Positions 1-36,596 of a stretch of 36,596 bases of DNA are shown here, piece after piece; the stretch's first letter is position 1; each line of letters begins with the position of its first letter. The notes beneath the pieces were generated by a model. The model saw only the letters and a list, made by a program, of their open reading frames with translations. It was not told the origin of the DNA and did not search any database. The position numbers and the translations under genes were made by a program. Source of the stretch: Sneathiella sp. (GTDB lineage: Bacteria; Pseudomonadota; Alphaproteobacteria; Sneathiellales; Sneathiellaceae); contig NZ_NZMB01000022.1 of the NCBI RefSeq assembly GCF_002694385.1, positions 72,710 to 109,305 on the forward strand. Reading direction: 5' to 3'.

Positions 1-716
1 TATATGCGGTTGCCGCCCTCCGCCAGGCCGATGTGCTGGTCTATGACGCGCTGGTCGATCAGGAAATCCTCTCGCTGACCGGACCGGACACAATTCTGGA
101 ATATGCCGGCAAGCGCGGCGGCAAGCCCTCCGCCAAGCAGAAAGACATTACCGAACGGCTCATCGCCCTCGCGCGGGAGGGGAAGAAAGTCCTGCGGCTG
201 AAAGGCGGCGATCCCTATATCTTTGGCCGCGGCGGGGAGGAGGCATTGACCCTCGCCGCGCACGGCATTCCCTTCCGGGTCATACCGGGGATTTCCTCCG
301 GCGTCGGCGGGCTTGCCTATGCGGGCATTCCCCTTACCCACCGGGAAACCAACTCCGCCGTCACCTTCCTGACCGGCCATGATGCCAGCGGGGAGGTTCC
401 CAGCGTGAAATGGGAGCATATCGCCAAAGGCTCCCCCGTGATCGTCATCTATATGGGCATGAAGCATATCGCCACCATTGCCGAGCGGCTGATTGAATAC
501 GGCCGCTCAAAAGACGAGCCGGTCGCCGTCATCTTCCGCGCCACGCTGAAGGATCAGGCGGTGGTCACCAGCACTTTGGAACAGGTTGCGGGCGACGTTG
601 AAAAAAGCGGCCTCAAGCCGCCCGCGCTGATCGTCGTCGGGGAAACGGTTGCGCTCAGCCCCGAACTCGACTGGTTCACCCGGACACTGCCCGGGTCTCG
701 CAAAAATCAAGAATAG
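1..716 (+). CDS. cobA: uroporphyrinogen-III C-methyltransferase, 5'-truncated by window edge
   Basis: SUMT transfers two methyl groups from S-adenosylmethionine to uroporphyrinogen III, giving precorrin-2 for siroheme and cobalamin synthesis in the cytoplasm. The reading frame is open from the left edge of the window (first whole codon at base 3), so the N-terminal start and the first SAM-binding loop are missing. What remains has the family's RLKGGDPYIFGRGGEE segment, the PGISSG segment and the THR segment, and it ends at a TAG at 714-716. An internal GTG at 33 is not the real start because the frame upstream still reads like SUMT (AVAALRQADVLVYD). The gene converges on hrpB. Whether it is fused to, or followed upstream by, nitrite or sulfite reductase genes cannot be seen. 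The family is certain; the choice between the names cobA and cysG depends on the missing part. Confidence 0.93.
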   Translation, partial: YAVAALRQADVLVYDALVDQEILSLTGPDTILEYAGKRGGKPSAKQKDITERLIALAREGKKVLRLKGGDPYIFGRGGEEALTLAAHGIPFRVIPGISSGVGGLAYAGIPLTHRETNSAVTFLTGHDASGEVPSVKWEHIAKGSPVIVIYMGMKHIATIAERLIEYGRSKDEPVAVIFRATLKDQAVVTSTLEQVAGDVEKSGLKPPALIVVGETVALSPELDWFTRTLPGSRKNQE

Positions 717-750
717 CGGCTTTCTGAAACCGGCCAGAACGCCATAATAG

Positions 751-784
751 TTGACTCAGTCAATAGGTTTGTTGACCTGGTCAA
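751..784. promoter_or_regulatory. two tandem TTGAC-N3-GTCAA palindromes (orphan operator pair)
   Basis: TTGACTCAGTCAA at 751-763 and TTGACCTGGTCAA at 772-784 are each perfect 6+1+6 palindromes. They share TTGAC/GTCAA outer arms, and their centres are 21 bases apart, which is two helical turns. This is the form expected of a dimeric repressor site (TetR- or MarR-like). However, the site lies between the 3' ends of two convergent genes, cobA and hrpB, and I see no start codon or convincing -10/-35 pair nearby. The arms are AT-rich and lack a T-run, so they do not look like a terminator. The symmetry is seen directly; the operator role is inference. Confidence 0.5.
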
Positions 785-807
785 TTATTTTGCCATTTGC
801 GGAAAAT

Positions 808-3324
808 TCAGGAGCTGTTTTTACGGGGCTTTACGCGCGCCGTCGGTTCCGCCTGCATCGGATCATCGGGCCAGTAATGTTTCGGATATCGACCCTTTAA
901 ATCCTTTTTGACATCCGCATAAGTGGTTCGCCAAAAGCTCGCGAGATCCTGCGTGATCTGCACCGGTCGCCGCGCCGGGGAGAGAAGATGAACTGAAACT
1001 GTCACCTGCCCTTCAGCCAGCTTCGGCACCTCTTCAAGGCCAAAGATTTCCTGAAGACGGACAGCGAGAACCGGCGCCTCCGGCGTTGAATAATCAAGGC
1101 GGATGTTTGATCCGCTCGGCACCGAAATGGCGCGGGGGGCGAATTTTTCAAAGCGGGCGAGCTTGTCATACCCCAGCGTTGCTTTCAGGATCTCGAGCAG
1201 ATCGAGCTTTTGAATATCGGCAAGCGAGGAAAGCCCCGCCAGATAGGGCAGCAACCAGTCTTCCAGCCCCGCCTCCAGTGCGGATAATGAGAAATCCGGC
1301 CAGCCGCCGTCCGCATCATGCAGCCGCGCAAATTTCACCCGTTCGACAAAGGCGCGGCTTTCCTCATCCCACGGCAGGCTTCGAAGGTCCTTGCCCCGGA
1401 TCGCGCCCAGCAGGGCATGAGCAATTTCATCGGGCAGCGGTGATTTGAGACGCCGACTTTCAAGTATGAGCGCGCCCAGTCTGCGCTCCGTGACCGCGAC
1501 GACGCGCGCTTTTTTGTCGTCCCAATAAACGCGGCGCTCCTCCCGGATATCCGCTGCGAAAAATTCCTCTATCTCCGCGGCGGTAATCGGGGCCGCAAGA
1601 TCGATGCGTGCATCCCGCCCCTTGCCATCCAGCGCGGCCGCGACAAGATAAGGCTCCCCCGTCAGACGGTCATTCTCATTCAGCCGCGCCCCACGCCCGC
1701 CGGACAGCCGGTATTGGACCTGACTGCCGGACCGGAGTTCCCCGATCCGGTCGGGATAGGCAAAGGCGAGCAGCAGGCCCGCGCTTGCCGTGCCTGTCCC
1801 TGTCGCGCCCGGTTCTGACATCCGCCGGAGTAAATCCTCACTGACTTTCAGCACCTGCGCCGCCAACCCACCGCCTTTTCGCGTCCGCGCAGCCGTGAGG
1901 ATCTCCAGCCGGGCGCGGATATCGGCATTGGAAAAATCCGCATCCCGGCGCAGGATATCCCGTTCAGAGAGCAACGCGGCTATATCAGCGGCGAGCGGAA
2001 CCACCTTCAGCGCCCGAGCCTTCAGCATCATGCCGGCAAGGCGGGGATGCAATGGCAGGCGCAGGATTTCCCGGCCGAGCGGCGTGATACGCCCGTCCCT
2101 ATCCAGCGCGCCGAGCGCCTGTAACAACTCCCGCCCTTGTGCAATCGGACCCGGCGGTGGCGCATCCATCCAGAAAAGTTCTTCCGCCCCGTCGGCGCCC
2201 CAGTTGGCGAGTTCCAATACAAAGCCGCAAAGATCCGCCGTCATGATTTCCGGCGGCGTAAAGTCAATCAGGCCGCGATCTTCCGCCGCTGTCCAAAGGC
2301 GATAGCAAACACCCGGACCAAGACGGCCCGCCCGGCCGCGCCGCTGATCGGCGGAGGCGCGGGAGACGCGGCGCGTGACCAGCGCGCTCATACCGCTGCC
2401 GGGATCAAATACGGGAGCGCGGGATAGACCCGCATCAACCACAATGCGCACCCCTTCAATGGTCAGGCTGGTCTCCGCAATATCGGTCGCAAGGACGACT
2501 TTCCGCCGTCCCTCCACATCGGGCTGGATCGCTTTTTCCTGATCGCGCAGGGAAAGATTGCCATAGAGCGGCGTCAATAGAACGCTGTGTATCCGTGCGG
2601 TGTCTTCCAACAGGCTGACCGTCCTCTGGATTTCTCCGACGCCGGGAAGAAAAACAAGGATATCCCCCGCCTCCTCCCGAAGGGCCTGCTGCACCGTCTC
2701 CGCCGTGACGGCCTCAATCCGTTTGGCGGGCTTGCGCGGCAGGAAGCGCGTTTCAACCGGATATTGTCGCCCGTTACTGCGGATAACCGGCGCGTCCCCA
2801 AGCCGCCGGGAAAGACGGTCAGTGTCAATGGTCGCGGACATGATCAGCAGCTTCAGATCATCGCGGAACACCTCCTGCACCTGCCGGGTGAGGGCGAGGC
2901 CGAGATCGGTTTGCAGGCTGCGTTCATGAAATTCATCAAAGATGACGAGACCGACCCCGGCAAGTTCGGGATCCGACTGCAGGCGGCGGGTCAGGATTGC
3001 CTCGGTCACCACTTCAATGCGCGTCTTTTTCCCGACCTTGTTTTCAAGCCGGACGCGATAGCCGACCGTTTCCCCCACCGTTTCCCCGAGGAGGGAGGCC
3101 ATGCGGTGCGCCGCCGCCCGGGCGGCGAGACGGCGCGGCTCCAGCATGATGATCTTCTGATCCGCGGCGATAACAGATTGCAGAAGGAACAGCGGCACAA
3201 GGGTGGTCTTTCCGGCGCCGGGTGCCGCCTCCAGTATTACCGTATTGGCCGCCCCAAAAGCCGAAGACAAGGGCGTCAACGCGTCCACAACGGGCAGGCC
3301 GGTATTTGCAAAGTCGGGTTTCAT
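808..3324 (-). CDS. hrpB: ATP-dependent RNA helicase HrpB
   Basis: This is an 838-residue DEAH-box superfamily 2 helicase of the bacterial HrpB type, close to the usual length of that family. The N-terminal RecA domain has Walker A GAGKTT at residues 36-41, the DEFH box at about 130-133 (in DEFHERS) and motif III MSAT near 160. The second RecA domain has ATDIAETSLTIEGV and the QRRGRAGR arginine-finger motif near residue 330. The helicase-associated region and the HrpB-specific C-terminal domain follow, ending in a short basic tail. It probably acts on RNA in the cytoplasm; the cellular role of HrpB is poorly defined in most bacteria. The ATG at 3324 is preceded by a modest AAAGG. It is transcribed alone and is divergent from the GNAT gene. 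Family assignment is firm. Confidence 0.95.
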   Translation of the reverse strand: MKPDFANTGLPVVDALTPLSSAFGAANTVILEAAPGAGKTTLVPLFLLQSVIAADQKIIMLEPRRLAARAAAHRMASLLGETVGETVGYRVRLENKVGKKTRIEVVTEAILTRRLQSDPELAGVGLVIFDEFHERSLQTDLGLALTRQVQEVFRDDLKLLIMSATIDTDRLSRRLGDAPVIRSNGRQYPVETRFLPRKPAKRIEAVTAETVQQALREEAGDILVFLPGVGEIQRTVSLLEDTARIHSVLLTPLYGNLSLRDQEKAIQPDVEGRRKVVLATDIAETSLTIEGVRIVVDAGLSRAPVFDPGSGMSALVTRRVSRASADQRRGRAGRLGPGVCYRLWTAAEDRGLIDFTPPEIMTADLCGFVLELANWGADGAEELFWMDAPPPGPIAQGRELLQALGALDRDGRITPLGREILRLPLHPRLAGMMLKARALKVVPLAADIAALLSERDILRRDADFSNADIRARLEILTAARTRKGGGLAAQVLKVSEDLLRRMSEPGATGTGTASAGLLLAFAYPDRIGELRSGSQVQYRLSGGRGARLNENDRLTGEPYLVAAALDGKGRDARIDLAAPITAAEIEEFFAADIREERRVYWDDKKARVVAVTERRLGALILESRRLKSPLPDEIAHALLGAIRGKDLRSLPWDEESRAFVERVKFARLHDADGGWPDFSLSALEAGLEDWLLPYLAGLSSLADIQKLDLLEILKATLGYDKLARFEKFAPRAISVPSGSNIRLDYSTPEAPVLAVRLQEIFGLEEVPKLAEGQVTVSVHLLSPARRPVQITQDLASFWRTTYADVKKDLKGRYPKHYWPDDPMQAEPTARVKPRKNSS

Positions 3325-3518
3325 GCGCCTTTATATGCCCGCAAGTCGCCGCCACGCCAACAGGGCAAAGGGGCCGCGACTGCTGCGGACGCTCTCCGCC
3401 CCTTGCGATAATGTGACCAAAGAAGCCATAGGCAGCCTGTCATTCATGTGGCATTATGCAAACGGCCATCCCCGCGCATTGCAAAAATTCAAGATTCAAT
3501 AACCTCTTACGCCGCATC

Positions 3519-4265
3519 ATGCTACAACAGATTGCCGAAATAGAAGCCCATTCCCTCACCGCCATTCCCGCCCTCAGGACGGAAGTTTATGACGGCTGGC
3601 ACTTGCGCTTTGCCCGCAACCATACACGGCGGGCCAATTCGGTCAATGTCGTCACGCATGGCGTCTTGCCCCTTCCGGAAAAGATTGCACATTGTGAAAC
3701 AGCCTATGCGGCCGAACGGCAAACATGCCATTTCCGCCTGACTCCCCTTGCCAATCCGGAGCTGGATGCCTGCCTGGAGGCGCGGGAATATGGTTATTTC
3801 GGTGAGACGGAAGTGCGGATACAGGAACTTGCCGGTGATCTCACCCTTGATCCGGGCAAGGATCTTGTCAGCTATGACCCCGCGTCGGAATTCTGGCTGA
3901 AAGGCATTGCCGCCCTGACCGGGCAGGATAAATCAAAGCAGCAGGTCTTTCGCGAGATGCTCTCCCTCATCGACATGCGGATCCATGCCATTGGCATTCT
4001 CTGCGGCAAGCAGATTGTCGCCTGCGGTATGGGGGTCAGCGCGGGCTCATACCTCGGCCTGTTCGAATTCGCCACGCACAGGAAATTCCGCCGCCGTGGG
4101 TTCGCCGGGCGTATCGCGAGACATATGCAGGCAGAGGCCCAGGAATCAGGCGCGAAAGCCGCCTATCTCCAGGTCGTCGCCGAAAATCGGCTGGGGCAGG
4201 ATTTCTGGGCCGAGATGGGCTTTGTTGACGTGCTGTATCGCTATCATTACCGGACAAGGCTATAG
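3519..4265 (+). CDS. GNAT-family N-acetyltransferase
   Basis: A 248-residue protein with an N-terminal region of the type [24 protein letters not shown], which is typical of a family of two-part GNAT proteins, and a C-terminal acetyltransferase fold. The acetyl-CoA binding motif A is visible as [16 protein letters not shown], followed by [19 protein letters not shown] (motif B and the FYxxxGF-like end). The substrate is unknown. I prefer the ATG at 3519 because homologous proteins begin near [12 protein letters not shown]. An in-frame ATG at 3456 would add 21 residues that do not resemble the family; neither start has a strong ribosome binding site. Its last six bases overlap the end of allA on the other strand. 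Position next to the purine genes is probably chance. Confidence 0.8.
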
Positions 4266-4748
4266 GGCGAGGGTGAGCGACGGATCGTCAAAGAAGATTT
4301 CGTCGCAATTCTCCCCCGGACCGCCGCGGTCTATCACCAGAAAATCACTCGTCGCCTCCAATGCCAGTACGGGATGATGCCAGGTCCCGGCGTGATAGTT
4401 GACGCCCTGATGACCGCCTGCCCGAAAGGCGCGGAGCGCCTTTCTGTCAACGGTCTCTCCCTTTGGTGCGACAAGAACGAGATAGGGCCGCCCCTGCAAC
4501 GGGATAAAGGCCTGACTGCCTTTCGGATGCCGCTCCACCAGCCTGATGACAAGTGGATATTGCAACGGCTCGGCGCGGAAGATATTGACGAGAACGCGCC
4601 CCTCGGCATCTGTTTCAACACGCGCGAGATCATGAAAGCGCGTTGTCGATCCGTTATTGATAAGGAAATTCTGCGCGCCCGCCGTCTCGATCACATCGCC
4701 AAAGGGTGCGAAAGCCTCTCTGGTCAGCGGTTCAATGGGGATCGGCAT
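4260..4748 (-). CDS. allA: ureidoglycolate lyase (urea-releasing)
   Basis: AllA splits (S)-ureidoglycolate into glyoxylate and urea, the last step of the allantoate branch. The 162-residue length is normal. Family segments visible are the start [15 protein letters not shown], the strand [38 protein letters not shown], and the [16 protein letters not shown] metal/active-site loop of the cupin-like fold. It is the last gene of the minus-strand purine operon. Only three bases separate it from alc, which makes its substrate, and a GAGGT ribosome site lies six bases before the ATG. Its 3' end runs six bases into the convergent GNAT gene, so no terminator lies between them. It is unrelated in fold to the FAH-family proteins that are often mislabelled ureidoglycolate lyase. 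Confidence 0.95.
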
Positions 4749-4751
4749 GGA

Positions 4752-5744
4752 TTACCTCGCGATCCGCCCGAACAGGCGCAGGCGGCTCACCCCGCCGTCA
4801 GGAATGATATTCAGGCGGACATGACTGACAGGGCCGATATCGACGACTTCCTTCTCGAAGGCATGAATGGCGTCCATGGACAGCGGCTGCTCCGGCAACA
4901 GGGTTTTCCAGAACATGCTCTGGGTGACCAACGATTGCTCCGTCCCACCGGTGACAAGCGCCCCCTGAATGGAACACCTATCCGGGTAGTTCCCCTTGAA
5001 ATGGGCCGTATCCACTTCGACTTTCGAAATCACGCCGGCATGACCGAGGGCGATGATCGCCCAGTCATTCCCAGGTTCCCGCCGTCGCCGCGTCTCCCAT
5101 CCATCGCCCATGTTCACGCCCCGACCGGGCATCAGGATTTGCGACGGGCTTCCATAATGCTGATCACTGGCCGCAATGCCGCGGCCGCCGTTCAACAGCG
5201 CCGCCAGATCAATCACCTCTGTGCTATCGCGCTGCTGCCAGTTACATTGCACCTCCCCATAGACCCGCAGGCGGGCAACGCCGCCATCGGGATAGATATT
5301 AAGACGCAAATGGCTCCACGTTCCGCCATTTGCTATGGCATGCAGATGGTGATTGTTTCCTAGTAAACTAACGGAGGGGAGAATTTCCGTCCAGACGGTC
5401 TCCGCATCCGGCTCCCCATCCACAAGGCAGGCGTCAATGGAGGCGGCAGGCGGGAAATTACCGGTGAAATGGCTGGTATCGATATCGACCCCATGCAGGA
5501 TACCCGGCAACGCCAGGCGGATGATGCAGTAATCATACCCTCCATTGCGACGGCGGCGGCTTTCCCAGCCGTCCATCCATTTCCCGTTATCATCATATTT
5601 GCCCGCGATAAAGACAGGCGACGCCGGATCAATCAGCCGTGATTTATCCGCGAAAAAATCATCCGTCGCAAAGGTAACCTCTGCCCCCAGACGCGGCGAA
5701 GCAAGATCAGTATATTTTGCGGCAAACGCGGCAGCTTCAACCAT
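4752..5744 (-). CDS. alc: allantoicase
   Basis: Allantoicase hydrolyses allantoate to (S)-ureidoglycolate and urea. The 330-residue protein has the expected two tandem galactose-binding-like (jelly roll) repeats. Each carries the motif DGWE(S/T)RRRR: one near residue 57 within [11 protein letters not shown], the other near residue 205 as [16 protein letters not shown]. Each repeat continues with VxVDTxHFxGN(F/Y)P, the second as [14 protein letters not shown] place the start at the ATG at 5744 because a GGAG lies nine bases upstream. The ATG at 5768 would put that ribosome site inside the coding region and adds only MERLENIV. The gene lies between uraD and allA in the purine operon. Assignment is firm; the start is a preference. 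Confidence 0.95.
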
Positions 5745-5777
5745 AACTATATTCTCCAACCTTTCCATGATACGCGG

Positions 5778-6296
5778 CTATGCCGCAAGGGCAGCAAGCC
5801 GGAACCGCGCAATCCGGTTAATTTCAGTAAGCGCCCGGGCAAATTCAGTTTCCCTGTCATTATGCAGCCGGGCGGCAAAACCCGCCAGTATTTCATGGCG
5901 ATTGCTGTTCTTGACGGCCATGATGAAGGGGAAACCGAATTTATCGCGATAAGCCCGATTATAGGCCTGAAACTGATGGAACTCTTCCTCCGTGCATTGA
6001 TCAAGGCCCGCGCCCGCCTGCTCCGATGTTGACGCAGGCGTCAGTTCCCCACTGATGGCCGCCTTGCCCGCAAGATCGGGATGCGCTGCCACAAGCGCCT
6101 GCTTCTCGCTGAGACTGGCCTGATCGACAATTCGCACCATCATCTCCGCCATTGTCTCAATCTCATCATGCGCCTCGGTAATTCCGGCAGCCCACGCCCG
6201 TTCCGCCACCCAGGGGGAATGCTCATAAATACTTCCGAATCGCGCCGCAAACTGAACCTTGTTCATTTTACTAGGCAGCATTTTAAATCTCGGCAT
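5778..6296 (-). CDS. uraD: 2-oxo-4-hydroxy-4-carboxy-5-ureidoimidazoline (OHCU) decarboxylase
   Basis: UraD decarboxylates OHCU, the product of UraH, to (S)-allantoin and so keeps the pathway stereospecific. The 172-residue all-helical protein shows YEHSPWVAERAW near residue 24, the catalytic-histidine motif HPDLAGK (His72), STSEQAGAGLD, and the C-terminal FGFPFIMAVK plus R-x-E-I-L segments. Its ATG overlaps the puuE stop as TGATG, implying translational coupling. Downstream ATGs at residues 6 and 11 are possible but have no better ribosome site. It is a stand-alone UraD, not fused to UraH or to the PuuE allantoinase as in some bacteria. The partner uraH is on the divergent arm. Confidence 0.95.
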   Translation of the reverse strand: MPRFKMLPSKMNKVQFAARFGSIYEHSPWVAERAWAAGITEAHDEIETMAEMMVRIVDQASLSEKQALVAAHPDLAGKAAISGELTPASTSEQAGAGLDQCTEEEFHQFQAYNRAYRDKFGFPFIMAVKNSNRHEILAGFAARLHNDRETEFARALTEINRIARFRLAALAA

Positions 6297-7216
6297 CAGC
6301 GCACACCATCCAACTTTGGCGGATGCTTTTCATGCCAATGCCGGGCGATATCTATGCGGCGGCAGAACCAGACCCGATCATGCCCCCGCGCATATTCGAT
6401 AAAGCGTTTCAGGGCAGCAAGGCGACCCGGCCTGCCAACCAGGCGACAATGCAACCCGATCGACATCATTTTCGGACTGGTTTGCCCTTCCTCATACAGG
6501 GTATCGAAGCTGTCCTTCAGGTAGGTGAAGAACTGATCGCCACTGTTAAACCCCTGCACGGCGGCAAAGCGCATGTCATTGGCATCGAGGGTATAGGGGA
6601 TAACCAGCTGCGGCCTGCCCGTTTCATAATGCCAGTAAGGCAGGTCATCATCATAGGCATCCGCGTCATATAGAAAGCCCCCTTCTTCCGCCACCAGGCG
6701 CCGGGTGTTGGGGCTGGTCCGTCCGGTATACCAGCCGAGCGGATGGGAGCCTGACAGCCGTTCGATTATCTCGATGGCTTTCTGCATATGGGCGCGTTCC
6801 ACTGCCTCCGGCACATATTGATAATTGATCCAGCGATAGCCATGGCTGCATATTTCGTGGCCGAGATCGACGAAAACCCGGGCGATATCCGGATGCCGTT
6901 CCAGCGCCATGGCAACGGCGAAGATGGTCAGTGGAATATCGTAACTTTCAAACAGCTTCAGAATCCGCCAAACACCTGCACGGGACCCATATCCATAGAG
7001 GGATTCCATGCTGATATGGCGCACACCGGGAAGCGGCACCGCATTGGTGATTTCAGAGAGAAACGCCTCCGACGCGTCATCACCATGCAGGATATTATTC
7101 TCGCCCCCCTCTTCGTAATTAAGGACAAACTGCATCGCGATACGGGCATTACCCGGCCATTCTGGATCGGGCGGCATTCCGCCATAGCCGATCATGTCGC
7201 GCGGATAACCGTTCAT
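6296..7216 (-). CDS. puuE: allantoinase of the polysaccharide-deacetylase type
   Basis: PuuE opens the hydantoin ring of (S)-allantoin to give allantoate. It belongs to the carbohydrate-esterase-4 (NodB-like) fold and is unrelated to the metal-dependent AllB/PucH amidohydrolases. The 306-residue length matches known PuuE proteins. Diagnostic stretches are RDMIGYGGMPPDPEWPG at the N-terminus, NYEEGGENN near residue 34, SMESLYGYGSRAGVWRIL near 69, HEICSHGYRWINYQYV near 117 and GWYTGRTSPNTRRLV near 162. The gene is coupled on both sides: ATGA overlap with gntR upstream and TGATG overlap with uraD downstream. Assignment is firm. Confidence 0.96.
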   Translation of the reverse strand: MNGYPRDMIGYGGMPPDPEWPGNARIAMQFVLNYEEGGENNILHGDDASEAFLSEITNAVPLPGVRHISMESLYGYGSRAGVWRILKLFESYDIPLTIFAVAMALERHPDIARVFVDLGHEICSHGYRWINYQYVPEAVERAHMQKAIEIIERLSGSHPLGWYTGRTSPNTRRLVAEEGGFLYDADAYDDDLPYWHYETGRPQLVIPYTLDANDMRFAAVQGFNSGDQFFTYLKDSFDTLYEEGQTSPKMMSIGLHCRLVGRPGRLAALKRFIEYARGHDRVWFCRRIDIARHWHEKHPPKLDGVR

Positions 7217-7974
7217 TTCCTCGTCTCCCTTCCGCCTTTTCCGACCGTTCGGCCCGGTTTTGCGAATATGGCGTAGAGATCGGCCGCCGCCTCCCTGTCT
7301 TCAAGATGAAGCTGGTCCTCACAGGTCTGGAGATGGTCCCGCATCAAAGCAACGGCCGCGGGTTCGTCTCCCGCATCAATGGCACGGATAATTTCCATAT
7401 GCTCATCGCAGCCGCAGGACGACGCATTGCCTTTTTGATACTGTAAAATAATAAGGGAAGTGCGGGTTACCAGCTCCCTCAAATAGACGGCAAGGGTCTC
7501 ATTCCCCGCGATGGCCGCCAGCCGCAAATGAAAGTCGCCAGATAGCCGGACCCATCCCGGGTGATCGCCCTTATCGAGGCTGGCCCGCTCCGCCGCGACG
7601 GACAGGCGCAAGGCTTTTATATCCTCCGGCGAGGGCTTGCGGATAACCTCACGGATGATGCCTTCCTCAATCAGGCGCCGGGCCTGCAAAACCTCGCGGG
7701 CCTCATCCGGCGTCGGTTCCGCCACGAAAGCCCCGCGGTTCGGATGGATCTGCACTATCCTTTCATGGGCCAGCCGTTGCAAAACTGAGCGGATCATGGT
7801 CCGGCTGACGCCAAAAATCTCACCCAGCGCATCTTCGGCAAGCTTGGTTCCGGGGGCCAGTCGCTGTTCAAAAATCGCAGCCAGCACTTCCGCATAAATA
7901 AGGTCAATTTGCGAGACCTTGCGGGATGGGGCTTCAGTCCGGTTAACCGCGGCTGTTGGGGCAGTCCGGTTCAT
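7213..7974 (-). CDS. GntR-family regulator, FCD subfamily (probable purine-catabolism repressor)
   Basis: A 253-residue regulator with an N-terminal winged helix-turn-helix (about residues 21-85, with GTKLAEDALGEIFGVSRTMIRSVLQRL) and a C-terminal all-helical FCD ligand-binding domain (about 95-225). The FCD metal-binding histidines are visible in SGDFHLRL, CDEHMEIIRAI and LMRDHLQ. FCD regulators usually bind small organic acids and repress the adjacent operon. Here it is the first gene of the minus arm and faces uraH-xdh across a 165-base region containing TTGTATACAA, so it probably regulates both arms and itself. An AAGGA ribosome site lies just before the ATG. The inducer is unknown; a purine-pathway intermediate is the natural guess. 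Confidence 0.9.
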   Translation of the reverse strand: MNRTAPTAAVNRTEAPSRKVSQIDLIYAEVLAAIFEQRLAPGTKLAEDALGEIFGVSRTMIRSVLQRLAHERIVQIHPNRGAFVAEPTPDEAREVLQARRLIEEGIIREVIRKPSPEDIKALRLSVAAERASLDKGDHPGWVRLSGDFHLRLAAIAGNETLAVYLRELVTRTSLIILQYQKGNASSCGCDEHMEIIRAIDAGDEPAAVALMRDHLQTCEDQLHLEDREAAADLYAIFAKPGRTVGKGGRETRK

Positions 7975-8013
7975 CTGTATCCTTCAACCTTAATTGCTTC
8001 CCTTTTTGGATAA

Positions 8014-8040
8014 TACAATATCATATATAATTGTATACAA
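8014..8040. promoter_or_regulatory. probable GntR/FCD operator region in the divergent purine promoter
   Basis: TTGTATACAA at 8031-8040 is a perfect 10-base palindrome and matches the TNGT-N-ACNA pattern known for FadR/FCD-type GntR sites. It overlaps a second inverted pair, TACAAT at 8014-8019 with ATTGTA at 8030-8035. A further half-site, ACAATAC, lies at 8059-8065. The whole 7975-8139 stretch is markedly AT-rich and separates gntR from uraH. A TATAAT at 8026-8031 could serve as a -10 element for the plus arm, though I see no -35 at good spacing. The symmetry is seen; the link to the neighbouring GntR protein is inference. Confidence 0.6.
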
Positions 8041-8139
8041 AATAAATAAATTATGTGGACAATACGCCTTGCCTCATGCAGAGTTTACCCCCTGACCTGA
8101 TACCGGCAGGCATATGGCACTGTCCTTCCAAGGATACGC

Positions 8140-8493
8140 ATGGGAAAGCTGACAACGCATATTCTGGATACTTCTACCGGAAAGCCGGGCGCCAATATTC
8201 GCATTGAGCTTTTTCGCCTTACCGACAGCAATAAAAAGCTGATCACCCACAACACAACCAATCCCGATGGCCGCACCGATGCGCCGCTGCTGGAAGGCGC
8301 GGCATTTAATACCGGGACTTTTGAGCTGGTTTTTCACGTCGGACCCTATTTTGACAGGACGGGTCTTTCCCTTCCCGATCCGAAATTCTTGGACGAGGTT
8401 GTTATTCGTTTCGGCATCGCAGATAAGGATCAACATTATCATGTGCCACTGCTGATTTCCCCTTACGGCTATTCGACCTATCGCGGCAGTTGA
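8140..8493 (+). CDS. uraH: 5-hydroxyisourate hydrolase
   Basis: UraH hydrolyses 5-hydroxyisourate, the product of urate oxidation, to OHCU. It is a transthyretin-related protein of 117 residues with the family's catalytic set: His7 in LTTHILD, Arg45 in PDGRTDAPLL, His101 in YHVPLLISPYGYSTYRGS, and the diagnostic C-terminal YRGS. There is no signal peptide and no TTR-52-like extension, so it is a cytoplasmic enzyme. An AAGGA ribosome site lies five bases before the ATG. It is the first gene of the plus arm, 37 bases ahead of xdhA, with the shared promoter region upstream. Assignment is firm. Confidence 0.97.
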   Translation: MGKLTTHILDTSTGKPGANIRIELFRLTDSNKKLITHNTTNPDGRTDAPLLEGAAFNTGTFELVFHVGPYFDRTGLSLPDPKFLDEVVIRFGIADKDQHYHVPLLISPYGYSTYRGS

Positions 8494-8530
8494 GGCAAGG
8501 GCAGGCAGGCATGAAAGAGATCCCCCTCCC

Positions 8531-10006
8531 ATGACATCCTACCGCCAGCGCATCAAATACATTCATCACGGCCGGATTGTCGAGCTCGGCGCCGTTGATC
8601 CGACCATGACATTGCTCAACTATCTGCGATATGAAAAGGCGCTTACCGGCACCAAAGAGGGCTGCGCGGAGGGCGATTGCGGTGCCTGCACCGTTGTGCT
8701 CGGGGAGGCCGGGGAAGACGGCATTCGCTATCAGGCCGTCAATGCCTGCATCCAGTTCCTGCCGACTATCGATGGTAAGGAACTGATCACGGTTGAGGAT
8801 CTGAAGGATGAGGATGGCGCGCTTCATCCCGTACAGCAGGCGATGGTGGAGGCAAACGCGACGCAATGCGGCTTCTGTACGCCGGGGTTTGTTATGTCGA
8901 TCTTCGCGGATATGCATAACGGCGCGACCACCGACCGGCAGCATATTGATGACGTGCTGGCGGGCAATCTCTGTCGCTGCACCGGTTACGGCCCGATTGT
9001 CGAAGCGGCCAGAAACATCGCAGGAGCGGGGACAAAGGATCACTTCCACGAACGGGAGGGAGAGACTCTTTCTCTCCTGAAGAGGCTCGCGGCGGAAGAT
9101 ACGCTGCATTTCACCTGGCAGGGCCGGCATTATTATGCCCCGGATACAGTCGAAGAACTCGCAGATATCCTGGACCGGCACCCGGATGCAACCCTTGTCG
9201 CCGGGGCGACCGATGTCGGGCTTTGGATAACCAAACAGCACCGCACACTGCCCGTAGTTGTCTATCTTGGCAAAGTCACCGCGCTGCAGAAGATCACACA
9301 AACTGCCGAAGGGCTGCTCATCGGCGCGGGCGTCACGTATAGCGCCGCATGGCCTACCCTCAGCGATTTTCACCCCGATCTTGGGGAGTTGGTCCGGCGT
9401 ATTGCTTCTACCCAGATCCGCAATTGCGGCACCATTGGCGGGAATATTGCAAACGGTTCCCCCATCGGCGATATGCCGCCCGCCCTCATCGCCCTCAATT
9501 CCCGGCTGCGCGTGCGATCAAAGGCCGGGGTGCGGGAAATCCCGCTGGAGGAATTCTTTATCGACTACGGTAAACAGGATTTACGGGAGGGAGAGTTTGT
9601 CGAAACTGTTTTCATCCCTGTCCCTGCTGTGGGCGCGCATTTCGCCACCTACAAGATATCCAAACGCTTCGATCAGGACATCTCCGCCCTCTGCGGCGCC
9701 ATGTCGCTCTATCTGGAGAAAAGCATTGTGGCGGATATCCGCATCTGCTTCGGCGGGATGGCGGGCACGCCGAAGCGCGCGACAACCGTTGAAACCGCGC
9801 TGATCGGCAAGTCATGGGACACGGCCACTCTCGATATCGCTCTCAACCGGATGGGGGAGGATTATGCCCCCTTGAGCGACATGCGGGCGAGCCGGGAATA
9901 TCGCCTTTTGGCGGCAAAAAATCTGCTGCGCAAGTTCCTGATTGAAACGACAGACTCCGGCACCGCCACCCGCATTGTCGGCGTGAAAGGGATTGCCCAT
10001 GCGTAA
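8531..10006 (+). CDS. xdhA: xanthine dehydrogenase small subunit (2Fe-2S and FAD)
   Basis: XdhA carries the electron-transfer half of xanthine dehydrogenase, which oxidises hypoxanthine and xanthine to urate with NAD+ as acceptor. The 491-residue protein shows a ferredoxin-like domain with cluster ligands Cys45, Cys50, Cys53 and Cys73, then an alpha-helical domain with Cys113, Cys116, Cys148 and Cys150 (CGFC...CRC). The FAD domain follows with VAGATDVGLW near residue 230 and IRNCGTIGGNIANGSPIGDMPP near 300. The order is that of the R. capsulatus-type XdhA. Its stop lies inside the start of xdhB (8-base overlap), so the two subunits are probably made in equal amounts. Assignment is firm. Confidence 0.97.
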   Translation: MTSYRQRIKYIHHGRIVELGAVDPTMTLLNYLRYEKALTGTKEGCAEGDCGACTVVLGEAGEDGIRYQAVNACIQFLPTIDGKELITVEDLKDEDGALHPVQQAMVEANATQCGFCTPGFVMSIFADMHNGATTDRQHIDDVLAGNLCRCTGYGPIVEAARNIAGAGTKDHFHEREGETLSLLKRLAAEDTLHFTWQGRHYYAPDTVEELADILDRHPDATLVAGATDVGLWITKQHRTLPVVVYLGKVTALQKITQTAEGLLIGAGVTYSAAWPTLSDFHPDLGELVRRIASTQIRNCGTIGGNIANGSPIGDMPPALIALNSRLRVRSKAGVREIPLEEFFIDYGKQDLREGEFVETVFIPVPAVGAHFATYKISKRFDQDISALCGAMSLYLEKSIVADIRICFGGMAGTPKRATTVETALIGKSWDTATLDIALNRMGEDYAPLSDMRASREYRLLAAKNLLRKFLIETTDSGTATRIVGVKGIAHA

Positions 10007-12347
10007 CCCGCCGCTCAGTCAGACTGTTATTCGCGGGGCGGTTCATAGCCCCCGCCCCCATGACAGCGCCGCCCGACAGGCGGCCGGCGACGCACTTTAT
10101 ATTGACGATATCGCAGAGGCGAAAAACCTTCTGCATCTATACGTCGCCCAGAGTGAGAAGGCCCACGCCCGCATCGTCAGAATGAATCTCGATGCCGTCC
10201 GCGCCGCGCCGGGCGTGGTTACTGTGCTGACCGCCCGCGATGTGCCGGGGGAGAATGACGCCTCCCCCATTGCTGGGGATGATCCCGTCTTTGCGGAAGA
10301 TATCGTCGAATATGCGGGACAATCGCTTTTCGCCGTCGCCGCCGACAGCCTTGCGCAAGCCCGCACCGCCGCAAAGCTGGCCATCGTTGAGTATGAGGCA
10401 CTCCCCGCAATCGTCACAATTGACGAGGCGCTTGCCGCCGAAAGCTTTGTCCTGCCGAGCCGGGAAATGCGCCGCGGCAATGCCGCAAAGGCCATTCGCA
10501 AGGCGAAGCACAGGCTGAAACAGCATTTTGCAATCGGCGGGCAGGATCATTTTTATCTGGAAGGGCAGATCGCCCTCGCGCTGCCGGGGGAAGACGGCGA
10601 CATTTTTCTCCATTCCTCCACCCAGCATCCAACGGAAGTGCAGCATAATGTTGCGAAATTCCTCAACCTGCCCGATCACGCCATAACGGTGGAAGTGCGG
10701 CGTATGGGCGGCGGGTTTGGCGGCAAGGAAACGCAGGGCGCGTGGTTCGCCTGCATTGCCGCGCTCGCGACGCGGCTGACCGGCCGTCCCGCCAAGCTGC
10801 GTCTTGACCGGGATGACGATATGATCATGACCGGCAAGCGCCATGACTTCACCGTCACGGTCGAAATGGGGTTTGACGATGACGGCCGGGTAAGCGGCGC
10901 GGAATTCACTTTCGCTTCCCGCTGCGGGCGGTCCGTGGATTTATCCGCGTCCATCAACGACCGGGCAATGTTTCACGCGGACAACTGCTATTACTTTGAA
11001 AATGTCACCATCATTTCCCACCGCTGCAAGACACACACGGTGTCCAACACCGCCTTCCGGGGGTTTGGCGGGCCGCAGGGAATGCTCGCCCCTGAACGTA
11101 TGATGGATGCCATCGCCTGCTATCTTGACAAGGATCCGCTCGCGGTGCGGAAAATCAATCTCTATGGCAAGGATCGCCGCAACATTACCCCCTATCAGAT
11201 GGAGGTGAGCGACAATATCGCGCCGGAGATCATTGCCGACCTGGAAAAAAGCGCAAATTATGCAAACCGCCGCGCGGCCATTCGCGCCTTCAACCAGGGC
11301 AGCCCATATTTAAAAAAGGGGATTGCCCTGACACCCGTCAAATTTGGCATTTCCTTCACCGCGACACATATGAACCAGGCGGGAGCCCTGCTGCATATCT
11401 ATACCGATGGCAGTGTGATGATCAATCACGGCGGCACAGAGATGGGCCAAGGGCTTTACATCAAAGTGGCGCAGGTTGTTGCTGAAGTTCTCCAGATTGA
11501 TATTGAACGGGTAAAAATCACCGCGACACGAACGGATAAAGTTCCCAACACCTCTCCCACCGCTGCCTCCTCCGGCGCGGATCTGAATGGCAAGGCGGCA
11601 GAGGCGGCGGCGCTGACGCTTAAACGCCGCCTGACCGATTTTGCCGCCACGCATTATGTGGTTGATCCGTCAGAAGTTCATTTCCTGCCCAATCGCATCC
11701 GTGTCGGCAAGCGCACCATCGCTTTCCGCGATCTTGTGCAACAGGCCTATATGGCCCGTATCTCCCTCTCCGCCACCGGTTTTTACCGCACTCCGAAAAT
11801 CCATTATGATCCGCAAAGCTACAGCGGGCGGCCCTTCTATTACTTCGCCTACGGAGCGGCGGTTTCGGAAGTCATCATTGACACGTTGACGGGAGAAAAC
11901 AAAGTCATTGCCGTCGATATCCTGCATGATGCGGGACAGAGTCTGAACCCGGCCATCGACCTTGGGCAGATCGAAGGTGGATATATTCAGGGGCTCGGCT
12001 GGCTGACAACAGAGGAACTTTTTTTCGACGGCAAGGGCATCCTCAAAACTCACGCGCCGTCCACTTACAAGATCCCCGCCTGCAGCGACCGTCCCGAGCA
12101 TTTCAACATGCAGATTTTTGCACGCGGCAAAAATGCGGAGGAAACGATTTTCCGCTCCAAAGCGGTGGGGGAGCCGCCCTTCATGCTCGCCATCTCCGCC
12201 TTCAACGCCATAGCCGATGCCATATCCAGCGTTACTGATTATAAAGCATACCCCGATCTTGACGCTCCCGCGACCCCGGAACGCGTCCTGCTGGCAGTTG
12301 ACCGTTTACGCCAAAGAGCACATGCCAGCAAGGCGGGGGCGAAATGA
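9999..12347 (+). CDS. xdhB: xanthine dehydrogenase molybdenum-binding subunit
   Basis: XdhB holds the molybdopterin cofactor and the purine-binding site. The 782-residue length is normal. Visible cofactor and active-site motifs are GGGFGGKETQ near residue 237, FRGFGGPQG near 353 (including the substrate-orienting arginine), GTEMGQGLYIKVAQV, and GEPPFML with the catalytic glutamate at residue 725. The ATG at 9999 has an AAAGGGA eight bases upstream; a TTG six bases earlier is less likely. The enzyme needs a terminal sulfido ligand on Mo, which fits the xdhC and cysteine-desulfurase genes downstream. The gene overlaps xdhC by ATGA. Confidence 0.97.
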   Translation: MRNPPLSQTVIRGAVHSPRPHDSAARQAAGDALYIDDIAEAKNLLHLYVAQSEKAHARIVRMNLDAVRAAPGVVTVLTARDVPGENDASPIAGDDPVFAEDIVEYAGQSLFAVAADSLAQARTAAKLAIVEYEALPAIVTIDEALAAESFVLPSREMRRGNAAKAIRKAKHRLKQHFAIGGQDHFYLEGQIALALPGEDGDIFLHSSTQHPTEVQHNVAKFLNLPDHAITVEVRRMGGGFGGKETQGAWFACIAALATRLTGRPAKLRLDRDDDMIMTGKRHDFTVTVEMGFDDDGRVSGAEFTFASRCGRSVDLSASINDRAMFHADNCYYFENVTIISHRCKTHTVSNTAFRGFGGPQGMLAPERMMDAIACYLDKDPLAVRKINLYGKDRRNITPYQMEVSDNIAPEIIADLEKSANYANRRAAIRAFNQGSPYLKKGIALTPVKFGISFTATHMNQAGALLHIYTDGSVMINHGGTEMGQGLYIKVAQVVAEVLQIDIERVKITATRTDKVPNTSPTAASSGADLNGKAAEAAALTLKRRLTDFAATHYVVDPSEVHFLPNRIRVGKRTIAFRDLVQQAYMARISLSATGFYRTPKIHYDPQSYSGRPFYYFAYGAAVSEVIIDTLTGENKVIAVDILHDAGQSLNPAIDLGQIEGGYIQGLGWLTTEELFFDGKGILKTHAPSTYKIPACSDRPEHFNMQIFARGKNAEETIFRSKAVGEPPFMLAISAFNAIADAISSVTDYKAYPDLDAPATPERVLLAVDRLRQRAHASKAGAK

Positions 12348-13417
12348 GCAATTGGGCCGAGATCGCCGGGCGGTATGACCCCCAACAACATGGGCCTGCC
12401 GTCCTGATCACCGTTGGCACCGTTCGCGGATCAACCCCGCGCGAGACAGGCGCCACCATGCTGGTCACGCAAACCCATTGCTTTGGTACCATCGGCGGCG
12501 GCAATCTGGAGTACCGCGCCATCAGCAAGGCGCGCAAATTGCTACAAAGCCCGGATGAGACGATGCTGCTGCGCCTCCCTCTCGGGCCGGAGCTGGGGCA
12601 GTGCTGCGGCGGATATGTAGAGCTTCTGATGGATCGCCCGACTGACGATTTCCTATTTAATATTTTTAACCGGTTTAATAAAAATAATACGGAATGCGTT
12701 TTATTATCGCAATGGGACGGCCGCAAAGTCTCGCGCCGTATTATTGATGTCGCGGACAGCCTGGCACTTCTTGATGCCCCTCTGCGTCTAGCCGCAACGC
12801 GTCGTTTAATAAACACCGGAGCAGAAATTATCCGGCCCGCCGGAGATGGGGTGCCTGATACGGACGGCTTCACCCTTCTGCAGTCCCTTTCCGATGCTGA
12901 ATTTCACGTCACCCTGTTTGGCGCCGGACATGTGGGCAAGGCGCTCATCTCCGCCCTTTCTCCGCTCTCTTGTAAAATTAACTGGGTCGATCAGAGGGCA
13001 TCGGAATTTCCCGCCAGGCTCCCGCCCAACGTTACCAGATTTATCACCGACAGCCCGGAAAGTGTGATTGCGAAAAGCCCGGCGCGCGGTTACTTTCTTA
13101 TTATGACGCATAGCCATCAACTTGATCTGGAAATCTGTGAAATGCTGCTCGCATCGCGGCCGGAGGCAAACTTCATCGGACTGATCGGGTCGCAGACGAA
13201 AAGAAGCAGATTTGAAAAGCGGCTTGCCGTCAGAGGGTTCCAGGCCAATGAGATTTCCCGGATAACCTGCCCCATCGGACTGGCGGAGCTTGAAGGAAAG
13301 CGGCCTGCGGAAATTGCTCTTGGCGTTGCCGCAGATTTGTTGAGACGCCATCAGGCGGACATAAAGAATAACGCGGAAAACTGCGACGAAAGAAGGTATG
13401 GCCTGATTGGAAAATAA
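12344..13417 (+). CDS. xdhC: xanthine dehydrogenase accessory protein XdhC
   Basis: XdhC binds the molybdenum cofactor, protects it while it is sulfurated, and hands it to XdhB. The 357-residue protein has the N-terminal XdhC/CoxI domain (LITVGTVRGSTPRETGATM and FGTIGGGNLEYRAISKAR, residues about 20-65, then a CCGGYVELL segment near 85). The C-terminal Rossmann domain starts at about residue 185 with VTLFGAGHVGKAL. Between them, bases about 12649-12710 form an unusually AT-rich stretch that encodes an Asn/Phe-rich linker. The start overlaps the xdhB stop as ATGA. The protein is longer than many XdhCs because of the inter-domain segment. Assignment is firm. Confidence 0.94.
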   Translation: MSNWAEIAGRYDPQQHGPAVLITVGTVRGSTPRETGATMLVTQTHCFGTIGGGNLEYRAISKARKLLQSPDETMLLRLPLGPELGQCCGGYVELLMDRPTDDFLFNIFNRFNKNNTECVLLSQWDGRKVSRRIIDVADSLALLDAPLRLAATRRLINTGAEIIRPAGDGVPDTDGFTLLQSLSDAEFHVTLFGAGHVGKALISALSPLSCKINWVDQRASEFPARLPPNVTRFITDSPESVIAKSPARGYFLIMTHSHQLDLEICEMLLASRPEANFIGLIGSQTKRSRFEKRLAVRGFQANEISRITCPIGLAELEGKRPAEIALGVAADLLRRHQADIKNNAENCDERRYGLIGK

Positions 13418-13469
13418 GGCACGCGGGATCGGATAAGGGGGTTATATATGCGATTTCAAGGGTGGCGGA

Positions 13470-15023
13470 ATGAGTGAAACGGGGGGCGGCGCGCCCCAGC
13501 TTGAATTGAGGGGGATCACCAAGGCCTACCCGGGATGCCTTGCCAATGATCATATCGATCTGAAAATCATGCCGGGTGAAATCCATGCGCTGCTCGGCGA
13601 AAATGGGGCGGGGAAAAGTACGCTCGTCAAGATCATCTACGGCGTTCTGGCCGCCGATGAAGGGGATATCCTCTGGGAAGGAGTTCCCGTTACCATCCCT
13701 AATCCGCACGGTGCCCGCAAGATCGGCATTGGCATGGTGTTTCAGCATTTCTCGCTGTTCGAGGCTATGACGGTAAGCGAGAATATCGCCCTTGGCCTGC
13801 CCGGACGGCAAAATATGCGATCTCTCGAAAAGCAGATCATTGACGTATCGAAAAACTATGGCCTGCCGCTTGATCCGCAACGTCAGGTCCATACCCTGTC
13901 CGTCGGCGAGAAACAGCGGATCGAAATTGTCCGCTGCCTGTTGCAGAATCCGAAACTGCTGATCATGGATGAACCGACATCCGTTCTCACGCCGCAGGAA
14001 GCGGAAAAAATGTTCGAAACCCTGCGCCGCCTTGCCACCGAAGGGGTCTCGATCCTCTATATCAGCCATAAACTCGACGAGATAAGGGCGCTCTGTCACA
14101 AGGCGACAATCCTGCGCGGGGGCAAATTCATCAATGAATGTGATCCGACAAAGGAAACCGCAAAAACTCTTGCCGAGATGATGATCGGTAGCAGCCTGCG
14201 CGCGCCTGCGCATCACAAGGCCGTCAAAGGAGGTGATGTTCGCCTCAAGGTCCGGAACTTGACTGTCCCTGCGACGACGGAATTTGGCATCAGCCTTAAG
14301 GACATCAGCTTCAATGTGAAAAGCGGTGAAGTCTTTGGTATTGCCGGAGTTGCCGGAAATGGCCAGATCGAGCTGTTATCCGCGCTGAGCGGCGAAACCC
14401 GCAGCCAGGCGGCGGATGCCGTTACACTTGATGGTGAATATATCGGCTGGCTTTCGCCGAACGAACGGCGCGACCTTGGCCTTGCCTTCGTGCCCGAAGA
14501 CCGGCTGGGCCACGGGTCCGTGCCGGAAATGACGCTTTCCGAAAACGCGTTCCTAAGCGGTTACAACCGCATGAAACTGATAAGTGCAGGGTTTATCAAC
14601 AACATCTCTTCTGCCCGTTATGCGACTGATATCGTCAGAAAATTCGATGTCCGCACACCTGGCATTTTCCATACGGCCAACTCACTTTCCGGCGGCAATC
14701 TACAGAAATTCATTGTCGGACGCGAAATCCTGCAAAAACCCGACGTCATTATCGTCGCTCACCCCACATGGGGCGTCGATGCCGGTGCGGCGGCCTTCAT
14801 TCATCAGACGCTGATCGATCTTGCAGAGAAAGGCGCCGCGGTCCTTGTGATCAGTCAAGATCTCGACGAACTTTTCGCCATCAGCAACCGGATCGCCGTA
14901 ATCTCCGAGGGACGTCTGTCAGCCGCCAAGTCATTAAAGGAGATTACAGTCGAGGAAATCGGCCTCCTCATGGGCGGCACCCATGGCACGGGCGCGCCAA
15001 AGGAGGCATCTCATGTGGCTTAA
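13470..15023 (+). CDS. ABC transporter ATPase of BMP/nucleoside type (two NBDs)
   Basis: A 517-residue ATPase with two nucleotide-binding domains, of the class that drives BMP-family (NupNOPQ/YufNOPQ-like) nucleoside importers. NBD1 is intact: Walker A GENGAGKST near residue 45, signature LSVGEKQR, Walker B LLIMDEPTS. NBD2 is degenerate: the P-loop reads GIAGVAGNGQIE, the signature LSGGNLQKF is kept, and Walker B reads VIIVAHPTWGVD, so the catalytic glutamate is replaced by histidine. One active and one inactive site is common in this family. The gene lies 52 bases after xdhC and overlaps the next permease gene by 11 bases. Purine or nucleoside import is inferred from family and position. Confidence 0.92.
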   Translation: MSETGGGAPQLELRGITKAYPGCLANDHIDLKIMPGEIHALLGENGAGKSTLVKIIYGVLAADEGDILWEGVPVTIPNPHGARKIGIGMVFQHFSLFEAMTVSENIALGLPGRQNMRSLEKQIIDVSKNYGLPLDPQRQVHTLSVGEKQRIEIVRCLLQNPKLLIMDEPTSVLTPQEAEKMFETLRRLATEGVSILYISHKLDEIRALCHKATILRGGKFINECDPTKETAKTLAEMMIGSSLRAPAHHKAVKGGDVRLKVRNLTVPATTEFGISLKDISFNVKSGEVFGIAGVAGNGQIELLSALSGETRSQAADAVTLDGEYIGWLSPNERRDLGLAFVPEDRLGHGSVPEMTLSENAFLSGYNRMKLISAGFINNISSARYATDIVRKFDVRTPGIFHTANSLSGGNLQKFIVGREILQKPDVIIVAHPTWGVDAGAAAFIHQTLIDLAEKGAAVLVISQDLDELFAISNRIAVISEGRLSAAKSLKEITVEEIGLLMGGTHGTGAPKEASHVA

Positions 15024-16089
15024 GATCGAAAAGCGCCCCGAATACTCAAAGGGAATGGTATATGCAACGCCCCTGATTGCGCTGCTGCTTACCGTCCTCT
15101 CCAGCATCATTTTGTTCGAAGTGCTCGGCGTCAATCCGATGGAGGCGCTCTACCAGTTTTTTGTCGCTCCGCTTGATTCCACCTATGGCTTCTCCGAACT
15201 GTTTGTAAAGGCGACCCCGCTAATCCTCTGTGCGATCGGCTTGTCCGTCGGGTTTCGCGCCAATGTCTGGAATATCGGTGCGGAAGGACAGCTCCTCATG
15301 GGCGCGATCTTCGGCAGCAGCCTGTTTATCTATTACCCTGAAACGGAAAGCGTTTTCCTGTTGCCTGTCATGATCCTGATGGGCGCAGTCGGCGGCGCGG
15401 CCTGGGCGGCCATTCCGGCGGTATTGAAAACACGCTTCAATGCCAACGAGATTTTGACCAGCCTGATGCTGGTCTATGTGGCGGGCCTTATCCTGTCGTT
15501 TCTTATCCACGGGTCGTGGCGCGACCCGGCGGGCTTCAACTTCCCCGAATCCCAGACTTTCAGCGACAGCGCGGACATGCCGATCCTGATTGCGGGGACC
15601 CGCATGCACCTTGGCACCCTGCTCGCCCTGCTGGCTGTCCTCGGCACCTGGATCATGATGGCGAGGACGCTGATCGGGTTTCAGGTCAAGGTGATCGGCG
15701 AAGCCCCGCGCGCTGGCGGCTATGCCGGGTTCAGCCAGAAAAAAATCATCTGGTTCTCCCTGCTTTTCAGCGGCGCGCTCGCCGGAATCGCGGGCATATC
15801 GGAAGTCAGCGGCCCCATTGATCAGGTCGTGCCGGTGATTTCACCGGGCTATGGCTTTACGGCCATCATCGTTGCCTTCCTCGGGCGGCTGCATCCTGCG
15901 GGCATTTTCTTCGCCGGGCTGCTTATGGCGTTGACCTACCTCGGCGGAGAAACGGCGCAAATCAACCTCGGCCTGCCGCTCGCAGTGACCGGTGTCTTTC
16001 AGGGCATGGTACTGTTCTTCCTGCTCGCCAGCGATGTACTTATCCATTACCGGTTCCGGTGGAATTTCTCCACAAAGGCGGTGTCCTGA
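15013..16089 (+). CDS. BMP-type ABC transporter permease 1 (nucleoside/purine)
   Basis: A 358-residue polytopic membrane protein of the BPD_transp_2 family, matching NupP/YufP-like permeases. It begins with a short cytoplasmic tail and a hydrophobic helix (ATPLIALLLTVLSSIILFEVL) and carries the family segments PLILCAIGLSVGFRANVWNIGAEGQ and TRFNANEILTSLMLVYVAG. The loop GFQVKVIGEAPRAGGYAGF is the probable ATPase-coupling (EAA-like) region. I chose the ATG at 15013 because AAGGAGG sits a few bases upstream; a longer frame from 14983 lacks such a site and adds ten basic residues. It overlaps the ATPase stop by 11 bases and the next permease by TGATG. Confidence 0.92.
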   Translation: MWLKIEKRPEYSKGMVYATPLIALLLTVLSSIILFEVLGVNPMEALYQFFVAPLDSTYGFSELFVKATPLILCAIGLSVGFRANVWNIGAEGQLLMGAIFGSSLFIYYPETESVFLLPVMILMGAVGGAAWAAIPAVLKTRFNANEILTSLMLVYVAGLILSFLIHGSWRDPAGFNFPESQTFSDSADMPILIAGTRMHLGTLLALLAVLGTWIMMARTLIGFQVKVIGEAPRAGGYAGFSQKKIIWFSLLFSGALAGIAGISEVSGPIDQVVPVISPGYGFTAIIVAFLGRLHPAGIFFAGLLMALTYLGGETAQINLGLPLAVTGVFQGMVLFFLLASDVLIHYRFRWNFSTKAVS

Positions 16090-17018
16090 TGAGTGGATTT
16101 GACTGGATCGTACCCGTGTTTCTGACAGTCATTACGGCCGCAACACCGCTTGTCTTCGCCGCAATAGGCGAGCTTGTCTCGGAAAAGTCAGGCGTGCTCA
16201 ATCTTGGGGTGGAGGGAATGATGCTGGTCGGCGCGGCGACCGGTTTCATTGCCGTAACCGTGACCGGCAGCTATTTCCTGGGCGTTGCCGCCGCCGCCTT
16301 CGCCGGCGCCGCGATGGCGTTGCTTTTTGGCATCCTGACGCTCTCTCTTATGGCCAATCAGGTCGCAACGGGTCTCGCCCTGACACTTTTCGGGGTTGGC
16401 CTCAGCGCCCTGATGGGACAGGATTTTGTCGGAGTACCGGTGGACGCCCTGACCAAGCTCAACATTCCCGGCCTTTCCGACATTCCCTTCCTTGGCCCGA
16501 TCCTGTTTGCCCAGGACGCCCTGGTCTATCTTTCCATTATTATGGTCGGAGTTGTGGGCTGGTTTCTCTATAAAACCAAAGCGGGGCTTATCCTGCGGGC
16601 GGTGGGCGATTCCCATGACGCCGCCCATGCCATCGGGTATCCGGTTATCGCCATCCGATATCTTGCTGTTCTATTCGGCGGCGCCATGTCCGGTATTGGT
16701 GGCGCCTATCTATCGCTTGCCTACACTCCGATGTGGGCTGAAAATATGACAGCAGGTCGTGGCTGGATCGCCCTCGCGCTGATCGTTTTTGCCACATGGA
16801 AGCCCGGCCTGGTTCTGCTCGGCGCCTATATGTTTGGCGGCATCACCATTTTGCAACTGCACGCGCAGGCCGCCGGTCTCGACGTTCCCTCGCAATTCCT
16901 GTCGATGCTGCCATATGTGGCAACCATCGTTGTTCTTGTTCTGATATCGAAGGATCAGTCGCGCATTCGCAAACATGCCCCGGCTTGTATCGGCAGGGTG
17001 TTCCATCCGGCGGCATAA
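16089..17018 (+). CDS. BMP-type ABC transporter permease 2 (nucleoside/purine)
   Basis: A 309-residue partner permease of the NupQ/YufQ type, shorter than permease 1 as is usual. The hallmark FAAIGELVSEKSGVLNLGVEGMMLVGA lies at about residues 20-45 and TKAGLILRAVGDSHDAAHAIGYPV near 170 (coupling loop), followed by AGRGWIALALIVFATWKP. The ATG at 16089 overlaps the preceding stop as TGATG. A GTG at 16059 would be inside the upstream gene and extends the frame with residues that do not fit the family. The two permeases probably form a heterodimeric inner-membrane channel with the upstream ATPase. Confidence 0.92.
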   Translation: MSGFDWIVPVFLTVITAATPLVFAAIGELVSEKSGVLNLGVEGMMLVGAATGFIAVTVTGSYFLGVAAAAFAGAAMALLFGILTLSLMANQVATGLALTLFGVGLSALMGQDFVGVPVDALTKLNIPGLSDIPFLGPILFAQDALVYLSIIMVGVVGWFLYKTKAGLILRAVGDSHDAAHAIGYPVIAIRYLAVLFGGAMSGIGGAYLSLAYTPMWAENMTAGRGWIALALIVFATWKPGLVLLGAYMFGGITILQLHAQAAGLDVPSQFLSMLPYVATIVVLVLISKDQSRIRKHAPACIGRVFHPAA

Positions 17019-17056
17019 GGAAATATTTTACCATCAAAAAGACAAAGGAGAAAGCA

Positions 17057-18133
17057 ATGAAACTGAAACATATCTCAAGCCTGATCGGCGCGGTGGCTCT
17101 CGCGGCGGGGATGCTTGCCGGAACGGCCCACGCAGAAGACAAGGTCGGATTCGTTTATGTCGGTCCGGTCGGTGACCACGGCTGGACCTATCGTCATGAC
17201 GTCGGCCGCAAGGCAATCGAGGAAGCCTTTGACGGCAAGGTCAAAACATCCGCCGTGGAAAATGTGAAGGAAGGCCCGGACAGCGAACGGGTTATCCGCA
17301 AACTGGCGTCTGAAGGCCATAAGCTGATCTTCACAACCTCTTTCGGTTTCATGAACCCGACCCTGAAAGTGGCGAAGCAGTTTCCGGATGTAAAATTTGA
17401 ACATGCGACCGGCTATAAACGCGCGGACAATGTCAGCACATATTCCGCCCGCTTCTATGAGGGCCGTTACGTGGTTGGCAAGATTGCGGGCAAGATGACG
17501 AAGACCAATGTCATTGGCTATGTCGGTTCTGTCGCCATTCCGGAAGTGGTGCGCGGCATCAACGCCATGACCCTTGCCGCCCGCAGCGTCAATCCGAATG
17601 TGACGGTCAAGGTGGCCTGGATCAATAGCTGGTATGATCCGGGCAAGGAAGGGGACGCCGCCAAGATCCTGATTGATCAGGGCGCCGATATCATCTTGCA
17701 GCATACCGACAGCCCCGCCCCGTTGCAGGTTGCGGAAAGCCGTGGCGTCTGGGCCGTGGGACAGGCGTCAGATATGTCCAAATTCGCGCCCAAGGCTCAG
17801 TTGACGGCTATCATAGACAACTGGGACAAATATTATGTGGAACGGACCAAGGCCGTGTTGGATGGCACCTGGAAATCGCAGGACATCTGGGGCGGACTGG
17901 ATACCGGCATGGTAGAGCTGTCGCCCTATAATGAAGCAATTCCGGAAGATGTCGTCGCCCTCGCGGAAGAAGCCCGCAAGGGGATCATTGACGGCTCCAT
18001 CCATCCTTTCACCGGCCCCTTTAAAAAACAGGATGGCTCCGTTGGTGCGGCCGAAGGGGAAACTCTTGGCGATGATGTACTCCTCGGCATGGACTGGTAT
18101 GTCGAAGGCGTTGAAGGGCAGCTCCCGAAGTAA
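17057..18133 (+). CDS. BMP-family ABC transporter substrate-binding protein
   Basis: A 358-residue periplasmic binding protein of the BMP/PnrA (Med-like) family, which binds nucleosides or purines in characterised members. The N-terminal signal peptide (MKLKH, then a hydrophobic run to GTAHA) is probably cleaved after residue 26. It has no lipobox cysteine, so it is a soluble periplasmic protein rather than a lipoprotein. Family segments include DHGWTYRHDVGRKAIE, TTSFGFMNPTLKVAKQFPDVKFEHATGY and VKVAWINSWYDPGKEGDAAKILIDQGADII. The ATG at 17057 has AAAGGAG seven bases upstream. The gene follows permease 2 by 38 bases and is followed by a hairpin terminator, so it ends this transcription unit. 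The exact ligand is unknown. Confidence 0.93.
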   Translation: MKLKHISSLIGAVALAAGMLAGTAHAEDKVGFVYVGPVGDHGWTYRHDVGRKAIEEAFDGKVKTSAVENVKEGPDSERVIRKLASEGHKLIFTTSFGFMNPTLKVAKQFPDVKFEHATGYKRADNVSTYSARFYEGRYVVGKIAGKMTKTNVIGYVGSVAIPEVVRGINAMTLAARSVNPNVTVKVAWINSWYDPGKEGDAAKILIDQGADIILQHTDSPAPLQVAESRGVWAVGQASDMSKFAPKAQLTAIIDNWDKYYVERTKAVLDGTWKSQDIWGGLDTGMVELSPYNEAIPEDVVALAEEARKGIIDGSIHPFTGPFKKQDGSVGAAEGETLGDDVLLGMDWYVEGVEGQLPK

Positions 18134-18151
18134 GCTGCCACGATCACTTAT

Positions 18152-18190
18152 CCCGTCGGCATGTCAAAAGCCGACGGGCATTCAGCTTTT
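18152..18190 (+). terminator. probable rho-independent terminator after the BMP gene
   Basis: CCCGTCGGC at 18152-18160 pairs perfectly with GCCGACGGG at 18170-18178 across a nine-base loop, 18 bases after the BMP stop codon. The tail that follows, CATTCAGCTTTT, is only weakly U-rich, so termination may be partial and allow some readthrough into the cysteine-desulfurase and puuD genes. Confidence 0.65.
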
Positions 18191-18286
18191 GTCACATGCA
18201 CCTTGAGGCGGATCGACGCGAAAGAAAGCAATAATCAACAACACGCATATGGTCAGGATCGGACGCGAATTGGGAGGCGCGTGAAC

Positions 18287-19504
18287 ATGGTCAATCGGTT
18301 TGAAACCAGACGGGAGATATTCTTTGAAGGGAAGCAGATTTCCCTTCCACTTTACATGGACTATCAGGCGTCAACGCCGCTGGATACAAGAGTGGAAACC
18401 GCCATGGCCCCATGGCTTGGCGCCTCTGTCGGCAATCCACACAGCAAGACGCATGTTTTTGGTCATCGTGCCAGGCATGCAATTGAAACAGCCCGCCGCA
18501 ACATTGCGGCGCTCATAAACGCGCAGCCGAATGAGATAATTTTCACATCCGGCGGGACGGAAGCCAACAATCTTGCCCTCATGGGCTATGCCCGCGCACG
18601 CAAGGGGCCGCGTCATATCATCTCAGTAGCTACGGAACATGATGCCATACGCCAGCCGCTTTATCACCTGGCCCGGGCCGAGGGCGTCGATGTCACCTTC
18701 CTTGACGTGGACAGCAGAGGCTTGATCAATCTAAACCGGCTAATTGACGCCTTTCGCGATGACACCATTCTGGTTTCCATCATGGCGGCCAATAATGAAA
18801 CCGGCGTCAAGCAGGATATCGAAGCCATTGGCCGGATATGCGAATGGCAGAATGTCGCCTTTCACAGTGACGCCGTACAAGCGCTCGCCAGTGAGTCGAT
18901 AGATGTGGAAACAACCAATCTGACCATGATGAGCCTGTCTGCCCACAAGATTTACGGCCCCATGGGAATCGGCGCGCTTTATATCCGCGAAGGAACGCAT
19001 ATCAATCCATTGATGTATGGCGGTTCTCAACAGCGGGCAATCCGTTCAGGAACTCTGCCGACGGCCCTTTGTGTCGGATTTGGAGAGGCGTGTCGTATCC
19101 TGTCCGAAAGCCGGAGAACGGAGGCGCGGCGCCTCACCCTGCTACGCCATACATTGATCGAGCAGCTTCGCGCCGGTCTTGGCGATGCCGTTCGTATCAA
19201 TGGAGATGGCGCGCCCTCGATCCCGGGATGCCTCAGTATCACATTTGATGGCGTGGACGCGGAAGAACTGCTACATGAGCTGCCCGATCTCGCCCTCAGC
19301 ACCGGTTCGGCCTGTCATTCGGAGGAGGCAACGCCCTCCCATGTCTTACTCGCCATGGGCAGAAGCGCGAATAACACCGCCAGTACAGTCCGCCTCGGCC
19401 TCGGACGGCCGACCGGACTTACAGAGGTGAATTATGCTGCCGCGCAGCTTGTCGATGTCTGCCGCAGATTGGCCTTGCCGCAGAAAGAACGCAAAAGGGA
19501 GTAG
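18287..19504 (+). CDS. cysteine desulfurase (NifS/IscS-like), probable Moco-sulfurating enzyme
   Basis: A 405-residue PLP-dependent class V aminotransferase-fold protein that should release sulfur from L-cysteine as a bound persulfide. The PLP lysine is Lys221 in SAHKIYGPMG, the stacking histidine His118 in ATEHDAI, and the persulfide cysteine Cys343 in STGSACHSEE. The ATG at 18287 has GGGAGG nine bases upstream. A frame from 18161 begins in the loop of the terminator and is rejected. No iscU, sufE or nif genes are nearby; instead it lies between the purine transporter and puuD, downstream of xdhABC. R. capsulatus NifS4 sulfurates Moco bound to XdhC, which suggests the same role here. The desulfurase family is firm, the partner is inference. 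Confidence 0.9.
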   Translation: MVNRFETRREIFFEGKQISLPLYMDYQASTPLDTRVETAMAPWLGASVGNPHSKTHVFGHRARHAIETARRNIAALINAQPNEIIFTSGGTEANNLALMGYARARKGPRHIISVATEHDAIRQPLYHLARAEGVDVTFLDVDSRGLINLNRLIDAFRDDTILVSIMAANNETGVKQDIEAIGRICEWQNVAFHSDAVQALASESIDVETTNLTMMSLSAHKIYGPMGIGALYIREGTHINPLMYGGSQQRAIRSGTLPTALCVGFGEACRILSESRRTEARRLTLLRHTLIEQLRAGLGDAVRINGDGAPSIPGCLSITFDGVDAEELLHELPDLALSTGSACHSEEATPSHVLLAMGRSANNTASTVRLGLGRPTGLTEVNYAAAQLVDVCRRLALPQKERKRE

Positions 19505-19510
19505 CACCGC

Positions 19511-20707
19511 ATGGAAATAATGGAGTGGGTGCAACTGGCAATCCGCTGGATACATGTAATAACCGGCATTGCCTGGATTGGCGCTTCATTCTATTTCGTC
19601 TGGCTGGATATGAATCTGACACCGCCCGTCAAGGAGGGGGCCAAGGACAAGGCCGGAGTGGGCGGCGAGCTTTGGGCCATTCATGGCGGCGGCTTCTATG
19701 AGGTGCAGAAATACCGCCTCGCGCCGCCGGAAATTCCATCGACACTTCACTGGTTCAAATATGAGGCCTATTTCACCTGGATCAGCGGATTTATCCTGCT
19801 AGTCATTCTTTATTACTTCGGGGCAGATATCTATCTTCTCGATAGAAGCAGGGCCGATATTTCCGCAGATGCCGCCATCCTGATCGGTCTTGGCACCATC
19901 TTTGGCAGCTGGATCATCTATGACCTGCTGTGCAAATCCCCGCTGATAAATCATCAGGGCTGGTTCGGGCTTGTACTCTTCCTCCTGCTGACCCTTGCGG
20001 CTTTCCTCCTCTCGCAGATATTCAGCGGGCGCGGTGCCTACATCCATATTGGGGCGCTGATGGGCACGATCATGGCGGCGAATGTGCTGAAAGTGATCAT
20101 TCCAGGACAGATTGCCCTCGTCACCGCCACCAAGAAAGGCGAGGCGCCAGACCCGATCTATGGTCTGCGCGCCAAGCAGCGCTCGCTGCACAACAATTAT
20201 TTCACCCTGCCGGTTCTGTTCATTATGATCAGTAACCACTATCCCATGACCTTCGGTAATTCGCTCAACTGGTTGTTGCTGGCGGGGCTGGCGCTGGTTG
20301 GCGTGATGGTCCGTCATTACTTCAACATGAAAAATCAGGGCCGGGCGAAACAGGGTTTTTTCCTTCTTCCCGCTGCCTTTGTGCTGTTCTGCGCCATTGC
20401 CTGGCTTGCCTCCCCCAAATCCAATGAGGTACCGGCCGAAAAGGTTTCTTTCAGCGATGTTGAGAAAATCATCCATGACCGCTGTACAAGCTGTCATGCC
20501 GCGAAGCCGTCCAATGCGGATTATCCGAGCCCACCGAAGGGGGTTCGCCTTGAGACACCCGAACAGATGGCAAGGGAAAAAACCCGTATCCGTCAGCAGA
20601 CGGTCGACACCCATACCATGCCGCTCGGCAATATCACGAAGATGACCGAGGAGGAACGCAAGATCCTCGGCTGGTGGATATCACAAGGGGCGGCGATAAC
20701 GGATTGA
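19511..20707 (+). CDS. puuD: membrane urate oxidase/hydroxylase with cytochrome c domain (PuuD)
   Basis: PuuD oxidises urate to 5-hydroxyisourate in place of a soluble uricase and passes electrons to the respiratory chain, not to oxygen. The 398-residue protein has an N-terminal membrane domain of about eight helices (starting VQLAIRWIHVITGIAWIGASF, with conserved HWFKYEAYFTW and RAKQRSLHNNYFTLPVLFIMISNHYP). A C-terminal cytochrome c domain carries the heme motif CTSCH at residues 325-329 and a probable distal Met370 in HTMPLGN. A GGGAG ribosome site lies nine bases before the ATG and overlaps the end of the desulfurase gene, so the two are co-transcribed. It converges on the olsB-like gene with only two bases between stops. 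Confidence 0.95.
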   Translation: MEIMEWVQLAIRWIHVITGIAWIGASFYFVWLDMNLTPPVKEGAKDKAGVGGELWAIHGGGFYEVQKYRLAPPEIPSTLHWFKYEAYFTWISGFILLVILYYFGADIYLLDRSRADISADAAILIGLGTIFGSWIIYDLLCKSPLINHQGWFGLVLFLLLTLAAFLLSQIFSGRGAYIHIGALMGTIMAANVLKVIIPGQIALVTATKKGEAPDPIYGLRAKQRSLHNNYFTLPVLFIMISNHYPMTFGNSLNWLLLAGLALVGVMVRHYFNMKNQGRAKQGFFLLPAAFVLFCAIAWLASPKSNEVPAEKVSFSDVEKIIHDRCTSCHAAKPSNADYPSPPKGVRLETPEQMAREKTRIRQQTVDTHTMPLGNITKMTEEERKILGWWISQGAAITD

Positions 20708-20709
20708 GA

Positions 20710-21540
20710 TCAGGAATAAAGCGGCGCCGGGTTGCCGGTTGCGACGCGCGCCTCCGTCGGTTCCCGACGATCGCGCGAGAAATGGCGGATATATTTATCC
20801 GTGACATTCTCCGTTTCCACCACCACACAGACATCAATCGTATTGAATTGGTGATCGATCACGGCCCCATCGCCGATATGCCCGCCTAGCCGCAGATAAC
20901 CTTTCAGAAGCGGCGGCAGCTCCCGTTGCGCCAATTCGACATCCACTTCCTTGCGTTTCATCATCTTCATGGGAATGTAATGTTCTTCGAGCGCCCGCGG
21001 CCGGAGGTGCCCTGGCGCCTTATGATAATGATGCAGATAGGAGAGCACACGCGCGTGCTCTTTCAGATCGGTACCGTGAATGCTGCCGCAACCGAACATC
21101 ACCTGCACATCATGGCGACGGATATATTCGGCGATGCCGCGCCAGAGAAGCTGCATGGCCCCGCGGCGGCGATAATCCGCATCAATGCAGGACCGGCCGA
21201 GCTCCATGATTTCGCCCGGGAAAAACTTGAGATGACCGAGATCAAACTCGTTTTCAGAATAGAACCCGCCATGCACGGACGCAATGCTGCTACGGAGAAA
21301 GCGGTATGTGCCAACCACACAGGGGGCGGCATCACTGCCCCGCTCCAGATCAATCACCAGCAGATGATCACAAATGGTATCAAACCGGTCGATATCGCGG
21401 CTTCTGGCAAGTGCGATATCACCGGGTTTCGCCCCCATTTCCTCATAGAAAATCCGGAACCGGAGGGCCTGCGCCGCATCGACATCAGCAGTGGTTTCCG
21501 CGAGCCGAAGCTCAAGATTGTTAAATCGTAACGCGTCCAA
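20710..21540 (-). CDS. olsB: OlsB-like L-ornithine N-alpha-acyltransferase (GNAT superfamily)
   Basis: OlsB adds a 3-hydroxyacyl chain from acyl-ACP to ornithine, the first step to phosphorus-free ornithine lipids. The protein (276 residues) has the putative-hemolysin/OlsB layout: LELRLAETTADVDAAQALRFRIFYEEMGA at the N-terminus, the motif GEIMELGRSCIDADYRRRGAMQLLW near residue 125, MFGCGSIHGTD and LSYLHHYHKAP. There is no ATG at the start: TTG at 21540 has GGAG six bases upstream, while TTG at 21555 is a weaker choice and a stop lies 45 bases before it. A Pho-box-like repeat and an RBS-hiding hairpin upstream support a phosphate-starvation gene. No olsA lies nearby. An alternative reading is an uncharacterised hemolysin-like acyltransferase. 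Confidence 0.78.
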   Translation of the reverse strand: MDALRFNNLELRLAETTADVDAAQALRFRIFYEEMGAKPGDIALARSRDIDRFDTICDHLLVIDLERGSDAAPCVVGTYRFLRSSIASVHGGFYSENEFDLGHLKFFPGEIMELGRSCIDADYRRRGAMQLLWRGIAEYIRRHDVQVMFGCGSIHGTDLKEHARVLSYLHHYHKAPGHLRPRALEEHYIPMKMMKRKEVDVELAQRELPPLLKGYLRLGGHIGDGAVIDHQFNTIDVCVVVETENVTDKYIRHFSRDRREPTEARVATGNPAPLYS

Positions 21541-21547
21541 TATACGC

Positions 21548-21577
21548 TCCTGCAAACTCTTGTATGAACTTGCAGGA
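21548..21577 (-). promoter_or_regulatory. leader hairpin that sequesters the olsB ribosome binding site
   Basis: On the minus strand TCCTGCAA (21577-21570) pairs perfectly with TTGCAGGA (21555-21548) across 14 bases. The 3' arm contains AGGA, which with the next base forms the AGGAG ribosome binding site used by the TTG at 21540. In RNA the anti-Shine-Dalgarno TCCT would pair with it and hide the site. The pairing is seen in the sequence; a regulatory effect is inference. Confidence 0.55.
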
Positions 21578-21615
21578 AATATCCCGGTTTCATGTTACCC
21601 GCCGATGTCACTTTC

Positions 21616-21633
21616 ATGGCAGAGACATGACAG
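21616..21633 (-). promoter_or_regulatory. candidate Pho box (PhoB site) upstream of olsB
   Basis: The minus strand reads CTGTCAT-GTCT-CTGCCAT, two seven-base direct repeats with a four-base gap (11-base period). This is the layout of the PhoB consensus CTGTCAT-N4-CTGTCAT, with one mismatch. It lies between the serine-hydrolase stop and the olsB start, 75 bases before the chosen TTG. olsB of Sinorhizobium is known to be phosphate-regulated through PhoB, so the position makes sense. Confidence 0.6.
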
Positions 21634-21647
21634 TCGTTTCACCATCA

Positions 21648-22868
21648 TCAGTCGATAAGAGCCTGATGCACAAGGGTGCGGAGTTCCTTGCGCAAGGGGT
21701 AGAAACTGCTCGGCACAAACTGAGTGAGGAAGAGCACCGTCATATCCTCCACCGGGTCCACCCAGAAGACCGTGCTGGCCATGCCGCCCCAGCCAAAATC
21801 ACCAGGAGAACCCATCATCTGCGACAGCGCCGGTTCCAGCATGACCCAGCCGCCAAGACCGAAGCCGACGCCAACGAAGGAAACTTCTGAGAAGACCGGT
21901 TGTCCGTTAGCCGCCAGATCACCCTTTAGATGGTTGCTGGTCATGAAATCGACCGTCCGGGGGCCAAGCAGCCGCCCCCCTTCCACCGCCCCGCGACAGC
22001 GGATCATCTCGGCGAATTTGAGATAGTCCGCCGCCGTCGAGACAAGCCCGCCACCGCCGGAATAACAGCTCACCTTCTCCTCTGCAAATGCACTCTTACG
22101 GGCAGGATCGAGAAGGGCCATGCCGCCCTTGCCGTCTGACATATAGGCAGAAGCATAACGGCCGAGTTTTTCTTCCGGCACCCCGAAATCCGTATCCGTC
22201 ATACGCAACGGATCGAAAATATTTTCATGAAAGAAGGATTTGAGGTCCTGACCCGAGATCACTTCGACAAGCCGCCCGACCACATCGGTCGAAACGCCAT
22301 AATTCCAGCGCGCACCGGGCTCAAACAGAAGCGGCATTGCCGCGAGACGATTGACCTCTTTCTCCAGCGTCCCGCGCCTCGGACCGAAATCCATCTTCTC
22401 CTTCTCATAATAATCGCCGAGCACGCCCAGATTGAAGCCATAGGTCATTCCCGACATATGTGTCAGAAGATTATGAACGGTCATGCGGACTTTGGCGGGC
22501 TCGGTGTCCTCAATATTCCGGGCCTGTGGACGAAGCACCTGCATATCCTTGAAAGCAGGAATGAACTCATCCACCGGATCATCAAGATGGAACAACCCTT
22601 TTTCATAGAGCATCATCAGGGCAACGGAGGTGACGGGCTTCGACATGGAGTAGAAGCGCGCCATCGTATCGTCGGTCCAGGGAGAGGCGCTGTCGATATC
22701 CCGAAGGCCAATGGATTTGGAATAGGCAATTTTGCCGCTGCGAGCGATGACCGTTTGCGTCCCCGCCAGCTTGCCGTCATCCACATACCGCTGCATCCAG
22801 TCCGTGATATATTGCAGGCGGTCCGGACTGAATCCCAGACTTTCCGGCTTCTGCACGGGTTTCAACAT
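21648..22868 (-). CDS. serine hydrolase, class C beta-lactamase / EstB-like family
   Basis: A 406-residue protein with the penicillin-binding/beta-lactamase fold. The nucleophile motif S-x-x-K is Ser74-Met-Ser-Lys77 in RFYSMSKP and the second motif is Tyr190-Gly-Val-Ser in RWNYGVSTDVVGRL. A glycine-rich GDFGWGGMASTVFWVDP near the C-terminus takes the place of the KTG box. These are features of esterase-type members more than true beta-lactamases. No signal peptide is visible, which argues for a cytoplasmic esterase or amidase rather than a resistance enzyme. GGAGGG lies six bases before the ATG. The gene follows an FAH-family gene by 35 bases, so it probably acts in the same catabolic operon. 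The substrate is unknown. Confidence 0.88.
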   Translation of the reverse strand: MLKPVQKPESLGFSPDRLQYITDWMQRYVDDGKLAGTQTVIARSGKIAYSKSIGLRDIDSASPWTDDTMARFYSMSKPVTSVALMMLYEKGLFHLDDPVDEFIPAFKDMQVLRPQARNIEDTEPAKVRMTVHNLLTHMSGMTYGFNLGVLGDYYEKEKMDFGPRRGTLEKEVNRLAAMPLLFEPGARWNYGVSTDVVGRLVEVISGQDLKSFFHENIFDPLRMTDTDFGVPEEKLGRYASAYMSDGKGGMALLDPARKSAFAEEKVSCYSGGGGLVSTAADYLKFAEMIRCRGAVEGGRLLGPRTVDFMTSNHLKGDLAANGQPVFSEVSFVGVGFGLGGWVMLEPALSQMMGSPGDFGWGGMASTVFWVDPVEDMTVLFLTQFVPSSFYPLRKELRTLVHQALID

Positions 22869-22903
22869 GCCATTCCCTCCCTTTATCAGCGCTGCATCCC
22901 TGA

Positions 22904-23749
22904 TTATGCCTGTACGGTAGTTTGCGTCTGAACGCCCAACCCGACAACCCCAAGCTTCATTTCCTGCCCGGGCTTCAGAAAGAAAGGCGCCGGCTTCTGG
23001 CCAAGGCCGACCCCGGCCGGTGTCCCCGTCATGATGATATCCCCCGGTGTCAGCGTCATGAACTGGCTGAGATAGGAAATAATCGTCTTGACGCTGAAAA
23101 TCATGTTTTTCGTATTGCCATCCTGTCTGCGCACGCCATCAAGTTCCAGCCAGAGGTCGAGCGCCTGCGGGTCTGGCACCTCGTCGCGGGTGACAAGCCA
23201 GGGACCGATGGGGCCGAATGTTTCATGGCTTTTGCCTTTGGTCCACTGCCCGCCGCGTTCGGACTGAAATTCCCGTTCCGACACATCGTTGGCAACGCAA
23301 TATCCCGCCACATGGTCGAGGGCCTCTGCTTCCGTCACATATTTAGCCCGCTTGCCAATAACCACGCACAGCTCCACTTCCCAGTCCGTCTTTTGGGAGC
23401 CACGCGGAATCTCGACATTATCGTTCGGCCCGCAGATGGCAGAGGACGATTTCTGAAAGACAATCGGCTCTTTCGGCACCGCCGCGCCTGCTTCGGCGGC
23501 GTGATCGGAATAATTGAGCCCGATGCAAATCGCATTGCGCACATTGCCGACGCAGGCGCCAATCCGCGGATTACCCGCCGCTTTCGGCAGGGACGCCGGA
23601 TCGAGCGCGCGAATTTTCTGCAGATTTTCGTCCGTAAACGCTTCGCCCGCGAAATCATCAATCACCCCTGAAAGATCGCGGATATCTCCGTTCATATCCA
23701 GAATGCCCGGCTTTTCGGCTCCGGCGGGGCCAAATCTCAAAAGTTTCAT
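22904..23749 (-). CDS. fumarylacetoacetate hydrolase (FAH)-family protein
   Basis: A 281-residue member of the FAH superfamily, which contains divalent-metal enzymes that hydrolyse, hydrate or decarboxylate 2-oxo acids. The short N-terminal domain (MKLLRFGPAGAEKPGILD) precedes the catalytic beta-roll, which has GLNYSDHAAE near 78, metal ligands Glu124, Glu126 (DWEVELCVVIG) and Asp155 (NDVSERE), and the closing GDIIMTGTPAGVG. This subgroup is often labelled ureidoglycolate lyase by database transfer, but the real urea-releasing enzyme in this window is AllA, so that name is not justified. AGGA lies eight bases before the ATG. It is flanked in the operon by a dehydrogenase gene and a serine-hydrolase gene. 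The substrate is unknown. Confidence 0.9.
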   Translation of the reverse strand: MKLLRFGPAGAEKPGILDMNGDIRDLSGVIDDFAGEAFTDENLQKIRALDPASLPKAAGNPRIGACVGNVRNAICIGLNYSDHAAEAGAAVPKEPIVFQKSSSAICGPNDNVEIPRGSQKTDWEVELCVVIGKRAKYVTEAEALDHVAGYCVANDVSEREFQSERGGQWTKGKSHETFGPIGPWLVTRDEVPDPQALDLWLELDGVRRQDGNTKNMIFSVKTIISYLSQFMTLTPGDIIMTGTPAGVGLGQKPAPFFLKPGQEMKLGVVGLGVQTQTTVQA

Positions 23750-23774
23750 TACATTTTCCTATTACTGCTGTGTT

Positions 23775-24779
23775 CTATATGTTTATGACAATTTTCCCGA
23801 AATGCGTGGCCTTTTCCATCATGCGGTAGGCCTCCTGCGCATTTGCGAAATCGACGGTCGCGTCAATCACTGGATGAATGTCATTATTCACCAGCGCCGC
23901 ATTCATGGCCCTGAACATATCGCGCGGGCCGACATAAACGCCTTTCAGCGTGATGGATTTGCGCATGAAAACGGTCGGGTCGATCTGGCCGCCTGAAAGA
24001 ATCCCGATCAGGGATATCCGTCCCCCGATACGCACCGACAGGGCGGATTTTTCAAGCGTCCCCGCCCCGCCCACTTCAATAACAAGATCAACCCCCCGGC
24101 CATCGGTGAGGTTCATTACATTCTTTTCCCAGTCCGGATGCTGACGGTAATTCACAAGATCATTGGCACCCAGCGTCTTTGCCCGCGCCAGCTTTTCTTC
24201 ACTGCTGGAGGTAAGAATGGTGCGGATGCCCGCCATTTTGGCAAACTGCTGCGCAAATATCGACACGCCGCCCGTGCCGAGCAGCAACACGGTCTGGCCC
24301 GCGCGCGCCTTTCCGGCTTCAAACAGGCAGTTCCAGGCGGTCAGCCCGGCACAAGGGAGGGTCGCCGCCTCCGCAAAGGAAAGATGGTCCGGGATGGGGA
24401 GCGCGCCGCCTTCTTTCAGCAGCACATATTCCGCAAGCATCCCGTCAATCGGCCCGCCCAGCGCACTCGGCATCACGCCCGCATGAATGGGACCGGCCGG
24501 CCAGTCCTGAAAGAAAGTACCCACCACCCGGTCGCCCGCCTTGAAGGCAGTCACGCCTGCGCCGACATCCTCGACAATTCCGGCCCCGTCGGAATTCGGG
24601 ATGCGCGGCCCCGCAATACCGCGAGCAGCAGGGTTCATAATGGTCGACAGATCGCGGTAATTGATCGCATTCGCCTTCATCCGGACAAGGATCTCCCCCG
24701 GTCCGGGCTTTGGAACATCCCGTTCAACCTGCCTGAGGTTGTCTACTCCCCCCTCACCTTCAATTACCCATATTTTCAT
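23775..24779 (-). CDS. medium-chain dehydrogenase/reductase (quinone oxidoreductase-like)
   Basis: A 334-residue MDR-superfamily oxidoreductase. The N-terminal GroES-like domain has ANAINYRDLSTIMNP and NSDGAGIVEDVGAGVTAFKAGDRV. The Rossmann domain has VLLLGTGGVSIFAQQFAKMAG near residue 165 and SSSEEKLARAKTLGANDLVNY. The cysteine cluster of zinc alcohol dehydrogenases is absent, so it probably has no structural zinc and acts as an NAD(P)H-dependent enone or quinone reductase or a related alcohol dehydrogenase. It is the first gene of a minus-strand unit, 25 bases ahead of the FAH-family gene, and is divergent from the TauE/SafE-type exporter. The reaction is unknown. Confidence 0.88.
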   Translation of the reverse strand: MKIWVIEGEGGVDNLRQVERDVPKPGPGEILVRMKANAINYRDLSTIMNPAARGIAGPRIPNSDGAGIVEDVGAGVTAFKAGDRVVGTFFQDWPAGPIHAGVMPSALGGPIDGMLAEYVLLKEGGALPIPDHLSFAEAATLPCAGLTAWNCLFEAGKARAGQTVLLLGTGGVSIFAQQFAKMAGIRTILTSSSEEKLARAKTLGANDLVNYRQHPDWEKNVMNLTDGRGVDLVIEVGGAGTLEKSALSVRIGGRISLIGILSGGQIDPTVFMRKSITLKGVYVGPRDMFRAMNAALVNNDIHPVIDATVDFANAQEAYRMMEKATHFGKIVINI

Positions 24780-24871
24780 CGCTCACCTTCCATGAAAACA
24801 ATGCCATCAGTCAGGAAAAACGGATAGAGTCGGTGTCGGTACATAATGCTGATCCATCATTTCTCGGCCTA

Positions 24872-24883
24872 TGGGGATCCCCA
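24872..24883. promoter_or_regulatory. perfect 12-base palindrome in the MDR/exporter divergent region
   Basis: TGGGGATCCCCA is a perfect palindrome in the 143 bases between the divergent MDR and exporter genes. A TATAGT at 24905-24910 follows it on the plus strand. It could be an operator for either gene, but no nearby regulator gene supports this, and short palindromes also occur by chance. Confidence 0.3.
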
Positions 24884-24922
24884 GAACGCGGGCCTGATTA
24901 TTTTTATAGTGAATACAAAGCC

Positions 24923-25687
24923 ATGATTGCCCAATATTTTCCCGAGTTCAATCTTTTCCATCTCCTGATTGTCTGTCTGGCCTTCACTCTGGGAGGTTTT
25001 GTCAAGGGTATCTCCGCGTTCGGTTTGCCGACAGTCGCCGTTCCGATCATGGTCTTTTTTGTTCCTCTCCCCACAGCGGTCGCCATCATGATCCTGCCCA
25101 TGATGGTGACGAATTTCATCCAGATGCTGGTGACCGGCCAGATAAAATCATCCATCCTCCGCCATTGGCGACTGTATCTTGGCCTTTTTCTGGGGCTGCC
25201 CATCGGCGTTTATATGCTCTCCGCCCTCAATACCGATAATCTGCTGATCGGCATCGGTGTCATGCTGATTGTTATTGCCCTGCTCGAGCTTTCGGTTTTC
25301 TCTTTCGGCTTTCTCGGCCGTCAGGAGAAAATATCGGGGCCCGTTATCGGCTTTATCTCCGGCATCATTGGCGGCATCACGACGCTTTACGCCACCCTGC
25401 CCGTATTCTTTTTTATTGCCATCGGCCTTGAAAAAGAAAAATTTGTCGCCGCCGTCAGCGTCATGCTGTTCAGCGGCAGCATTTTTCTCATGTTGAGCCT
25501 GCAAAGCATGGATATCCTCGGCCTGACTGAGCTTGCCTACAGTATTATTGGGCTTGGCCCGCTGTTTCTCAGTATGTGGGCCGGCACCAAAGTCAGGCAT
25601 CTCATCAATCAGACGACCTTCAGAAAATTCGTCCTGATAATGGTCGCCATGATCGGCGTCACCATGATCTACCGCGCGCTCACTTAA
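24923..25687 (+). CDS. TauE/SafE (TSUP) family membrane exporter
   Basis: A 254-residue inner-membrane protein of the sulfite-exporter/TSUP family (Pfam TauE), whose members move sulfite, sulfoacetate or other organosulfur anions. About eight hydrophobic segments are visible, with the family repeat GGFVKGISAFGLPTVAVPIMVFF near residue 25 and the second-half repeat GFISGIIGGITTLYATLPVFF near 150. I place the start at the ATG at 24923 because it gives a normal TSUP N-terminus. A GTG at 24833 would add 30 hydrophilic residues, and neither start has a strong ribosome site. It converges on the histidine-kinase gene with two bases between the stops. The substrate cannot be read from the sequence. 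Confidence 0.87.
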   Translation: MIAQYFPEFNLFHLLIVCLAFTLGGFVKGISAFGLPTVAVPIMVFFVPLPTAVAIMILPMMVTNFIQMLVTGQIKSSILRHWRLYLGLFLGLPIGVYMLSALNTDNLLIGIGVMLIVIALLELSVFSFGFLGRQEKISGPVIGFISGIIGGITTLYATLPVFFFIAIGLEKEKFVAAVSVMLFSGSIFLMLSLQSMDILGLTELAYSIIGLGPLFLSMWAGTKVRHLINQTTFRKFVLIMVAMIGVTMIYRALT

Positions 25688-25689
25688 GA

Positions 25690-28440
25690 TCATTCAGCGG
25701 ATAATGAGATTTCTGCAAGACCGGCATGCGGTAAGGTAAAGGTAAAGAGAGCGCCGCCTTCCGTTTTGTTTGAAACCCAGATCCGCCCTCCGAAGAAGGT
25801 GACGATTTCCCGGCAGATGGCAAGGCCAAGCCCCGATCCCTGCGGCTTGTCTCCGCCCCGCCCGGTAGACTGGTGAAATTTTTCAAAGACCCGTTCTTCC
25901 ATATCATCGGGAATGCCCCGGCCATTATCGGCAACACTGATTTGCAACTCGCTGTCGGCGACATTCACCGAAACCTCGATCCGCCCTTCCGATTTGTCAC
26001 AGAATTTGATGGCATTGGAAACCAGATTGATGATGACCTGCATGAGCTGATCCCGATCGGCGCGGACACAGGGCAGATGGTCCGGGATATCAACCTGCAC
26101 AGCCACGCCATTTTCCTGTACCAGCCCGTCAAGCGCCGCCATAGCCTCCTGCAACGTTGACCGCACATCCACCTCATCGAGGGACCAATCCATCTCACCC
26201 GCCTCCATCCGGGCGAGATCGAGAAGCTGGTCGATAAGCCGGGTCAGACGGGAGCTTTCCTTGACAATGACATTCAGGAAGCGTTCGCGTTCCTCTCGTG
26301 AAACTTCCGGATTATCGACGAGAATTTCGCCAAACGCCCTCAAGGACGTCAACGGTGTTCTCAATTCATGGCTGACCATGGAAAGAAAATGATCTTTCAG
26401 AGAATCGAGTTCCTTTAACCGTTCATTGGCATTGCGAAGCTGCGCCGTCGCCTGTTCCAATTCCGCCGATTTCTGTTCCAGACGATGGCTGTATTCGATC
26501 ACCTGGCTGGTCTCATCGAGAATTCGATACACTTCGTCCAGACCGACAATCTCTCCCTTCACGACAGTTCCCACCATGACCCGCGCCGTTGCCGAGCCAA
26601 TGGCGCCCGCCAGCAGCTTCTCGGCAAAATCAAGTAGCGCGGCATCGGCGGACTGATTGCGTTTCAGGTTGAGATTGCGTTCTTCGGCAAACTCGGCAAA
26701 AGCCTTGGCCGCGCGCTGGCCACCGACGAACCGCCCGACAAGCTGCTGCAAATCAGAAACAGTGGCCGACCCTCGCCAATAGCGACTGTCACGCTCATCA
26801 TCCGTATGGCCGAAGACATCAACAAACAACGTCCCCTGAATACGCTCGATCGCGGTCTGCTGCGACAGCAGGGAAACCAGCCACAGGGCCCCGATATTGA
26901 ACAGCATACTCCAGAACAGCGCATGGGTCAGCCGGTCAAACCCCTCCAGACCGAACAGGGCATAGGGTTTGAGAAAATCAATCCCAAAGGGGCCTTCTGC
27001 AATAAAACTGAGGGGTAACCAGCCCGACTGGGCAAAGGAGGGCAGCAGCAATGTGTATATCCAGATCAGGAAACCAAGCGCCAAACCGGTCATCGCGCCA
27101 TGATAGGATGCGCCTTTCCAGAAAATGCCGATGATAATCGCCGGGGCAAATTGGGCGGCCGCAGCAAAGGACACAAGCCCGATGGTAACGAGGGAATAGC
27201 TCTCGCTCGCGAATAAATAATAGACATACCCCAAAAACAGGATCACCAGAATACTGATGCGGCGGATCGTCAAAAGCAGACCGGTCAGGTCGTCATTCTT
27301 GTTGATATTGAACCAGCGCGCCCGCAGCAGAAGCGGCATGATCAGGTCGTTGCAGATCATGGTACTGAGCGCGATCGCCGCCACGATCACCATGGAAGTG
27401 GCGGCGGACAGCCCTCCCACGAAAGCAATCAGCGCCAGCATCTCCTGATCATTGATCAACGGCAATGTCAGCATGAACATATCCGCGTCCGCCGTGACGC
27501 CATCAAAGGCGATCCGCCCCGCAAGTGCAATCGGCAACACAAAGATATTGATCACCAGCAGATAAAGCGGGAACAGCCATGTCGCCTTGCGCAGATAGGA
27601 TTCTTCAGGATTTTCAACGGCCGTTATGTAAAACTGGCGCGGCAGACAGATAATGGCGGCCATGGACAGGATGGTCATTGTCATCCACCGGCTGTAGTCT
27701 CCATCCGCATTCACCGCGAACAGCGTGTCGAGGCCGTTTTCGGCAGCTTTCGCGAAAAGGTCGGTAAAACCACCATACAGCCCATAGGTTACAAAAAATC
27801 CGACTGTCAGAAATGCCACCATTTTCACAACGGATTCAAAGGCAATTGCCGCCACCAGCCCTTCATGATGCTCGCTGGCGTCAATGTGACGCGTGCCGAA
27901 AAGAATGGCGAAGAGCGCAAGCGTAAGCGCAACGATCAGTGTCGTATCAATAAAATAAATCGGATCACTGGCTGCATGCAAAAGCTGCCCGTCGGCGGAG
28001 CTGATCAGGATGCGAAAGCTTGTGGCAATGGATTTAAGCTGCAGTGATATGTAGGGCGTCGTACCGACAACCGTGATGATGGTGACAAGGCCGCCAAGGC
28101 GCGCCCGCTTTCCATAGCGGGAGGCAATGAAATCGGCGATTGATGTAATGCGGTGCAGCTTACAGATACGGATGATCTTGATCCAGATGACCGACCAAAG
28201 CACGAATACCAGGGTCGGCCCAAGATAGATGGGCAGGAAATCAAAGCCCCGCGTCGCTGCGAGGCCGACACTTCCGTAAAAGGTCCAGGACGTACAAAAG
28301 ACGGCAATCGACAGGGTATAGACATATGGATTGCGGGTAAAAGGCCGCCCCTTGTCCGCCCGATGATCAACAAATTGCGCAATCGCGAACAAAAGCCCGA
28401 GGTAAAGAATAGAAACCGTAAGGACAAGCCCGCCCGACAT
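25690..28440 (-). CDS. SSS transporter-histidine kinase fusion (CrbS/CbrA-like sensor)
   Basis: A 916-residue sensor. Residues about 1-500 form an SLC5/sodium-solute-symporter domain with many helices (YVYTLSIAVFCTSWTFYGSVGLAA, TSIADFIASRYGKRARLGG, GGLSAATSMVIVAAIALSTM). About 530-640 is a STAC-like linker, followed by a short coiled coil. The DHp domain has His691 in SHELRTPLTSLRAFGE, and the ATPase domain shows NLVSNAIKF, DNGRGIPDD and GSGLGLAIC. No PAS domain and no C-terminal receiver are present, unlike the usual CrbS. The ATG overlaps the preceding small gene as TGATG; a GTG three bases earlier is possible. With acs and a receiver gene close by it probably senses acetate or a related metabolite. 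Confidence 0.9.
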   Translation of the reverse strand: MSGGLVLTVSILYLGLLFAIAQFVDHRADKGRPFTRNPYVYTLSIAVFCTSWTFYGSVGLAATRGFDFLPIYLGPTLVFVLWSVIWIKIIRICKLHRITSIADFIASRYGKRARLGGLVTIITVVGTTPYISLQLKSIATSFRILISSADGQLLHAASDPIYFIDTTLIVALTLALFAILFGTRHIDASEHHEGLVAAIAFESVVKMVAFLTVGFFVTYGLYGGFTDLFAKAAENGLDTLFAVNADGDYSRWMTMTILSMAAIICLPRQFYITAVENPEESYLRKATWLFPLYLLVINIFVLPIALAGRIAFDGVTADADMFMLTLPLINDQEMLALIAFVGGLSAATSMVIVAAIALSTMICNDLIMPLLLRARWFNINKNDDLTGLLLTIRRISILVILFLGYVYYLFASESYSLVTIGLVSFAAAAQFAPAIIIGIFWKGASYHGAMTGLALGFLIWIYTLLLPSFAQSGWLPLSFIAEGPFGIDFLKPYALFGLEGFDRLTHALFWSMLFNIGALWLVSLLSQQTAIERIQGTLFVDVFGHTDDERDSRYWRGSATVSDLQQLVGRFVGGQRAAKAFAEFAEERNLNLKRNQSADAALLDFAEKLLAGAIGSATARVMVGTVVKGEIVGLDEVYRILDETSQVIEYSHRLEQKSAELEQATAQLRNANERLKELDSLKDHFLSMVSHELRTPLTSLRAFGEILVDNPEVSREERERFLNVIVKESSRLTRLIDQLLDLARMEAGEMDWSLDEVDVRSTLQEAMAALDGLVQENGVAVQVDIPDHLPCVRADRDQLMQVIINLVSNAIKFCDKSEGRIEVSVNVADSELQISVADNGRGIPDDMEERVFEKFHQSTGRGGDKPQGSGLGLAICREIVTFFGGRIWVSNKTEGGALFTFTLPHAGLAEISLSAE

Positions 28441-28712
28441 CACCTTGTCTCATGTATTGGCGGCGGGGACGGCTCTCCCGCGACCTGCTCGGATAAAGGA
28501 GTGTCCGTCTCTCTCCCTTTGCCGCGCTTCGCACCGAGCGCCGTCAAGGCAATCGCCGCGCCCCAGACGGTAAAGAGATACAGAAAGATAATCGGGATTC
28601 CTAACAGGCGCCGGGGAGTATCAAAAATCATGATGACAGGCGGGAGAAGAGCGATCAGAAAAACAACGAACAGAAGGATCGACCATTCCTTTTTCCGTCC
28701 CGTCCTGATCAT
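28440..28712 (-). CDS. small two-helix membrane protein ahead of the SSS-kinase
   Basis: A 90-residue protein with a basic start (MIRTGRKKEW), two hydrophobic helices (about residues 11-28 and 38-58), then a hydrophilic basic-to-acidic tail. I do not recognise a named family with confidence. Small membrane proteins of this kind often precede SSS transporters or SSS-kinases and may act as an accessory subunit; CbrX before CbrA in Pseudomonas is a positional parallel. It has AGGA ahead of the ATG and is coupled by TGATG to the kinase, and it lies 25 bases after the receiver gene. The overlap strongly suggests a real, translated gene. Confidence 0.8.
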   Translation of the reverse strand: MIRTGRKKEWSILLFVVFLIALLPPVIMIFDTPRRLLGIPIIFLYLFTVWGAAIALTALGAKRGKGRETDTPLSEQVAGEPSPPPIHETR

Positions 28713-28737
28713 CGCCTATCCTTTCTATCCTGAAAAT

Positions 28738-29136
28738 TTAGTTCGGATTGACTGATCGGGCCGGTTTTACCGGGGATATTATTTCCCGGACCATCCGGCC
28801 AAGTTCGCGGGTCGAAAAAGGTTTGGTGACAAATTCATCCGCCCCCAGGGCGAGAGCCCGCTCCTTGTCGGCCTCCCGGCTTTTGGCGGACAGCATGATG
28901 ATCTTGACATTACGGCAGGCCGGATTGACGCGAATCTGCTCGCAAACCGAAAACCCGTTCTGTCTGGGCAACATGATATCGAGGAGAACCAGATCAGGCA
29001 CATAGTCGTCAATCGCCCGCAGCGCCTGTTCCCCGTCCCGCGCAACCCTGACCGTAAATCCCGCCTGCTTCAGAATAAATTGCAGGGACAGGACAATATT
29101 GGGCTCGTCCTCCACCACCAGCACCGTCGGTGTCAT
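28738..29136 (-). CDS. stand-alone response-regulator receiver (CheY-like)
   Basis: A 132-residue receiver domain with no output domain. The acidic pocket is Glu9-Asp10, the phosphorylation site is Asp53 in LVLLDIMLP, and Ser83 (MLSAKS) and Lys105 (VTKPF) complete the site. The protein ends about 15 residues after the fold closes. It lies upstream of the small membrane-protein and SSS-kinase genes on the same strand, so the kinase is the likely phospho-donor. It may be a relay intermediate or act by protein contact, since it cannot bind DNA itself. A GGGAG lies 11 bases before the ATG. Confidence 0.93.
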   Translation of the reverse strand: MTPTVLVVEDEPNIVLSLQFILKQAGFTVRVARDGEQALRAIDDYVPDLVLLDIMLPRQNGFSVCEQIRVNPACRNVKIIMLSAKSREADKERALALGADEFVTKPFSTRELGRMVREIISPVKPARSVNPN

Positions 29137-29314
29137 CTTGTCATATGCTCCCTTCCATATGAACGGGAAGCTGCCGATGACTGGCGCGTAATCCGGCTTT
29201 TAAAAGCTCTTTTCGTCGGACATCTTCCCTGTTCGGCGTCCTGTCACTCCGATCATACCCCATTTACGGGGATTATGTCATGACTCATCGTGACAGGCTG
29301 CCTCATTCCAATCG
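29137..29314. other. gap between acs and the receiver gene
   Basis: This 178-base stretch has no gene. It holds a perfect 12-base palindrome GCTTTTAAAAGC at 29196-29207, a small CCCC-N6-GGGG hairpin at about 29260-29273, and TGTCA/TGACA arms at about 29277-29296. None has a T-run that would make a convincing terminator for acs. A promoter for the receiver-kinase genes may lie here, but no clear -35/-10 pair was found. Confidence 0.4.
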
Positions 29315-31255
29315 TTACTTGTTCATGCGGTTAGCGATCAAATCATCGACCACCGCCGGCTCCGCCAGTGTCGAGGTGTCACCAAGACTACCGAAGTCAT
29401 TTTCGGCAACTTTGCGGAGAATGCGGCGCATGATTTTGCCGGAACGGGTTTTCGGCAGCCCCGGCGCCCACTGAATCAGATCCGGCGTTGCAATCGGACC
29501 GATTTCGTGGCGAACCCATTTAACGAGTTCTATGCGCAGCTCTTCCGTTGCCTCCACACCGGCCGTCAATGTGACATAGGCATAGATCCCCTGCCCCTTG
29601 ATATCATGGGGATACCCGACTACCGCCGCTTCCGCGACCATTTCGTGCGCGACAAGTGCGCTTTCAACTTCCGCCGTACCCATGCGATGTCCGGACACGT
29701 TGATCACGTCATCCACACGGCCCGTGATCCAATAATAGCCATCCTCATCCCGCCGCGCGCCATCACCGGTGAAATAACGGCCCGGAAAACTTGAAAAATA
29801 GGTTTGGATAAAGCGTTCATGATCACCATAAACCGTCCGCATCTGGCCCGGCCAGCTATCCTTGATACAGAGAATGCCCTCGCAGGCGCCCTCCAGCACG
29901 TTCCCCTCATTATCAACCATCAAGGGTTCAATCCCGAAGAAGGGAAGGGTCGCAGAACCCGGCTTCAGATCCGTCGCGCCCGGCAACGGGGAAATGAGAA
30001 TGCCGCCTGTTTCCGTCTGCCACCAGGTATCGACAATGGGGGAACGTCCCTCGCCCACCACATCATAATACCAGCGCCAGGCTTCGGGATTGATTGGCTC
30101 CCCCACAGAGCCCAGAAGACGAATGGATTTACGGGATGTCTTTTTGACCGGCTCATCCCCTTCGCGCATCAGCGCGCGGATCGCCGTCGGCGCGGTGTAG
30201 AAAATATTGACCTGATGCTTGTCGCACACCTCCCAGAAACGGGAGACGGTCGGATAGTTCGGCACGCCTTCGAACATCAATGTGGTCGCGCCATTGGCGA
30301 GCGGACCATAAAGAATATAGCTGTGGCCCGTCACCCAGCCGACATCGGCCGTGCACCAGTATATGTCTCCATCATGATAGTCGAACACATAACGATGCGT
30401 CATGGCCGCATAAACGATATAGCCACCCGATGTATGAAGAACCCCCTTCGGCTGCCCTGTCGAGCCGGAGGTGTATAGGATGAACAGCGGGTCTTCGGCT
30501 TTCATTTCCTCCGGCGGGCAATCCGCATCAACCTTCGCCATTTCCTCGTGATACCAGACATCGCGCCCCTCGACCCAGCCCACTTTGTTGCCCGTTCGTT
30601 TCACAACAATACAGGTTGTGCAGTCGGGGCAATCCTCCAGCGCCTCATCCGTATTGGCTTTGAGCGGAATGGCGCGGCCGCCGCGAATGCCTTCGTCGGC
30701 CGTGATCACACAATTGGACTTGCAATCCTGAATACGGCCCGCGAGCGCATCGGGCGAGAAGCCGCCGAAGACAACGGAATGAACGGCGCCGATCCGGGCA
30801 CAGGCGAGCATCGCCACGGCGGCCTCAACAATCATCGGCATATAAAGGGTAACGCGATCGCCTTTCTTAACCCCTTGCGCCTTCAGCACATTGGCGAATT
30901 TGCACACCTCGGCATGCAGCTCCCGATAGGTCAGCTTTTTATCATCTTTCGGATCGTCGCCCTCCCAGATGATCGCCGTGCTGTCACCGCGCGTCTCAAG
31001 ATGCCGGTCCAGACAGTTATAGCTGACATTCAGCGTCCCGTCGTAATACCAGCGGATATGCAGATCGTCCTGATTGTAGGAGACATCCTTGACCTGCGTG
31101 TAGGGTTTGATCCAGTCGATGCGCTTGCCATGCTCTCCCCAGAAGGCGGCAGGGTCCTCGATCGAGGCGCGGTACATGGCCTGATAGCTCGCCTTGTCGG
31201 CCCAGGCCGTTTTCGCCAATTCTTCCGGTACCGGATACAGATCCTTCGCAGACAT
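29315..31255 (-). CDS. acs: acetyl-CoA synthetase (AMP-forming acetate-CoA ligase)
   Basis: Acs activates acetate to acetyl-CoA through acetyl-AMP, letting cells scavenge or grow on acetate. The 646-residue protein is full length with the ANL motifs: [14 protein letters not shown] (P-loop, about residue 260), the acetate-specific [46 protein letters not shown] (A8 hinge), and [11 protein letters not shown] with catalytic Lys607, the residue usually silenced by acetylation. A TTGACT -35 element and a weak TGCTAT -10 lie upstream. The gene stands 179 bases before the receiver/SSS-kinase genes, the type of sensor that controls acs in gamma-proteobacteria. Confidence 0.97.
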
Positions 31256-31276
31256 ACTCTCCGTCCTTTCACCCTG

Positions 31277-31306
31277 ATAGCAATTTGATTCTTATTATGA
31301 AGTCAA
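31277..31306 (-). promoter_or_regulatory. candidate sigma70-type promoter of acs
   Basis: On the minus strand TTGACT (31306-31301) is followed after 18 bases by TGCTAT (31282-31277), about 20 bases before the acs ATG. The -35 matches the consensus at five of six positions but the -10 is poor, as expected for an activated promoter. Confidence 0.35.
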
Positions 31307-31381
31307 CATCATCAGGATATTTGCTAGCTCACCATGATGCAAAACACAAGAGGGCTGTGCCCGTGGGGCTTTCATCTCGCG

Positions 31382-32131
31382 TCAGATTGCCAGATACTCA
31401 TGCCGCAGTTCCTGATCGTCCAACACCTGTTGCGCGGTGCCGCGAAAGGCGATCTGCCCCATATCAAGGATCAGCGCTTTGTCAGCAAGCTGAAGCGCCG
31501 CAACGGCATTCTGTTCGACGATGATCGTCGTAATGCCGAGCTTTTTAACCTCCAGCAGGATTTTTTCGATTTCCTGCACAATGACCGGCGCCAACCCTTC
31601 ATAGGGTTCATCGAGAAACAACAGCTTCACCTCCCGGGCAAGGGCCCGGGCAACAGCCAGCATCTGCTGCTCCCCGCCGGACATGGTGACCGCATCCTGA
31701 TTGCGCCGCTCGCCAAGCCTTGGAAAGTGATCGTAAATCCGTTCGATCTCCCATCCTTTCGGCTCCGCCACCTGTGATAGCATCAGGTTTTCCTCAACTG
31801 TCAGTCCACCAATGATACGCCGGTCTTCCGGCACAAGCTGAATACCTTCGCGCGCCGCTTCATAGGCTTTGAGAGGGTGGATCGGCTTTCCGCCGAGATA
31901 GATTTCCCCTTTCCTGAGTGCGGGGCTGTCAACGCGGGCCAGTGCCCGCAAGGTGGATGTCTTGCCCGCACCGTTACGACCGAGCAAGGCAACGATGTCC
32001 CCTTCCTCAACATCGAACGACACTCCCTGGACAATATAGGATTCCCCATAATAGGCGTGAACGTCTTTGACACTGAAATAAGGTTTCTTCACCGCGGTTT
32101 CAGAGATTCTTTCTTCAATCGTCTCGGACAT
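31382..32131 (-). CDS. LivF-like ABC transporter ATPase (HAAT family)
   Basis: A 249-residue ATPase of the branched-chain amino acid/urea (HAAT) transporter class. It has an N-terminal tail of about 18 residues, then YFSVKDVHAYYGESYIVQGVSF, Walker A GRNGAGKTS near residue 52, the signature MSGGEQQMLAVARAL and Walker B LLFLDEPYEGLAP, followed by the switch histidine position replaced by glutamine or glutamate (IIVEQNA), which is normal for LivF. The ATG overlaps the stop of the LivG-like gene as TAATG. It is the last gene of the transporter operon and is followed by acs 127 bases on. The substrate is not determined by this subunit. Confidence 0.92.
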   Translation of the reverse strand: MSETIEERISETAVKKPYFSVKDVHAYYGESYIVQGVSFDVEEGDIVALLGRNGAGKTSTLRALARVDSPALRKGEIYLGGKPIHPLKAYEAAREGIQLVPEDRRIIGGLTVEENLMLSQVAEPKGWEIERIYDHFPRLGERRNQDAVTMSGGEQQMLAVARALAREVKLLFLDEPYEGLAPVIVQEIEKILLEVKKLGITTIIVEQNAVAALQLADKALILDMGQIAFRGTAQQVLDDQELRHEYLAI

Positions 32132-32889
32132 TAATGGGCACCTCCCAGATACGCTTCCTTGACCTTCGGATTTTCGCGAACCGTTTGCGGGTCGCCATCC
32201 GCAATAACCTGACCGCGAGCCAGCACGCTGACCTTATCGGCCAGGCTGAACACCACATGCATGTCATGCTCGATAATCACCTTGGTCATCCCCCGGGATT
32301 TGATTTTTTTCAGAAGTTCAATGGTCTGATTGGTATCGTGGCGGGACATGCCGGCTGTCGGCTCATCCAGCAGCAGCAGGCGCGGCTGCAAAATCAGGCA
32401 CATGCCGAGTTCGAGCCGTCGCTTATCCCCCCGGCTGAGGCTCCCCGCCTCTGTCAGCATCATATCCTTGAGGCCAACATCTTCAAGGATATGCTCCGCT
32501 TCCTCGCGGATTGCCGTCTGTCGGGACAGCAGTTTTCCCGCATTCAGACGAAAAGCTCCATCGCGGTGTGAAAGGGCGGGGATCATGACATTCTCAAGCA
32601 GGGTCATTTCCTGAAAAATCTCGGGCGTCTGGAATACCCGCGCCACGCCAAGCTGGGCAATCTCATGCGGCGCACGCCCCGTCAACTCTTCACCGGCGAA
32701 TGTGACCTTACCCGTGTCGGGCTTCAATCGGCCGATGCAGACATTGAGAAGTGTTGATTTGCCTGCGCCGTTTGGGCCGATAATCGCATGTGTCGTCCCC
32801 TCCTCCACATTCAGATTGATGTCGGAAAGTGCGCTTAGCCCGCCAAAACTTTTGTTGATGTTATCCAGATGAAGAACAAGACCATTCAT
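32131..32889 (-). CDS. LivG-like ABC transporter ATPase (HAAT family)
   Basis: A 252-residue ATPase partner of the LivF-like protein. Walker A is GPNGAGKST, Walker B is LLLLDEPTAGM, and the switch histidine is His in VIIEHDM. The ABC signature is unusual: SLSRGDKRRLELGM stands where LSGGQQR normally lies. I use the ATG at 32889 because AGAGGA lies about six bases upstream; a GTG at 32904 would add five residues and has no site. It follows the LivM-like gene by 11 bases. Confidence 0.92.
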   Translation of the reverse strand: MNGLVLHLDNINKSFGGLSALSDINLNVEEGTTHAIIGPNGAGKSTLLNVCIGRLKPDTGKVTFAGEELTGRAPHEIAQLGVARVFQTPEIFQEMTLLENVMIPALSHRDGAFRLNAGKLLSRQTAIREEAEHILEDVGLKDMMLTEAGSLSRGDKRRLELGMCLILQPRLLLLDEPTAGMSRHDTNQTIELLKKIKSRGMTKVIIEHDMHVVFSLADKVSVLARGQVIADGDPQTVRENPKVKEAYLGGAH

Positions 32890-32900
32890 GACGTATCCTC

Positions 32901-34061
32901 TCACTCCCCGGCCTGATTATGGGCCTCGACCGACTGTCGGTCCGATCTTGCGCCGCGAGATATGAAATAACGATAAGTGCGACGGAACCCTTCCACCAGG
33001 CCACCTGGCAGGAAAATCACAATCACCATAAACAGCAGACCAAGCGTCAGATGCCAACCACTGCCGACGAACAGCCCGACGACCGGCACGAGAATGTCGG
33101 TCACACTGTCCGGGAGAAAGGAGAAGGCTTGCTGCAACACATTGTTATCAAAGGAAGAGAATATATTTTCGAAATATTTGATCAGTCCCGCCCCCAACAT
33201 CGGCCCGACCAGCGTGCCCGCCCCGCCAAGAATGGTCATCAGCACCACTTCCCCCGAGGCTGTCCATTGCATCCGTTCCGCTCCGGCAAGCGGGTCTGTG
33301 ACCGCCAGCAGGCTTCCGGCGAGTCCCGCATACATGCCCGAAATGATAAAGGCGGTCAGCATATAAGGCCGGGTATTGAGGCCGGTATATTTCATCCGGT
33401 TCTGGTTCGACTTGATGCCTTTCAGCATGAGGCCGAATGGCGAGCGGAAAATCCGTAGCGACACATAGAAGCAGATAATCAAAAGAACCGCGCAGAAGTA
33501 GAAACCGGGATAACCGCTCATGGTTTCACCGAACAGATCCGTGCTCGGCAGTCCCAGACTTGGCTGTCCGTTGGCAAACATGCTGTCCAGAATACGCGGA
33601 TCGGACGCCGCGAGCTGCAATCCCGTCTCGCCATTTGTGATCGGTGTCAGAACCGAATAGGCAAGATTGTAGGACATCTGCGCAAAGGCAAGCGTCAGGA
33701 TTGAGAAGTAAATACCCGACCGCCGCAGGCTCAGAAAACCGATGATCGCGGCCAGTATGCCGGCGAACAGGACCCCGAATATCACGGCCGGAATAACATT
33801 CATGGTCAATAGCTTGAACGACCAGACCGCTGCGTAGGAGCCAACCCCGAGAAAGGCGGCGTGACCGAAAGAGAGATAGCCGGTCAGGCCAAAGAGAATG
33901 TTAAAACCGATTGCGAAGATGCCATAGATGGCAAATTTCTGAAGCAAATCCGGATAATTGCCCCCGATCGGATCAAGCCAGAGCGGCATCAGCAGGATTG
34001 CGGCCGCAAAGACGATGACAAGAAGGGTGTCGTTGAGGGACGGCTTGATCATATCAGTCAT
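32901..34061 (-). CDS. LivM-like ABC transporter permease (HAAT family)
   Basis: A 386-residue inner-membrane permease of the BPD_transp_2 family. The family segment [32 protein letters not shown] lies near residues 45-75. The coupling loop is [27 protein letters not shown] near 230, and [23 protein letters not shown] near 275 is the conserved second-half motif. It carries a basic C-terminal tail. The ATG overlaps the end of the LivH-like gene by eight bases, so the two permeases are translationally coupled and probably form the heterodimeric channel. Confidence 0.92.
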
Positions 34062-35070
34062 CCATAACTCCTGTCCGGCCCATCAGACCACGCGGTAATA
34101 CCAGCAGAATAATAACGGCAACGAGGTAGAGAATGATCTGGTCAATGCCGGGGAAGATATCTTTCACTTCATTCATTGACGCGAAGGACTGCACCACGCC
34201 AAGCAGGAACCCGGCCAGCACGGCACCGCCCAGCGATCCCATTCCCCCCACGACCACGACCACAAATGAGAGGACGAGGAAATCCATGCCAAGATGATAG
34301 TCGGGCGGCAGAATGGGCGTATACATTACCCCCGCGACACCGGCGACAATGGCCGCAATGGCGAAGACGACAGTAAAGCGCCGCTCGATATTGATGCCGA
34401 GCAGGCCGACTGTTTCACGATCCCGCATCCCGGCCCGCACCACCATGCCGTAAGTCGTGAATTGCAAAAAGGCGAATACCGAAAAAATAACAACCGCGGA
34501 AAAGCAGAAATAGATCAGCCGCCACCAGGGATAAACAAGATTGTCGCCAAGCCCCAGCCAGGCACCGACATTGGCGCTGCCCGACAAAATTTCAGGCGCG
34601 GGCTGCGGGATGGGATTAGCCCCGAAATAGGCCTTGATGATTTCCTGAAGAACGATGGCAAGACCGAAAGTTACCAGAATCTGTTCGGCATGTGGCCGTT
34701 TATAGAAATGCTTGATAAGGCCGCGTTCCATAACATAGCCAATCAGCAACATCACAGGAATAGCTAACAGAATTGATAGCGGCACCGAATAGTCGATGAT
34801 GACATGCCCAGCCTCCCCGAACCATGTTTCCAGATAGGGCTGTTCCTTATAGGCCGCAAAGGCCGTAATACTTTCATCCCGCACCTTGGCGGAGAGGGTA
34901 ACCAGCTTCTGAAAGGTGACGGCACAAAATGCGCCGAGCATGAACAGCGCGCCATGGGCGAAGTTCACAATCCCGAGCGTGCCAAAGACCAACGTCAGGC
35001 CCAGCGCAATCAGCGCATAGGCCGCCCCTTTGTCCAGTCCGTTCAGGATTTGAATAAAAATGGCATCCAT
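34054..35070 (-). CDS. LivH-like ABC transporter permease (HAAT family)
   Basis: A 338-residue permease with the LivH hallmark [27 protein letters not shown] at residues about 22-48, the coupling loop [23 protein letters not shown] near 213, and the conserved [22 protein letters not shown] near 275. A hydrophilic insert of about 40 residues ([11 protein letters not shown] to ETWFGEAG) after the second helix makes it longer than a typical LivH. It lacks the large N-terminal domain of UrtB, which argues against a urea transporter. It lies 108 bases after the binding-protein gene, with a terminator-like hairpin between them. Confidence 0.92.
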
Positions 35071-35120
35071 GAAATCTACCCCGTAATCCCCATCGAACGC
35101 ATCCCGGAGTTACCGCCGGG

Positions 35121-35161
35121 AAAAAAGGCGGGTTGACGCCCTCCCTGAACCGCCAACCCGC
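35121..35161 (-). terminator. probable attenuating terminator between binding-protein and permease genes
   Basis: On the minus strand GCGGGTTGGCG (35161-35151) pairs with CGTCAACCCGC (35138-35128) in an 11-base stem with one mismatch and a 12-base loop, followed at once by CTTTTTT (35127-35121). It lies just after the binding-protein stop and before the LivH-like gene. Such a hairpin usually lets the binding protein be made in excess over the membrane subunits. Confidence 0.8.
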
Positions 35162-35178
35162 ACTCAAATGTACAGAAA

Positions 35179-36531
35179 CTACATCTTCACTTCATAGGGC
35201 CCAAGCTCTCCACCGAAGATGGAGGCATCATACTCCACCTGGGCACGTGGAGTGATATCGACCACCTTCAGGATATCGAACTGGCTGCTCGGGTTCTCGT
35301 TTCCGCGCACGACCAGTACGTCCTTGAAGCATTGATGATCTTCCGCACGATAAAGCGTCGGGCCATTGCCCATGCCGTCGAAATTGAAGCCTTCAAGCGC
35401 CTTGATAACTTCCGGAGGATAGAAAGTGCCCGCCATTTCACAGGCATTTGCATACAGCAGTGTCTGCACGTAGCAGGTATGGGCGGCCATTGACGGCGGC
35501 TCGCCATATTCGGCGCCGAAGGACTGCACAAAAGCCTTGGAGCCTTCATCCTGCAACGACCAGTTCCAGTTTGCCGTTCCAAGGATGCCCTTCACCGCAT
35601 CACCGGCGCCGCGCGCCATAAGACGCGAGAAAAGCGGCACGACAATTTCGAAATTCTTGCCGTTGGCTTGTTTGTCCCGCAGACCGAACTGAACCGCCTG
35701 GGTCAGCGAATTGACCATATCCTTGCCATAATGATTCAGGATAAGAACATCCGCCCCGGAATTCAGAACCGGCGTGATATATTGCGAGAAATCCCCGGCC
35801 CCAACTGGCGTCTTGACCGTCTCGACGGTTTCCCAGCCGATTGCTTCGGTCGAATTTTTGATCGATTCTTCCTGCGTCCAGCCCCAAGTATAGTCAGCCG
35901 TCAGATGATAGGCGCGGCGATCCTTCCCATATTCCTTCTCCAGCACCGGCGCCAGCGCCTTGCCCGACATATAGGCATTGAAAAAGTGACGGAACCCATA
36001 CCGCCGCTTGTCCTTGCCTGTCGTATCATTGGAATGGGTCAGCCCCGCCATGAAGATAATGCCCTGCTCCTGACAGAGCGATTGCACGGCCACAGCCACA
36101 CCCGAGGACGACCCCCCGGTAATCATCAATACACCGTCCTTTTCGATCATCCGCTTTGCCGAGGCCCGCGCCGCATCGGATTTGGTCTGCGTGTCGCCAG
36201 TTGAATAGGTCACCTTCTTGCCAAGTACGCCCTTGCCGGTCAGGTTGGACGGCTTGAAAGTATTCAGCATACCGCCATCCCCTTCACCATTCAGATGCTT
36301 GACCGCCAGCATGTAGGCTCGCAATTCATCGTTTCCTTCATCGGCATACGGGCCGGTTTGCGGCACGTTGAAACCGAGCTTCAACTCACCGGATTTTTCA
36401 GGGTTGTTGCGAAACTCTTCTGCCCATGCATTCCGGATAAAAAAGCTCGGCGTTGCCGCAACCAGGCCGCCCACGGCGCCCGCTTTCAGCAAACCACGGC
36501 GCGACATGCCTGATTTCGTGAAATCGCTCAT
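35179..36531 (-). CDS. Tat-exported HAAT-family ABC transporter substrate-binding protein
   Basis: A 450-residue periplasmic type I binding protein (Leu/Ile/Val-binding, PBP1 fold). The N-terminus has a twin-arginine motif, SRRGLL with Arg11-Arg12, then a hydrophobic run and probable cleavage after Ala37 (NAWA-EE). The fold shows LKLGFNVPQTGPYADEGNDELRAYMLAV near residue 50, MITGGSSSGVAVAVQSLCQEQGI near 140 and GDFSQYITPVLNSGADVLILNHYG near 255. The ATG at 36531 has GGGAG seven bases upstream; an upstream frame from 36591 is not supported. The family is clear, but the ligand is not: amino acids, amides or short carboxylates are all possible. The gene heads the livHMGF-like operon. Confidence 0.9.
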   Translation of the reverse strand: MSDFTKSGMSRRGLLKAGAVGGLVAATPSFFIRNAWAEEFRNNPEKSGELKLGFNVPQTGPYADEGNDELRAYMLAVKHLNGEGDGGMLNTFKPSNLTGKGVLGKKVTYSTGDTQTKSDAARASAKRMIEKDGVLMITGGSSSGVAVAVQSLCQEQGIIFMAGLTHSNDTTGKDKRRYGFRHFFNAYMSGKALAPVLEKEYGKDRRAYHLTADYTWGWTQEESIKNSTEAIGWETVETVKTPVGAGDFSQYITPVLNSGADVLILNHYGKDMVNSLTQAVQFGLRDKQANGKNFEIVVPLFSRLMARGAGDAVKGILGTANWNWSLQDEGSKAFVQSFGAEYGEPPSMAAHTCYVQTLLYANACEMAGTFYPPEVIKALEGFNFDGMGNGPTLYRAEDHQCFKDVLVVRGNENPSSQFDILKVVDITPRAQVEYDASIFGGELGPYEVKM

Positions 36532-36596
36532 GAAATGTCTCCCATAATTATGTTGGATCTCCCCGGACAGGAAGCCCGCGCCTGTTTTCACGAGCC

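Follow-up and report, generated by a model that had tools for sequence, protein, structure and literature searches.

In front of the olsB-like gene of this marine Sneathiella sp., a PhoB promoter appears to be combined with a hairpin that hides the ribosome-binding site, and the 5′ arm of the hairpin lies between the predicted −10 hexamer and the predicted transcription start, such that RNA reading through from the upstream gene would be closed to ribosomes while the RNA made in phosphate starvation would be open. We give this reading a probability of about 0.45. The features on which it is built, found in a stretch of 36,596 nucleotides (the whole stretch that was analysed, referred to as the window), are collected in Table 1.

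Table 1. Features in and around the olsB leader, in window coordinates.
Feature	Position	Strand	Remark
PF00144 beta-lactamase-family hydrolase, co-directional upstream gene	21648..22868	-	Pfam E 4e-65
PhoB-type array, four 7-bp units, 11-bp period: CTGTCAT, CTGCCAT, GTGACAT, GGGTAAC	21594..21633	-	
Predicted -10 hexamer GATATT	21578..21583	-	exactly 10 nt past the last Pho unit
5′ arm TCCTGCAA, anti-Shine-Dalgarno, between predicted -10 and predicted start	21570..21577	-	sequence, folding
Predicted Pho transcription start A21571/A21570	21570..21571	-	inferred from the -10 position and the usual initiation distance, 7-8 nt
3′ arm TTGCAGGA, holds AGGA of the ribosome-binding site	21548..21555	-	sequence, folding
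Shine-Dalgarno (SD) AGGAG	21547..21551	-	6-nt spacer to TTG; invariant in nine close orthologues
olsB-like gene, N-acyltransferase for ornithine lipid, 276 aa	20710..21540	-	Pfam and NCBIfam profiles

The product of the gene matches Pfam Acetyltransf_5 (PF13444, GNAT acyltransferase; E 3e-31), and its best curated matches are two NCBIfam OlsB equivalogs (E 5e-86 and 7e-81), the cut-offs of which it misses (288.6 of 320 bits and 271.7 of 350 bits), hence the designation OlsB-like; ornithine lipid is a membrane lipid that contains no phosphate. The protein is encoded by a single-copy gene, according to a genome-wide search, and the gene downstream of it is convergent. Translation probably starts at a TTG codon (21540-21538, minus strand), as had been proposed from the sequence alone, and the start column is kept in alignments, with TTG in the close orthologues L002-L008 and L010 and ATG in the more distant L009 and L019. 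Another TTG, at 21555, was rejected as the start, being placed within the 3′ arm beside the SD in a column that is not conserved. All nine close olsB orthologues thus share TTG and distant ones have ATG, which may reflect selection for weak initiation. Upstream, the stop codon of the hydrolase gene (21650-21648) is 107 nt ahead of the olsB start, and a scan of the intergenic region found no terminator-like site between the two genes, making the hydrolase gene, as judged from the sequence, a possible source of read-through RNA into olsB.

Direct reading of the minus strand confirmed the sequence-only reading that a Pho box, CTGTCAT-GTCT-CTGCCAT, with CTGTCAT at 21633-21627 and CTGCCAT at 21622-21616, stands between the upstream stop and olsB, with one mismatch in 14 positions to the PhoB repeat. 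No other site in the whole 3.6-Mb genome comes within one mismatch of the repeat. The full array is longer than had been noticed at first and runs from 21633 to 21594, its four units separated by gtct, gaaa, and cggc. When leaders were scored for four such units, olsB ranked first among 160 (44.2), followed by pstS (42.6), and the third reached 36.3; the control leaders and genes were taken from ∼430 kb of the genome. Arrays with the 11-bp period were also found in 22 other olsB leaders, that is, in 23 of 23 examined including the window. These leaders form three groups, namely close relatives, a group of the same family with 52-55% identity, and Emcibacteraceae/Kordiimonadaceae-type genomes, and all olsB leaders of the three clades score at least 37.2 (control mean 31.9, sd 2.3). 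The genome encodes both PhoB (TIGR02154 above cut-off, C22:99145-99813, clustered with pstB and a pstS-like gene) and Pst.

The array is followed by a predicted −10 element at a fixed distance. A −10-like hexamer with A at its second position occurs exactly 10 nt past the last Pho unit in all 23 olsB leaders, although the last unit was picked partly by eye, which favours the 10-nt rule, chiefly in the 52-55% identity group; the phase of the array was free of such choice, apart from L019, for which the automatic scan took another phase. Among offsets from 0 to 25 in the olsB leaders, 10 nt gives the best mean match to TATAAT. The same spacing is seen in E. coli, in phoA (CTGTCAT aaag TTGTCAC, 10 nt, TATAGT) and in pstS (last unit CTGTCAC, 10 nt, TATTTT), which resemble olsB in their 7-4-7 repeats, in the position of the −10 element, and in a Pho box that replaces the −35 element, as it does in E. 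coli PhoB promoters (PMC4971064). The olsB promoter likewise fits a sigma70-type −10 element ∼10 nt after the last Pho unit with no −35 element. Taken together, the array, the promoter geometry, and conservation across three clades strongly support the control of olsB transcription by PhoB that the sequence-only reading had proposed; the binding of PhoB itself we infer. By the same geometry, the predicted Pho transcription start coincides with the final bases of the 5′ arm of the hairpin.

Several observations on Pho-type sites and olsB elsewhere may be added. The leaders L002-L008 and L010 have about six Pho-type units with the 11-bp period, compared with four in the window, and their strongest units differ in place. 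No additional complete Pho promoter was found by pattern searches, which also missed a known Pho-like site and are therefore of little weight. A Pho-promoter-like sequence (CTGTCAC aaaa CTGTAAT, 10 nt, TATACA) is located at position 1500 of L123 (G000:C22:160753), ahead of an open frame of 69 aa, whose small, charged product has no known function. In one nearly complete relative genome (L019/L021; G008:C1:951771-952098), only the two ends of olsB are left (residues 1-59 and 221-273), still preceded by Pho-type repeats, while another relative, G010, has no olsB match.

The perfect eight-base stem that had been reported to set an anti-SD sequence against AGGA was found again by sequence and RNA folding, in which TCCTGCAA (21577-21570) pairs with TTGCAGGA (21555-21548) over 8 bp without a mismatch and over 12 bp when two G-U pairs are included. 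With a 42-nt leader, AGGAG is predicted to cost 11.25 kcal/mol to open, which ranks first among 161 genes (median 2.4), the control gene starts being automatic calls of which some may be wrong, and none of 400 shuffles reached this value. With the predicted 31-nt Pho leader, from which the arm is absent, the cost is 2.8 kcal/mol. It rises sharply at leader lengths of 34-37, that is, between the −10 element and the start, and this step is the largest among the 161 genes; in a leader of 30-32 nt the hairpin cannot form. Because the predicted start coincides with the last bases of the 5′ arm, the strand that would cover AGGAG should be missing from the starvation transcript and its ribosome site should be free, and according to the folding model only a longer RNA, begun in or before the hydrolase gene upstream, should have a closed ribosome site. 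Rfam covariance models gave no match to the leader up to E 1, and a riboswitch or other known RNA family was rejected on that basis.

The mechanism that we propose is as follows. In phosphate starvation, phosphorylated PhoB would occupy the 11-bp array and RNA polymerase would start near 21571, giving a leader of ∼31 nt in which AGGAG is open, and OlsB would be made. When phosphate is plentiful, the chief RNA across olsB would be read-through from the upstream hydrolase gene, and this RNA, having the 5′ arm, would fold and hide AGGAG so that little OlsB is produced.

How far the pairing is maintained by selection was assessed from its conservation. The sequence-only reading had looked to related species for a conserved stem with compensatory changes; 8 of the 9 close relatives do retain the SD pairing, yet compensatory changes are absent, the single double change found among relatives being equalled in 370 of 500 shuffles, and compensatory evolution of the stem was rejected. 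CTCC-type arms and AGGAG persist in L002-L008, all of which have the same gene upstream; there, opening costs 5.8-9.5 kcal/mol when the arm is present and ∼1.8-4.3 kcal/mol from the predicted start, the latter calculated with 60 nt of coding sequence included. Most of these leaders show the step seen in the window, L004 barely so, making it weak as a switch. Paired cells amount to 85%, compared with 39-56% when the arms are slid, and the mean opening cost is 8.2 kcal/mol with a species' own arm and 6.5 kcal/mol with arms swapped between species. Shuffling the upstream part species by species gave p < 0.05 for L001, L002, L005, and L006 only, four of the eight leaders with pairing. Taken together, these comparisons lend weak to moderate support to selection on the pairing.

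Two further structures were seen in these leaders. In L002-L008, the arms enclose CTCTCG(T/A)AAGAG or variants of it, which would form a small inner hairpin. This hairpin is degenerate in the window; in the relatives it would occupy the extreme 5′ terminus of the predicted Pho transcript and might stabilise the mRNA. A further strong SD hairpin is seen in L013, of the 52-55% identity group, and here too the 5′ arm falls between the −10 element and the predicted start.

Equal weight has to be given to a simpler explanation, in which olsB has an ordinary PhoB promoter and the hairpin, with no role in translation, is a by-product of pyrimidine-rich DNA after the −10 element that happens to complement the purine-rich ribosome site. 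Pyrimidines also begin the sequence directly after the −10 element in leaders of the 52-55% identity group (ctcaacg, tcttcaa, cctgaaa, tcacgca, tcccgaa, and ctcacta), and most of these leaders are without strong SD pairing. The absence of covariation in the stem fits this explanation, as do L010, which has the same upstream gene and a full Pho array and no 5′ arm, and L013 and L019, where similar SD pairing stands beside an upstream gene that is divergent, so that read-through from that gene cannot explain the pairing there. A by-product does not readily account, however, for a stem in the window that, with 8 perfect and 12 total pairs, exceeds the CUCC/GGAG core, for most of this extension being common to L002 and L006, or for an opening cost that is the extreme of 161 genes and beyond every shuffle.

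It is improbable that the starvation transcript carries the whole hairpin and that the hairpin, opened for example by a signal, adds a second layer of control on OlsB translation, which is how the sequence-only reading had interpreted it. The stem is strong and has the SD inside it, and a −10 element one repeat earlier (CATGAA, after GTGACAT) would move the start to ∼21582 and have the whole stem transcribed. Relatives do not conserve a hexamer at that position but do conserve the GAT-type hexamer, and an earlier −10 element would violate the 10-nt rule of the 23 leaders and of E. coli; the lack of an Rfam match and of covariation also argues against this reading. With the predicted start falling on the last bases of the 5′ arm, which nearly amounts to the refuting outcome named in the sequence-only reading, and a leader too short for the hairpin, a second layer on the starvation transcript is left unsupported. 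The chance that the repeat is a random match and that PhoB has no part in olsB control is very small, since, although two-mismatch sites number 29 more genome-wide, most of them outside plausible leaders (a control pattern gave 7 sites in total), the olsB site is the best in the genome and belongs to a periodic array with fixed −10 spacing that is conserved across three clades.

A hairpin that hides the ribosome site only in transcripts from external promoters is the arrangement of the IS10 transposase gene, which differs from olsB in belonging to a mobile element and in its unrelated sequence. In phage T4 gene e (lysozyme), I-TevI, and segB, and in Aeh1 mobE, long upstream transcripts hide the ribosome site, and the gene's own promoter omits enough of the 5′ arm to leave it free (PMC3014915; PMC2988022). 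If the pairing is functional, the olsB leader would work like those of T4 gene e and I-TevI, in which the long RNA is closed and the gene's own late promoter omits the 5′ strand. The phage systems differ in using phage promoters for temporal control and in having experimental proof for gene e and I-TevI, while olsB would use a chromosomal PhoB promoter and is a prediction only.

Pho boxes ahead of olsB are known in Agrobacterium tumefaciens, Burkholderia sensu lato, and Acinetobacter (PMC3972451; PMC7814305; PMC11828411), where, as in the window, a PhoB-type repeat directly precedes olsB and ornithine lipid is formed in phosphate starvation. The leaders described here differ in having arrays of four to six units and a promoter that overlaps the anti-SD arm, and the portions available of those three papers do not mention a hairpin at these promoters. 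PhoB control of olsB is therefore known biology, and the overlap of promoter and anti-SD arm would be new if confirmed. As in Acinetobacter, the acyltransferase (olsA candidate) genes examined here have no good Pho box before them: no strong one was found ahead of three clear PF01553 acyltransferase genes (L158-L160, of which L160 has unread bases). None of these three candidates is near olsB. Among the papers searched, none names Sneathiella together with ornithine lipid.

A general caution would follow from the olsB leader, namely that a hairpin seen in DNA to hide a ribosome-binding site may be missing from the transcript that matters. It is a tentative and somewhat less probable extension of our main reading that, in the PhoB promoter, the stretch from the −10 element to the start serves as a removable anti-SD arm, that the choice of promoter decides olsB translation, closed from the neighbouring gene and open from the starvation promoter, and that this arrangement possibly arose more than once in the family. 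If it is true, a gate of the kind found in phage T4 would have its counterpart in a promoter of a two-component system on a bacterial chromosome, and a costly lipid switch would stay shut even though the neighbouring gene is transcribed through it.

Follow-up and report, generated by a model that had tools for sequence, protein, structure and literature searches.

A transporter-type sensor kinase and free receiver beside acs in Sneathiella, with a ScfR regulator carrying a DHp-like segment as the probable output

Beside acs in a Sneathiella genome lie genes that, by their predicted domains, encode a CbrX-like partner and an SLC5-STAC sensor whose kinase core is of the ordinary ELRTP type, the receiver being a separate one-domain protein. 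The missing output of this system is probably a ScfR-type regulator containing a segment that derives from, or mimics, the DHp of this kinase family. The best explanation, which we hold with somewhat better than even confidence, is that these genes form a distinct kind of transceptor two-component system, in which the receiver would dock on the regulator's DHp mimic.

The window is the whole stretch of DNA that was analysed (36,596 nucleotides). Features are given by position in the window.

25690..28443, minus strand: sensor kinase, SLC5-STAC-HisKA-HATPase, 917 aa, GTG start (ORF list, Pfam, 10ed_A alignment, AlphaFold)
25726..26058, minus strand: kinase HATPase_c, residues 796-906 (Pfam)
26197..26397, minus strand: kinase HisKA/DHp, residues 683-749, H-box SHELRTPL (Pfam)
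26314..26541, minus strand: continuous helix from STAC into the DHp, residues 635-710 (AlphaFold model)
26557..26760, minus strand: kinase STAC four-helix bundle, residues 562-629 (10ed_A alignment, AlphaFold model)
26821..28443, minus strand: kinase SLC5 transporter domain, residues 1-541 (10ed_A alignment, AlphaFold model)
28440..28712, minus strand: CbrX-like hydrophobic small protein, 90 aa (ORF list, profiles)
28738..29136, minus strand: free single-domain receiver, 132 aa, phospho-Asp D53 (ORF list, Pfam, alignment)
29252..29281, minus strand: promoter-like site between acs and the receiver gene, ATGACA-18-TATGAT (ATGACA conserved in 7/7 aligned Sneathiella gaps)
29315..31255, minus strand: acs, AMP-forming acetate--CoA ligase (Pfam)
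31382..36591, minus strand: branched-chain/urea-type ABC transporter genes upstream of acs: two ATPases, two permeases, binding protein (Pfam)
from C11:109441 (would be 36732), outside the window, divergent from the ABC-acs cluster: mimic-bearing ScfR/RamB-type regulator (profile match)

A Pfam scan of the kinase (E<=1) returned a weak SSF match under its cut-off, HisKA and HATPase_c (the last overlapped by weaker HATPase variants); PAS and Response_reg were both absent at this threshold. HisKA and HATPase_c were found in all 40 scanned members of the kinase family, and the 23 Pfam families matched in this set at E<=0.1 included no PAS or receiver model. The family profile aligned with the CbrA SLC5-STAC chain 10ed_A over 6-626 (E 4e-116), which shows STAC to be present; the transporter region matches this chain over its full length and is helical in the AlphaFold model (mean pLDDT 79, pTM 0.60; pLDDT <50 at 547-557 and 635-653). 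The model places the STAC helices at 562-573, 575-588, 601-615 and 617-629, and since it runs one helix from STAC into the DHp, it holds no PAS fold. Measured from query residue 640, the H-box lies 51 residues away in the PAS-less kinases listed, with the exception of L167 (30). An SLC5 domain joined through STAC to a kinase is what defines the SLC5/STAC histidine kinases, and this arrangement is found here. Residue K207 is invariant among 40 aligned members and occupies the position of the CbrA Na2-site lysine K196, a correspondence counted by hand on the 10ed_A alignment.

Response_reg matches the receiver at 104 bits, and the protein carries no output domain of its own (Pfam); D10, D53 and K105 are unchanged across 36 aligned free receivers. 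Among Sneathiella relatives, 22 of 23 genus-mates searched gave a match: the order acs-receiver-small gene-kinase is entire in 18, is present with an interrupted kinase frame in two more, and is broken off by contig ends in the remaining two. A preliminary description of this DNA had seen a CrbS-like sensor without PAS or receiver domain, beside a free receiver gene and acs; these observations stand, the profile search it had named as able to overturn them being negative, and the gene order, which it had proposed checking in relatives, is conserved. The receiver-kinase unit may have a promoter of its own inside the acs-receiver gap; promoter-like sites in the region number 6, against 5.7 by chance. 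No inverted repeats upstream of acs were common to the species.

The small gene, which the preliminary description did not mention, shares 4 bp with the start of the kinase, a trait of the CbrA type. In Pseudomonas, CbrA is described as an SLC5-STAC sensor preceded by an overlapping frame for CbrX, a small membrane protein of two helices (PMC6591292, PMC13022988). The likeness to CbrX-CbrA/CbrB thus extends to the sensor, to the overlapping upstream small membrane gene and, in our own alignment, to the Na2-site lysine; however, CbrA has by the same accounts a PAS domain and an NtrC-type DNA-binding partner, whereas here there is no PAS and the receiver is free. Homology of the small gene to CbrX itself is weakly suggested by profile comparison (PDB 10ed_X, E 9.2; three Pseudomonas-like CbrX frames, a small set, E 0.028-0.77). 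Pfam assignments to DUF3311 (5/35 members, best 0.0015) and DUF6611 (two members, best 6e-7) were weak and mixed and were rejected, and single-sequence matches to PsbK were taken for chance hydrophobic similarity.

The PAS-less layout was found from Alphaproteobacteria through to Bacteroidota. Of 60 PAS-less loci with sufficient flank, 58 have a free receiver beside the kinase (upstream of it in 46, downstream in 12) as against 0/48 comparison loci (0/21 CrbS-type, 0/27 SpoIIE-type), a count that leaves out loci with a short flank (33/93 PAS-less, 2/23 CrbS-type, 6/33 long 'other' loci), two long ELRTP-core loci (a free receiver being present at one, L097) and 17 loci whose kinase is <840 aa (seven sufficiently flanked; free receiver in one), and in which the label SpoIIE-type rests on a Pfam check of L068, the remaining long loci being grouped by length and kinship. 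The final profile finds the small gene in 57 of these 60 PAS-less loci and the first profile recovers two more; in CrbS-type loci it is present in 0/21.

The candidate output lies beyond the window: a ScfR-type regulator begins 136 bp past its right end. It was recovered as a full-length profile match, with PF09856 at 148.8 bits (C11:110578-111003); in a Sneathiella orthologue (L229) the HTH, IrrE-like and C-terminal ScfR domains that mark ScfR regulators are all recognized by Pfam. The architecture – XRE HTH, DHp-like insert, IrrE-like, ScfR – retains the conserved cysteines and resembles that of RamB, PrpR and PccR, but the insert sets it apart: when its two ScfR paralogues from the same genome are aligned, both have a gap at that position, and no ScfR with such an insert was encountered in the literature searched. 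The insert matches the DHp (receiver-docking) helices of the PAS-less kinase family. With the core profile, ScfR regulators with a DHp-like segment were found at 18 loci (E 1.1e-18 to 1.3e-5), with two further loci (L178, L185), and the segment is present in 7/7 Sneathiella regulators (E 2.4e-14 to 1.5e-8). For Pfam HisKA, the regulator at L045 exceeds the cut-off (33.1 bits) and those at L047, L170 and L229 fall short of it. Each of 24 scored regulators preferred the DHp profile of the PAS-less kinase family (17.4-59.3 bits) over the others (<=14.9), which comprised 20 CrbS-type DHps and five other DHps of the genome. The DHp fold of the insert rests on these profiles, since a structure model (two sequences) reached a mean pLDDT of only 37.

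The distribution of the regulator follows that of the kinase. It was found in 32 of 398 genomes of a phylum sample, where its full-length matches score 195-288 bits and the best of the rest 137 (thresholds chosen after the score gap was visible), and all 32 fall among at least 34 alphaproteobacteria with a PAS-less kinase; in two of them it is unlinked to the kinase, being about 150 kb (G337) and about 1.4 Mb (G363) away. A second type of protein, a long PAS-pseudokinase-exonuclease, stands in for the regulator elsewhere and occurs in 32 of 62 kinase genomes among the matches listed; the exonuclease relatives lack His at the phospho-His position (14/14; acidic in 10). Again among the matches listed and uncorrected for kinship, 61 of the 62 kinase genomes carry the regulator or the exonuclease (G127 has neither), compared with 9 of 336 genomes without a full-length kinase, all nine being exonuclease carriers. 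Rows of the query alignments came in part from these genomes, namely from eight of 32 with the regulator and nine of 41 with the exonuclease; the exonuclease counts omit L051 (an ordinary kinase) and L200 (an exonuclease-DUF294 fusion), both caught by the profile, and a 942-aa relative, 34% identical (G136), was excluded from the PAS-less count. A mimic-bearing neighbor was seen at none of eight flanked Bacteroidota loci (flanks only). Genomes with the PAS-less kinase nearly always carry an output whose DHp segment derives from, or mimics, its family.

If the receiver docks on the mimic, then the following sequence of events is envisaged. Substrate passage through, or occupancy of, the SLC5 domain, relayed by STAC, would set kinase autophosphorylation, and the phosphate would pass to the free receiver. 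The receiver – phosphorylated or unphosphorylated – would dock on the mimic DHp and change DNA binding by the regulator, as DivK~P does on DivL. DivL, which is related to kinases but lacks kinase activity, is reported to bind DivK~P via the docking interface (PMC4211667): there too (in Caulobacter) a one-domain receiver is read by the docking face of an inactive kinase relative, but DivL is kinase-like, whereas here the docking segment would lie inside a transcription factor or a PAS-pseudokinase-exonuclease fusion. The regulator might additionally read acyl-CoA; MtPrpR is reported with a [4Fe4S] cluster and CoA (PMC6765138). It would act at its own divergent promoter, and hence on the ABC-acs side. 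A search prompted by the RamB/PrpR operator TTTGCAAA showed boxes of the TTTGTAAA type in the 300 bp preceding the regulator at 12/17 loci (500 shuffles: mean 0.3, highest 3/17), and both matches in the 17-kb stretch of this genome fall in the 124 bp just upstream of the regulator. The box is absent upstream of acs and the receiver in the window, and upstream of the receiver in 18/18 loci tested; the case for direct control of acs therefore rests on the ABC-acs genes sharing one strand.

An unlikely though not negligible alternative is that the receiver is a phosphate sink, or targets another protein (Acs, or an unlinked response regulator), and that the segment in ScfR and exonuclease serves otherwise. 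The receiver by itself has no output domain, and acs or an acs-like ligase lies inside the flanks of 18/60 PAS-less loci, including Bacteroidota, whose flanks showed no mimic; however, the co-occurrence of mimic and kinase described above, which holds even where the genes are unlinked, would be unexpected. Less probable still is a relay in which the segment is a true phosphotransfer site (kinase to receiver to His). In its favor, His is kept in 17/17 aligned non-Sneathiella regulators, which have no ATPase domain, but the position is Phe in 7/7 Sneathiella regulators and is never His in the exonuclease relatives. A relay therefore cannot hold in general, nor in this organism: with Phe, the Sneathiella mimic could dock but could not take up phosphate at that position.

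A split or minimal CrbS, as had been supposed, finds no support. CrbS and RpuS are described as SLC5-STAC kinases whose genes are linked with those for acetate or pyruvate use (PMC5715377, PMC9100948), a likeness shared here; in those accounts they are receiver hybrids with PAS and, in CrbS/CrbR and RpuS/RpuR, a LuxR-type partner, none of which is found in this system. The core reads SHELRTPL as opposed to HDxxQP in 23 receiver-hybrid relatives (HDxxQP as the mark of CrbS is our own criterion, drawn from these hybrids). The family's core profile gives seven unrelated kinases of the same genome 147-192 bits versus 100-133 for CrbS-type cores, and in the core tree the PAS-less cores form one clade, outside that of CbrA. 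Judged by these comparisons, the CrbS likeness is limited to the SLC5-STAC half and the core is of another lineage; the layout, moreover, recurs across phyla. A degraded CrbS signalling to a distant CrbR-like LuxR regulator is thus highly improbable: the shared SLC5-STAC half and adjoining acs agree with it, but the core tree contradicts it, some other genomes (e.g. G285, G342, G395, G399) carry both CrbS-type hybrids and the PAS-less kinase, and no orphan GerE regulator was found in this 98%-complete genome.

The outputs that had been proposed were a remote regulator, a histidine phosphotransferase or a protein target. The sole GerE/LuxR-type protein found in the genome, of the REC-LuxR type, is encoded next to a hybrid kinase of its own, and neither of two Hpt matches was convincing (a 952-aa frame also holding a receiver, and a 178-aa frame under the family cut-off); a protein target, the ScfR regulator with its DHp segment, is the likely one, and it is encoded beyond the window, as had been expected. 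As outputs in this genome, DUF294 and the PAS-exonuclease were rejected. DUF294 gave a single match (21.5 against a 21-bit cut-off; a 945-aa frame, GlnD-like by length). The PAS-exonuclease query met only exonuclease-domain stretches, with nothing at E<=1e-40.

These data bear on the signal output of transporter-kinase fusions and on the role of orphan one-domain receivers; here the sequence record names a likely partner. Chances are about even that a ScfR transcription factor and an exonuclease each took up a decoy of one kinase's DHp, such that the free receiver plugs one transporter-sensor into transcription or, in another lineage, nucleic-acid processing, the output class being defined by kinase mimicry. 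If docking holds true, then transcription factor and nuclease would be outputs recruited through a copied docking surface of a kinase, and they would escape annotation pipelines built around DNA-binding receivers. In Paracoccus denitrificans PD1222, a five-gene run with overlapping frames (PDEN_RS25395-RS25415) comprises DUF294, small gene, kinase, receiver and PAS-exonuclease: a compact, named locus suited to testing.

The window comes from a Sneathiella-like alphaproteobacterium, Sneathiella records providing the nearest named loci. On the minus strand the genes read, in order, as a branched-chain/urea-type ABC transporter followed by:

29315-31255 (-), acs
28738-29136 (-), single receiver, 132 aa
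28440-28712 (-), hydrophobic protein, 90 aa
25690-28443 (-), sensor kinase, 917 aa

The domain order of the kinase is SLC5-STAC-HisKA-HATPase. Pfam scans of it and of 40 relatives detect neither a PAS nor a receiver domain, which bears out the preliminary description of a kinase lacking both. STAC is evident from an alignment of residues 6-626 to the CbrA structure 10ed_A (E 4e-116), and in the predicted structure the STAC helices continue as a single helix (635-710). The Na2 site of CbrA is filled by a lysine (PMC13022988, part of the text): its counterpart, K207, is invariant in the kinase family, and sodium-independent coupling is therefore likely. The presence of acs suggests that the SLC5 substrate is acetate or another short acid. 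A TauE/SafE-type permease gene (24833-25687, +), convergent with the kinase, is kept in most Sneathiella loci examined.

The small gene, overlooked in the preliminary description, shares 4 bp with the start of the kinase frame. Its known counterpart is Pseudomonas CbrX, to which sequence similarity is weak; the CbrX frame overlaps cbrA (PMC6591292, part of the text), and cryo-EM shows CbrX bound to the SLC5 domain (PMC13022988, likewise in part). By Foldseek the SLC5 part is also matched by human SGLT1/SGLT2 in complex with the small partner MAP17. A small hydrophobic gene occupies the same place in 57/60 flanked loci of PAS-less kinases, as we call this family (final profile; the first profile adds L168 and L173), and lies just upstream in 27/27 loci of long, phosphatase-fused SpoIIE-type relatives; none was found in 21 loci of receiver-hybrid, CrbS-type relatives.

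That the receiver is encoded separately beside the kinase holds well beyond this locus. Sixty non-identical PAS-less loci, six of them from Sneathiella, had sufficient flank (≥2.9 kb upstream and ≥1 kb downstream). In all of these but L157 and L159 a single receiver is encoded on the kinase's strand no more than 3.2 kb away (58 loci; upstream of the kinase in 46, downstream in 12). No free receiver was found in the 21 CrbS-type or 27 long SpoIIE-type loci; two long loci with an ELRTP core fall outside these groups, and one (L097) has a free receiver. Judged by gene order, the free receiver belongs to the PAS-less kinase.

The kinase had been taken for a split or minimal CrbS, a reading that the kinase core contradicts. 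PAS-less cores form one clade at 97, and their H-box is SHELRTPL vs SHDLLQPL and similar in CrbS-type kinases. Against a PAS-less core profile, seven unrelated kinases from the same genome score 147-192 bits, CrbS-type cores 100-133 and CbrA cores 101-103. In an SLC5-STAC tree (quick method, SH-aLRT support only) PAS-less kinases, SpoIIE-type proteins and three others share one side (44/70 rows), parted from CrbS-type and CbrA rows by a fully supported branch; of the two comparisons, we consider the core the more telling against a split CrbS. With one exception, the PAS-less kinases with an H-box found share a STAC-to-H-box spacing of 51. The separate core clade, the different H-box and the fixed spacing argue for a long-established, stable layout and against a recent loss. 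The layout occurs in Alpha-, Beta- and Gammaproteobacteria, Magnetococcales and Bacteroidota, and also in a Desulfobulbus bin and a Chloroflexales bin, which may be mixed.

Neighbour clustering (55 loci, five further Sneathiella loci being left out) placed a ScfR/RamB-type regulator at 18/55 PAS-less loci; 18 of 19 such ORFs are on the kinase's strand, mostly directly upstream of the receiver. The segment between its HTH and IrrE-like domains resembles the DHp helices of the PAS-less kinase core: at 18 loci the match to the core has E values of 1.1e-18 to 1.3e-5, and L178 and L185 are two further cases. This resemblance is specific: with two fragments dropped, all 24 regulators scored gave 17-59 bits with the DHp profile of the PAS-less family vs at most 15 bits with those of 20 CrbS-type or five other own-genome kinases. 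The position of the H-box His is Phe in 7/7 Sneathiella regulators and His in the 17/17 others shown. Three ScfRs are present in the genome under study: no DHp-like segment was found in the two on contig C18, and the third, on the contig that carries the window (C11:109441-111057, +), starts 136 bp beyond the window and has the segment (E 1.5e-8; the gene contains unread bases), as do six relatives at the same place. We found no description of ScfR-DHp regulators, or of a PAS-less SLC5 kinase with a free receiver, in the openly available literature.

No such mimic (a DHp-like segment in a partner protein) was found near the kinase in eight Bacteroidota loci. In Bacteroidota loci (8/55; e.g. 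L054:1940-2401, L050:1940-2368) a gene for an InsA-like zinc-ribbon/HTH protein lies some 3.6 kb 5' of the kinase, in the same orientation; this protein could be the DNA-binding output there. At 10/55 loci the kinase is followed directly, in the same orientation, by a FliM/FliN-like gene (family f28; L176:4526-5941 and nine more).

To assess co-occurrence we used a single sample of 398 Pseudomonadota genomes. Among the matches listed, 62 carry a full-length PAS-less kinase (34 Alphaproteobacteria, 28 others). Full-length matches to an HTH-plus-DHp profile occur in 32 genomes (195-288 bits; the next best, at 137, ends before the DHp), and all 32 fall among the 34 alphaproteobacterial kinase genomes by the kinase matches listed; in G337 and G363 the regulator gene and the kinase are far apart. 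G255 and G213, the two alphaproteobacterial kinase genomes without the regulator, have a second partner, a TM-PAS-pseudokinase-exonuclease. This protein is full-length in 41 genomes (in two pieces in three of them): 27/28 non-alphaproteobacterial kinase genomes, 5/34 Alphaproteobacteria and nine genomes that have no full-length kinase (G123 among them has a fragment of one). Its phospho-His position is His in 0/14 aligned and acidic in 10/14. A mimic-bearing partner is thus present in 61/62 kinase genomes, among the kinase matches listed, vs 9/336 others (Fisher 6.5e-61, uncorrected for kinship, with thresholds picked after the score gap was seen and query rows drawn from eight of the regulator and nine of the exonuclease genomes counted).

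The same profile also picked up exonucleases near CrbS-type kinases, but there the match is limited to the exonuclease part: L191 and L205 (236 and 210 aa) and L200 (fused to DUF294). On plasmid 1 of Paracoccus denitrificans PD1222 (L231:6278-13178; NC_008688.1:624884-631784) the module reads DUF294, small gene, kinase, receiver and PAS-exonuclease, and from the small gene on the frames overlap; the annotation gives hypothetical and generic genes.

At 12/17 loci the 300 bp preceding the regulator contain TTTGTAAA-type boxes, where shuffling gives an expectation of 0.3 loci. In 18/18 loci the receiver has no such box upstream, and none lies near acs in the window; in the genome under study the boxes occupy the stretch that separates the regulator from the divergent ABC-acs genes. 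The simplest reading of this arrangement is that the regulator would act by autoregulation and by control of the ABC-acs side. The anatomy, the free-receiver pairing, the kinase-like segment in the partners and the co-occurrence are sequence observations. We propose that the kinase would phosphorylate the free receiver, which may then dock on the mimic and so change DNA binding of the regulator. The analogy is Caulobacter, where DivK~P docks on DivL (PMC4211667, part of the text).

Other sensor fusions were encountered. A hybrid kinase-receiver of the same genome (C18:224412-226737; loci L006 and L115) has a long hydrophobic, non-SLC5 N-terminus, for which no Pfam family was found in the partial frame scanned, and adjoins the only REC-LuxR regulator of that genome: it is perhaps another transporter-kinase fusion. 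At L068:2853-6098 and at 26 more flanked loci of Geobacter type, SLC5-STAC is joined in one protein with GAF and a SpoIIE-type phosphatase (domains read by Pfam on L068); by its domain make-up, the SLC5-STAC sensor half is also used with a phosphatase.
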